The notes under the pieces: model-generated | Told to the model about the DNA's origin: nothing | Databases searched by the model: none | What the model saw: only the letters and a program-made list of their open reading frames with translations | Part shown: piece by piece, positions 1 through 43,994 of the stretch | Layout: each line of letters starts with the position of its first letter | Numbering within the stretch: the first letter of the stretch is position 1 | IMG/VR virus record: IMGVR_UViG_3300032397_000028 | Location: 1 to 43,994 of that record | Direction: 5' to 3' (one strand) | Length of the DNA: 43,994 bases | DNA from: a virus | Program-made: the position numbers and the translations under genes

Positions 1-512
1 GGGTAGCTAAAGACATCGAACGCTTGGAGAATCGTATGGCAACTGTCGAACATTACCAAAGCGACACTGCTTCGATGTTCAACAAGATTTTACTGTCCAG
101 TCGTGAGATCGCCAATCAGATAGTAGCGTTGGATGGACAGATGAAAGATTCCATCCAAGCCATGTGGAATCGGCTAGCCGAACAACGAAGGGACCTTCAG
201 GCTAACTGTGATATTCGACATCACCATGTAGATCGTCGCATCGACAAGTTGGAAGAAGGCGACGAACGGATAGAACGTAAGGTCGAAGATATGTCTGAGA
301 TCTCCAAGATTCACATGATCCAAGATCTAAAGTCACAAGTCGACGAGTACAAGAAACAGCTGCATGTGGTTCGTGTGACAAAAACTTCGTGGCGTAAGTA
401 CTGGATTTCTATTATCGTAGGTATCATCATGTGTATTTTGGGGGCTACGACTACGTACTGGGTGAATGTTGCGACACATCGGGCGACGCAAGCAATAGGA
501 GGCGCAAAATGA
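1..512 (+). CDS. coiled-coil protein with C-terminal membrane anchor (5' partial)
   Basis: The frame is open to the left window edge, so the true start may lie upstream; internal candidates are TTG at 24 and ATG at 36. The protein is rich in charged heptad-like sequence (roughly residues 5-125 counted from 24) and ends in one strongly hydrophobic segment (ISIIVGIIMCILGATTTYWV) followed by a short tail, giving a long soluble coiled-coil domain anchored at the C-terminus. It is followed with a 4-bp ATGA overlap by a cysteine peptidase and then by small secreted proteins, and a transglycosylase lies convergently nearby, so a role in lysis or in the cell envelope (holin- or spanin-like) is an inference from position. 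No family was recognised. Confidence 0.75.
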   Translation, partial: VAKDIERLENRMATVEHYQSDTASMFNKILLSSREIANQIVALDGQMKDSIQAMWNRLAEQRRDLQANCDIRHHHVDRRIDKLEEGDERIERKVEDMSEISKIHMIQDLKSQVDEYKKQLHVVRVTKTSWRKYWISIIVGIIMCILGATTTYWVNVATHRATQAIGGAK

Positions 513-1357
513 TCGTACTGAGGAACGCTACGCAAGTTCGAGTCAATCTTCCCCCGATGGGATGGCAACCAGACCCACCAGACAAGAAGGACTGGATGTT
601 CTCGGCAACCAAGACGGTGTCAAGTGTTACAGCGGCGGCACTCACCAACCTGGAGATGGACCTGGAGGTATACTTCCGACCTGTTTCCGACCAGATGCAA
701 TTCCCGTCATGCACGGCAAACGCTGGAGCCGATACGCTCGAAGCCGTGACGGTTGTCGAGAAGGTCGGGGCAGAGCTGCCTCTGCAAGAGGCTATCGACT
801 CAACACCAGACGCGAGTCGCATGTTTCTTTGGTACAACGGACGGCAGATGATGGATCCTCCGCAGGGTAGTAATGCTGCGTCGGGGTGTCACAACCGGCT
901 CGTCGTAGATTCAATAGCGAGATTCGGGGTTCCAACTGAGACTGAGTGGCCGTACGCCCCAGAGAACGCAACGCGACGGCCGTCGTTGAAAGCCTATAGA
1001 GAAGCAAAACGTCATATGTGTCTCTCGTACTATGGCATTGGAGAAGCAGGGAATCGTCGTGCTTCGCTCGTACGCGTAGCGCTTGGATCGAAGCTACCTG
1101 TCATCTTCGGTGGTCCTATCGGCGTCGAGTTCCAGGATTACGCTGGGGGCTCTAAGGTACTAGGGTACCCACAAGGCGAGATTCTGGGCGGGCACGCGAT
1201 GGTTATCTGTGGGTGGAACCCAAAGCTCCAAGCATTCAAGGTGCGCAATTCGTGGTCCAAGTATTGGGGCAACAACGGGTATTGTTGGCTTCATGCAGAC
1301 TACATCGCCAACCCAAACATGAGTGGGTTCTGGGTCATCTCGAAGGGGTCACTATGA
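509..1357 (+). CDS. papain-like (C1 family) cysteine peptidase
   Basis: A 282-residue protein with the papain triad in order: a Gln-x-Pro-Ser-Cys-Thr-Ala-Asn-Ala motif with the nucleophile at about Cys68, His at about 229 in GGHAMVICGW, and Asn at about 247 in VRNSWSKYWG. This matches bacterial and viral C1 peptidases. No signal peptide is evident. The start at 509 is chosen because AGGAGG lies just upstream and ATG overlaps the previous stop (ATGA). Possible jobs are head or tail maturation, or attack on host proteins at lysis; neighbours with TM or signal sequences favour the envelope. Catalytic residues are seen; substrate is unknown. Confidence 0.88.
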   Translation: MIVLRNATQVRVNLPPMGWQPDPPDKKDWMFSATKTVSSVTAAALTNLEMDLEVYFRPVSDQMQFPSCTANAGADTLEAVTVVEKVGAELPLQEAIDSTPDASRMFLWYNGRQMMDPPQGSNAASGCHNRLVVDSIARFGVPTETEWPYAPENATRRPSLKAYREAKRHMCLSYYGIGEAGNRRASLVRVALGSKLPVIFGGPIGVEFQDYAGGSKVLGYPQGEILGGHAMVICGWNPKLQAFKVRNSWSKYWGNNGYCWLHADYIANPNMSGFWVISKGSL

Positions 1358-1674
1358 AGTTGTGGCATGCTCTTGCATTCGTGTTCGGTGTAACAGCAAT
1401 CATCTTCGGTCTAACTGGATCCTGTTCGACGGTGAAGCCCGCATGTCAGATCATCGACCTTGTTGATAACGCATGCGTGGTGTTTGCAGTGCAAGGGCCA
1501 GACGGTGGGAAGGTACTTGTACCGGCTGAGTCGTTGGGGGCTAAACCGTGTTCTTCGACAGCAATACCTTATGTAGACCCCAAGCTATACCGCCCAGACT
1601 ACGGAGCGATGCTCGACCGTATCTGCGACGCAGGGGGAGAGGAGCTAGCCAAGCAATGTGCTCCAAGAAAGTAA
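1354..1674 (+). CDS. small secreted or lipoprotein-like protein
   Basis: A 106-residue protein starting with a typical export signal (MKLWHALAFVFGVTAIIFGL) followed by TGSCS, a weak lipobox. The remainder is cysteine-rich (about six Cys), consistent with disulfides outside the cytoplasm. The start overlaps the peptidase stop in ATGA. It shares only a short GPDGG motif with the next protein. It may be an envelope or lysis accessory; no family was recognised. Confidence 0.72.
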   Translation: MKLWHALAFVFGVTAIIFGLTGSCSTVKPACQIIDLVDNACVVFAVQGPDGGKVLVPAESLGAKPCSSTAIPYVDPKLYRPDYGAMLDRICDAGGEELAKQCAPRK

Positions 1675-1967
1675 CGCTGTGGTTGCTAGCATTACTGCTC
1701 GCATGCGGGCCCAAGTCAAAGCAGGAGCCCGAGCCGGTCATTCGACCTGTCGATAGCAGTCTTTGCGGGAAGGCATGTGCGAAGATGCAGTCGGTCGGTC
1801 CCGACGGTGGCCCGTGTGAAGAGGCCCAACCGATTCAAGTTGGCGACGCGTCGGTTATCTGCACTGAAATGTGCGAGTACGATCACAAGAACGGCGTCGA
1901 TTGGAACACGTCGTGCCTCGTGAATATCAAAACATGCTCGGAAATCGAATCGCAGTGCAGTCCCTGA
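1656..1967 (+). CDS. small lipoprotein (possible outer-membrane spanin subunit)
   Basis: A 103-residue protein whose N-terminus MCSKKVTLWLLALLLACG has a good lipobox (LLAC), predicting lipidation at Cys17. The mature part is short, with a Pro/Glu-rich stretch and several Cys. GGGGGAGAGGAG lies upstream of the ATG. It overlaps the previous gene by 19 bp in another frame, an arrangement often seen in lysis cassettes. The lipobox suggests a Gram-negative-type envelope. The spanin assignment is an inference from size, lipobox and position only. Confidence 0.7.
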   Translation: MCSKKVTLWLLALLLACGPKSKQEPEPVIRPVDSSLCGKACAKMQSVGPDGGPCEEAQPIQVGDASVICTEMCEYDHKNGVDWNTSCLVNIKTCSEIESQCSP

Positions 1968-2056
1968 TCTGCATCTTGCTTGCACCGTTTCTGGCATGCG
2001 GGCTTGCGTGGTTGGCTGTTTACTTTACGCTTCGCCTCAAGCTCAAGCGCCGCTAA
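1934..2056 (+). CDS. possible 40-residue single-TM peptide
   Basis: A short frame with N-terminal MLGNRIAVQSL, one hydrophobic segment (ICILLAPFLACGLAWLAVYF) and a basic tail LRLKLKRR, the topology of a small inner-membrane peptide. It overlaps the end of the lipoprotein gene and ends just inside the 3' end of the convergent transglycosylase. No clear Shine-Dalgarno sequence is visible, so it is only a candidate. Confidence 0.4.
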   Translation: MLGNRIAVQSLICILLAPFLACGLAWLAVYFTLRLKLKRR

Positions 2057-2696
2057 AGACCTCGCAAGCGTCACCGTACCACGCCGCCATGCGGTCTAGC
2101 CCGTTCCCGTAAACTCGAAGCCCCCAAAGGTTGTCTGTTGAGGCGTACAACCCGCCAGCATTATAGACTGCATACAGCAAAATAGGATCGTCATCGATGC
2201 TTAGCATATTTTTCGCGGTTGCAAGGTACGCGGCACCGTACTGAAACGCGTATGTGGAGGTACACAAGATATCTTGCCACCTTCCATTCGTAGGTGTTCG
2301 AAGTTGGGTATGAGTTTTCGCAAGACTTTCTGCAGTTTTCGTGAGAATTTGCATTGGGCCGTACGACCAGTCGTGGAGACCTGCTTCGTACCGCTCAGCG
2401 ATGAGCTGTCCTCGGCTCTCGGTCGCACAAACGGCAGCTATCACGCGAACGTCTACACCGAATTGTGCTGAGGCTACTTGTAGTTCCTTGCCGAACTGGT
2501 CTTTGATGCGTTGTACTGTGACTGGTTTGCCTTTTGACCTTTTAGGTTCGGGGTCATTCACGAACACACCTTTGTCTGTACGATACCATGAGTGTCGTTC
2601 CTCGTAGGCTGGTAGGGCCAACACGATACGAGAAGCTGTTGAGAATTCTCTCAAAGCTGCAGTGACGGGGGTCCATACTACGGCTGGATTTGGCAT
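2043..2696 (-). CDS. lytic transglycosylase-like endolysin (SLT fold)
   Basis: A 217-residue protein with the lysozyme-like SLT signatures: VIAAVCATESRGQ carrying the catalytic Glu, SYGPMQIL and AVYNAGG. This family cleaves peptidoglycan glycan strands, so this is a good candidate for the phage endolysin or a tail-associated muralytic enzyme. No signal peptide is seen, so access to the wall would need a holin or virion delivery. The start at 2696 is chosen over an in-frame Met 23 codons upstream because GAGGA lies about 7 nt before it. It is convergent with the possible lysis genes to the left. Confidence 0.85.
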   Translation of the reverse strand: MPNPAVVWTPVTAALREFSTASRIVLALPAYEERHSWYRTDKGVFVNDPEPKRSKGKPVTVQRIKDQFGKELQVASAQFGVDVRVIAAVCATESRGQLIAERYEAGLHDWSYGPMQILTKTAESLAKTHTQLRTPTNGRWQDILCTSTYAFQYGAAYLATAKNMLSIDDDPILLYAVYNAGGLYASTDNLWGLRVYGNGLDRMAAWYGDACEVFSGA

Positions 2697-2905
2697 TGGG
2701 TATCCTCGTTTTTTGGCATTGTTTGAATTTGAGCGTTTAGGGCCTTGCCCGAAAGCAGGAGCCATCGTTCTTGTTCGTGGTCTGGTAGTCCATTCCAGAT
2801 GTCAACTAGCCACGTCAGGTCGTTCGTACCTTTCAGATGCACTTCTCGGTAGATGACGCTCATGAAGCCGAACCACATGCAGAATCCGTAATTGGTGTCA
2901 CGCAT
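2678..2905 (-). CDS. hypothetical protein
   Basis: A 75-residue protein, Trp-rich (TWLVDIWNGLPDHEQERWLLL), with a good AGGAG 6 nt before the ATG. It lies 2 bp downstream of the RuvC-like gene and overlaps the start of the transglycosylase gene by 19 bp, so the three minus-strand genes form one operon. The central motif resembles a short helix pair; no family was recognised. Confidence 0.7.
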   Translation of the reverse strand: MRDTNYGFCMWFGFMSVIYREVHLKGTNDLTWLVDIWNGLPDHEQERWLLLSGKALNAQIQTMPKNEDTQCQIQP

Positions 2906-2907
2906 TA

Positions 2908-3468
2908 TCAACTCCTAGATGCCGTAGTCCGTATCAATCGCAGAACGTCGCCGTTGAGGGAGGCTACTACGGTTGCGACGGCATCGGTTGGGTGTTCGAG
3001 GTGCGTAGCCGTAACTGCCGCCTCGGTGCACAACGAATCGAATGTTGGGTAGCGTGTTCGTACGGCTTTGAGTACATCCAATTTCGAGGCTACAGTAACG
3101 CCACACGTCTGTTTCTTGACCTCTTGGGGGGAGACCTGTACTAGCGGGATCCCTTGAGATTCTGACAGCGCCGCAAGAACTCCCCAACACATAGCGACTT
3201 TCGCCGCGGCTGAGGCGTTACGCGGAAAGCTCATGGATTCGGCGCAGATTGCGAGAACTTTGTTGCCGGCAACCAGCTCGGACAAGGCCTTTGCGATCTC
3301 GCGTCCTCGACGGAAGTTATCGTCGGCTGCATAGACGGCACGTTTCGCATCGACCTTCTTTGTTGCGATCACACCTATTCGTACGAGCCGTTCGTCAGTT
3401 GGACGCACTTCCACTAGTGCGTATCCGACGGACGCAAATCCAGGATCGATACCAAGCACAAGTCCCAT
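2908..3468 (-). CDS. RuvC-like Holliday junction resolvase
   Basis: A 186-residue protein with the RuvC/RNase H fold acidic residues: LGIDPG near the N-terminus, AESMSF in the middle and HPTDAVATVVA near the C-terminus. Length is close to cellular RuvC. The family cuts four-way junctions; in phages it resolves recombination and replication intermediates before packaging. It is the first gene of a minus-strand operon. The -10 element lies only 6 bp before the ATG, so the mRNA is probably leaderless. Catalytic residues are seen; the role is from the family. Confidence 0.9.
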   Translation of the reverse strand: MGLVLGIDPGFASVGYALVEVRPTDERLVRIGVIATKKVDAKRAVYAADDNFRRGREIAKALSELVAGNKVLAICAESMSFPRNASAAAKVAMCWGVLAALSESQGIPLVQVSPQEVKKQTCGVTVASKLDVLKAVRTRYPTFDSLCTEAAVTATHLEHPTDAVATVVASLNGDVLRLIRTTASRS

Positions 3469-3474
3469 AGTGCG

Positions 3475-3502
3475 TGTATAGCATAGATTGCAGGGATTGC
3501 AA
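3475..3502 (-). promoter_or_regulatory. promoter of the RuvC-like operon, probably leaderless
   Basis: On the minus strand TTGCAA (3497-3502) is followed after 16 bp by TATACA (3475-3480), with TGC directly before the -10 as an extended element. Only 6 bp separate the -10 from the ATG at 3468, so transcription should begin at or next to the start codon. The TGC-WATACA pattern recurs at other promoters in the window. Confidence 0.7.
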
Positions 3503-3847
3503 ACACATTGTGTTCTTTTTTGACGCTACGCAGCGCGGTGCAGGTCTGCGGTGGTGACCGCTTGTGTCATAGGGGTATTTTCGTTCAACATCGAAAAGTC
3601 ACCGATACCTGCGGTTCAGTCTTGCAATGATTCCAAAAGTTGCATAGATTCCGTAACTTGCACCAGCAAGATTCGTATGTTCTAGCCAAAATAATCAAAT
3701 TGCCCGAAGTGACGTTCCGAGTTCTCGGCTCCGAGCTGAAAGGTGACGATTGCAGGTCTCGGTGCAACTTCGCGTATTTGCGTCGTCCGCGAGCGGCGCA
3801 ATCTTTGCAATACATGCTAGTAGGCGGCAGGGAACAAGGAGACGAAG
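3503..3847. promoter_or_regulatory. divergent control region with TTGCA repeats
   Basis: This gene-free stretch separates the minus-strand resolvase operon from the plus-strand genes. It holds three TTGCA boxes exactly 18 bp apart (3622, 3640, 3658), the first two followed by a shared ATTCC, and a plus-strand TGC-AATACA extended -10 at 3806-3814 that may serve the next operon. No convincing -35 precedes that -10. AAGGAG for the next gene lies at its right end. The boxes are probably regulator or sigma contacts, by inference. Confidence 0.5.
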
Positions 3848-4063
3848 ATGAACACAGAACCAAAGTTTCGTCTGGTAATCGGGGGCACGGCGGCACTCGG
3901 CGGAGGATACTTCGTGCGATGCAGAGCCAAGTCAATCAGCGGTGCCATTGCACGCCTGAGAGCTGCGATGAAGACCACATACTGCAACAAAGGACAGGTC
4001 CAGTACCGAGGCCCAGAGGACAACGGATGGTATGTTCTCTGGACGCACAAGGGGTCGCAGTAG
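3848..4063 (+). CDS. hypothetical protein
   Basis: A 71-residue protein preceded by AAGGAG at a good distance. It begins MNTEPKFRLVIGG and has a compact alpha/beta-like pattern with aromatic C-terminal residues (NGWYVLWTHKG). It is the first plus-strand gene after the divergent control region. No family was recognised. Confidence 0.7.
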   Translation: MNTEPKFRLVIGGTAALGGGYFVRCRAKSISGAIARLRAAMKTTYCNKGQVQYRGPEDNGWYVLWTHKGSQ

Positions 4064-4145
4064 TAGCGCTAGAGACGCTTCGGCCAAAGGCGGAATCATG
4101 AACAGGCAATCAGGGCATATGCCCTCAACACAAGGAGTCGATACC

Positions 4146-4745
4146 ATGGCAAAGAAATCCAGCAAATCCATAACCACCACCAAGCATGCAGCCATCGCTG
4201 AAGCGGACGAGCCGCAAACCGACGCAACGGAGGAGCAGGCGGGCCAGAGCGATTCCTCGGCCCAACTGCCCCCGACAGGGGCAGAGACGCTTGCAGCCTC
4301 TCCTGCAGCTCCTGCAGAGACCAAGAACCGGAAGCGCAGCCGAGGCGCCTCTCACGAGCGAGCCTTCCGTAGCTTGAACGTAGCCATTCGAAGCCTGCAC
4401 GTAGCAGCGCGATTTTTGGCAGCTTACACCACCGAATACCCCAGTGATGCAAACGCAGTTTTGACCGAGATCAAGGGAGCTGAGGCGCGACTCTTGTTGT
4501 CGGTAGCAAAGTTTGGTGGAGCTGCAGCTTGGGTAAAGAAGCCCACAACTACAGGCAACACCAAGGTCAGCTCGACTCTTGTTGTCGGTAGCAAAGTCAG
4601 GCTCCGTAAGCCGGACAATTTCGAGGCCTTGATTCCCGATATCGCATTCACAGTGGACAAGATTGGTGGGGGGCGCGCTCTCATCAAGAGTCCTCTCGGA
4701 GAGAGCTTTGTCTTGTCTATCAGAGACCTCAAGCTCGCCGCTTGA
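4146..4745 (+). CDS. hypothetical protein, basic middle, possible small beta-barrel C-terminus
   Basis: A 199-residue protein. Residues 1-65 are low-complexity (Ala, Glu, Pro, Thr), then a basic helical section (KNRKRSRGASHERAFRSLN), then a C-terminal segment (LVVGSKVRLRKPDNFE to LSIRDLKLAA) that reads like a KOW/SH3-type barrel. ATG 4146 has AAGGAG 10 bp upstream; an in-frame ATG at 4098 lacks one. A 25-bp exact repeat inside the gene is read in two frames. DNA or RNA binding is an inference from the basic region and barrel. Confidence 0.75.
   Translation: MAKKSSKSITTTKHAAIAEADEPQTDATEEQAGQSDSSAQLPPTGAETLAASPAAPAETKNRKRSRGASHERAFRSLNVAIRSLHVAARFLAAYTTEYPSDANAVLTEIKGAEARLLLSVAKFGGAAAWVKKPTTTGNTKVSSTLVVGSKVRLRKPDNFEALIPDIAFTVDKIGGGRALIKSPLGESFVLSIRDLKLAA
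4488..4597 (+). repeat. 25-bp exact direct repeat pair inside a gene
   Basis: The 25 bp at 4488-4512 recur exactly at 4573-4597, 85 bp later. Since 85 is not a multiple of 3, the same DNA is read as RLLLSVAK the first time and STLVVGSK the second. Confidence 0.9.
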
Positions 4746-4792
4746 ACAACGGCACTTGCGTGGAGAGTACCTGATACGGCCCTCCAAGCACT

Positions 4793-4830
4793 AGGGACGG
4801 AAAATAGGGACGGAAAACAGGGACGGAGGC
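4793..4830 (+). repeat. three tandem 13-bp units upstream of a small zinc-finger gene
   Basis: Three successive AGGGACGGAAAAY-like units (4793, 4806, 4819), the last ending in GGAGGC, which supplies the Shine-Dalgarno-like GGAGG for the gene at 4840. It may present multiple ribosome docking sites or be a simple slippage repeat. Confidence 0.75.
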
Positions 4831-4839
4831 GAATCATTC

Positions 4840-5109
4840 ATGAGGCCGTGTAGCTGCAATCACGTCTATATCGACATCCAAGGGATTCTCGCCTGCAGGT
4901 ACTGCGGCAAGTTTGCTGACATCGACGACCAGCCGGTTCCGGAGGACGGATGCCTCGTCGAGATTCTCGAAGCGAGCGGCTTCGAGGAAGACCCTATCAC
5001 AGAAGCGTCCGGTATGGGTGGCGAGATTCTGGAGCTTGAAAGGCGTAAGTGCGCCTCCAAAGCATGCTGCAAGTGCCGAGCAGAACTGGCATTGCGGAGG
5101 ATGCCGTGA
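4840..5109 (+). CDS. small zinc-finger-like protein
   Basis: An 89-residue protein with an N-terminal CSCNH...CRYCGK zinc-binding pattern and a second cluster KCASKACCKCR near the C-terminus, separated by an acidic section. It is translationally coupled (GTGA overlap) to the downstream AAA ATPase, so it may be a partner or adaptor. No named family was recognised. Confidence 0.7.
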   Translation: MRPCSCNHVYIDIQGILACRYCGKFADIDDQPVPEDGCLVEILEASGFEEDPITEASGMGGEILELERRKCASKACCKCRAELALRRMP

Positions 5110-6260
5110 ACAACCTCCTCAGCACAATACTCTTCACTCCTATGGGCCATGGGGCGTGGGGACTCCCGGTGGTGTTCACCGGGATGCCGGGGAGTGCCAA
5201 GACGCGCAAGCTCGCGCAGCTTGCGGCATCTTGGGGACTGCCCTTTGAAGGTCTTGCCGTGGGAGCACGCGGCGAGGGAGCCTTCGGGGTCGTGCCAGTC
5301 CCTGACGGGGCTGGCAGGGTGACCTATCCACGTCCTGATTGGACAGACCGTTTCGTCAGTCAAGGTCGCGGGCTCATCCTTGTAGACGAGCTCACGACAG
5401 CTGGCGAGCTATTGCAGCACGCACTGATGGCGCTGTTATCAGAGCGTGTCATCGGCTCGCATCAGCTCCCTGGTGGAGTACGCGTCATCGGCGCGTGCAA
5501 CCCTCCCGACGTCGTGCGAGGCTTCACCCTGGCGGCGCCAGTCGCAAACCGGATCGGTCATCTGAAGTGGGAGGCTCCGAGCCTCGACGACTGGTCCGAA
5601 CACATGATGTCTCAGGTGAGCGAAACGACTCTCACATCGAAGGATCCTGCCGCAGAAGAGAGCAGGGTCCTGCTTCAATGGCCGAGCTACTTCGGCCGAA
5701 GCGTCGCATCGGCGACCGCGTTTCTCAGGACCGATCCTGAGATGCGCGAGAGACCATTTCCCGTGGATGACCCACGTGGAAGCGGTCCTTGGCCGTCGTT
5801 GAGAACGTGGGACTATGCCATGAGAGCAGACGCGAGTGCACGTCTGCACGGGCTAGAAGCGGTCGGGCGCGAAGCGCTCGTGGAGAGCTTCATAGGCAAC
5901 CAGGCTGCAGCGTCTTGGTTCACGTGGGCCGAACAGGCGGATCTCCCCGACCCGGCCGACGTGCTCGACGGGAAGGTCAAGTATCAGGTTGAGCCTCATC
6001 GGCTCGACCGAGCGTATGCTGTGCTTCAAGGGTGCACGGCGATGCTAGCAGCACCCGCGACTGAGTCTGCGGCTGAGAAAGCCGCGCGGCTCACGCGTAG
6101 CGCATGCGTGTGGTCGATCCTTTCCGCTGTCGGTGTGACTGCGGCTGACATCGTCGTGCCGTTCGCGGCGCGATTGGTCAAGGCAGGACTTCACAAGTGC
6201 CCCGAGGCACAACCCGTTCTCAAGGTCATCAATCCGGCAGTAACAGCGGGGGTCAAGTGA
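5106..6260 (+). CDS. MoxR-type AAA+ ATPase
   Basis: A 384-residue protein with Walker A GMPGSAKT, Walker B GLILVDE and sensor-1 region VRVIGACNPP, as in MoxR/RavA-type AAA+ chaperone ATPases. These remodel partner proteins, usually with a VWA-domain protein encoded beside them, as here. GTG at 5106 is chosen because GGAGG sits 5 bp upstream and the GTGA overlaps the previous stop. The arrangement ATPase, VWA protein, third gene with 4-bp overlaps suggests one complex. Its target in the phage cycle is unknown. Confidence 0.85.
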   Translation: MNNLLSTILFTPMGHGAWGLPVVFTGMPGSAKTRKLAQLAASWGLPFEGLAVGARGEGAFGVVPVPDGAGRVTYPRPDWTDRFVSQGRGLILVDELTTAGELLQHALMALLSERVIGSHQLPGGVRVIGACNPPDVVRGFTLAAPVANRIGHLKWEAPSLDDWSEHMMSQVSETTLTSKDPAAEESRVLLQWPSYFGRSVASATAFLRTDPEMRERPFPVDDPRGSGPWPSLRTWDYAMRADASARLHGLEAVGREALVESFIGNQAAASWFTWAEQADLPDPADVLDGKVKYQVEPHRLDRAYAVLQGCTAMLAAPATESAAEKAARLTRSACVWSILSAVGVTAADIVVPFAARLVKAGLHKCPEAQPVLKVINPAVTAGVK

Positions 6261-7549
6261 CACCTGCTGAACTATTCGGGGTCGCACGCCACTTGGTAGC
6301 GACCAAGCTCCCGTATATGCGCTCGGCGCTTACGGGATGCGTCGCCATCGAGTCGGCCGAAGTCGATACGATGGCGATGTCCGAGCGTGGGGTTCTGGTC
6401 TGGAACCCCGAATTTGTCAAGGACCTCAAGCCGCAGGAAGCGGCTGGAGTGGTCTACCACGAGCTTCTACATTGGATGCTCGACCATCACGCACGGCTCG
6501 GCGATCGCGACCCCGACATGTGGAATACCGCGGCGGACTTGTCGATCTATCCGGCAGTGACTGCCGTGTTCTCTCTGCCTGCGGATGCGTATCGCCCAGA
6601 GTTGTTCGGGTGGCCCTCAGGCGAGACCGCTGAGGGCTACTACGCTCGGCTGACACAACGACAGCAACAGTCTAGCAAGTCTGGTCCTGGAAAGCCGCAG
6701 CAAGGTCAAGCGCAGTCCGATCCGGGCAAGGGTCAAGGCGATTCTAGTTCGGATCGTAGTGCGGATGACTCCAAGGCTGGAGAGCCCGAGAAGGTTACTC
6801 AGGGCAAGTGCGGTTCCGCAGCTAGCAATCCTTCGAAAGGAGAACCGGACAAGGACTCACCACTCAACCGTACTCCTGCGCAATGCGCGCGCGTGCGTAG
6901 GGCAGTCGCTGAAGCCGCAAAGGCTGCAGCACAGTCGGGCAAAGGCGAACTTCCCGGCGAGCTAGCTCGATGGGCCATGATGACCTTGGCTCCGCCGAAG
7001 GTTCCTTGGCGCACGAAGCTGCAGCACCTCGCACGCCAAGCGGTGACGTTCCGCTCTGGCGCGCAAGTCTATCGGTTCGATGGCCCGAGTCGGCGTCAGG
7101 CTGGACTCGGATACGGAGCAGGGAAAGGCGTGCTTCCGAGAATGCGCGCTCCGAGCCCCAAGATCGTTGTTGCCATCGACACATCAGGCTCGATGGGTGG
7201 TGACGATCTCGTGGCTGCATTGCGTGAGGTACGGGGCATTCTGCAGGCGATGCGATGCCCTCTCGAACTTGTCTCGTGTGATGCTCACGTCAACGCCATC
7301 GGGCGAGTGACTCGCATCGAGGACGTTCCGGCACTACTAAAAGGTGGTGGCGGTACGAACTTCAGGCCAGTGTTCGAGCTCCTGGAGAAGGAGCACCCGC
7401 AGCCTGAGATCGTCATCTACATGACGGATGGCGATGGACGCTACCCGGAGAAGCCCGGATGGACCCATGTCATATGGGTACTGGTCGGAAGCTACGTGAA
7501 ACAGCCCCCATGGGGTGACGTTGTCAGGGTGGAGGAGGACAGCAAATGA
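6257..7549 (+). CDS. metallopeptidase-like and VWA domain protein
   Basis: A 430-residue protein. Residues about 5-110 contain YHELLHWMLDHH, an HExxH zinc motif as in the DUF2201/VWA-like metallopeptidase family. Residues about 135-225 are a low-complexity Gln/Ser/Gly/Lys linker. The C-terminal domain has a VWA MIDAS pattern: DTSGSM, GGTNF and MTDGDG. GTG at 6257 overlaps the stop of the ATPase gene (GTGA). In this family the VWA protein is the substrate adaptor of the MoxR ATPase. The intact HExxH could be catalytic or structural. Confidence 0.85.
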   Translation: MTPAELFGVARHLVATKLPYMRSALTGCVAIESAEVDTMAMSERGVLVWNPEFVKDLKPQEAAGVVYHELLHWMLDHHARLGDRDPDMWNTAADLSIYPAVTAVFSLPADAYRPELFGWPSGETAEGYYARLTQRQQQSSKSGPGKPQQGQAQSDPGKGQGDSSSDRSADDSKAGEPEKVTQGKCGSAASNPSKGEPDKDSPLNRTPAQCARVRRAVAEAAKAAAQSGKGELPGELARWAMMTLAPPKVPWRTKLQHLARQAVTFRSGAQVYRFDGPSRRQAGLGYGAGKGVLPRMRAPSPKIVVAIDTSGSMGGDDLVAALREVRGILQAMRCPLELVSCDAHVNAIGRVTRIEDVPALLKGGGGTNFRPVFELLEKEHPQPEIVIYMTDGDGRYPEKPGWTHVIWVLVGSYVKQPPWGDVVRVEEDSK

Positions 7550-8409
7550 ACGAGCACCAAGATTACATCGGCGTGGTAGACGCTTCGGGCGCAGGGGCTA
7601 CCGTGTGGTGGACCCTGTCGGGCAGTATCGATCTTGACAGGCTTCGCGCGGCATGGGTCGCGGAAGGCCAGGACGAGAAGGAACTGCCGGTCCCCCCGTC
7701 TCCGGCTGCGGCTTTGCGTGCCGCGATGATGGAGCACAAGGCGCGGAACCGAATTGTCAGACCCCTCGATGGGGGTTGGGCGATCAAGGACGAACACATG
7801 CTCGAAGACAAGAGCGACCTGGACTACTCTCCGGCAGTGGTGAAGGCAAAGGTCACCATTGCAGGCACGCTCTCGATGGACGGAGACTGGACTCTGCGGC
7901 GAGAGATTCAGGAGAGCTACGACGCTCTCCTTTGGGAAATCGACCCGGCACGCGTGAGTTCTTGGCTTTCGAGCTATGTCGGGGAACTAGGAGGCATTGC
8001 ACTTCGAGGAACCGGAGGCATCTACTACCTGCCTCCTTGGGCGCTTGCCAAATGGGAACGACTTGTCCGAGTACTCGCGTCGGCGGGCGCACGGCATATC
8101 TTGTACGATATGCCGACGATGAAGTCGGCAGGTGCGGTCAGAGCTATCATCGATGGATTGACTGCAGACTTGCAAACCGCGCTCGACCTGCTCGACAAGG
8201 AGATGTCAAGCGGGCTCGGCGAGAAGGCACTTGAGACCCGTCGGATCCGGGTCGAAGAGATGCAAGTCAAGTTGGAGCGCTATGAGACGCTCCTCGGGTC
8301 CAAGCTCGAAGACATCCGCGCGAGGATCGGCTCGGCGCAGGCTGCGGTCAGCGCTGCAATCCTTGCAGGCGACTCGACGCTAGCGGCACTTGCAGACGTG
8401 GACATGTAA
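7546..8409 (+). CDS. DUF6744-like partner of the MoxR/VWA pair
   Basis: A 287-residue protein with an N-terminal mixed region, a central domain and a C-terminal helical, coiled-coil part (about residues 200-275). It overlaps the VWA gene by ATGA. I recall DUF6744-type phage proteins of this shape and position beside MoxR and VWA genes, but this is memory-based recognition. It likely assembles with the two upstream products. Confidence 0.6.
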   Translation: MNEHQDYIGVVDASGAGATVWWTLSGSIDLDRLRAAWVAEGQDEKELPVPPSPAAALRAAMMEHKARNRIVRPLDGGWAIKDEHMLEDKSDLDYSPAVVKAKVTIAGTLSMDGDWTLRREIQESYDALLWEIDPARVSSWLSSYVGELGGIALRGTGGIYYLPPWALAKWERLVRVLASAGARHILYDMPTMKSAGAVRAIIDGLTADLQTALDLLDKEMSSGLGEKALETRRIRVEEMQVKLERYETLLGSKLEDIRARIGSAQAAVSAAILAGDSTLAALADVDM

Positions 8410-8410
8410 C

Positions 8411-8929
8411 ATGCGATGGCGTAAGCACGAACATCATGCGATTTCTAGCGCTCATTGTCCTGAGTACGATGTGTTTTGCGAGCAGGTACTCAAAGCAAAG
8501 AACATCGAAGAGCATACCGTTGCAATGCTAGCACACATTGCCGGTGAGAAGCGTAGTGTTGCACTCCGTACAGCTGCACGGCGTATCGGGGTCATCTCGT
8601 ACACGCGATGGCGAACATTACGAGACAACAGAGCAATCAATGCTCTCAACATGCAAGTGATTCAAGCATCACGACGGTTTATAGGGAAACTACGGTCTGT
8701 TGCTGCTACGCGAGCACGAGGCTGCTATCAGCAAGGACTCTGCTCTGGACATCAACAATGGTCCGGTGCAGACCTTCACGGCACTGCAAAGACGTATGCA
8801 GCGCGATATGCCAAGTCACGAATGAGCCTAATCCAACGACTAAACCTGATTGGATTCAGGACAATCATGCATGATGGACGCCGAGTCTTGGTGTGGCAAT
8901 CTCCATCAGAAATGTACTATCTGCTATGA
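8411..8929 (+). CDS. hypothetical basic protein
   Basis: A 172-residue, Arg-rich protein. Its last 25 residues (HDGRRVLVWQSPSEMYYLL) resemble the C-terminus of the next protein (YRGEKRLAWKSLSGTFYTW), suggesting the two share a small nucleic-acid-binding-like module. It starts 1 bp after the previous stop. No family was recognised. Confidence 0.65.
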   Translation: MRWRKHEHHAISSAHCPEYDVFCEQVLKAKNIEEHTVAMLAHIAGEKRSVALRTAARRIGVISYTRWRTLRDNRAINALNMQVIQASRRFIGKLRSVAATRARGCYQQGLCSGHQQWSGADLHGTAKTYAARYAKSRMSLIQRLNLIGFRTIMHDGRRVLVWQSPSEMYYLL

Positions 8930-9180
8930 CAACAAACATCAAAACGTTCAGGCTCGGGGTTGCCTACGCATTGGGGAAGCAACTCGCTACCGAGGACAAG
9001 ACTGCAGACATAGGGTTCTACGGCAAGAGTATGCGGGAGCGTTTGGAGGACCGCATGTCACTACCCGTCAGCCTCAACAAGCAAGGATATCACGTCATCA
9101 ATTATCGGGGCGAGAAGCGTCTTGCGTGGAAGTCCCTAAGTGGAACGTTCTACACGTGGAGAGTCGAAGATGGATCTTGA
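8926..9180 (+). CDS. hypothetical protein sharing a C-terminal motif with its upstream neighbour
   Basis: An 84-residue protein beginning at the ATGA overlap. The pattern Gly-aromatic, basic turn, LAWKSLSGTFYTW parallels the upstream gene, so a duplicated domain is likely. No known function. Confidence 0.65.
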   Translation: MTTNIKTFRLGVAYALGKQLATEDKTADIGFYGKSMRERLEDRMSLPVSLNKQGYHVINYRGEKRLAWKSLSGTFYTWRVEDGS

Positions 9181-9694
9181 ATTTGTACGCGGAGTTGCGT
9201 TCAATGTTGCGCGGCGAACGTACTCTGACATCGACGATTTGAAGCAAGAGGCTACCATCGCGCTCTGGCAGGCGTATAAGAACCTGGATGAAGATCGCTG
9301 GGAAGCATTCCCGGCATACGCACGACAAGCTGTAGTGAATGCGTGCGTACGCGAAGCATGGGATCAGCGTGCTTGTACCTCCGCAGGACGTAGTCATCCT
9401 AGCCAGAACTGTTGTCACTTTCGTCTGCCACCCGAGAATGTCATCAGTCCGTACCGAACGCCTGAAGAGTTACTTGACGAAGCGCAGTTCGCACACGAAG
9501 TTCGCGAACGGGTGCGTGCATTAGGGCGAGAGACTGCCGCGTTACAAGTGGTACTCGGGGATAGACCTGTTGGTGATGTTGCACGCGAACATCGTATGAC
9601 GTACTTCGAGGTGTACCGAGCTGTAGAGCGGCTGCGAGACCGATTACGAAACGACCGCAAGTGCCGCAACCTTCTGGACAGTCGCAAGCTGTGA
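9170..9694 (+). CDS. sigma-70-like RNA polymerase sigma factor
   Basis: A 174-residue protein with a region 2-like segment (SDIDDLKQEATIALWQAYKN ... FPAYARQAVVNACVREAW) and a region 4-like helix-turn-helix at the C-terminus (GDRPVGDVAREHRMTYFEVYRAVERL). Size and layout match small two-domain ECF-like sigma factors. It could direct host RNA polymerase to phage promoters; the recurring TTGCAA/TGC-AATACA promoters are the obvious candidates, by inference. It overlaps the previous gene. Confidence 0.78.
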   Translation: MDLEFVRGVAFNVARRTYSDIDDLKQEATIALWQAYKNLDEDRWEAFPAYARQAVVNACVREAWDQRACTSAGRSHPSQNCCHFRLPPENVISPYRTPEELLDEAQFAHEVRERVRALGRETAALQVVLGDRPVGDVAREHRMTYFEVYRAVERLRDRLRNDRKCRNLLDSRKL

Positions 9695-9709
9695 TGGTAT
9701 TGCAAGGAC

Positions 9710-10339
9710 ATGAGAGACAACTACCAGATTCAGTGGATCGCACTCAGCTCGATACACGAGCCGAAGAGCAATCCGAATGTAATGCCAAAAGCAATGTTCG
9801 AACGGCTAGTGAAAGCTGTCAAGAAGGTTGGGTTTCTCCAACCAATTGTCGTGCGTCCGGTCGATGATAACTATTACGAGATCGTTGATGGCGTACACCG
9901 TGCCCGCGCAGCAGGTATGGCGGGCATGACAAAGGTTCCGTGTGTCGTCATCGATGACTGCACGGCGGACTCTGCAATCGCCGTGCAGATTGGAATGAAC
10001 CGCATGCGGGGCGAGCTCGACTTGTCTCGTGTTGCTGACGGATTGGTCGAGCTCCTCGCAGCTGGATGGCCGGTAGGAGACCTGCTCGTCACAGGCTTCG
10101 GTGAGGCCGAGATCGCAGACCTATTAGCTGCAACAAAGGCCGAAGAAGTTGAGATTCCTCCCGAGGCATCTGACGATTCGCCCGAGAAGCCAGACAAGGA
10201 ATGGATCTTGGAAGTGTCGTTCATGACCCGTAAGGGGATGATGGCTGCCAAGAAAGAACTCAAGAAACAGGCGGGCAAAGAAGAGTTGTTGGGCGAAGTA
10301 CTCCTTCGAGTCCTCGCCGAGGACGGAGGTAACCCATGA
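9710..10339 (+). CDS. ParB/sulfiredoxin-like domain protein
   Basis: A 209-residue protein whose first 90 residues match the ParB N-terminal fold, including FLQPIVVRP and the nucleotide-binding IVDGVHRARAA. A helical region follows (NRMRGELDLSRVADGLVELL), then an acidic linker and a basic C-terminus. ParB-type domains bind CTP and DNA; phage versions also act as regulators. AAGGA precedes the ATG. It is coupled to a small HTH gene. Confidence 0.82.
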   Translation: MRDNYQIQWIALSSIHEPKSNPNVMPKAMFERLVKAVKKVGFLQPIVVRPVDDNYYEIVDGVHRARAAGMAGMTKVPCVVIDDCTADSAIAVQIGMNRMRGELDLSRVADGLVELLAAGWPVGDLLVTGFGEAEIADLLAATKAEEVEIPPEASDDSPEKPDKEWILEVSFMTRKGMMAAKKELKKQAGKEELLGEVLLRVLAEDGGNP

Positions 10340-10578
10340 AAGGCACGAATGAAGTCATGGTGGATGCAGGCTATCTGCCTGCGGCTATGGTTGCTGCGGC
10401 GATAGGAAAGGCATTGAGTACAGTACATCGCATGGTGCAGTCTGGCAAGCTGCGGTTCGTGCGCGACGGCACGGCACTGTACATCGAGACGCAAAGCCTC
10501 AACGATTACTACAAGGGGAACATCCCGATGTTGGTAGCCATATCGAGGGCCAGAACGGAGCTGACGCGTGTGGCTTGA
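10336..10578 (+). CDS. small helix-turn-helix protein (excisionase-like)
   Basis: An 80-residue protein with a MerR/excisionase-type winged HTH pattern: AAMVAAAIGKALSTVHRMVQSGKLRFVRDGTALYI. It overlaps the ParB-like gene (ATGA) and the helicase gene start. It probably binds DNA as a regulator. No integrase is visible in the window. Confidence 0.75.
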   Translation: MKGTNEVMVDAGYLPAAMVAAAIGKALSTVHRMVQSGKLRFVRDGTALYIETQSLNDYYKGNIPMLVAISRARTELTRVA

Positions 10579-13500
10579 AGTTCACAATATCAAGACCAAG
10601 TTCCTACGCGGAACAAGCGACGAGCATGCTTGGCTTTGCGCGTACTTGGCCTTCCCTGACACGAAGGCGAGGTATCGTCGAGGGTCGTATGCGGGCAAAG
10701 CTGCAGACGATAAGATTCGGCTGTTCAACATTATCACCAGCACATTCCCCACAGGATTTCTGCCGACCGTGCGACGTGCGGCCGAAGCGGAGGGCTACAC
10801 TGTCGAGATCCTAGACCGCCGCGTAGTGCCTGCAGAGCTCGATCCGAATGCAGACCTTGCGTGGCTTCGAGACTATCAACGCGAGGCTGTCGATGCGGTT
10901 GTCGAACGGAAGCGTGGGATCATTTCGGCCCCGACTGGAAGTGGCAAGACCGAAATCGCAGTGGGTCTCACGCGAGCATTGCCGTGTCAGTGGCTCTTCG
11001 TAGTGCATCGAACAACGCTCACACGTCAGGCGCTAGACCGCTATGGGCTACGCACGAAGTTGGAGGCAGGTTTTATCGGTGAGGGCATGTGGGACGTTCC
11101 GGACGATGCAACGTTCGTGTGCGCTACGTTCCAAACATTGCATGCCGGCATGAAGCGCAACGACCCGAAGACGATGCGCCTGCTCACTGAATGGGCGCAA
11201 GGTTTGATCATAGATGAGTGCTTTCCAGCCGGAACGCGTATTGGGAGAATCCCAATAGAACAGATTGCAGTAGGTGACACGGTTCTTTCGTATGACGAGA
11301 CAGCTAACACACCAACAGTTGGCCGAGTAACTAAGACCTTCTGTCGTAGTACATCAAGCATTATTCGACTGCGGTTTGCAGATGGACGCTATCTGGTATG
11401 TACTCCAGGACATCCGATCCTAACTACAGAAGGATGGACTTCTGCGGCTTACACACGCGGGAAGTATGTGCTAAGCATATGTGATGCGCAAACAATTCCT
11501 ATGCGGTCGATGCAATGCAGAGATCTGGATTGTAACAAGCCACAACATCTACGTCGGATATTGCAGGGAATGCAGGGTGCTTCGAAGGAAAGAACGGCGA
11601 AAACGGGTCGAGCGTCCGTGCTCACATTGCGGGAAATTACTAGTATTCGAAGGTCGAAAAGATCTAGGCCGTGCACGCAGTCCAACAACCTTTTGCTCGC
11701 CCGAATGTTACGCAAAGGCACAAAGCGTTATATCTCGACAGGTAGCACTACAGCACAGTGCCGAGGCTTCGCAGCGTATGCGAGAACACAATCCCATGAA
11801 ATCCAAAGAAACCCGTGCAAAGGTTGCCACTACACTTCGCGCAATGCAGTGGAAGCCCAAACAACAAGGAGGGAATGGTCGCCCTCTACCAATACCACAG
11901 ATACTACTTGCCGCAGCGTTAGGCTGGGATACAGAGGTAGCAGTTCCTACAAGGCAACTTCGCGATTCCGGGTATCCCACATGTTACAAAATCGACATTG
12001 CAAATGCCGATCTTCATGTGGGCATAGAAGTAGACGGACCCTCCCACTACTCGCGCAGATCACTAGACCAGAAAAAAGACGAAATGTTGGCCTTGTTAGG
12101 GTGGACAATATTGAGGTTTTCAAACAAGGCTGTGATGACGAATTTGAATGTCTGTGTCCAGGAGGTATTGTCTACAATCTCGAAGTTGAGAGAACGCAAA
12201 CATATATTGCAGAGGGACGAGTAGTCCATAATTGTCATACATTGCCTGCTCAGAGCTTTCTGCAAGTTGCAATGCTTACGCGGTCTGCGTATTACCGTGT
12301 TGGAGTGTCGGGGACACCGCTCGACCGCGACGACAACAGAAGCATTTATGCAGTAGCAACACTTGGCCCTGTCATCTACCGAATCAAAGCAGACACGCTC
12401 ATTGACGCAGGTGTGCTCGCGCGCCCGAGCATTCGCATGGTGCACTGCACTCAGCGCAGCGACAAGCCTACGTGGCAGGGCGTGTACGGCGAGAGTATCG
12501 TGCGGAGTTCAGCACGGAACAATGTCATCGTTGACTGTGCAAAGGTTGCAAAGAAGCCGTGCTTGCTTTTCGTGAAGGAGATCTCGCACGGTAAGCAGCT
12601 TGAGAAGATGTTGCTGAAGGCCGGCATCCGATGCGCGTTCACTTGGGGCAACCACTCCACGGACTACCGCATGAGTCGTGTTCGTGACCTTGTGCGCGGA
12701 GCCATCGACGTGTTGATCTGCTCGGTTGTGTTCCAAGAAGGGCTCGACGTGCCCGAGCTTGAGAGCGTGATTGTGGGCAGTGGCGGTAAATGTTTGGGTC
12801 CAGATGTTCTTGTACTTCGCTATGACGGCCGCATGATACGTGCAGCGGACGTGTGTGTGGGTGATTTTCTTATGGGGCCAGATAGCACACCACGACAGGT
12901 GCTTGCTACAACAACGGGTTTTGGTTGTATGTATCGAATTGTTCCGAGTAAGGGTCAGTCCTGGACATGCAATGCCGCGCATATACTGACACTTGGTCGT
13001 CGGAATTCAGGTCCTGCCGGTGGCACGTATGACACAGTATTTGATATCCCGATTCAAGATTACTTAAGAAGACCGTCCCGACATTACCAACTGTTCACAA
13101 CAGGTGTACAGTTTGCTTCTCAGCCTGAACTTCCATTAGACCCGTATTTTCTCGGTGTTTGGTATGGCGACGGCACTAAAGGCCTCCGTTCTGTAAGTGT
13201 AACAACACCAGATCCAGAGATCGTGCAGATGCTATTGGAGATAGCAAAAACATACAGGCTAAAACTGCGAGCAGACCGGAGCAAAAGCAAAGCTGCCGCG
13301 TATCACATTACCAAAGCACGTCGTGGCGGAAACCCTGCAACCATACGTAATGAATTACTAGAGATTCTACGCACAGTTGTTGGGGACGGGAAACACCTTC
13401 CATTTGCATATCTCACATCAAATTTGTCTGATCGCTTAGCATTTCTTGCAGGGTTAATTGATACCGACGGGTCTGCACATCATCACGGATACGAGATTAC

Positions 13501-14041
13501 ACAAAAGCGAAAAGCATGGTCCGAGGATATCTGCTTTCTTGCACGTTCCCTCGGGTTGCATGCAACAATGTTTGAAAAGGTAGTAAATGGTTCGAGCTAT
13601 TGGCGTGTGTTCATTGTTGGCGATTGCCGGAGATTGCCAATTCGCATTAGTAGAAAGAAACCTGCACCTGAGTGCCCTAAAAAACGAGGTAATTTTATAG
13701 GTTTTCGCATTGAGGAAGAGGGCATAGGGGCCTATGCCGGCTTTACACTTGACGGTGATGGGAGATTTCTACTCGGGGACTTCACTGTCACGCATAACTC
13801 GGTTATCGCAACGTTGCAACGTATTGGACGAGGAATGCGAGTTGCGAAGGACAAGACCACGTTCGAGGTTTTCGATTTTTGGGATCGTGGGTGTTGTCGG
13901 AACAACAAGCTCGGGCAACATACAGGGTGCAAGTGGTTGGAGAAGCACTCGCAACGTAGGGTTCGCGCTTACTTGACCGAAGGGTACCAGACGACTGAGC
14001 TGGCATCGGTAAGCGAGCATGTACGCGATGACGACAGATGA
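10568..14041 (+). CDS. superfamily 2 DNA helicase precursor containing two inteins
   Basis: The 1157-codon ORF encodes a precursor. Three extein pieces (10568-11218, 12233-12790, 13799-14041) would join to about 483 residues, a normal size for a phage SF2 helicase. Motifs: Walker A SAPTGSGKT, motif II IIDECH, motif III GVSGTP, motif V CSVVFQEGLDVPE and motif VI QRIGRGMR. Intein 1 splits the DECH box after Glu; intein 2 lies just before motif VI, so both sit in the most conserved active-site stretches, as inteins usually do. The helicase probably acts in replication, recombination or origin remodelling. Confidence 0.9.
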   Translation: MWLEVHNIKTKFLRGTSDEHAWLCAYLAFPDTKARYRRGSYAGKAADDKIRLFNIITSTFPTGFLPTVRRAAEAEGYTVEILDRRVVPAELDPNADLAWLRDYQREAVDAVVERKRGIISAPTGSGKTEIAVGLTRALPCQWLFVVHRTTLTRQALDRYGLRTKLEAGFIGEGMWDVPDDATFVCATFQTLHAGMKRNDPKTMRLLTEWAQGLIIDECFPAGTRIGRIPIEQIAVGDTVLSYDETANTPTVGRVTKTFCRSTSSIIRLRFADGRYLVCTPGHPILTTEGWTSAAYTRGKYVLSICDAQTIPMRSMQCRDLDCNKPQHLRRILQGMQGASKERTAKTGRASVLTLREITSIRRSKRSRPCTQSNNLLLARMLRKGTKRYISTGSTTAQCRGFAAYARTQSHEIQRNPCKGCHYTSRNAVEAQTTRREWSPSTNTTDTTCRSVRLGYRGSSSYKATSRFRVSHMLQNRHCKCRSSCGHRSRRTLPLLAQITRPEKRRNVGLVRVDNIEVFKQGCDDEFECLCPGGIVYNLEVERTQTYIAEGRVVHNCHTLPAQSFLQVAMLTRSAYYRVGVSGTPLDRDDNRSIYAVATLGPVIYRIKADTLIDAGVLARPSIRMVHCTQRSDKPTWQGVYGESIVRSSARNNVIVDCAKVAKKPCLLFVKEISHGKQLEKMLLKAGIRCAFTWGNHSTDYRMSRVRDLVRGAIDVLICSVVFQEGLDVPELESVIVGSGGKCLGPDVLVLRYDGRMIRAADVCVGDFLMGPDSTPRQVLATTTGFGCMYRIVPSKGQSWTCNAAHILTLGRRNSGPAGGTYDTVFDIPIQDYLRRPSRHYQLFTTGVQFASQPELPLDPYFLGVWYGDGTKGLRSVSVTTPDPEIVQMLLEIAKTYRLKLRADRSKSKAAAYHITKARRGGNPATIRNELLEILRTVVGDGKHLPFAYLTSNLSDRLAFLAGLIDTDGSAHHHGYEITQKRKAWSEDICFLARSLGLHATMFEKVVNGSSYWRVFIVGDCRRLPIRISRKKPAPECPKKRGNFIGFRIEEEGIGAYAGFTLDGDGRFLLGDFTVTHNSVIATLQRIGRGMRVAKDKTTFEVFDFWDRGCCRNNKLGQHTGCKWLEKHSQRRVRAYLTEGYQTTELASVSEHVRDDDR
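11219..12232 (+). mobile_element. intein 1 of the helicase
   Basis: A 338-residue intein from Cys (CFPAGTRIGRI) to Asn (GRVVHN), followed by extein Cys. Block A is CFPAGT, block B is TPGHPILTTEGW with the Thr-x-x-His pattern, and the C-terminal blocks are VYNLEVERTQTYIAEG and VVHN. All splicing residues are present. The middle, about 11500-12095, reads as Arg/Ser/Thr-rich non-domain sequence in this frame because an endonuclease gene occupies another frame. Confidence 0.9.
11484..12224 (+). CDS. Vsr/DUF559-like homing endonuclease overprinted inside intein 1
   Basis: A 246-residue ORF in the +1 frame relative to the helicase (a GTG at 11481 directly precedes this ATG). The N-terminus has two Cys clusters (CGRCNAE...CRECR; CSHCGK...CSPEC), the middle is basic, and residues about 165-230 form a PD-(D/E)xK/Vsr-type core: YKIDIANADLHVGIEVDG, then DEMLALLGWTILRFSN and the usual C-terminal VQEVLSTISKL helix. 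The stop TAG at 12222 lies inside codons of the intein's C-terminal VVHN block. Vsr-like endonucleases next to inteins are known from phage 'fractured' genes with split inteins; complete overprinting on an uninterrupted intein is unusual. Confidence 0.8.
   Translation: MRKQFLCGRCNAEIWIVTSHNIYVGYCRECRVLRRKERRKRVERPCSHCGKLLVFEGRKDLGRARSPTTFCSPECYAKAQSVISRQVALQHSAEASQRMREHNPMKSKETRAKVATTLRAMQWKPKQQGGNGRPLPIPQILLAAALGWDTEVAVPTRQLRDSGYPTCYKIDIANADLHVGIEVDGPSHYSRRSLDQKKDEMLALLGWTILRFSNKAVMTNLNVCVQEVLSTISKLRERKHILQRDE
12791..13798 (+). mobile_element. intein 2 of the helicase with LAGLIDADG endonuclease
   Basis: A 336-residue intein from Cys (CLGPDVLVLRYDG) to His-Asn (GDFTVTHN), followed by extein Ser. 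Block B contains SWTCNAAHILTL. Two LAGLIDADG motifs, YFLGVWYGDGT and LAGLIDTDGS, mark an in-frame homing endonuclease domain. The upstream extein ends SVIVGSGGK and resumes SVIATLQRIGRGMR. Confidence 0.92.
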
Positions 14042-14600
14042 CGCAAAGACCAAGGCACTTAAGTTACTGGCTCTCGCTGTAGGTTCAACTTACGAAGAGG
14101 AGCGGCGCACGGCTGCGCTTGTAGCGTGCAGGCTCATTCACGAGCATGGTCTGCTCAACGATACTCCAGCAGAGCACCAAGAATCACCTGGTGAGGCGTA
14201 CGAGCGGCATCAGCAGGCCGAGCACAAAATGTGGAGGGAGCATTGGGAGCAGTACGGCACACCTCCACACCCAACATCTGGGCCTAAGCCAGGATCGGCT
14301 GAAGCGCGAGCTGATTCTTGGTACAAGTCTTGGTACAAGGAAACCGAAGTTCAATACGAAGCCAGGCGTCGGGCACGAGAGGCACAAGAGCAGTCTATGC
14401 ATGAGGCGCGCCCTGATCCCCCTTGCGAGCCTGAGAGGTACCGAATTCGGTCGAAGTTTGTGAGCATCTGCCGCAACTGTGGGCAGACGATTCGAATCGA
14501 AGACATATGTTGGTGGCGGCAGGGTGCGGGAGTGTGGTGTGCTTCGTGTTACCTTGAAACGCCTTCGGAGGATGATGCTGATGATCCGGCAGCATTCTGA
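14019..14600 (+). CDS. DUF2786-like protein with C-terminal zinc ribbon
   Basis: A 193-residue protein. The N-terminus (AKTKALKLLALAVGSTYEEERRTAALVACRLI) matches the DUF2786 helical pattern. A charged helical middle follows, and the C-terminus has CRNCGQTI...WCASC, a zinc ribbon. It overlaps the helicase gene end. ATG 14028 is an alternative start. The function of DUF2786 proteins is not established. Confidence 0.72.
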   Translation: MYAMTTDDAKTKALKLLALAVGSTYEEERRTAALVACRLIHEHGLLNDTPAEHQESPGEAYERHQQAEHKMWREHWEQYGTPPHPTSGPKPGSAEARADSWYKSWYKETEVQYEARRRAREAQEQSMHEARPDPPCEPERYRIRSKFVSICRNCGQTIRIEDICWWRQGAGVWCASCYLETPSEDDADDPAAF

Positions 14601-15147
14601 CCCACTTAGACGCCCCGATCTAAGGTGCAAATACCGGGGAATGCAAGAGATCACTGAGTATGTTGGGTACATTCCGTACGAACCAACCGTACGTAAGGGG
14701 TTGGACTCAGGTTCGGGGTTGGGCCCAGAAGGTGAAGCTGCGGTTCTTGATGGTATCTGGGCTCCGGTGTGGATCTACGAGTTGTGCAATGTACTGGCAA
14801 AGGAGATCTGTTCGGTAACGCCGATAGACGCGTCTATGAATATTTTGCAGAAGGTGATCGATACCATACGCCCGGATCCGGACGGTCGGCTGCAAGTTGC
14901 GCTCACGGTGTGGTCGTTGAGCTTGGACGAACCGCAGGTTGTGTTTTCGGGCGGTCGCATAAGCAAAAACCGAGACAGCATCCGCTTCCGGGCTCCGCGA
15001 GATGCTTTGCTTGATTGGGTAGAAGTGTACGGTAGTCCACTGTCTAGGTTCCCACCAGACTATGATTTGGAAACCAGGGTCAAGGGGTTGGCTGATGTGC
15101 CGAGAGCTACCTTCGGGCCGAAGATTCCACCACCGCGGAGGTTCTAA
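14581..15147 (+). CDS. hypothetical protein
   Basis: A 188-residue protein; ATG 14581 has GGAGG 9 bp upstream, and ATG 14641 is an alternative. The segment APVWIYELCNVLAKE and a later VALTVWSLSLDE parallel APCWVVEICRVMDCG and LLSVWELDN in the next gene, suggesting the two are distant paralogues. No family was recognised. Confidence 0.65.
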   Translation: MIRQHSDPLRRPDLRCKYRGMQEITEYVGYIPYEPTVRKGLDSGSGLGPEGEAAVLDGIWAPVWIYELCNVLAKEICSVTPIDASMNILQKVIDTIRPDPDGRLQVALTVWSLSLDEPQVVFSGGRISKNRDSIRFRAPRDALLDWVEVYGSPLSRFPPDYDLETRVKGLADVPRATFGPKIPPPRRF

Positions 15148-15152
15148 TTCTA

Positions 15153-15566
15153 ATGACCCATGACATGACTACGTACGAGAAGTGCTTGTTCGATATCATT
15201 GATGCTCGCAGGTACTACAGGTTCGTGCATAAGACGGATTTTTCAGAAACGAAACTACTATTAGATGGACAGACATTGGAATGCCGAGCACCGTGTTGGG
15301 TCGTTGAGATCTGTCGTGTGATGGATTGTGGAGACCCATTTCTTGACTCGGCCTCAACGCCCGACCCGGCTTCGCTGGCTGACTCACAGTTTGCGAACAG
15401 GCTGTTCCATGCCGTGAGCGTGGACGTGCTCGAACGGTTCCCGGCGCTCCTGTCTGTGTGGGAGCTCGACAACAAGCGCGGCGTACTAACGTGGTTAGAC
15501 GGTTTGGAGGAACGATGTTATGAACAAGCACACGAACAGATGAAACTTGGTTTCATCTACGACTGA
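15153..15566 (+). CDS. hypothetical protein, likely paralogue of its upstream neighbour
   Basis: A 137-residue protein with the same order of motifs as the gene before it (APCWVVEIC..., SVWELDN). It contains several Cys in no standard spacing. It is probably in the same transcript. Confidence 0.65.
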   Translation: MTHDMTTYEKCLFDIIDARRYYRFVHKTDFSETKLLLDGQTLECRAPCWVVEICRVMDCGDPFLDSASTPDPASLADSQFANRLFHAVSVDVLERFPALLSVWELDNKRGVLTWLDGLEERCYEQAHEQMKLGFIYD

Positions 15567-15602
15567 AACGCAGTACATCCCAGAAGTGACAGGTGACGAG
15601 CT

Positions 15603-15854
15603 ATGATTCAGTTCTACGAGCATTCACGATGGTCTGAAGCCGACTATGCGGCATCGGAAGCAGCCGAGGTGAATGTTGAAGTGCACGTCGGCGAGGAGAC
15701 TGACGTCGTGTACTTCGTCGTGAGAAGCAAGGCATTCAACAAGCCGCTCTACAAGTTGAAGGTTGACGCCGAAGACTTGTCACGCCTGTTCGCGCTATCG
15801 CCCTTCATCCGAGACCTCGCGCAAATCTTCCGGTTTGAGCACCCTCAAAAATAA
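15603..15854 (+). CDS. hypothetical protein
   Basis: An 83-residue protein with a beta-rich N-terminus (VNVEVHVGEETDVVYFVVRS) and a helical C-terminus. It is the last gene before a promoter-bearing gap and probably ends an operon. No family was recognised. Confidence 0.6.
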   Translation: MIQFYEHSRWSEADYAASEAAEVNVEVHVGEETDVVYFVVRSKAFNKPLYKLKVDAEDLSRLFALSPFIRDLAQIFRFEHPQK

Positions 15855-16186
15855 ATTATTTTTCGCTTGTGATTTGCAAAAAACTCTGCTATAAAGGGGA
15901 AGTTGCCACAAATTGAATAGGGATTGCTTGCTGGGATGGGAACCTAGCAGGCACCTTGACTGGAATACTACACGGTGTTATCATTTCAATCATGTCATTG
16001 CTTGCGTCGCTTCGACGAGCATCAGTCATCCCGACCGCGTAAAGACTTCTGTAGCTTCTTCGTAGTGTTCGAAGCTACTTTGCCTCTCACGAGGCTTCAG
16101 CGCTGGTCGGCCCCACCTGATGTTCGTCAAAGCGACGCAAGTCGTTTTGTACCTCCTTCACATCTCAACACAATCTACGGTGCCTC
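15855..16186. promoter_or_regulatory. intergenic control region upstream of the replication operon
   Basis: It contains a strong sigma-70-like promoter, TTGTGA (15867-15872), 17 bp, TATAAA (15890-15895) with TGC before the -10. Transcription would start near 15902, giving a leader of about 285 nt. The leader has an 8-bp perfect inverted repeat GTAGCTTC/GAAGCTAC at 16051-16078 and other small stems. No terminator with a clear U-tract was found. The long structured leader may regulate translation, since no good Shine-Dalgarno sequence precedes the next ATG. Confidence 0.6.
16051..16078 (+). promoter_or_regulatory. 8-bp inverted repeat in the leader of the initiator gene
   Basis: GTAGCTTC at 16051 pairs perfectly with GAAGCTAC at 16071 around a 12-nt loop. 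It may be an RNA hairpin or an operator half-site pair. Confidence 0.5.
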
Positions 16187-17383
16187 ATGAAGACTAACGT
16201 TGCATGGGCGCGGCCCTATCAGCATGTCCCCGTTACAGTCAGTGACGACGACATACTGGCTCGCGTCCGACAGTTTGCCCCAGAACATGTCACAGGCAAG
16301 GTGGTGCTGTCCTACACTTACGTCACAGGACTACTCGGACGTAATGCCGTTTGGGTGTGGGTATTCCTCGCGACATCCAGACCGCAGACAACAGGCAAGA
16401 GCACAATGACGCTCAACAAGATCGCCGAGTACTCTGGCCTCAGTCTCAAACAAGCGAAGTGCGGTCTGGCAATCCTTCGAGAAGTCGGTCTCGTGAAAAG
16501 CAACGGTCACATACACAAGAAGGATAGCAGGCACACATTCTACACGATACGCAAGGTCTACGGATGCCCTGGAGTCAAAGTGCTGGCCGGAACTGGTAAG
16601 TGCGTGATACCGGGGTCTGTAGGCAAGGTGCTGGAAGATCGGAAGGAAGTCAAACGAGGCGGACGACGACCAGGAGCCGGCAGGCCAACCAACGAAGAGC
16701 GTCGAAGACGAGCCATCGAGTCAGAGGTGATTGCCAATGACAACGGTACCAAACAAGAATCAAACGGGACCGTTCAAACAACAGAAAGTAGCGATAATCC
16801 CCTAGAAAACTACAGAAACATCGTGGAATTGTACGAAAACATCGGAGAAACAAGCGAAAACTCGGTTCTAGCAGAACAATCAAACGGGACCGTTCAAAGT
16901 ATCAAATGGGACCATCAGATCTGTTCTGATCAGATCCTAACGGATCTGTCAGCCAGATCGGATAACTTTCTTTCAATCCTTCCTAACGGAAGGAAGGAAG
17001 AAAGTACCGCGCTCCGCTTCGCTGCGCGCGTTTTGTATTTCCTGCCTGCGGCGCCCGGATCGGATCCCAACAAATCCACCAAGAGCATCCTACCCGATAG
17101 GAGAGCCCGAAGGGCTCACGCGCGTGTAGCTAAGGGAATGACAACGATTGGCGCGCGCGAGATTGGCGCGCGAGGTAAGACTAGCCAAGGGGATGCGCGC
17201 GAGCTCATATCGGACGAAGATCGGAAGCATGCCTGGGCCGAGAAATATTCGTATATCCCGGCGAATTACTACTGCTACGACCTAGACGATGGTATGGTGC
17301 GTTCTTTCATTCGAACGGTCTTACGGGGTGGGTCTATGTACTTTCTAGATGCATATGTGTCAGGGGCGCTAACTGCGAAATGA
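16187..17383 (+). CDS. replication initiator-like winged-helix protein (lambda O-like organisation)
   Basis: A 398-residue protein. Residues about 45-130 form a winged helix (TLNKIAEYSGLSLKQAKCGL ... REVGLVKSNG) as in phage replisome organisers. A basic patch RGGRRPGAGRPTNEERRRR follows. The middle (about 190-330) is low-complexity because the DNA holds iterons and hairpins; the C-terminus is globular again. It precedes a possible loader, a DnaB-type helicase and a primase, so it probably binds its own gene-internal origin and recruits the helicase. Motifs are seen; the origin role is inferred. Confidence 0.75.
   Translation: MKTNVAWARPYQHVPVTVSDDDILARVRQFAPEHVTGKVVLSYTYVTGLLGRNAVWVWVFLATSRPQTTGKSTMTLNKIAEYSGLSLKQAKCGLAILREVGLVKSNGHIHKKDSRHTFYTIRKVYGCPGVKVLAGTGKCVIPGSVGKVLEDRKEVKRGGRRPGAGRPTNEERRRRAIESEVIANDNGTKQESNGTVQTTESSDNPLENYRNIVELYENIGETSENSVLAEQSNGTVQSIKWDHQICSDQILTDLSARSDNFLSILPNGRKEESTALRFAARVLYFLPAAPGSDPNKSTKSILPDRRARRAHARVAKGMTTIGAREIGARGKTSQGDARELISDEDRKHAWAEKYSYIPANYYCYDLDDGMVRSFIRTVLRGGSMYFLDAYVSGALTAK
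16742..17165. other. putative replication origin inside the initiator gene
   Basis: A 20-bp unit beginning ATCAAACGGGACC recurs exactly at 16759-16778 and 16879-16898 with a diverged copy at 16901-16920; each full copy holds the palindrome AACGGGACCGTT. An A-rich stretch lies between copies. Overlapping GATC-containing inverted repeats follow (16916-16960), then a long imperfect hairpin at 16966-17004 (CTTTC... to ...GAAAG), a GAGCCC/GGGCTC hairpin near 17102 and a 13-bp tandem GATTGGCGCGCGA (17147-17172). This resembles iteron origins placed inside the initiator gene, as in lambda. Confidence 0.65.
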
Positions 17384-18090
17384 TAGCGCTGAACACAACA
17401 TGGGAGCGACGTTATCGGACATGCCTGATTGGAATCGGCACGTGGGAGCAGCCCTACCCACCGTATGTCGACGAGGCGTTGTCTGAAGCGGAGATGCTCC
17501 AGCAGCTGGCGAATTGGTACACGTCAGCAGTTGAGTACTATATCGGCGGTCAGTGTTGGGCGTTCCGTCGTCAGGCCGCATACAGGACGCAGTATGCCTC
17601 GTGTCTCAAGAAGGCACTCGAATGGTTCAAGACCGAGCACATTCGACCTGCAGCTTGGATCGGCTGGAGTGCACAGATCTGGAAGCACTACAACGGAGCC
17701 GACAGCCCAACAGAGCAGCCGGCGCGCAAGGCGCGTACGAAGTATCCTCCGCCGAGTTGGGTATTCGGTGTTGCCAGGATGCAGAAGCGGGTAGGGTGGT
17801 TCGTTGCATGTTCTCTCGATTACGACGGCGGTTGCGTGTTCTATTCAAATTCAGCCTATATCCTACTAGAACGGTATCAGAGCATCTCTCGTGAGATGTT
17901 ATTCGTTGATACCTCGACGTGGGAGGGGCGCGTACGGCATGACAGCATCTGGGAGAAGTATCTACCCAGAATTGAAGAGGCGCGTCTTCTTGCAGCGGCA
18001 AAAGACGAGGTTATCACAGCAAAGTTGAAGACCACCCTGGCATTAGCAGAGTGCCGTTGGTTGTGGGGCAAACCTATTCGCGATCTGTAA
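17380..18090 (+). CDS. hypothetical protein, possible helicase loader
   Basis: A 236-residue protein rich in Trp and Tyr, overlapping the initiator gene by ATGA and lying directly before the DnaB-type helicase gene. That is where helicase loaders sit in lambda-like replication modules, but no AAA or known loader motif is visible, so the role is positional inference. Confidence 0.7.
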   Translation: MIALNTTWERRYRTCLIGIGTWEQPYPPYVDEALSEAEMLQQLANWYTSAVEYYIGGQCWAFRRQAAYRTQYASCLKKALEWFKTEHIRPAAWIGWSAQIWKHYNGADSPTEQPARKARTKYPPPSWVFGVARMQKRVGWFVACSLDYDGGCVFYSNSAYILLERYQSISREMLFVDTSTWEGRVRHDSIWEKYLPRIEEARLLAAAKDEVITAKLKTTLALAECRWLWGKPIRDL

Positions 18091-18096
18091 GGAGGG

Positions 18097-19479
18097 ATGA
18101 TGGCGGCAACTGTGATCGATTTGAATGAGGCACGGAGGGTACGTAGTCGGGTTTCCGAACCCTACGAGCTAGACAAGACGTTCGAAGCCATCCTTGTAGA
18201 AATGTGCTGTTCGAATATGAAGTTCTACACCCGAATTGGCGTGCATCTTGTGCCCGAATGCATGCCGACTCCGACGGCGCAGCTTGTAATGATTGCGCTC
18301 AAGGCTGTGATTGAGGATCTTGGGGTACCGCTTGGCAGTTGCGCGCTTGTACTACAGAGGCTTCATCAGATGCGGAGAAAAGGGAGCGTCTCGCACGAAC
18401 AAATCATCGCGGTTATGGACTTGTTTGAGGTAGGGGCACGCGAACAGGTTGACCCTGAGGTCATGGTCAAGATGGTTGTTCCGATATTGAAACGCCGCGC
18501 ACAGCTTGAAGCTGTCATCTCTGCAACGGACAGGTTCGGCAAACACGAGGAGCTGTCAGATGTTGCGGGCATGATATTGAAAGCCGACCAAATCGGCGCG
18601 ATGCAGCCGGTTGGGGCGATATTCCTAGGCAAGCAGACCTTGCAGATTTTGGCGCAGATGCAGAAAAGTGAGATGCTTGAGATTGGAATTCCGGATCTCG
18701 ACGAAGCTCTTGCCGGGGAGTACATGCACAAAGGTAATTTAGGGCTTTGCGTCGGAACCGAGACAGTATTCATCGGAGATAGTGGATCGGGTAAGAGTAT
18801 GGCACTTATTCAGTGTGCGGCTAGTGCAGCACGGCAGGGTATGTTTGCTGCATATGCCACATTGGAGCTTTCCGTTGTGAACGTGCATGCGAGATTGTTA
18901 GCACACCTGACAGGATTTTCAATTAAGGGCATTCTTTCTGATGACATTGTCAGGGCTAAGGCAGGAGCGGCGCTTGCTGCTCAGCCTCTCGGACCTATTG
19001 CCGTGCAGTACTTCACCCCACAGGCCACGACGGTCGAGGATCTCGAAGCCTGGATAAAGGATCTCGGAAAGGAGCATGGTTCCGAGCCACGGGTGTTAAT
19101 TGTCGACTATGCCGACAAACTCGTGAGTAAATTGAAGCGTAAGAACGGAGACGAGGTTTCCAAGTACACGCATGGGCAGATTGTGTTCGAGACACTTCGC
19201 CTCAATGCTGATGAGAAGCAGCGGTGGTGCATTACGGCCGCGCAGGCCAAGCGCAAGGATCGGCATCGATCCATGGTGGATCTCGAAGATGCTGCCGACA
19301 GCATCGAGAAGGTACGAGTTGCAGATTATGTATTCACACTGAACTCGATTGGTGACGGCCAACATGAGCTTGTGATCTTCATAGCCAAGAACCGTCACGG
19401 TTCGGGCAGATATAAGATCGGGCCATGTCTAACCGACTTCGCGCGCGGGCGATTGGTCGAGTGGCCTCCAAAGAGGTGA
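18097..19479 (+). CDS. DnaB-like replicative helicase
   Basis: A 460-residue RecA-fold helicase: N-terminal helical domain, then Walker A FIGDSGSGKS, Walker B RVLIVDYADKL, a downstream ITAAQAKRK and a C-terminal basic KNRHGSGRYKIG. This is the DnaB/gp4-type hexameric helicase that unwinds the fork and works with the primase encoded just downstream. GGAGGG lies immediately upstream; an ATG pair at 18097 and 18100 makes either possible. Confidence 0.88.
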   Translation: MMAATVIDLNEARRVRSRVSEPYELDKTFEAILVEMCCSNMKFYTRIGVHLVPECMPTPTAQLVMIALKAVIEDLGVPLGSCALVLQRLHQMRRKGSVSHEQIIAVMDLFEVGAREQVDPEVMVKMVVPILKRRAQLEAVISATDRFGKHEELSDVAGMILKADQIGAMQPVGAIFLGKQTLQILAQMQKSEMLEIGIPDLDEALAGEYMHKGNLGLCVGTETVFIGDSGSGKSMALIQCAASAARQGMFAAYATLELSVVNVHARLLAHLTGFSIKGILSDDIVRAKAGAALAAQPLGPIAVQYFTPQATTVEDLEAWIKDLGKEHGSEPRVLIVDYADKLVSKLKRKNGDEVSKYTHGQIVFETLRLNADEKQRWCITAAQAKRKDRHRSMVDLEDAADSIEKVRVADYVFTLNSIGDGQHELVIFIAKNRHGSGRYKIGPCLTDFARGRLVEWPPKR

Positions 19480-19482
19480 TGG

Positions 19483-19770
19483 ATGTATCATATTCTGTTC
19501 GTTGGTGGACTAATAGTCGGGTACCTGTTCTGCGCATTGGGCGGAGCGTTAGTCGAGCGCAAGTTGCGCTTAGAACGTCGAGGTGTCATTTGTTCGGTGC
19601 TAATGCTCGTGTTGGTTGGAGTTGTCGTGTACCTCGAACGGCATCACCATAAGGTTTGCGAAGCAGCGTGCAACCCAGACCTGGTGCACGATTGTCGGTG
19701 GGATTGGTCTATTTGCGTTCCAAACATGCCGCGGTCGGTGAAATTGGAGGCTAAGCATGGAAGTCGTTGA
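19483..19770 (+). CDS. small membrane protein
   Basis: A 95-residue protein with two hydrophobic segments (ILFVGGLIVGYLFCALGG and VICSVLMLVLVGVVVYL) and a Cys-containing C-terminal tail. It lies between helicase and primase genes and overlaps the primase start. The function is unknown; membrane attachment of the replisome or exclusion are possibilities without direct support. Confidence 0.68.
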   Translation: MYHILFVGGLIVGYLFCALGGALVERKLRLERRGVICSVLMLVLVGVVVYLERHHHKVCEAACNPDLVHDCRWDWSICVPNMPRSVKLEAKHGSR

Positions 19771-20605
19771 TCCAGGTACCATTCAATCAGCTATCAACGG
19801 GCATAAGCCTGGAAAGCGAGGTTGGATTCGATGTAACTGTCCCTACTGCGAAACGAAGGTTGGAAAGGTCGACACGAAGCGCACGCTCGCGGTACACATC
19901 AAAGGCTACGTACACTGCTTTCGGTGTGGCGTGGAAGGGCAGGTAACTCTTGATACAGGATACGATCCTGCAGATTACGAGAAGCCAACGGACGACGAGC
20001 CCGTCCCTTTAGCGCCACCGGAGGGATATTACCCGCTGTACCAGGAACCAGCTCTATCTGCTCCGACGTTCAACAAGTTCCGGAAGTATGTGGAAGAAAC
20101 AAGAAAACTAAAGCCCGATGTAATGGCGGAAGCCGGCGTGGGTGCGTGTCTGTGGGGGAAGTACAGTGGACGTATTATCGTGCCGGTGTTCGGGACGTCA
20201 GGATCGTGGATGTGGTTCGTATCGAGAGACCTCGCAAAGAAGGGGAACTTCAAGTTTCCGACAGGGCAGAAGAGGGGCGTGATGTTCAACCACCAGGCTT
20301 TGCTGCAGAAGACGGAAGAACCGGTGCTTCTGGTGGAAAGCGCGTTCGACGCATTATCCGTGTGGCCTGATGGCGTGGCAGTGCTCGGTAAACCGACCGA
20401 TCAACATGTTGAGGCGCTACTTGCATCTCGGCGTCCTGTCTGCGTGGCGCTCGATGGGGATGCGTGGGAAGAAGGTGCCGGGTTTGCTCTGAAGTTGAAG
20501 GCTTTGGGGCAAAGAGCCGGAACGCTCAGGTTTGCGCCAAAGGAAGATCCAGACGAGGTAGATTCACAAGATTTGAAGGAACGGGCATATATGTCCGTGA
20601 TGTAA
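19757..20605 (+). CDS. DNA primase (zinc finger plus TOPRIM)
   Basis: A 282-residue protein. The N-terminal zinc site is CNCPYCE...CFRCG (about residues 25-58), and a TOPRIM domain follows with VLLVESAFDALSV, VALDGDAWEEG and an acidic DPDEVD. This layout matches short phage DnaG/gp4-type primases that make RNA primers for lagging-strand synthesis. It lies beside the DnaB-like helicase. Confidence 0.88.
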   Translation: MEVVDPGTIQSAINGHKPGKRGWIRCNCPYCETKVGKVDTKRTLAVHIKGYVHCFRCGVEGQVTLDTGYDPADYEKPTDDEPVPLAPPEGYYPLYQEPALSAPTFNKFRKYVEETRKLKPDVMAEAGVGACLWGKYSGRIIVPVFGTSGSWMWFVSRDLAKKGNFKFPTGQKRGVMFNHQALLQKTEEPVLLVESAFDALSVWPDGVAVLGKPTDQHVEALLASRRPVCVALDGDAWEEGAGFALKLKALGQRAGTLRFAPKEDPDEVDSQDLKERAYMSVM

Positions 20606-20634
20606 ATGCTCGATGCGCGTGGAGGGCGCAGACC

Positions 20635-21957
20635 ATGAAGATTTCAGACCTATCATTCAGGGCAGAGTTGTCAGTTTTCGGGTACGAAGGCGAAGCTGAG
20701 TACGGCTATCTTGCGGAAGCTATGCTCGAAGGCACAAAACCAGAGTCCCTGTTGACATTGAAGTTCTGCGGCGTGGATCAGGAGCACGCATTAGCTTTGA
20801 TCGCACAACTGGAGCAGGTTACGTCGGGCACTCCGGTTATATCTGTTTGGATGTCGAATAGCGTTCCGAAAGGCGTGTCGGTTCCAACAGGTACTGAGGA
20901 AAGCGCACCCAAAATTCCTTGGGTCGAGCGGTCCCGTGTTGTTTCCTGTGCCGAGCAGCACGCGACGAAGGCAGTTGTTGCGGTCGAGCACCAAGTACAG
21001 GAACTACCCGACCCTCAAGTCGAGTTGCCACTAGTCGTTGAGAAGGTTGGGAAGGTGCAACGTCCGAGGGCAAAGAAAGACAATGGGGCTAAGGTATTCA
21101 GTACGGCCGATGTAGTTGTAGTTGTTGAGACTCTCCGTGCTGCAAACCCACCAGATCCATCCGGCGACTATGTCTTTCCGCCGCCAGGGCACCCTAATAC
21201 CCCGCCCTCACAACCCGAGCCTAACCAACCCCTAGTCCAACCTCTTGCGAGCTCGTCTAGCCCCCACCAGGAGCCAGCACGAGCCGATGCAGTCTCAGAC
21301 GATGGGGGGGATATTCCGTTTGGAGCCCCGGACACGACTTTCGATCCAGATACGTTCGAAGGAGCGTTGACCAAGTACGAAGTAAACCTTCTGCAACTAC
21401 AGACCGCAAAGAACTGGCGCGAGATCTGGGAAAGCCTGGAGAAGTCTGGGTACACGGGAGTTGATGACCTGACTGCTGTCGTCACTGCGTACAAGTTACA
21501 GGTTCCGCTATTCAGTAAGGTCGAGCCAGCATCGTTGGCCTCGCATATCGCCGAATGGGTCAAGTTTCGGGTTAAGCATCTACTCGTGGTCCCAAACGCT
21601 GTAGATCTGCCCAAGCCTCTGCCGAGCATAGAAGATTCGGCATTCGCTGCAAAGGAGCACGTGATACCACCTATAGACCCCAATCCCCTAGATGTGGCAG
21701 CAATGGCAGGGTTCACCACGTTTACGCATTTGGTGAATACCCTGCATCGTCACGGTTTGTATTCGGCGGAGGAAATCACCGATTGGTGCCGAGAGCATAA
21801 GCAGGATATTGTGGTTTTGAAGACCATTCCTGAGAATGTATGGGCTGAAAAGATCGAGTGGAGCATTACGAACCTTAACTTCAAAGAAATTTACGAATGG
21901 AACCCTAGGGCGCTGACGCACCCTACAGAACTGATCTCAGAGCCGGCTACGCCATGA
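20635..21957 (+). CDS. hypothetical replisome-associated protein with internal SSB-tail-like motif
   Basis: A 440-residue protein. Residues 1-90 look like an alpha/beta domain; residues about 100-230 are Pro/Ser/Glu-rich linker. The linker ends in DDGGDIPF (about 222-229), which is like the acidic DDDIPF tail by which SSB proteins bind replication partners. The C-terminal 200 residues are helical with repeated Trp motifs. It overlaps the polymerase gene (ATGA). A tether between replication proteins is an inference. Confidence 0.7.
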   Translation: MKISDLSFRAELSVFGYEGEAEYGYLAEAMLEGTKPESLLTLKFCGVDQEHALALIAQLEQVTSGTPVISVWMSNSVPKGVSVPTGTEESAPKIPWVERSRVVSCAEQHATKAVVAVEHQVQELPDPQVELPLVVEKVGKVQRPRAKKDNGAKVFSTADVVVVVETLRAANPPDPSGDYVFPPPGHPNTPPSQPEPNQPLVQPLASSSSPHQEPARADAVSDDGGDIPFGAPDTTFDPDTFEGALTKYEVNLLQLQTAKNWREIWESLEKSGYTGVDDLTAVVTAYKLQVPLFSKVEPASLASHIAEWVKFRVKHLLVVPNAVDLPKPLPSIEDSAFAAKEHVIPPIDPNPLDVAAMAGFTTFTHLVNTLHRHGLYSAEEITDWCREHKQDIVVLKTIPENVWAEKIEWSITNLNFKEIYEWNPRALTHPTELISEPATP

Positions 21958-24545
21958 CTTCTTCGCTATTCGACGCGCATAGGGGTATTTGGCTGCACCC
22001 ATATGCCTTCAATCAGGGTCGCAATGCGTCGTGTACGGAATGCTTGCTATACGAGAACGCAAAGACCGTGTGTCTACCTGCGGAAGGCGATGTTGGTGGG
22101 ATCCATCTGGTTGGCGAAGCGCCCGGGGAACGTGAGGATGAGGTTGGTCGGCCGTTCGTAGGTCGTTCGGGAGATTACTTGCGCAGGTGTGTAGAGAAGT
22201 GGGCTCCTGGTAAGGCTATCGTTTACGATAACGCCTGCAAGTGTAGACCCAAGAAGAACGCGACTCCAACCCCATCAATCATCTCGACGTGTCGTGGGTA
22301 CCTGTTTCGAAACCTGCTTGATGCCAAACCCGAACGTATTATCGCCCTAGGGGCAATCGCAGCAATGTCTATCTTCGAACCTATCGCTCCGTTGTCCGTG
22401 CGTAAGGGGTACAGATTCGTTGAGATTGATGGGCGTAATGTGCCTGTCTTTCTATGCATTCATCCGGCGGCAGCACTTCGGAACAAGTTCGTGGGTCAAT
22501 GGTTCGAAGAGGATCTCAAATGGGCGCTCACGGTTCCCATTCCTGTTCCGGCGACCCGAGATTGGTCGGTTGTCAGAGATGCAGACGACGTTCGACATGC
22601 CATCAACCAAGCGAAGGCCTCCAGGTGGGCAGCTTTCGACGTCGAGACGCGCGGGTACATGTTCGATACGGACTTCCGTATCATCAGTGTGGCAGTAGCT
22701 CCGAACAACTTCGGGGAAGTGTTCGTGTGGGATCGTGACGCATTAGCTAGACCAGACCTGCTGCAGCCATTGCTGAATTACATGCAAAGCGCCTCGCCGA
22801 AGGTCGGGCAGAATGTAAAGTACGACATGCTTTCTTTCTATTCGGCGTATGCTGTGATGCCCAACGGCGTGGTAGGAGACACTCGGTTATGGAGAAAGCT
22901 CGTGGAGTCGGAGGCACCTGCTAAACTTGCAATCATGGCGAACTTAGTCGGTATGGCAGGGCACAAGGACGAGGCTACAAATGCAATGAAGGAAGCGTTG
23001 AAGCCAGTATCGAAGGCGCTTACGGCTGAAAAGAAAGCATTAAAAAAGACCCACCATCCCCAGAGTATAGTGGAAACTGTGCTCATCGGGTACATGCCGG
23101 CAGCTGACGTTCCGGAGTTCGCGAACCTTGTTAGGAAGGTTGACGACCAAGAAGACGAAAAGGCAAAGTACGCGTTTGCGCTAATGCCCCAAGATACGCT
23201 TTGCAAGTACAACGGTCGCGACGCATTTGTTACCGACCTATTAGCTGAGGAACTATCGCGGCGTCTAGTAGCAGACCCAGAGCTTCATCGGGTCTGGGAT
23301 ATCATGCTCAAGCCTGCAATCTTTGCGTTCGCTCAAATTGAGGCATGGGGGTTAGCTGTGTCGCGTACGGCAGTGAAAGAGATAGACACGTATCTGGAGG
23401 CCAAGATCGCGACGTGCCGCGCGCAAATGGACGGCTATGCGGAGCCTGGCTTTGAGTGGGGGAGTAACAAGAAGGTGGCCGATCTACTTTACAACAAGTA
23501 TGGTATTGCATGCCCCAAGTTGACAGAGACCGGAGCTGACAGCGTAGACCGAGAGACGCTGGATCTGATATCCAGCAAGCACGACTTGCCTAAGCTATTG
23601 GTCGAGTACCGTCGACTGGCAAAGTTCCGATCTAACTACGCCGGAGGACTCCTGAACTACGTACGAGCGGACGGACGCGTGCACGCGAGCTATGATATTA
23701 TGGGCGCCCGTAGCGGAAGAGGCTCTTGCGTATCGCCAGCACTCCAGACTATTCCTCGGTCTGGGGATAGTATCGAAGGAAAGATGGCGCGGGATTGTTT
23801 TGTTGCTAGCCCGGGTAATCTACTTGTATCGCTCGATTTTGGGCAACTCGAATTGAGGATTGCTGCAATGTTGAGTAGCGACGAACGGATGATCGCAATC
23901 TTTCAGGAGGGCGTTGACTACCATCAGCGAACAGCCGAACTCATTTCGAAGGTTGCTTGGGGTATCGCGCCGGAAGTTGTTGAGAAGAAGCACAGGTCGG
24001 CTGCGAAGAACGTTAACTTTGGCTTGTTGTATGGAATGCAGGACGGAACTCTGTCAAAACGGCTCGGATGTTCGATGGCAGAAGCGGGGAGGATTCGAGG
24101 TGCAGTACTTGGGCACTTCACACGGCTTAAGGATTGGATAGAAGAAACGATCCGATTCTCCAAGCGTACAGGGCAAACACGAACGTACTGGAATGGGTAT
24201 CCATTTCGAAAGCGGGACTTGTGGCGTATCGTAGACCACGACAAGGAAGCTGTCGCAGGAGCAGAGCATGTTGCGGTTAATTCACCAATCCAAGGGACTG
24301 CTAGCGACTACTGTCTTGCCAGCGTAATCGAGATTGTTCGATGGCTTGTAATGGAGTCATTTCCAGCAAAGCTAGTCCTCACAGTACACGACTCGATCAT
24401 CTTGGAGGTGCCAGAAAAGCTTGTAGAAGAAGCTATCGAGCGTGCGCGTAACATCATGACAGGATGGCCGTCTCAGGGAGTGCCACTTGTAGTCGATGTT
24501 GAGGTTGGACCAGCATGGGGTAGCTTGAGAAAACTTGAAAAATAG
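21954..24545 (+). CDS. fused uracil-DNA glycosylase and family A DNA polymerase
   Basis: An 863-residue fusion. Residues about 1-190 carry family 4 UDG motifs: VGEAPGEREDEVGRPFVGRSG, late HPAA, and four Cys placed for a 4Fe-4S cluster (CTEC; CKCRP...STCRGYL). Then a 3'-5' exonuclease (AAFDVETRG, VGQNVKYDM, YNGRDAFVTD) and the polymerase with motif A LVSLDFGQLELRIA, motif B HRSAAKNVNFGLLYG and motif C LTVHDSIILEV. No 5' nuclease domain is present. It is the replicative polymerase; the glycosylase would check or remove uracil at the fork. All key residues appear present. Confidence 0.92.
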   Translation: MTSSLFDAHRGIWLHPYAFNQGRNASCTECLLYENAKTVCLPAEGDVGGIHLVGEAPGEREDEVGRPFVGRSGDYLRRCVEKWAPGKAIVYDNACKCRPKKNATPTPSIISTCRGYLFRNLLDAKPERIIALGAIAAMSIFEPIAPLSVRKGYRFVEIDGRNVPVFLCIHPAAALRNKFVGQWFEEDLKWALTVPIPVPATRDWSVVRDADDVRHAINQAKASRWAAFDVETRGYMFDTDFRIISVAVAPNNFGEVFVWDRDALARPDLLQPLLNYMQSASPKVGQNVKYDMLSFYSAYAVMPNGVVGDTRLWRKLVESEAPAKLAIMANLVGMAGHKDEATNAMKEALKPVSKALTAEKKALKKTHHPQSIVETVLIGYMPAADVPEFANLVRKVDDQEDEKAKYAFALMPQDTLCKYNGRDAFVTDLLAEELSRRLVADPELHRVWDIMLKPAIFAFAQIEAWGLAVSRTAVKEIDTYLEAKIATCRAQMDGYAEPGFEWGSNKKVADLLYNKYGIACPKLTETGADSVDRETLDLISSKHDLPKLLVEYRRLAKFRSNYAGGLLNYVRADGRVHASYDIMGARSGRGSCVSPALQTIPRSGDSIEGKMARDCFVASPGNLLVSLDFGQLELRIAAMLSSDERMIAIFQEGVDYHQRTAELISKVAWGIAPEVVEKKHRSAAKNVNFGLLYGMQDGTLSKRLGCSMAEAGRIRGAVLGHFTRLKDWIEETIRFSKRTGQTRTYWNGYPFRKRDLWRIVDHDKEAVAGAEHVAVNSPIQGTASDYCLASVIEIVRWLVMESFPAKLVLTVHDSIILEVPEKLVEEAIERARNIMTGWPSQGVPLVVDVEVGPAWGSLRKLEK

Positions 24546-24576
24546 TTGCAAAAAGTATTGCAATCTATGCAATATA
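24546..24576 (+). promoter_or_regulatory. promoter of the uvsY-like/SSB operon
   Basis: TTGCAA (24546-24551), 19 bp, AATATA (24571-24576) with TGC before the -10. A 15-bp inverted repeat TTGCAATCTATGCAA (24558-24572) overlaps the -10 and may be an operator. About 40 bp here are nearly identical to the promoter of the CRISPR module at 34499. Confidence 0.7.
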
Positions 24577-24577
24577 T

Positions 24578-24595
24578 ATGTTTGGCGGATCGAAG
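24578..24595 (+). repeat. degenerate CRISPR-repeat-like element in the 5' leader of the uvsY-like gene
   Basis: ATGTTTGGCGGATCGAAG matches the 3' half of the array repeat with 4 bases (one GGAT) missing. It contains both GGATCGAAG and TTTGGCGGAT, the parts complementary to the candidate tracrRNA. It lies between the -10 and the GGAGG of the gene at 24610; the bases following it hold the ribosome site and start codon. Confidence 0.65.
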
Positions 24596-24609
24596 AATAG
24601 GGAGGAACG

Positions 24610-25083
24610 ATGCCAGATCTAAACGGAATGACTGTTGAGCAATACCTATGGGACTCAATACATATCGAGCCTCTAGCCCTACAAGAGGAGTACGTTCGGA
24701 TTCCTGGAGACCTTGCGTATTGGAATGCCCAGTACGCCGATGCGTTTGAACGATTGCAGCGCGCAAAGCTATCTTTAGACCTGGGGTTAGCTCGACTGAA
24801 TGCAGAACATCGAGAGCTACTTGGCGTAGGGGGTAAGAAAACAACCGAAGCAATGGTAGACGCAGCCGTCGCTTTGGATCCAGAGTTCGAGAGGTTACGC
24901 CTAGACGTCATCGTAGCCGAATCCCAGACAAAGAAGTTGTACGGATTTGTGGATGCTGTACGGGCAAAGAAGGACATGATTATCTCTGTCGGCGCACAGT
25001 TACGTGCTGAGATGGGTGGGGATCCTAGTTTACGCGCCGAACACGCAGCTGCACACATGAGGGATCCTGGGGTTGGACGGTAG
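24610..25083 (+). CDS. UvsY-like recombination mediator
   Basis: A 157-residue, mainly helical protein. The patterns NAQYADAFERLQRAKLSLDL, KTTEAMVDAAVALDPEFERL and AKKDMIISVGAQLRAEM resemble phage UvsY proteins, which load recombinase onto SSB-covered ssDNA. The gp32-like gene follows directly, supporting this. GGGAGG precedes the ATG. No UvsX/RecA is in the window. Family call rests on pattern and context. Confidence 0.65.
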   Translation: MPDLNGMTVEQYLWDSIHIEPLALQEEYVRIPGDLAYWNAQYADAFERLQRAKLSLDLGLARLNAEHRELLGVGGKKTTEAMVDAAVALDPEFERLRLDVIVAESQTKKLYGFVDAVRAKKDMIISVGAQLRAEMGGDPSLRAEHAAAHMRDPGVGR

Positions 25084-25128
25084 TTTAGCTTAGACCACGA
25101 AACATGTAACACGAACAGGAATACGAAC

Positions 25129-25968
25129 ATGGCACAACAAGGAATTCAGAAGACACAAGCACAGCAGGCATCCGGGGTAGTTCAGTATGGGAAGTATGAC
25201 CCGTCGGTGAGTCAGGAGGAGCAAGGTTTCTTTGCTTCGGATCTGGACTTTCTCAAGCTATCGGTGGGCGATAACGTAGTTAGGTTTTTACCTCCACCAG
25301 TTGGGTGGGACCGTCCTTATGTCTTAGTGAAGCAGCACTTCATTCAGGCTGATGGGATGGAGAAGGGCTTCTCAGTTGTATGCGCGCGACAGATGGCACG
25401 CGAACGGTGCATCATTTGTGAGAAGATCTCCGAGTTCAAAGCAATGGGTAACGACATTCAGTACCAGCTAGCCGAAAAGATGTTCGCGCGAGCACGTGCG
25501 TTTGCTAATGTCATTGACCGGCGGAATCCCGAACTCGGTCCGCGCATATTGGCGTTCGGGAAGACTGTCTTCGAACAGCTTTCTAAGATTGCAGCGGACA
25601 ACGGCGATTACTGTGACCCCGAAACAGGGTTCGACATTAACATTACACGGGTCGGGACGGGGCAACAGGACACCAAGTACTTTTTGATTCCTCGTGGTTC
25701 TTCGTTGTTGGGCGATCTCAATTGGATCGCCGAGGCTACAGACCTGTCCAAGTTCGCCAAGATCGACTCGGCTGAGGAGATTATGCGACGGTGTGGGGAC
25801 TTGTTTGCTCCACGTCAGCCTGCGCGTAGGATGCCAGGTCCATTTCCACCTGGACGTCAACTACCTGCGCAACCTCAGGCGCAACCTCAGGCGCAACCCC
25901 AACCACGTCAGCCAGCACAACGCACGGTAGCAGACGACATGAACGACACCTTTCCGAAGGGGTACTAA
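25129..25968 (+). CDS. gp32-like single-stranded DNA-binding protein
   Basis: A 279-residue protein. The core has FLKLSVGDNVVRFLPPP near the N-terminus and a zinc pattern H...C...C..C (VKQHF...VVCARQMARERCIICE), as in T4 gp32-type SSBs. Near the C-terminus is a Pro/Gln repeat (QAQPQAQPQPRQP) and an acidic-aromatic end (DDMNDTFPKGY) that would contact partners. It coats ssDNA at forks and recombination sites. Confidence 0.85.
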   Translation: MAQQGIQKTQAQQASGVVQYGKYDPSVSQEEQGFFASDLDFLKLSVGDNVVRFLPPPVGWDRPYVLVKQHFIQADGMEKGFSVVCARQMARERCIICEKISEFKAMGNDIQYQLAEKMFARARAFANVIDRRNPELGPRILAFGKTVFEQLSKIAADNGDYCDPETGFDINITRVGTGQQDTKYFLIPRGSSLLGDLNWIAEATDLSKFAKIDSAEEIMRRCGDLFAPRQPARRMPGPFPPGRQLPAQPQAQPQAQPQPRQPAQRTVADDMNDTFPKGY

Positions 25969-25971
25969 GCA

Positions 25972-26181
25972 ATGGGCGCGAAGGTCGTACACACGTACGG
26001 GGAACTACTTGAGCATCTCGGGCACTTCGATCTTCGCGTTTGGATGACTGCGTACTGCGTCGCTGTGGCTAGGACATCCAATCCAAACCATGGCGGCGCG
26101 TCCGCAGTTCAAGTAGCCAACGAGGCCGTCCGTCGTATTCACGTGGACTTGAAAGATGGCATAGCGCTTGTGGAGGACTAG
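25972..26181 (+). CDS. hypothetical protein
   Basis: A 69-residue, probably helical protein starting 3 bp after the SSB stop. No motif beyond a compact helical pattern was recognised. Confidence 0.55.
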   Translation: MGAKVVHTYGELLEHLGHFDLRVWMTAYCVAVARTSNPNHGGASAVQVANEAVRRIHVDLKDGIALVED

Positions 26182-26183
26182 TC

Positions 26184-26399
26184 ATGAAGGGGCAACTGTG
26201 CGCGGTCTGTGGGAAGCAGGTCTTGGGGGCTAAGAAGGTTGTTGCAACGTCTGAAGGATGGTACCACGGGGAGTGCTATGCCCAGAAACTTCCAACATGT
26301 CATCCCGTGTTGTGGCAGCAGTGTCTGCAATGCGGAGCGAATGTGGACGTCGGGCTAGGTCCACAGAAATGCGTCTGCGGGACAGTGGTGTTCCCGTGA
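26184..26399 (+). CDS. LIM-like double zinc-finger protein
   Basis: A 71-residue protein with CAVCGKQVLGAKK...WYHGECY (C-x2-C...H-x2-C) and a second set CLQCG...CVCG, which reads like a LIM or related treble-clef pair. It is probably a protein-protein or nucleic-acid adaptor. It is coupled to the next gene by GTGA. Confidence 0.72.
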   Translation: MKGQLCAVCGKQVLGAKKVVATSEGWYHGECYAQKLPTCHPVLWQQCLQCGANVDVGLGPQKCVCGTVVFP

Positions 26400-26761
26400 G
26401 GACGAAAAAGTATGTGACCGACGACGGTTGTTATCTCGCCATCGATGACAGCGAAGACTACGGTATTGGTTGGATCATCCCAGACGACGGATTTGGCGCC
26501 TACATCGGGGATGTGCGGTACGACAGTTCTGTCGCACCAAAAGATAGAGAGACGTGGGAAGCGTGGGCTGTGTATCAAGCTGTCAAGCCTTTCGCCGAAG
26601 GTATGACTCAACTTAACGGATTTTACTTCGGATCGAAGAAGAAGGCTCAACTTGCGCTTCAAGCTGCAAATGATGCTCTGATTTCGAATGCACCGTGGCC
26701 CGAATGGGCAGTGCGTGCAAAGGCTGCAGGGTGGGCTCCGCCGAAAGGGTGGAAGCCGTGA
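26396..26761 (+). CDS. hypothetical protein
   Basis: A 121-residue protein started at GTG 26396, which overlaps the previous stop. It has an N-terminal beta-rich, acidic and aromatic region and ends in a Trp/Pro-rich tail (WAVRAKAAGWAPPKGWKP). No family was recognised. Confidence 0.6.
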   Translation: MRTKKYVTDDGCYLAIDDSEDYGIGWIIPDDGFGAYIGDVRYDSSVAPKDRETWEAWAVYQAVKPFAEGMTQLNGFYFGSKKKAQLALQAANDALISNAPWPEWAVRAKAAGWAPPKGWKP

Positions 26762-26946
26762 GTGACACAGACGCATTAGACACTCTGCGACGAGCTGTGT
26801 GTGCCGTTTGCCGGGTTATAGATGGTAACAAGTGGATTCTTGCACACATCTCTCAGGACGAGCGTGTAGCTCTCAAGGATCTAGCCTACTATTCCGGGTG
26901 TACGGACATGAGTTGGTGGGATGCTGAAAGACCAGAGGTTCGATGA
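26758..26946 (+). CDS. hypothetical protein
   Basis: A 62-residue protein started at GTG 26758, overlapping the previous stop (GTGA) and coupled to the SbcD-like gene (ATGA). It contains CAVCRVIDGNKW, a possible partial metal site. Confidence 0.55.
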   Translation: MSDTDALDTLRRAVCAVCRVIDGNKWILAHISQDERVALKDLAYYSGCTDMSWWDAERPEVR

Positions 26947-28046
26947 TGTCTATTGCGTTCGTATCAGACCTCCACATAGGCAATCATCGAAGGATGGGCG
27001 AGCAAGCTGTCGGCTCGATCAATACTCGATGCAAGCTGGCACTCGACACGTTCAAGTATGCACTGAGTCTTGCAAAGCTCGCGAAGTGTTCGGCGTTCGT
27101 GGTGTGCGGCGATCTGTTCGATACAGACAAGCCTGAGCCCGCCATAATCCGAGCTGTGCAGAATGTTATCGAGCAGGCCGGACTCAAGGTGTATTTGTTA
27201 GTAGGGAATCACGACCGTACATCGGATGCACCCTACGATCACGCGCTTGCACCGCTATCTGGGGTAGCGTTCGTAGCCGAGCATCCTTGCATTGCCAGAG
27301 TAGACGATTGTGACGTTCTGTTCTATCCGCACATGGCGGCAGACATGACGTGCGGGGACGTGCAACAGCATATGCCGTATGCCCCGAACGGGGCATCTGT
27401 TCGGTATATTGCAATCCATCGGGGGGTATACACGGATAGGATGCCCAAGTATTTGCATTCAGGCAAAGCGCTTAGTCTTGGTCAGGCTAGGCAATTGCGA
27501 GAGTCGCGGGGCGCAAAAGCTATGTTTTGCGGCGACTATCATGAGACCGAAGCGTGGTCCGCACCGGACAGCATTGTGCAGTGTGGCGCACTTGTGCCGA
27601 CCGGCTGGGACCAAACTGGGTTCAGCACGTGCGGTCGCATGTACGTTATGGACGGCGACCAGTTGCATGTGGTTAGTGTTCCCGGTCCTCGGTTCAAGAC
27701 TGTCGAGTGGGCCGAGGATCTGTTCGATCGGCTCCACGAACTACAGCCGTTAGAGGTTGAGGCATCAAGGTTGTTCGTGCAGGTCCGTGTACAGGCAACT
27801 CAGCTGCAGGTTGCACGTGAAACACTGGAACAGCATGGAGGGCAGGTGTTAGGCGTGGTACCTGTCGTGTACGAATTCGTTGTGAAGGATGACGCAGCGA
27901 AGGAAGCTTCTCATCGTGCGGCAGCTTGCGCCCGTGCGTCCGAGACGCTCAACGATGCCCTCGCTGCGTACGTCGAACAACTCGCGTTGACACCGTTTCA
28001 ACGCAACGAGGTTCTGTCGCGGTGCCAGGGGTATCTGAAAGGATAA
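26943..28046 (+). CDS. SbcD/Mre11-like nuclease (T4 gp47-like)
   Basis: A 367-residue calcineurin-like phosphoesterase: FVSDLHIGNH, CGDLFDTD, VGNHDRTSD, and late CGDYHETE give the metal ligands of Mre11/SbcD. Together with the Rad50/SbcC-like protein encoded shortly downstream it would process DNA ends for recombination-dependent replication. All recognised metal-binding motifs are present. Confidence 0.88.
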   Translation: MMSIAFVSDLHIGNHRRMGEQAVGSINTRCKLALDTFKYALSLAKLAKCSAFVVCGDLFDTDKPEPAIIRAVQNVIEQAGLKVYLLVGNHDRTSDAPYDHALAPLSGVAFVAEHPCIARVDDCDVLFYPHMAADMTCGDVQQHMPYAPNGASVRYIAIHRGVYTDRMPKYLHSGKALSLGQARQLRESRGAKAMFCGDYHETEAWSAPDSIVQCGALVPTGWDQTGFSTCGRMYVMDGDQLHVVSVPGPRFKTVEWAEDLFDRLHELQPLEVEASRLFVQVRVQATQLQVARETLEQHGGQVLGVVPVVYEFVVKDDAAKEASHRAAACARASETLNDALAAYVEQLALTPFQRNEVLSRCQGYLKG

Positions 28047-28049
28047 CCG

Positions 28050-28445
28050 ATGGGAACCGAAGATCTGGATCCGCCCTACGTGTTCCTGTCCATCGTGTTC
28101 GATGGGGGCCTCGAAGATTCTCCAGCTTTGGTCGGGGTGTACCCTTCGAACGTTCGTTGGTTCGGTTGCGAGTACGATGGTTGTTGCGGCCTCGAAGGGT
28201 TCCTTGGGTGTGATAGGACATGGTACGAGTGGATGCTCCACGAAGGTATCGCACCAGGTCAGCGGTTCGTTGTGCGTGTGCCCCAACCATCATACTTTAG
28301 AGATTACGATGGAGAATATGATGTTGAGTACGGCGATGCATACGTGGTCTGGAAGCAGCCGTTGCCACAAGGGACGGAATGGATGCTTTGGTTCGCTTGG
28401 TTCAAAGATCTTGATTTCAGGAACATTGTTGTGATGACTCCGTAG
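28050..28445 (+). CDS. hypothetical acidic protein
   Basis: A 131-residue, aromatic and acidic protein encoded between sbcD-like and sbcC-like genes. The motif FGCEYDGCCGLEGFLGCDRTW is Cys-rich. No family was recognised; a link to the end-processing complex is only positional. Confidence 0.6.
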   Translation: MGTEDLDPPYVFLSIVFDGGLEDSPALVGVYPSNVRWFGCEYDGCCGLEGFLGCDRTWYEWMLHEGIAPGQRFVVRVPQPSYFRDYDGEYDVEYGDAYVVWKQPLPQGTEWMLWFAWFKDLDFRNIVVMTP

Positions 28446-28455
28446 GAGATGACAA

Positions 28456-30108
28456 GTGGAAGTGCAAAGGCTGGAATTGAATGGCATCTTGTGCCACAAG
28501 GACACGACGATTGAGCTACCGCAGCAAGGCATCGTTCTAGTTACCGGCCCGAACGGATCTGGGAAGTCGTCGATTATCGAAGCTGTGTCGCTAGGGGTAT
28601 GGGGGAAGACCCTTCGGGGTGCGTCGGGCTGGAATCTCAATGTGAAGAATGCGTCTGTCCGGGTGACAACATGGGATGAGGTGCAGGTCCTTCGAGAGTC
28701 GAAGAAGAAGAGCCTCAGCGGGCAATTGAATTGGCGCGATGGCAAAGGTTCTGTTGCCTACGAGACTACGACTAAGGCCCAAGAGGCATTGGAGTCCGTT
28801 GTGGGTTCGTGGGATGTGTGGCGTCGGTGCTGTGTCTTCTCCAGCCATGACGCGGCCCATTTCAGCCGAGCCACCGACGGGGAACGCAAACGGCTTCTTG
28901 AGAGCATTCTAGGGCTCGAACGGTTTGATATAGCACTAAGTGCTTGCCGCGAACACCAGAAGACTTTCAAACGACAACAGGACACGCAGCAACGCGAGAT
29001 TGATAACGGCCGAATTCAACTCGAAGGGGAGGAACGTCGCCTTCGGGATGCCCAGATTGCACTCGAAGCATTGCCTCCGTTGGAGTCTACGTTACCAGGA
29101 CGACCGGCGATAGAGTACTTAGAGAAGAAGTGGACGGCATTGCGCCAGCACATCGTTCAACTATCGCATGACCGGCAGAAGTATGATACCGATGCCCGTG
29201 TAGCACAGACCAAGATCGACAAGAGCAAGGAGTTTCAGACATTACTCTTGCAATCGACTTGCCCGACATGTCGGCAGTCGATATCCTCTGATGTCAAGCG
29301 CACCCGCATGAATGAAGAAGCCAAGCTGATTGCAGAGTTACAAGTTGCGATAGATCACGCGTTGGATGCAAGTGCCGAAGTAGAAGCTGTCGTGCAGTCT
29401 CTGGTTGAGGATGACAAGCTACTCGAGTTGCAGGTTATGAATGCCAGACGCGAGATTCAAGCTGCCGAGCTGAAACGTCAGCACGTGCAATCAATGCTCG
29501 CCGCTCGCGAGCGCGCAGTGTCTACCATCTCGTCGGTTGAACGGATAATCGCACAACTATCCGAGAACAAGACATCGCGCGAGGCCTCGCTTGCTGAAGT
29601 GGTGGTAGAAGTGGAGATCCTAGATGCCTGCGAGTCGGTACTAGGGTTGAAAGGTGTTCGCGCGAACGTGTTAGGTGCGTGCCTTGGTGGTATCGAGGCA
29701 ATGGCAAACTTATGGCTATCAAGGCTGTCTGACGGGGTCAGAGTCGAGCTTCAGCCGTACGAGGAGCGCAAGAGCGGGAGCATCTCGCAATCGATAGGTC
29801 TCAAGATTGTCGGGTACGGCGGAGACTACCAAGCGAGCAGTGGCGGTGAGCGTCGTCGGTTGGACGTTGCTTTACTGCTAGCGCTCGCGGAAGTGTCCTC
29901 AGCTGCGTTCGGGCTGAAGGGGGCCACGTTGTTCTTTGACGAAGTGTTCGATACGCTGGATATCGAAGGCGTCGAACGTGCAAGTGTAGCCCTTAGCGAA
30001 CTAGCCAAGAACCGATGTGTGGTTGTGATCGCACATTCGGACGCCGTCAAGCGGTCACTTGCGCCCGATGTGTGGCTGAAGGTAGCAGGAGGGAACGTGT
30101 CGTGTTAG
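28456..30108 (+). CDS. SbcC/Rad50-like ATPase (T4 gp46-like)
   Basis: A 550-residue SMC-type ATPase: Walker A TGPNGSGKSS (about residues 30-40), coiled coil, a zinc hook CPTCRQ at about 270, second coil, then ABC signature SSGGERRRLD and Walker B TLFFDEVFDTLD near the C-terminus. The coils are short, as in phage forms. It starts at GTG 28456 with TAGGAG upstream. It partners with the SbcD-like nuclease. Confidence 0.9.
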   Translation: MEVQRLELNGILCHKDTTIELPQQGIVLVTGPNGSGKSSIIEAVSLGVWGKTLRGASGWNLNVKNASVRVTTWDEVQVLRESKKKSLSGQLNWRDGKGSVAYETTTKAQEALESVVGSWDVWRRCCVFSSHDAAHFSRATDGERKRLLESILGLERFDIALSACREHQKTFKRQQDTQQREIDNGRIQLEGEERRLRDAQIALEALPPLESTLPGRPAIEYLEKKWTALRQHIVQLSHDRQKYDTDARVAQTKIDKSKEFQTLLLQSTCPTCRQSISSDVKRTRMNEEAKLIAELQVAIDHALDASAEVEAVVQSLVEDDKLLELQVMNARREIQAAELKRQHVQSMLAARERAVSTISSVERIIAQLSENKTSREASLAEVVVEVEILDACESVLGLKGVRANVLGACLGGIEAMANLWLSRLSDGVRVELQPYEERKSGSISQSIGLKIVGYGGDYQASSGGERRRLDVALLLALAEVSSAAFGLKGATLFFDEVFDTLDIEGVERASVALSELAKNRCVVVIAHSDAVKRSLAPDVWLKVAGGNVSC

Positions 30109-30719
30109 TATCATATGCAAGCTGTCGTAAGATCTGCGACGCTATAAAGGATGCCCCTAAGAATTGTAGGCAACTACAAGCCGAGTGCGGATTCGAGAAA
30201 CGAGTTGTCACCGACACCTTGCATGTCTTGCGTACAAACGGACTGGTTAAACGTACTGGCTTCACGGCTGGGATGGTCTACACGTTGACCGGTGGGATGA
30301 TTACGAAGGCTACGTTGCTAGAGAAAAGTCTTGTTAGAATCGCAGTCGAGTACGAAGCCGCGCAAGCTCCATCGGAAGCCGGGCATGAGTTGATTAAGGC
30401 TTTAGACTTGTGGGGTAAGTACGTTTCTCCGACTCCTACAAGTACGCTCGGGCTGTTGCAGGTAAAGGTACGTCGGCAAGACAAGTGGCTTCGACTCGTC
30501 AGGACAAACCTCCGCGCTGCCGAAGAGTTATTGCACTACGACACGACTCTTGGCAAGTACGAGCGGGTAGCGGTACAGCGGCTACTATACGCAGCTCGTG
30601 ACATTGCGGGAGGTCTAGAGTATCCGAGACTGTACAACTATCCCGGTCCAAAGCCAAACAGACATCAACTAACTCTTGAGGATGCGTGTCGTGGTTCCAG
30701 CCAAACGTCTAGTTCGTAA
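30102..30719 (+). CDS. winged-helix protein
   Basis: A 205-residue protein. The first 65 residues form a winged helix (KICDAIKDAPKNCRQLQAEC ... HVLRTNGLVKRTG ... VYTLTG). The rest is helical. GTG 30102 is chosen because GGAGGG lies 8 bp upstream; it overlaps the SbcC-like gene by 7 bp. It is a probable DNA-binding regulator. Confidence 0.65.
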   Translation: MLVSYASCRKICDAIKDAPKNCRQLQAECGFEKRVVTDTLHVLRTNGLVKRTGFTAGMVYTLTGGMITKATLLEKSLVRIAVEYEAAQAPSEAGHELIKALDLWGKYVSPTPTSTLGLLQVKVRRQDKWLRLVRTNLRAAEELLHYDTTLGKYERVAVQRLLYAARDIAGGLEYPRLYNYPGPKPNRHQLTLEDACRGSSQTSSS

Positions 30720-31038
30720 TTTTGCCGAGAAGGCGATTGGTATCTTCTACGAAGGTCCCAAACCTCCGCTACGGGTCAAGGTCGCAGTGGAGCTATTCGC
30801 ACAGAATTGTCCCGACGCAACACATGAAGCATGGCGGGACTTTGCGATAACCCAAGCCGAGGAGTGCTACCGGTCTGGGTACGTGCGAGGGCTAGAGAGT
30901 GCTGAGCGGGACAAGGATGTGCAGCCAGAGCACGATCCTGAGATTATTGCGCGTGAGTTAGATCAGGATTGGGGCAGTGAAGACCAAGAAGGTCCACCAC
31001 CTATAATTGGAGCGGAAACAGTGAGCGAAGATGACTGA
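30682..31038 (+). CDS. hypothetical protein
   Basis: A 118-residue protein with basic N-terminus (MRVVVPAKRLVRNFAEKAIG), a helical middle and a very acidic C-terminus. It overlaps both neighbours. No family was recognised. Confidence 0.6.
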   Translation: MRVVVPAKRLVRNFAEKAIGIFYEGPKPPLRVKVAVELFAQNCPDATHEAWRDFAITQAEECYRSGYVRGLESAERDKDVQPEHDPEIIARELDQDWGSEDQEGPPPIIGAETVSEDD

Positions 31039-31405
31039 GCAAGATTTGAAAGATGCTATCGAGCGGGGAATCTATGTGATGCATTCATCTGGCGTTATTG
31101 GGAAGCCGGTGAAGTACTTCGAAGCTGGTGCGTACCCTACCGAGCGTGGTCCGATTTCTAACCCCGTCGTCGAGCTGCACAACGGGCATGCGTTCGTTGC
31201 AATGCCGGCAGCGTTCCAGCCACTCGACGAGCACGATGCGAGATTCGTGCAAGGTTGCCGTGTTCTAGCGCAAACTTGCATCAATGGGATGCTTTCGTTG
31301 GGGAAGCAAAGCCTGACGATGTCGAGAGCTGTATCGTTGATTTTACACGTACTAGGAGACGCCGTCGTAACTTTGCGTGAAGGGCAAAGCAATGAATCCA
31401 GTTAA
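31031..31405 (+). CDS. hypothetical protein
   Basis: A 124-residue protein, coupled to both neighbours by overlaps. Mixed alpha/beta, no recognised motif. Confidence 0.6.
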   Translation: MTEQDLKDAIERGIYVMHSSGVIGKPVKYFEAGAYPTERGPISNPVVELHNGHAFVAMPAAFQPLDEHDARFVQGCRVLAQTCINGMLSLGKQSLTMSRAVSLILHVLGDAVVTLREGQSNESS

Positions 31406-31610
31406 AGAAGTGCCGATTGTGATTCCGTCCGATCCTGTTGTATCGCACAATGCTATCGGGGCTCTTGTGCAGTACTACGCAGAAACTATTGGAGCACTAC
31501 GCGAAAAATGCTTGCGACAGCAACAACAAATTGATATGCTTGGTCACGCGCTCAAGGCAGCCACGAAAGGTCAGGACGATGCCGTTAGTATCCCCGGCGG
31601 GAGCGAATGA
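31392..31610 (+). CDS. hypothetical small coiled-coil protein
   Basis: A 72-residue protein with a helical, Gln-rich segment (ALREKCLRQQQQIDMLGHALKA). It overlaps the previous gene. It may be an oligomerising small protein; no family was recognised. Confidence 0.55.
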   Translation: MNPVKEVPIVIPSDPVVSHNAIGALVQYYAETIGALREKCLRQQQQIDMLGHALKAATKGQDDAVSIPGGSE

Positions 31611-31890
31611 CGACGTTGTCCGGCGCGAAGGGGCTCCCGCCGCAGCGTGGCTCGTGCGAAGCAGACGGGAAGTCATCAAGGTACGAGGCGCGTTTGCTCT
31701 GTTCATACCCGAAGGGGCTAAGATTCAACCTTGGCTACGTATTGCGGTCCGGTACCTGGAACTCAGCAGACGATGGCAGGTCGAGGAATCAATTTCTACG
31801 ACTTGGGGCATTGCCGGCACCTACATCAAGGTCCGATGGCTGCGGTGGCGCAAACCGCGAAGTGATCGCGATTGGGGCGCCGCATGCTAA
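31579..31890 (+). CDS. hypothetical protein
   Basis: A 103-residue ORF with Trp/Arg-rich, amphipathic C-terminal half (WLRIAVRYLELSRRWQVEE). An alternative ORF at 31607-32074, coupled by ATGA to the upstream stop, covers the same DNA but reads as low-complexity. The chosen frame overlaps the next gene by 7 bp, which supports it. The call is tentative. Confidence 0.45.
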   Translation: MPLVSPAGANDDVVRREGAPAAAWLVRSRREVIKVRGAFALFIPEGAKIQPWLRIAVRYLELSRRWQVEESISTTWGIAGTYIKVRWLRWRKPRSDRDWGAAC

Positions 31891-32096
31891 TCTGGTGCTG
31901 CGTTGCAATCGCTGTAGTTACAGCGGGCAACTTTTGGCTCTATCTGTTGTGGAAGGCGACCGACAACAGGCTAAGAGAAGCTATCGAAGATTGTGTACGC
32001 ATCAAGCGAGAGCTTCGGCGGGTGTGTGCCATCCTGGAGGTGCACCTGACGCACCACTTGAGGCTCAAGAATGATCGACCTTCGCAAAGAGACTGA
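31884..32096 (+). CDS. small single-TM protein with charged helix
   Basis: A 70-residue protein: N-terminal TM segment (MLIWCCVAIAVVTAGNFWLYLLW) followed by a charged helix (DNRLREAIEDCVRIKRELRR). This type II topology is seen among i-spanin-like and accessory phage proteins. Function unknown. Confidence 0.62.
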   Translation: MLIWCCVAIAVVTAGNFWLYLLWKATDNRLREAIEDCVRIKRELRRVCAILEVHLTHHLRLKNDRPSQRD

Positions 32097-32361
32097 GGCC
32101 TTGTTCCGTGAGCCTGTCGATTCAATGTGGTCACCTGCTTGGGCGCCGCACGTGGTTGGGTTCTTTACGAAGAGGCAAGTAGGGCTAGATGGGCCAGAAC
32201 CGCAGAAGTACCGTTGTTACTGTACCACGTGTAACGTTGAGCATCGAGGCGAGTGCGCAACGGGAGCCATTCGGAGCCACGTATCTCACTTCGCCGCAGT
32301 TCACTTACACCGAGATCCCTTCAACAGCTGCAAAGCGGCTAACTCAAGAGGCTCGCGCTAG
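32071..32361 (+). CDS. hypothetical zinc-binding-like protein
   Basis: A 96-residue protein with YRCYCTTCNVEHRGECATG and two His in SHVSHFAAVHLH, spaced like a C2H2-type zinc site. It overlaps the previous gene by 26 bp and the next by a longer stretch. No family was recognised. Confidence 0.55.
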   Translation: MIDLRKETEALFREPVDSMWSPAWAPHVVGFFTKRQVGLDGPEPQKYRCYCTTCNVEHRGECATGAIRSHVSHFAAVHLHRDPFNSCKAANSRGSR

Positions 32362-32446
32362 AACTCGCCAGATTCTAGCGCTTACTGGAGTGGCCGTATT
32401 GTTGTCCGTTCTGGCGTGTTGGATTGCAGGTGGAAAATGCTACTAG
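32189..32446 (+). CDS. possible small protein with C-terminal TM segment
   Basis: An 85-residue ORF overlapping the previous one in a different frame. The C-terminus ILALTGVAVLLSVLACWIAG is a convincing membrane anchor. The start is uncertain (ATG 32189 or TTG 32237). It ends against the convergent minus-strand gene. Confidence 0.5.
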   Translation: MGQNRRSTVVTVPRVTLSIEASAQREPFGATYLTSPQFTYTEIPSTAAKRLTQEARARTRQILALTGVAVLLSVLACWIAGGKCY

Positions 32447-33132
32447 TTCGAAGCCAACAAGTTATCCTTTGCAAGCTCGGCAAGGGCTTGAGTGTCCGTT
32501 ATTTTGGGATGTTTGGGCCAAGACAACATCCAGAATCGTCTGAAGGTCGAGAAGCGGTGTTCGCTCATGTTCTGGGCGATCTCGCTATTGCACCGTCCTG
32601 CGGCATACGCTGCGAGCCGTTGCTCGAATGGCAGATGTCGGCAGGTCGAGAAGCTCTTTTTAATGATGTGCAACGTGGTTGTAGCGCATTTAGCCGTATC
32701 GGAGACGAGTTCGAGGCCTGTCCACCCTTCGTCGGTGTACCTAGCACTTGTGTAGACCCACGTGCCGTTTGGGAGCCGGTCCCGCTGTACGCCGAGCATG
32801 ATCTGCCCGAGGCACCACGACCTTCCATGGTCGTTGAATCCGCTTCGAATGTCGTGGTCTCGTGCGAGACCGTATTGAACATCTCGGCGGAAGCCGGATT
32901 CATAGTACATCTTAGTGGCGACAAACAACGCGGTGCGGCTTCGGCCATACTCGCCGCCGAATAGGGGTCGGTCTTCGGAGTTGAATGCCGCAGTGAGGAT
33001 GCCAGATGCGATCTCGATCCGCCGAGCTTCTGCTTGGACCACAGTTTCTTGTGCTTCGGGCACGTAGTGATGCCGGTCTGTAGGGGCCATGATGTTGAGA
33101 GTCAACGTCAACCAGAGTAGTAGAGGTTCCAT
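32443..33132 (-). CDS. secreted lytic transglycosylase/lysozyme-like protein
   Basis: A 229-residue protein with an N-terminal hydrophobic signal (MEPLLLWLTLTLNIMA). A lysozyme-like pattern follows: KMYYESGF with the probable catalytic Glu, GRSWCLGQIMLG and AAYAAGRC. This parallels the SLT motifs of the first transglycosylase. It is the second muralytic enzyme in the window and is isolated on the minus strand amid plus-strand genes, like an independently acquired gene. Confidence 0.7.
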   Translation of the reverse strand: MEPLLLWLTLTLNIMAPTDRHHYVPEAQETVVQAEARRIEIASGILTAAFNSEDRPLFGGEYGRSRTALFVATKMYYESGFRRDVQYGLARDHDIRSGFNDHGRSWCLGQIMLGVQRDRLPNGTWVYTSARYTDEGWTGLELVSDTAKCATTTLHIIKKSFSTCRHLPFEQRLAAYAAGRCNSEIAQNMSEHRFSTFRRFWMLSWPKHPKITDTQALAELAKDNLLASN

Positions 33133-33184
33133 GATACAGGAGCCTTATCGAAGACGCGTGGATTGTCAACCGGGAAGGTGATCG

Positions 33185-33382
33185 ATGTCTTACATTCGAT
33201 TATGCGACAAAGTGTATGTAGTATCCACTACAGGGTACGAATTTGCAGGCGTATACACAAAAGGTGCGTGGTATGTGCCACTCATTGACGGCACAGATAT
33301 CAGAGAGTTGGAAGTCGCAGACGTAGCACGGGCAAAACTGTTTGCCGGACTGCCAGATAGGAGCATTCGATGCGAAAAGTGA
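33185..33382 (+). CDS. hypothetical protein
   Basis: A 65-residue, beta-rich small protein with aromatic residues (GVYTKGAWYVPLIDGTDI). GGAAGGTGATCG precedes the ATG. It overlaps the next gene by 13 bp. Confidence 0.6.
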   Translation: MSYIRLCDKVYVVSTTGYEFAGVYTKGAWYVPLIDGTDIRELEVADVARAKLFAGLPDRSIRCEK

Positions 33383-33906
33383 TAGCTGACCATTTCAAGA
33401 CGCATCCTCATCTTCGACGGTGGAGCAACGGTAAGGCAGACTTGCCCCTCAATCCACTTCGAACGTTTGCAATGGGGAATCGTAAGAAACTAGCCATTCG
33501 GATCCTACGGGCTCTCGACATCGCTAAGGGGCATCGAGGCGACGCTGCAAGGTTGCTCAACATGCCACGGTCGTTGCTGTATCAGCACATCGCACGGTTA
33601 GGATTATGGCGCGACATCAAGATTCTAACATTGCGCCGGAACTTCAAAGGTAGCGGGCTGCTTCGAGAAGAAAAGACAGGGAGGCACCTCTTTTCTCGTC
33701 GCAAGCAGAGGATGTTGCCTGTTGGCTCGGCTCGGACTGTCTGCGCGATTCCTTACAAGGAGACCACGTATGACTACTACGCGCCGAATGTGCTGCCAGC
33801 CCTCGACGCAAAGAATCTAATCAAGTCGTTTGCAGTCAGGTTCGACTGTTTTGATAAGGCGCTCGCCAACGAGCGGGTTGACGATGCCGCTCCGATGTTG
33901 TGGTAA
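33370..33906 (+). CDS. Fis-type helix-turn-helix protein
   Basis: A 178-residue protein; residues about 39-80 (KKLAIRILRALDIAKGHRGDAARLLNMPRSLLYQHIARLGL) match the Fis/NtrC C-terminal HTH. A basic stretch and an aromatic C-terminus follow. It is probably a transcription or replication regulator. Confidence 0.7.
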   Translation: MRKVIADHFKTHPHLRRWSNGKADLPLNPLRTFAMGNRKKLAIRILRALDIAKGHRGDAARLLNMPRSLLYQHIARLGLWRDIKILTLRRNFKGSGLLREEKTGRHLFSRRKQRMLPVGSARTVCAIPYKETTYDYYAPNVLPALDAKNLIKSFAVRFDCFDKALANERVDDAAPMLW

Positions 33907-34100
33907 TGGAGGAGGACATTGTTGTATGCAAGGGAGACGGTCGAATCAGCACGGAATATACGGTTTGGTGCGTTCGCTGCTGCGAATGGAATCAGCAGAC
34001 GTACAGTCGGAAGGCGTGCATTGCGTATTGGAAGGCTCTGGGATGGAAGCGACGTCCGAAAGAGGGGTGGGTATGTTCGAGGTGCATGTTAAAGAAGTAG
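33906..34100 (+). CDS. small zinc-ribbon protein
   Basis: A 64-residue protein with CVRCCEW ... VCSRC, a zinc-ribbon-like pair, and a basic middle. It starts at the TAATG overlap. Confidence 0.65.
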   Translation: MEEDIVVCKGDGRISTEYTVWCVRCCEWNQQTYSRKACIAYWKALGWKRRPKEGWVCSRCMLKK

Positions 34101-34312
34101 CCTACCGCGCGCGAGTGTTCAAGTTCGCATGGCAGGTAGTCTTATCAATGCAAGAAAGGTACGTTGCTAGCAAAGCAACCATGTCTCAGGTTGCAGGCGT
34201 ATTGGCTGTGATGGTTGATAGCTGGAATCTAGGGGTCAAAGCATGCGACGGCAACATCGAGAAGTGGGAAGCGGCCGTCGTGCAGGAAGTAGAGGCGCCA
34301 CATGACGTTTGA
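34073..34312 (+). CDS. hypothetical protein
   Basis: A 79-residue, helical protein preceded by AGAGGGG. It overlaps both neighbours. No family was recognised. Confidence 0.58.
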   Translation: MFEVHVKEVAYRARVFKFAWQVVLSMQERYVASKATMSQVAGVLAVMVDSWNLGVKACDGNIEKWEAAVVQEVEAPHDV

Positions 34313-34502
34313 TGAGTGGGCAGAAGAAGTAGAGTGCATTAGTTACCGCCGGCACGGTGAGGTTCTGCCGTGTAGGTGGGTGAGTGACGATGCCTTAGTA
34401 GCACATGCAGAAGGGCAAAGCCCTAGTGAGTACGCGGACTTCTTAGAGCTACGGTACCACGACCGCAAGAAGCCTGTATACTACTCGCGACAAATAGCTT
34501 GA
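34302..34502 (+). CDS. hypothetical protein
   Basis: A 66-residue acidic protein. It ends inside the promoter cassette of the CRISPR module and is the last gene before it. Confidence 0.55.
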   Translation: MTFDEWAEEVECISYRRHGEVLPCRWVSDDALVAHAEGQSPSEYADFLELRYHDRKKPVYYSRQIA

Positions 34503-34552
34503 AAATAGTTGCAAACAGTATTGCAATCTATGCAATACATAAAGGGAAGAGC
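34499..34552 (+). promoter_or_regulatory. promoter cassette of the CRISPR module, left copy
   Basis: TTGCAA (34509-34514), 19 bp, AATACA (34534-34539) with TGC before the -10; transcription would begin near 34546. The 15-bp inverted repeat TTGCAATCTATGCAA (34521-34535) overlaps the -10. The 54 bp resemble, without gaps, the cassette at 37168-37221 and the promoter at 24546. Confidence 0.72.
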
Positions 34553-34599
34553 AACAAAGAGCAAGGTGGTTCCGATGTTGGTGCGAAAGGAGATTTGAC

Positions 34600-36024
34600 A
34601 TGTCAGTGAGGATAGGAGTGGGGGCCCTTCGATCCCCTAAAGGCGAGGGCGAAAGCCTCTCAGCCAATCGCGAAAGCGACATCCGCCAAGATGATAGTAC
34701 TCTTATCCTCTCTGATGTGGCTAAACTCACTTCCGCCATAACGCTTCGGATCTGGCCGAATAAGGCACAAACAGACATGCTTTGGGCTGCGGCTCGGTGC
34801 ATGCCTCATGTCGAGCGTGAAGTCACCCTTGGCTTGCTCAAAGGTGAAGGTGAAGGAGTAGCTCCCGCTACATATGCGTGCAGAAAAGCGGTAGCTATTG
34901 CAAAGGCATGGGGCGAGATCCCTGCAAAGCCACGAAAGGACGGACGTCTACCGGATGCTTGCTGGCGATGGGGAGGTGCGTTTGTCGGCGAAGCTGCCAT
35001 GCATGCGGCAACCCGGTTCGCTACATGGAAGAAGAAAAACCTTGAGAAGGCCTCCCCGCCATGGGCAAAGTCCGTCGGTTTCGGAGTGCGTACGGACGGA
35101 GTGAGATTGTCAAAAAATGGCCGAAGAGTACACGTGTCCCTAGCGATGCTAGGGATGCGGGACGGTCACAGACAAGCGCAACCTGTTTTCATTGTCACCG
35201 TAGAAGGACGTCAAAGCCCTATTGTTCTTGATAGAATACTTGCGGGAGAATACTCATCTAAGAGCTGTAGGGTCGTCAACAAAGATGGCAAGTGGCTCCT
35301 CAAGGTCTCCTACCAATGGCCAAAGCCGCATTCCACGCAAGCCAAGGGGATTATGTTCGTCCGTCGGACAACTAACAAGTTCCTTGTGGCGATGACACTC
35401 GCTGGAGAATCACCCGAACCTTTGCTTGAGACGCGGTCAATCGTGGCTCTTAAAACTCAACTAGACGCCCGCAAGAAAGCTGTGCGTCAGGGGCTAGCAC
35501 ACCGCGGTAGTGGCGCTCGCGGGCATGGTGTTGCTCGTAGGTATCGAGAGTACACGCGACTAGACGGAATAGAGCGGAACACTGTAGCAACATGGTGCCA
35601 GCAGCAAGCGGCATGGATCGCCAAGGAATCCGTCCGGCTGAACTGTGGTATGGTCATGCTGGAAGACTTTGCCGGAAGTTCGGTACCTGTCAGTGAGGAC
35701 CGCCGTCTACAGACGTTACTTAGGCGATTTCCATTTGCCAAGTTGAACGAATGTATCGAGTGGGCGTGCAAGAAGCATGGATTGGAGTGCTCTTCTCAGG
35801 TCGTACATACGTCCGTCGAGTGTCCGGTATGTGGTGAGGTAGTAAGCGACCGAAGTGGCTGGAAGGTCTGTGTGTGTGGTTTATGCGTGCAGAAAGATAC
35901 CTTGGCGATTTGGAGAATAATTCTTGCCGCAAAGCTGGACACAGTCGGCATGGTGAAGCGGGCAGACCACGAGGCCAGGTTGGCAAAGACAATCGAAAGG
36001 AGCAGAACACATGGCGTGGTTTGA
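34600..36024 (+). CDS. miniature Cas12/TnpB-like effector, RuvC-I Asp missing
   Basis: 474 codons. ATG 34600 has AAGGAG 7 bp upstream, but the first 39 codons coincide with the structured RNA; GTG 34717 (VAKLTSAITLRIWPNKAQ) may be the real or an alternative start, giving 435 residues. The N-terminal half is Arg/Lys/Trp-rich and alpha/beta, as in TnpB. RuvC-I reads KGIMFVRRTTNKFLVAM with Met252 where Asp is expected; RuvC-II has MLEDF with Glu355; a zinc ribbon is C408-x2-C411...C424-x-C426-x2-C429; RuvC-III keeps Asp433 (QKDTLAI, usual Asn changed to Leu). Size is in the Cas12f/V-U range. With one of three acidic residues lost it probably binds without cutting. Followed by a coupled gene and the array. 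Confidence 0.85.
   Translation: MSVRIGVGALRSPKGEGESLSANRESDIRQDDSTLILSDVAKLTSAITLRIWPNKAQTDMLWAAARCMPHVEREVTLGLLKGEGEGVAPATYACRKAVAIAKAWGEIPAKPRKDGRLPDACWRWGGAFVGEAAMHAATRFATWKKKNLEKASPPWAKSVGFGVRTDGVRLSKNGRRVHVSLAMLGMRDGHRQAQPVFIVTVEGRQSPIVLDRILAGEYSSKSCRVVNKDGKWLLKVSYQWPKPHSTQAKGIMFVRRTTNKFLVAMTLAGESPEPLLETRSIVALKTQLDARKKAVRQGLAHRGSGARGHGVARRYREYTRLDGIERNTVATWCQQQAAWIAKESVRLNCGMVMLEDFAGSSVPVSEDRRLQTLLRRFPFAKLNECIEWACKKHGLECSSQVVHTSVECPVCGEVVSDRSGWKVCVCGLCVQKDTLAIWRIILAAKLDTVGMVKRADHEARLAKTIERSRTHGVV
34606..34710 (+). ncRNA. tracrRNA candidate with split anti-repeat, overlapping the effector 5' end
   Basis: A closing stem of 12 bp (34608-34619 with 34699-34710, one G-U) encloses anti-repeat part 1 CCTTCGATCC (34626-34635), complementary to repeat positions 27-36. 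Two GAAA-tetraloop hairpins follow (34642-34665 and 34668-34679), then anti-repeat part 2 CATCCGCCAA (34680-34689), complementary to repeat positions 18-27. The parts are in the right order to pair with the repeat's 3' 19 nt. It would be transcribed from the promoter at 34509. Pairings are seen by eye; function as a tracrRNA is inferred. Confidence 0.78.
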
Positions 36025-36646
36025 TGGTATGACAATTGACGAAGTGATTGCGCATCTCCGAACACTGAAGGCAGGGGCGGACAAAGCAGAGCAAGTGTGC
36101 GTCTGTGCGTGCATAGAGTTGGAGAAATCCGACATTTGGAAGAAGGCACGAGGGCCGCGAGACGCTACATTTGCCGTGTTCTTGGATCGAATGGGTGTAT
36201 GCGATGAGAAGTGGTATCTGCGCAGAAAACATGCCTACGCAGATCCGAACTTAGCATGCCATATTGAGACTACTGGACTAGCAGCAATGGCTCGTGCCGC
36301 AGAAATCAGTAACTTAGAAGAAAGGGAGAAAGTGGTTAGCTCGCTACTGGAGGCAACCAAGGATCGTGGCTGTCCGTTACCCGATCGGACGGCTAAAAGT
36401 ATAGCGGACGGGGTTGTGGGCGGTAAGATTCGCTTGTCCGCATCGACTATGTTCGAATCGCGCATTGCAGAATTGGAGACGGAAAATCGGAAACTCCGCG
36501 CCGAAGTTGCACGGCTCACGCGAGAGGTTGCGCGTCTAAATGGTGGTATTGCGGGAATTTCATCGGAATCGAAGGCCGACGAAGAGACCGCTCGCAAACC
36601 GGCGCGTAAGTCCGCGAAAATGCAAGTAGTTGCGGATTCGGGTTGA
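36011..36646 (+). CDS. CRISPR-module coiled-coil protein
   Basis: A 211-residue protein overlapping the effector by 14 bp, so co-translated. The N-terminal 150 residues are helical with no recognised family; residues about 150-180 form a leucine-zipper-like coil (IAELETENRKLRAEVARL), and the end is basic (KPARKSAKMQ). The TGA stop lies inside the first CRISPR repeat. It could be a DNA-binding or silencing partner, a crRNA handler or a regulator of the array; none of these is shown by sequence. Confidence 0.75.
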   Translation: MAWFDGMTIDEVIAHLRTLKAGADKAEQVCVCACIELEKSDIWKKARGPRDATFAVFLDRMGVCDEKWYLRRKHAYADPNLACHIETTGLAAMARAAEISNLEEREKVVSSLLEATKDRGCPLPDRTAKSIADGVVGGKIRLSASTMFESRIAELETENRKLRAEVARLTREVARLNGGIAGISSESKADEETARKPARKSAKMQVVADSG

Positions 36647-37170
36647 GCTGACTGATGTTTGGCGGATGGATCGAAGGATTGTCGCCTGCTTCGGCACCAT
36701 ATTCGCGCTTCCAGCGTTGAGCTGACTGATGTTTGGCGGATGGATCGAAGGAGTAGGTCGCTTTTCCTACCTTGGGTTGCGTTGGCGTTGAGCTGACTGA
36801 TGTTTGGCGGATGGATCGAAGGATGTCGCGAATGAAAGCCCGGATAACGCGAGGGGATAGGTTGAGCTGACTGATGTTTGGCGGATGGATCGAAGGAGGC
36901 ACCCATACTTTGATGCAGTCGGTCACTACAAGAGTTGAGCTGACTGATGTTTGGCGGATGGATCGAAGGTCCACTTGGCGTGTTGCTGGACACCAGAACT
37001 CGGCGGTTGAGCTGCCTGATGTCTGGCGGATGGATCGAAGGGAAGGCCAGGATTGATTGCTGATGCTCCCCCATTGTGGGTTGAGATGCCTGATGTTTGG
37101 CGGATGGATCGAAGGCGCGGAAGAACGATGGAAAGCCGGTAGCCTGCCGCGTTGAGCTGACTGATGTTTG
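36642..37170 (+). CRISPR. CRISPR array, 7 full 36-bp repeats, 1 truncated, 7 spacers
   Basis: Repeats start at 36642, 36716, 36787, 36861, 36934, 37006 and 37080; a 20-bp truncated copy is at 37151-37170. The repeat starts GTTGAGCTGACTGATG and ends GGATGGATCGAAGG. Spacers are 38, 35, 38, 37, 36, 38 and 35 bp, all different. Copies 1-5 are identical; copy 6 has 2 changes, copy 7 has 2, the last is truncated. Decay to the right places the leader on the left, so transcription runs rightward with the effector. The first repeat contains the stop codon of the preceding gene, so no separate leader is visible. Confidence 0.95.
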
Positions 37171-37221
37171 AAAATACTTGCACGGAACTTTGCTAGCTTT
37201 GCAATACATAAAGGGAAGAGC
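37168..37221 (+). promoter_or_regulatory. promoter cassette right of the array
   Basis: TTGCAC (37178-37183), 19 bp, AATACA (37203-37208) with TGC before the -10, then AAAGGGAAGAGC. It aligns without gaps to 34499-34552 and begins exactly where the last repeat is cut off. It drives the gene at 37230. Confidence 0.7.
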
Positions 37222-37229
37222 GGAGCGCT

Positions 37230-37556
37230 GTGACACATTACATTCTAAACGAACAACGGCAGCCCGTTCCGGTAACGATAGAGGAGTGGGCTGAATGGTT
37301 CGCGCAACCTGCCAACAGTCGAGTTGCATTGACCGAGATTGCTCTGGGCATTGCGGTCTCGACAGTGTTTCTTGGCCTTGATAGCCGGCAGTCGATGTAC
37401 GACAGGCACGGGCACTTTCAGCTTCCGATGCTATTTGAGACTATGATTCGTGGCGGTCCTGACGATAGCTGGTGCGAACGGTCTGGCACATGGGAAGAAG
37501 CCGTAGTCGCTCACGAGAAAGCCGTTCTCGTAGCGAGAGGAAACGAACATGCCTAA
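37230..37556 (+). CDS. hypothetical protein
   Basis: A 108-residue protein from GTG 37230 with AGAGCGGAG upstream. It begins MTHYILNEQRQPVPV and contains EEWAEWF and a late TWEEAVVAHE. I recall similar small proteins as common in large phages, but no function is known. It overlaps the glycosyltransferase gene by 8 bp. Confidence 0.65.
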   Translation: MTHYILNEQRQPVPVTIEEWAEWFAQPANSRVALTEIALGIAVSTVFLGLDSRQSMYDRHGHFQLPMLFETMIRGGPDDSWCERSGTWEEAVVAHEKAVLVARGNEHA

Positions 37557-39162
37557 GAATGCAGCGATATATTACGAAGCTGAGTGTTACGATACACACC
37601 AAGAATTCTTGATGGGTAGGAACGCCGCTGGCGAGGGATTCCTGCGTGGATTTGTCAAGCATAGTGGCGTTGACAAGTTCTACTGTCACGCAGGTGACTT
37701 GATGGCGTTTGGCAAACAGATGACGGATTTGTCTGGCGCCGAGTCGATAGAGATCGAGGAAATCAAGATTGGTGAGGCGCATCGACTGTCTGAAGTCGGA
37801 TGCTTGTACGTGCCAGATCCTAGGTTATCCGAGCATGCCTGGCGTAGGTGGCAGTCCGGGGCTGATTACTCGCTGTGCGGAGTCACTCATACGCTCTGCT
37901 CCATTACGGCAATGGATGCTGTTGTTGCTTCGATGATGGCGCCTTGCATGCCTTGGGATGCTCTGGTATGCACGTCGAAATGTGCGAAGAATGTGGTAGA
38001 TCGGTTGTACGAAGCTCAACATGAGTATATCGATCGGCGTTTCGGGGCAGAGAATAGCTTCGCGTCTGTTGTGCCGCAGACCCCTGTTATTCCGTTAGGC
38101 GTGGACTGTTCGCTGTACGAGCACAGCGACGAACACCGCAAGGTCTGGCGCGAGCGGTTGAACATCAAGGACGAGGACTTCGTGTTCTTGAATTTTGGTC
38201 GGCTTTCGTACCACGCCAAGTCCAATCCGCTTCCAATGTTTGACGCGCTGGAACAGGTAGCGAAGGATTCCGACAAGAAGATCTATCTGATACTTGCTGG
38301 CTGGTTTGCCGATCCAAGAATAGCCAGTGACTTTCAGTACGCAGCAATGGAGCTATGCCCGTCAGTCAACATTCGTGTGGTAGACGGACGCGCACCTGAT
38401 GCTAGGTTCGAGATCTGGAGTGCGGCTGACGCCTTCATTTCGTTGTCCGACAACTACCAGGAGACATTTGGATTGGTTTTGTTGGAAGCCATGGCAGCGG
38501 GTCTACCTGTCATAGCCTCGAACTGGTCTGGGTATCAAGACATTGTTGTGCAAGGCGAGACGGGGTTGCTTGTGCAAGTTCTTGCGAATGACGAAGCTGC
38601 AACGGGTAACAACCTGATTCAGCGGTACTCGAACGGCGAGATAGACTATGACCACTATATCGGCTACCTGAGCCAGTTCGTTGGTGTGAGCATCGGCGAC
38701 ACTGTGCAGGCTTGCAGAGCTCTTGTAAGCGATGCCGGGCTTTGCAAAAGGCTAGGAGATTTTGGGCGCGCACGTGCCCTCGCTCATTACGACTGGTCTG
38801 CCATCATCACGCAATATCAGGAGCTCTGGGCAGATCTTGCCAAGATGCGATTCACCAGTCGTCGCGTATCGCCAAGTCGCCGCCCTGCTAGGTTAGATCC
38901 GTATCAGCTTTTTGAAGGCTATTCGTGCGAAAGGTTTAGCACTTGTGCCGTACGTCCAGATGCCGAGGAGCTTGTTGAGAAGCGACGCAAGCTAGGGATC
39001 GTGTCCTTTGCAGAGTCGGAGTTGCCCTGCCAAGAGACCGTGCAAGAGCTACTGAAGTACCTGCGCACCGATGACATTGGGTACGCACTAAGCCATGCGA
39101 AGGGTGCCAGGCAGCGAGATCTCATCTGGCTGCACAAGATTGGAGCGATAGAGCTGAAATGA
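37549..39162 (+). CDS. GT4-family glycosyltransferase
   Basis: A 537-residue protein. The C-terminal Rossmann domain has NFGRLSYHAKSNP (donor-binding start) and LSDNYQETFGLVLLEAMAAG with GLPVIASNWSGYQDIV, the GT4 E-x7-E type motif. Residues about 430-537 are an extra domain. It could glycosylate modified DNA bases, a virion protein or a host surface molecule; the neighbours do not decide. No signal peptide was seen. Confidence 0.83.
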   Translation: MPKNAAIYYEAECYDTHQEFLMGRNAAGEGFLRGFVKHSGVDKFYCHAGDLMAFGKQMTDLSGAESIEIEEIKIGEAHRLSEVGCLYVPDPRLSEHAWRRWQSGADYSLCGVTHTLCSITAMDAVVASMMAPCMPWDALVCTSKCAKNVVDRLYEAQHEYIDRRFGAENSFASVVPQTPVIPLGVDCSLYEHSDEHRKVWRERLNIKDEDFVFLNFGRLSYHAKSNPLPMFDALEQVAKDSDKKIYLILAGWFADPRIASDFQYAAMELCPSVNIRVVDGRAPDARFEIWSAADAFISLSDNYQETFGLVLLEAMAAGLPVIASNWSGYQDIVVQGETGLLVQVLANDEAATGNNLIQRYSNGEIDYDHYIGYLSQFVGVSIGDTVQACRALVSDAGLCKRLGDFGRARALAHYDWSAIITQYQELWADLAKMRFTSRRVSPSRRPARLDPYQLFEGYSCERFSTCAVRPDAEELVEKRRKLGIVSFAESELPCQETVQELLKYLRTDDIGYALSHAKGARQRDLIWLHKIGAIELK

Positions 39163-39341
39163 CCCAGACACAAAGGCGAGGGCTGAAAAGCATTACGCTT
39201 CTCTGTGACCCTATCGACAAAGACATGGTCTACTCGGTAGAGAAGTGGGAAGACGAAGACGAAGACGAGGGCGCCTTCAAACATCAGGAAGACAACCTAC
39301 CAGAAGAGCACGATAATGACCGACCGCGCGAACGTGTTTGA
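39159..39341 (+). CDS. hypothetical acidic protein
   Basis: A 60-residue protein with ATGA overlap to the glycosyltransferase gene and a strongly acidic run (WEDEDEDEGAF). No family was recognised. Confidence 0.5.
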   Translation: MTQTQRRGLKSITLLCDPIDKDMVYSVEKWEDEDEDEGAFKHQEDNLPEEHDNDRPRERV

Positions 39342-39576
39342 AGCATTTGAGGCAGTAGTCAAGTTGCTCGACCCATTTGGTGACGTTGATAGGCTACACG
39401 TACTCAGGCTCATCTATACGTTCTATGATGTGTCCGTCCCGTTCGAGCCGGCAGAGGCTACTCGTCCGTACGGGGAACCAATAGACCTTGTAGCTCCGGA
39501 AAGGGTTGTACCGCTTCAGGGTTATGTGTACGCAGGTCCAGGTGAGTTTCCGCCACGACTAGAACGGAAGTACTGA
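39316..39576 (+). CDS. hypothetical protein
   Basis: An 86-residue protein with helical N-terminus (NVFEAFEAVVKLLDPFGDVD) and Pro-rich C-terminus. It overlaps the previous gene by 26 bp. Confidence 0.58.
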   Translation: MTDRANVFEAFEAVVKLLDPFGDVDRLHVLRLIYTFYDVSVPFEPAEATRPYGEPIDLVAPERVVPLQGYVYAGPGEFPPRLERKY

Positions 39577-39584
39577 GGTAAACT

Positions 39585-39839
39585 ATGAAGCGGCGTTTGA
39601 TTTTTGAGATTGATGCGACCGATACTGCGTGCTCTAGTCCTAATGGCTTGTGCAAGCAGATGTGGACGTCTGGTGGTGGAACAAGGTTCTTGTGCCGCGT
39701 TTTTGGGGATAAAGAGCTATGCGATCAGTACGGAGAGCCGTCGGGAGAAGGAACACTTCAACGATTGAAAGAGTGCATAGCTGCTGAAGATAAGGTTTCA
39801 AAGAAGCGTAGGGTTATGAGATGCGATGGGCAAAGTTGA
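39585..39839 (+). CDS. hypothetical Cys-containing protein
   Basis: An 84-residue protein with CSSPNGLCKQMW...FLCRVFGDKELCDQYG, a Cys pattern suggesting metal binding, and a basic end. GAGG precedes the ATG. Confidence 0.6.
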   Translation: MKRRLIFEIDATDTACSSPNGLCKQMWTSGGGTRFLCRVFGDKELCDQYGEPSGEGTLQRLKECIAAEDKVSKKRRVMRCDGQS

Positions 39840-40045
39840 TGCGGACAACGAACAGCGGTAAGACTCTGTACGTCTGCAAGATCTGTGGCCGGGAGAGTAC
39901 AGGACCCGACAAGGAATGCCCGAAGTTCCCTGTTGTGTTGGGTGGAGTCTGGGGAGAGGATCGGTGTCACGAAGTCGAAGATCGAATGGTGCAAGAGGTT
40001 CTCAACGCTGATGAACGGTCCAAGGTTTGGGGAGGTGGGTCATGA
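39821..40045 (+). CDS. small zinc-finger-like protein
   Basis: A 74-residue protein with CKICGRESTGPDKECP and a later CHEVED. It overlaps both neighbours. No named family. Confidence 0.6.
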   Translation: MRWAKLMRTTNSGKTLYVCKICGRESTGPDKECPKFPVVLGGVWGEDRCHEVEDRMVQEVLNADERSKVWGGGS

Positions 40046-40212
40046 CACGATCTGACTGGAAGCGAGTCGCTAGGGTAGCCATTATGTCGTATACGGGGGG
40101 CAAAGAGTTACTCCCCGAGCTCAACGATGAGCCCATGATGGACCGTGTAATTGCCGCATGCAAGGCTGCTGTAGATGAGTACCTGACGATAATCGACGCG
40201 CAGGATATTTGA
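40042..40212 (+). CDS. hypothetical protein
   Basis: A 56-residue helical protein from the ATGA overlap at 40042. No family was recognised. Confidence 0.52.
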   Translation: MTRSDWKRVARVAIMSYTGGKELLPELNDEPMMDRVIAACKAAVDEYLTIIDAQDI

Positions 40213-40222
40213 TGGGCGAGCC

Positions 40223-40444
40223 ATGACGTATTCGTGTGGCATCGGTGCTGGGATGGCACGTCTGGGGTTCGAACCGGGGGATCCCTTCATTTTTTGCGAT
40301 GGGTGTAGGCTACGGCTTACCATCAAGAGTAGGCACGGGTTCGCTCCTACCTGGTTTGTAGATGGTAAAGCTCCTAAGGGGTGGACTGTAACTGCTATCA
40401 ATGGAATACGGCAGCATTGGTGCCCGAGCTGTCGGGAGAAGTGA
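40223..40444 (+). CDS. small zinc-ribbon protein
   Basis: A 73-residue protein with FCDGCRLRL ... HWCPSCREK, a two-knuckle zinc ribbon. It is directly followed by the next gene. Confidence 0.65.
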   Translation: MTYSCGIGAGMARLGFEPGDPFIFCDGCRLRLTIKSRHGFAPTWFVDGKAPKGWTVTAINGIRQHWCPSCREK

Positions 40445-40804
40445 ATGCATACGATAGGCGACCGCGTGTTTGCAGTTCGTAATTCGGATAAAGAGCACTT
40501 GTACTTGTTCGGACATGGTGTGTACGAAGGGGAGTTCGAGCCCGTAGAGGCTGCCGGTTGGTTGGCCGATACCATGCGCGAGATCAAAGCTGAGACCGAG
40601 CAGGTGGTGCTCAATCCCCGCATCCGCCTCGACTCAGGGGAGGCCATCTATGGTTGCGAGTGCTGGTGGGGCTCTGAGTCTCAGTTCGAGTCTGTCTCAA
40701 GAGGGCTGACAGTCGTGCCAGTCAGCATTACCGAGGCTAGGGAAGCACTACAGAAGGAAGTAGTCGTGTCGAACGAGGAGGCGCCAGATGATTCTAGAGT
40801 TTGA
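40445..40804 (+). CDS. hypothetical protein
   Basis: A 119-residue protein with a beta-rich N-terminus (DRVFAVRNSDKEHLYLFGHG) and GCECWWGSES in the middle. I recall similar small phage proteins beginning IGDRVFAV, without a function. It overlaps the next gene by 17 bp. Confidence 0.6.
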   Translation: MHTIGDRVFAVRNSDKEHLYLFGHGVYEGEFEPVEAAGWLADTMREIKAETEQVVLNPRIRLDSGEAIYGCECWWGSESQFESVSRGLTVVPVSITEAREALQKEVVVSNEEAPDDSRV

Positions 40805-40973
40805 CGACCTACGAAAGATCCGCTGGTTGTCCGTCTACGGGGCCTCCGTAGCCGTACAGGCTGAAGCACAGAATTTGCGTGGGGATGCTGAGATTGACAA
40901 GTGGAGGCATGTCTTCGAGAGAGCAAAGCGGGTGGCAAACATGGATAAAGAGAATGGAGGCGGAACGACATGA
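40788..40973 (+). CDS. hypothetical protein
   Basis: A 61-residue helical protein with overlaps on both sides, coupled to thyX by ATGA. Confidence 0.52.
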   Translation: MILEFDDLRKIRWLSVYGASVAVQAEAQNLRGDAEIDKWRHVFERAKRVANMDKENGGGTT

Positions 40974-41629
40974 AGATTGTTGAGGCACATGCAATCATCG
41001 AGAGCATGCCGGTCCAGGCCGATCTGCAGCACTTGGAGGAGATTGGCCGAGTCTGCTACAAGAGCGAGGGCAAGATCGCTCCCGGCTCGCTCTTACCCTT
41101 CCTGAGAAAGATCATCGCGAGCGGACACGAGTCAGTTATCGAGCACGTCTCGGCAACTGTGAGGTTCATTGTCGATCGAGGAGTGTCCCACGAACTTGTA
41201 CGGCATCGTTTGGCGTCCTACTCACAAACTAGCACAAGGTACTGCACACATGGCTCAGACAATGGTGAGGTGACGTTCATCAATCCGTGTTTCTGGCCTA
41301 GCTCGATGACTGCCGAAGAGGCGTCTCGTCGCGATGAATGGCTTCGGGCAATGGCTCATGCCGAAGCGCACTATCTAAAGCTCATTGCGATGGGTGCGTC
41401 CCCGCAAGAGGCACGCTCTGTCCTACCCAATAGCCTCAAGACCGAGATTGTGATGACGGCCAATCTCCGAGAGTGGCGTCATGTCTTCAGGCTACGTACG
41501 TCACCCAAGGCTCACCCGCAGATGTTAGAGATAATGATCCCTCTGCTCGCGGTATTCAAGCGAGAGCTAGAACCAATCTTTGATGACTTCGAGGTGCCGA
41601 CTGGCGGGTTTACTTTCGTTCGCCGATAG
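40970..41629 (+). CDS. thyX: flavin-dependent thymidylate synthase
   Basis: A 219-residue protein with the ThyX signature RHRLASYSQTSTRY (the RHR-x7-8-S pattern), preceded by SGHESVIEHVSATVRF and followed by NLREWRHVFRLRTSPKAHPQ, all conserved in ThyX. It makes dTMP from dUMP using FAD and methylenetetrahydrofolate. With the polymerase-fused UDG it supports a thymine-containing phage genome. No thyA-type gene was seen here. Confidence 0.93.
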   Translation: MKIVEAHAIIESMPVQADLQHLEEIGRVCYKSEGKIAPGSLLPFLRKIIASGHESVIEHVSATVRFIVDRGVSHELVRHRLASYSQTSTRYCTHGSDNGEVTFINPCFWPSSMTAEEASRRDEWLRAMAHAEAHYLKLIAMGASPQEARSVLPNSLKTEIVMTANLREWRHVFRLRTSPKAHPQMLEIMIPLLAVFKRELEPIFDDFEVPTGGFTFVRR

Positions 41630-41640
41630 GAAGTAAAGCC

Positions 41641-41901
41641 ATGACAGCAAAGTTTGTGACCGCAGCACAGTGTGTTCGCCAGGTCGCCGAAATGCCCCAC
41701 GTGATGGAGTGGTTGGAGAAGTTTAGTCAGCTAGCCAAAGACATGCCGAAAGAGGTTTGGGTCTTTTCGGGAGATGGTGGTGTTCACGTGTTGGCAAAAG
41801 ATGAGAACGGTCAACCCTTCATGTTGTCTGGTGGAGGCGTCGATCCTAACGCTATTTTGATGAGTTCACCAGGTGGCAGCTGGGATGGAGGTGATTGGTA
41901 A
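41641..41901 (+). CDS. hypothetical protein
   Basis: An 86-residue protein with a helical N-terminus and a Gly-rich acidic C-terminus. No family was recognised. Confidence 0.58.
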   Translation: MTAKFVTAAQCVRQVAEMPHVMEWLEKFSQLAKDMPKEVWVFSGDGGVHVLAKDENGQPFMLSGGGVDPNAILMSSPGGSWDGGDW

Positions 41902-42161
41902 TGGCAACCATTCGATTCAACGAAGATGAGCTGAAACGCATCTTCACGGCAGCTTTCGAACACAGCCACTTCCCGTGCGAGGTAGCAGCGGTACGACTTT
42001 GTCCTCGCACGCCTCAAGATGGCCCTCTGGAAGAGAACTATGTGGAGGTCACAATCACGCAGCGGAAAATGCTGCGAGGCCCCCTGGAAGAGGACTATGC
42101 ACCAGACATCGATCCAGATTCGAAAGCCCGAATGCTGAGACCAGATCAGGAACCGCGGTGA
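41901..42161 (+). CDS. hypothetical protein
   Basis: An 86-residue protein from the TAATG overlap. It has beta strands around NYVEVTITQRKM and an acidic end. No family was recognised. Confidence 0.58.
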   Translation: MATIRFNEDELKRIFTAAFEHSHFPCEVAAVRLCPRTPQDGPLEENYVEVTITQRKMLRGPLEEDYAPDIDPDSKARMLRPDQEPR

Positions 42162-42173
42162 CAAGGAGGAGTC

Positions 42174-42347
42174 ATGATTGAAAAGACATTGCACATCGTA
42201 GTCAAGCTCAACCCAACCTTCCCCAATGACGGCTACTGGTACGACCAGCTAACTGGGTTCATTCGTATTGTGCTCGGTAAGTACCTCAACGTTGCGGTCA
42301 CAGATATTGACGTACACCTCGAACCTTGTGACGAAGGCACAAGATGA
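42174..42347 (+). CDS. hypothetical 57-residue protein
   Basis: A 57-residue protein with a perfect AAGGAGGAG upstream. The sequence begins MIEKTLHIVVKLNPTF, continues GYWYDQLTGFIRIVLG and ends VHLEPCDEGTR. It is coupled to the next gene by ATGA. Codons become C-rich from here on. Confidence 0.68.
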   Translation: MIEKTLHIVVKLNPTFPNDGYWYDQLTGFIRIVLGKYLNVAVTDIDVHLEPCDEGTR

Positions 42348-42709
42348 GTGATAGCATACCATCAGGGGCACACCATCTGCCTTGTGCCGTCTGTGGGGAC
42401 CTGTTGTTGGGTCCAGGTCGCCCTTCGGCATCCAACTTGTTGACATCTGCTGAAGCCATCGAACTTGAATGCGACGCAATCAAAGCCATGCTCCTGGAGA
42501 AGAACAGCAGGTACGGCAACTCCGCTCTGGACCCCTTGCGCATCTTCTCCAAGTCCGATCTCGACGAACAGATCAACGTGCGCATCGACGACAAGCTCTC
42601 TCGGCTCGCTCGAGGTAACCTCGCCGGCGATACCGAAGATGTAGTAGCCGACCTCATCGGTTACCTCGTGTTGAAACGCGTAGCAAAGCGGCTAGCTGAA
42701 AGGACTTGA
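42344..42709 (+). CDS. DUF1599-like (Nmad-type) small protein
   Basis: A 121-residue protein with an N-terminal CAVCGD knuckle and a core LEKNSRYGNSALDPLRIFSK ... INVRIDDKLSRLARG ... EDVVADLIGYLVL. I recognise this as DUF1599-like, a family common in large phages and linked to nucleotide modification; the link is from memory and no catalysis is shown. Confidence 0.65.
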   Translation: MSDSIPSGAHHLPCAVCGDLLLGPGRPSASNLLTSAEAIELECDAIKAMLLEKNSRYGNSALDPLRIFSKSDLDEQINVRIDDKLSRLARGNLAGDTEDVVADLIGYLVLKRVAKRLAERT

Positions 42710-42711
42710 CA

Positions 42712-42939
42712 ATGCACAACGAATCCGAATTCAAACATGACTTGGAGCATCTCATCAATAAATACTCAATAGAGTCCAGCTCTAATACCCCAGACTTCAT
42801 TCTCGCCGAGTACCTCGTTGCTTGCCTCAAAGTGTTCAATGCCACTACCAAGGCTCGCTCCAAATGGTACGGCCACGTAGATACACCCGGTGAGGTCACT
42901 GTCGACGCAGAGACTCCACCTACTTCACAAGTAACGTGA
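42712..42939 (+). CDS. conserved phage hypothetical protein
   Basis: A 75-residue protein with LINKYSIESSSNTPDFILAE and TKARSKWYG, a short pattern I recall from many phage and prophage hypothetical proteins. AAAGGA lies upstream; TTG 42706 is an alternative start. Confidence 0.65.
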   Translation: MHNESEFKHDLEHLINKYSIESSSNTPDFILAEYLVACLKVFNATTKARSKWYGHVDTPGEVTVDAETPPTSQVT

Positions 42940-43301
42940 TGGAGTCCCCCATATTCACTGTAGGCGATTCCGTCGTCGTCATAGACCAGCGAGGTTGGAA
43001 GGGCATCCAATACCATGGCCCATTCAACGTGACCAGCATTAGCAAAAAACCCAAAGCCATCCGCACTAACTCTGCCCGATATCCAAAGTGGCCCTGGTCG
43101 GGCTACTTGCCCCAATGTTCCTTGGTCGCCTCAACTCCCGCCTTGCTCGAGACCATCCACCTGCAACACTGTTGGTACTCCCTCCTCCACCTCTGCGAAG
43201 ACCTCACCCGTATCGCCACGCCCCCCATCGGTTCTATTAGTGATATCACCTCCGCTATCAACGCCATTAAAAAAGTCCTCCCCACCCTCCCTCCTCCTTG
43301 A
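42936..43301 (+). CDS. hypothetical protein with SH3-like N-terminus
   Basis: A 121-residue protein, GTG 42936 or ATG 42939, overlapping the previous stop. FTVGDSVVVIDQRGWKG ... GPFNVTSI looks like a small barrel. The C-terminal part is helical. The coding strand is strikingly C-rich. Confidence 0.6.
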   Translation: MMESPIFTVGDSVVVIDQRGWKGIQYHGPFNVTSISKKPKAIRTNSARYPKWPWSGYLPQCSLVASTPALLETIHLQHCWYSLLHLCEDLTRIATPPIGSISDITSAINAIKKVLPTLPPP

Positions 43302-43332
43302 CTCCCCCCATACCCTAAGCTATCCTTCGTGT

Positions 43333-43869
43333 ATGCCCCGAAAATCCCCCAAACCACGCGCTAATATCCCCCCAGAGAAATTAGCCAAACTCAAACAAGC
43401 CCTCGCCGCTGGTAATTATTTGGACGCCTCGTGCCTTTATGCCGGCGTGTGCCTCCAAACCGCTGACCGCTTCGTCCGCAATTACCAGTCTAACCCAGAT
43501 TCCCTTACCCCTTCCCAACGTGCCACCGCTCAGGAAATCCACGAAGCCATGAACTCCGCCGAAATTCGTATAGTCGCCCAGTGGCAACAACATATGCCCA
43601 AAAATTGGCTCGCCTGCGCCGCCTTCCTCGAACGCCGCTCCCCCGAACGTTGGGCCCGCCATCGCCTCCTAGACCCCTCCAATACTATCAATATCGGCCT
43701 CAGTCAGTCCCTCTCCATCGATAAAAATGCCCTCGTCGCCCTCGCCTCCTCCCTTACCCCAGAACAAGAACAACGCCTCCTCTCCGAATTCAATCCCAAC
43801 CCCCTCCCCGCCTCTATCTCCTCCTCCCCTCCCCCTCTAGTCCCCATTATCATCTCCCCTAATGTGTGA
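43333..43869 (+). CDS. terminase small subunit-like protein
   Basis: A 178-residue protein with an N-terminal HTH-like segment (PEKLAKLKQALAAGNYLDASCLYAGVCLQTADRFVRN), then helices with WLACAAFLERRSPERWARH, typical of small terminase subunits that recognise packaging sites. ATG 43333 is preferred over an upstream in-frame start inside the previous gene. The C-terminus is Pro/Ser-rich. A large terminase subunit may follow beyond the window. The call rests on pattern only. Confidence 0.65.
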   Translation: MPRKSPKPRANIPPEKLAKLKQALAAGNYLDASCLYAGVCLQTADRFVRNYQSNPDSLTPSQRATAQEIHEAMNSAEIRIVAQWQQHMPKNWLACAAFLERRSPERWARHRLLDPSNTINIGLSQSLSIDKNALVALASSLTPEQEQRLLSEFNPNPLPASISSSPPPLVPIIISPNV

Positions 43870-43994
43870 TTCCTCCCACAATGAGCGGTTTATCCAAAAT
43901 CCTAAACCCCGCGTCCCCTAGTCCCTTGTCTCCCGTTTCCCCCGCCTAACACTTTTTGCGAATCCGTTCATCCCATCCGCTTATCCGCTCGCAT
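43870..43994. other. C-rich stretch at the right edge, no feature seen
   Basis: About 125 bp without a usable ORF start, very rich in C and T on the plus strand. No hairpin or promoter was recognised. Confidence 0.5.

What the first reader, a model, noticed from the sequence alone, without database searches (positions are those of the whole stretch)
11484..12224. Vsr-like endonuclease gene overprinted on an uninterrupted intein
The endonuclease frame and the intein frame are both open across about 740 bp. At 12099-12224 the DNA encodes both the conserved end of a DUF559/Vsr domain and the intein's C-terminal splicing blocks, and the endonuclease stop lies in the VVHN codons. Vsr-like endonucleases are known beside split phage inteins; here the host frame is not broken.
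Basis: partly seen in the sequence, partly recalled or inferred. Interest (0 to 1): 0.85.

Follow-up and report, generated by a model that had tools for sequence, protein, structure and literature searches.

The report
Homing endonuclease overprinted on an intein
In this phage and in more than a hundred related sequences, one stretch of DNA is read in two frames, once as a self-splicing protein insert in a helicase and once as the DNA-cutting enzyme thought to spread that insert, an arrangement that could explain how natural split inteins arise.

Summary
A 246-aa DUF559/Vsr-like endonuclease ORF (11484-12224) lies in the +1 frame inside an unbroken helicase-intein ORF (10568-14041): 0 host-frame stops against about 13 expected.

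It is not one phage's oddity. Of 127 intein-embedded relatives found, 126 are overprinted in the same +1 register over an open host frame (6 seen only in part); 120 of them form 75 families. Free-standing DUF559 genes have about 10 stops per 100 codons in that frame; the overprinted ones have none in 14,478 codons.

Between relatives, changes peak at the host's third codon position in helicase and intein, but at the endonuclease's third position inside the overprint, so both proteins are under selection. Models agree: intein ends fold, the host-frame middle is disordered, the endonuclease resembles I-Bth0305I.

Corynebacterium phages phi673/phi674 are occupied and empty alleles with a conversion-tract signature. 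Mini-inteins, free-standing neighbours and split ("fractured") versions exist; every split version keeps the overprint register, so split inteins of this type probably derive from this state.

Expression, splicing and cutting are inferred. Out-of-frame endonucleases without an intein (ShiLan) are known; a 2025 preprint on non-canonical inteins could not be read.

The parts
10568..14041 (+). SF2 DNA helicase ORF (1157 aa) carrying two inteins
   Evidence: ResIII, Helicase_C, phrog_16 DNA helicase
11213..11218 (+). DE codons of helicase motif II (Walker B), directly upstream of intein 1; motif resumes with CH at 12233-12238
11219..12232 (+). Intein 1 (338 aa, Cys1 ... HisAsn), unbroken in the host frame
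11219..11485 (+). Intein 1 N-terminal splicing region (AlphaFold residues 1-89, pLDDT about 97)
11484..12224 (+). Overprinted homing endonuclease ORF, +1 frame, 246 aa + stop (GTG 11481 is an alternative start)
11502..11708 (+). Two zinc-finger-like Cys motifs of the endonuclease (CGRC...CREC; CSHC...CSPEC)
11790..11801 (+). Conserved NPMK motif of the endonuclease, between zinc fingers and nuclease domain
11985..12179 (+). DUF559 nuclease domain (HEN residues 168-232; conserved D171, E182, D184, H188, D195)
11486..12079 (+). Host-frame filler of intein 1: open but unconstrained, predicted disordered
12080..12232 (+). Intein 1 C-terminal splicing region (AlphaFold residues 288-338, pLDDT about 97); its first 145 bases also encode the HEN C-terminus
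12096..12125 (+). Dual-coded core: HEN LGWTILRFSN / intein RVDNIEVFKQ
12222..12224 (+). HEN stop codon inside the ValVal codons of the intein VVHN motif
12791..13798 (+). Intein 2 of the same helicase, conventional type with an in-frame LAGLIDADG endonuclease (internal contrast)

Best explanation
It is a mobile intein whose homing endonuclease is encoded in the +1 frame of the intein's own DNA. Step 1 (inferred, strong): the helicase mRNA is translated straight through; the polypeptide carries a HINT splicing domain interrupted by about 200 disordered residues, which excises itself and restores the helicase. Step 2 (inferred): ribosomes also start internally at an ATG/GTG just after intein block B and make a separate zinc-finger + DUF559/Vsr-like endonuclease. 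Step 3 (inferred, with natural empty alleles as support): the endonuclease cuts intein-less helicase genes at motif II, and repair copies the element in together with short flanks. Step 4 (states shown by comparison, direction inferred): the host-frame filler only has to avoid stops. When it gains stops the intein becomes a split intein with a free-standing endonuclease; when the endonuclease is lost a mini-intein remains.
For: 126 of 127 intein-embedded relatives are overprinted in the same +1 register (120 with both intein ends and zero host-frame stops; 6 judged from partial loci). 75 clusters: 0 host-frame stops against 691 expected; free-standing DUF559 controls 360 stops in 3743 codons against 0 in 14,478. 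Substitutions by host codon position 1/2/3: extein .265/.196/.506, intein N .216/.163/.401, overprint interior .388/.193/.155 (host position 1 = HEN position 3), dual-coded end .166/.097/.124, intein-only end .073/.047/.453. SD of 5 or more bases 51% against 15% background, ATG 88% against 58%. HEN model pLDDT 91, best solved fold I-Bth0305I; intein model folds only at its ends and matches solved inteins. Empty allele phi674: 7 differences in the 78 nt after the site, then 386 identical nt; +1 residue Val replaced by Cys. Mini-inteins and empty alleles in related Vibrio phages. No Rfam intron.
Against: No expression, splicing or cleavage data. The window's own HEN start lacks a clear Shine-Dalgarno although other genes of this phage have one, so this particular copy may be weakly expressed. 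DNA-level relatives of the window are absent from the phage collection, so homing signs come only from more distant relatives. Start choice was optimised per locus; the background was matched only by number of candidates. The HEN tree has many weakly supported branches.
Confidence: 0.86

Rival explanations
1. The endonuclease is made not by internal initiation but by programmed +1 (or -2) ribosomal frameshifting, giving a helicase-N/intein-N/endonuclease fusion.
For: The HEN frame is always +1 to the host; in some loci it is open well upstream of the first start codon. The window's HEN lacks a clear SD.
Against: In 42 of 75 families the HEN frame is closed by a stop within 5 codons upstream of the first start codon, in 7 directly at it, leaving little or no room to shift; SD and ATG are enriched.
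Confidence: 0.08
2. The endonuclease frame in the window is a decaying relic with no present function; only the intein matters.
For: Weak SD at 11484; homing endonucleases commonly decay after fixation (established knowledge); a decayed copy (L130) and HEN-less mini-inteins exist.
Against: The full-length ORF keeps the conserved nuclease and zinc-finger residues; across 18 pairs of relatives the HEN frame shows purifying selection. No close pair was available for the window's own copy, nearest relative 55% identical.
Confidence: 0.2
3. It is a fractured gene: a split intein with a free-standing endonuclease, made to look continuous by a sequencing or assembly error.
For: Such split relatives exist (L123, L243-L249, L194).
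Against: The window has no host-frame stop across the whole overprint, whereas true split loci have 15-31; over a hundred other loci including isolate phages are continuous.
Confidence: 0.01
4. The insert is an RNA intron with an intron-encoded endonuclease.
For: Endonuclease ORFs unrelated to the host frame are typical of group I introns (established knowledge).
Against: No Rfam match at E<=1; both intein ends show protein-type third-position substitution bias and the HINT fold; the host frame stays open.
Confidence: 0.01

Closest known systems
[quoted passage not shown] 2025, PMC11855218)
   Same: Homing endonuclease hidden out of frame inside an open host gene, with patchy distribution; no stop in the host frame
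   Different: ShiLan has no detectable splicing domains, so the insert is thought to stay in the protein; its nuclease is HNH; the host is a methylase. Here a HINT intein surrounds the overprint and the nuclease is DUF559/Vsr-like, in a helicase (in one split case a terminase)
Fractured genes: split inteins with Vsr-like free-standing endonucleases (Dassa et al. 2009; paper not held, from memory)
   Same: Vsr-like endonuclease gene between intein N and C halves in phage genes
   Different: There the host gene is broken in two; here it is unbroken and the endonuclease shares its DNA. Split relatives found here keep the same N/C/HEN register
I-Bth0305I, Vsr-like homing endonuclease (PDB 3r3p)
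   Same: Best solved fold for the HEN (Foldseek prob. 1.00, E 0.019)
   Different: Only the catalytic domain matches; the genomic arrangement is different
Canonical mobile intein with in-frame endonuclease (e.g. LAGLIDADG; intein 2 of this same gene)
   Same: HINT splicing domain, endonuclease between the N and C blocks, insertion in a conserved motif
   Different: Here the endonuclease is a separate protein in another frame, not a domain of the intein
Gosselin et al. 2025 preprint on actinobacteriophage inteins with 'non-canonical architecture' (doi 10.1101/2025.01.02.630785)
   Same: Cited in PMC11855218 for overlapping reading frames in actinobacteriophages
   Different: Not held, content unknown; it may already describe out-of-frame endonucleases in inteins

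Membership tests
Class 1 intein (HINT) | Cys1, block B TxxH, C-terminal HisAsn, nucleophile at +1 | tested here: met
   CFPAGT..., CTPGHP, VVHN|C; C1, T62, H65, H337, N338 invariant in 39 aligned sequences
Class 1 intein (HINT) | HINT fold | tested here: met
   AlphaFold ends pLDDT about 97; Foldseek best hits are Mtu RecA and other inteins
Class 1 intein (HINT) | Protein splicing activity | not testable with these tools
   needs expression and mass spectrometry
Vsr-like / DUF559 homing endonuclease (cf. I-Bth0305I) | Nuclease domain sequence and fold with conserved acidic/His residues | tested here: met
   DUF559 E=5.9e-12; D171, D184, H188, D195 invariant and E182 nearly invariant in 48 sequences; fold hits 3r3p and 3hrl
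Vsr-like / DUF559 homing endonuclease (cf. I-Bth0305I) | Mobility: occupied and empty alleles at one site | tested here: met
   phi673/phi674 and Vibrio phages; relatives only, not the window's own phage
Vsr-like / DUF559 homing endonuclease (cf. I-Bth0305I) | Site-specific cleavage of the empty allele | not testable with these tools
   biochemistry needed
Fractured gene / split intein | Host gene broken into two ORFs around the endonuclease gene | tested here: not met
   no host-frame stop in the window or in the other overprinted loci; met only in the split clade and L194
ShiLan-type out-of-frame element | Endonuclease out of frame in an open host gene | tested here: met
ShiLan-type out-of-frame element | HNH nuclease and no splicing domains | tested here: not met
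   DUF559 nuclease, intein splicing domain present
Canonical endonuclease-containing intein | Endonuclease domain in the intein frame | tested here: not met
   HEN is +1 to the host; host-frame middle is disordered and unconstrained
Group I/II intron | Covariance-model match | tested here: not met
   no Rfam hit at E<=1 over 10400-14100

The most novel reading that the evidence does not exclude
A large, anciently fixed class of inteins carries its homing endonuclease as an overprinted +1-frame gene, and this state is an evolutionary source of natural split inteins: because the host-frame middle is a mere stop-free linker over a self-sufficient endonuclease gene, stops there plus a new start for the C half turn a continuous intein into a fractured gene without harming the endonuclease.
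Probability: 0.6. Interest if true: 0.88.

Novelty: new variant of a known kind. Interest (0 to 1): 0.8.

Why it matters
It shows that an intein and its endonuclease need not be one fused protein or two separate genes: they can share the same DNA in two frames, and this has been kept over great sequence divergence. It offers a concrete route from continuous to split inteins, an open question in intein evolution and of practical use, since split inteins are protein-engineering tools. It also means that endonucleases of this kind are hidden in genes annotated only as helicases. The phi673/phi674 pair makes homing and internal initiation directly testable.

Tried and rejected
Chance ORF: rejected by recoding and by relatives. 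Sequencing frameshift: rejected. RNA intron: no Rfam match. Selection for hydrophilic filler: not seen, hydropathy equals recoded expectation, p=0.92. Distance correlations between HEN, intein and extein as a homing test: all similar (0.52-0.55), uninformative. DNA-level search for close relatives of the window in phages: none. Plasmids: none. Literature: ten full-text searches found only the ShiLan work on out-of-frame endonucleases; Gosselin 2025, Gorbalenya 1998 (Non-canonical inteins) and the paper I recalled as Dassa 2009 are not held.

Full report
THE OBSERVATION. The window is a virus record of 43,994 bases. The helicase ORF 10568-14041 has 1157 codons without a stop. It contains two inteins. 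Intein 1 (11219-12232) sits after the DE of helicase motif II and ends VVHN before the CH that completes the motif; intein 2 (12791-13798) is conventional, with an in-frame LAGLIDADG endonuclease. Inside intein 1, in the +1 frame, lies the endonuclease ORF 11484-12224, with a DUF559 domain at E=5.9e-12, zinc-finger-like Cys pairs and an NPM motif. The stop codon lies in the ValVal codons of VVHN. All details of the finding hold.

CHANCE. Recoding the endonuclease with synonymous codons puts on average 11 to 13 stops in the host frame and never fewer than 3 in 4000 draws; the real sequence has none, while the third frame has 16.

RELATIVES. tblastn against phages gave 40 records; in eight representative loci (Corynebacterium phi673, Pseudomonas MR14, Vibrio CP-T1 and others) the endonuclease lies in the +1 frame of a long annotated CDS, and no separate feature is annotated for it. 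Profile-guided scans of viral and genome contigs returned 160 further loci. Of 121 loci where both intein ends were recognised, all 121 have the endonuclease in +1; 120 have no host-frame stop and one is split. Six more partial loci agree: some cut by contig ends, the rest with an intein end not recognised by the profile but the host frame open. The 120 fall into 75 clusters at 60% protein identity: 0 host-frame stops observed, 691 expected from recoding. The comparison set of loci without recognised intein ends, mostly free-standing DUF559 genes, has 360 stops in 3743 codons in that frame. A DNA pattern drawn from the dual-coded end found 66 viral sites; every one is an endonuclease in +1 to an intein: 61 with both ends and an open host frame, 4 at contig ends, 1 split (some contigs are those).

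SELECTION ON BOTH FRAMES. In 18 independent pairs of relatives, substitutions concentrate at the host's third codon position in the extein and the N-terminal intein block. In the overprint interior they concentrate at host position 1, which is the endonuclease's third position. In the dual-coded end all three positions are held down, and past the endonuclease stop the host third position dominates again. So the endonuclease is under purifying selection in its own frame, the intein ends in theirs, and the filler only has to stay open. Its hydropathy equals that of recoded sequence.

STRUCTURE. AlphaFold gives the endonuclease a mean pLDDT of 91; the best solved folds are I-Bth0305I and a DUF559-like protein (modest E-values 0.019 and 0.038, probability 1.00). 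The host-frame intein folds at residues 1-89 and 288-338 (pLDDT about 97) and is of low confidence, read as disordered, between; Foldseek returns known inteins.

EXPRESSION. Candidate endonuclease starts carry Shine-Dalgarno matches of 5 or more bases in 51% of families against 15% in a background, and are ATG in 88% against 58% (the per-locus choice was optimised, the background matched for number of candidates). In several loci the SD is formed by intein codons just after block B, for example GAC GAG GTT (Asp Glu Val). In 42 of 75 families the endonuclease frame is closed within 5 codons upstream of the first start, which argues against frameshifting. The window's own start has no clear SD although several genes of this phage do: this is the main doubt about this copy.

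MOBILITY. phi674 is 99% identical to phi673 over the joined flanks and lacks the intein; helicase CDS 1605 against 2511 nt. phi674 reads DE-VHH, phi673 DE-[intein]-CHH. Seven differences lie in the first 78 nt downstream, then 386 nt are identical, and upstream the first difference is 161 nt away. This looks like co-conversion during homing that also supplied the Cys needed for splicing. Vibrio phages related to 1.088.O show three states at the same site: empty (L175), mini-intein of about 150 aa without endonuclease (L173, L174, L176), and overprinted. Three free-standing endonuclease genes sit directly upstream of an uninterrupted helicase (L051, L067, L102).

SPLIT FORMS. A search centred on the split locus L123 found seven more fractured helicase loci (L243-L249, some near-identical) with 15-30 host-frame stops; a terminase-like gene (L194, same contig as L320; host named from its sequence, not tested by a profile) is split with 31. 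All keep N and C blocks in one register and the endonuclease at +1, and its 3' end still overlaps the C-half ORF. Independent origins would not be expected to share this register. In a quick tree the helicase split clade (support 100) lies among overprinted sequences, but the deeper branches are weak. The reverse change would need some twenty stops to vanish. I therefore infer overprinted to split.

KNOWN AND NEW. Out-of-frame HNH endonucleases without an intein are published (PMC11855218). Vsr-like endonucleases beside split inteins are known (Dassa 2009, from memory). I found no paper on an overprinted endonuclease in a continuous intein, but a 2025 preprint on non-canonical actinobacteriophage inteins is not held, so priority is open. 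I rate it a new variant of a known kind.

LIMITS. All evidence is from sequence and prediction. Homing, splicing and expression are inferred. Loci are not fully independent; clusters were used for the main statistics.

Noticed in passing
12791-13798: Second intein in the same helicase, before the QRIGRG motif, with a conventional in-frame LAGLIDADG endonuclease: two inteins of different design in one gene.
   Followed up: partly
L194 / L320: Fractured terminase-like gene with a split intein and a related endonuclease carrying about six zinc-finger-like motifs: the family seems not to be confined to helicases.
   Followed up: partly
L051, L067, L102: Free-standing relatives of the endonuclease directly upstream of an uninterrupted helicase gene.
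   Followed up: partly
L130:2896-3198: Shortened endonuclease (about 100 aa, middle missing) in an intein whose host frame is still open: possibly a decay intermediate towards a mini-intein.
   Followed up: no
L173, L174, L176: Mini-inteins of about 150 aa without endonuclease at the same helicase site in Vibrio phages.
   Followed up: partly
75 overprinted families, third frame: The frame used by neither protein holds more stops than recoding predicts (1016 against 726); unexplained.
   Followed up: no
L097, L104, L106, L123, L130: Insertion a few codons downstream of the usual DE site (after DEGH, DEAH(H) or DESHT), still with +1 endonuclease.
   Followed up: no
6197-7549: Upstream ORF with a strong match to PHROG 1314, annotated HNH endonuclease (450 aa, E=3.5e-60).
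   Followed up: no
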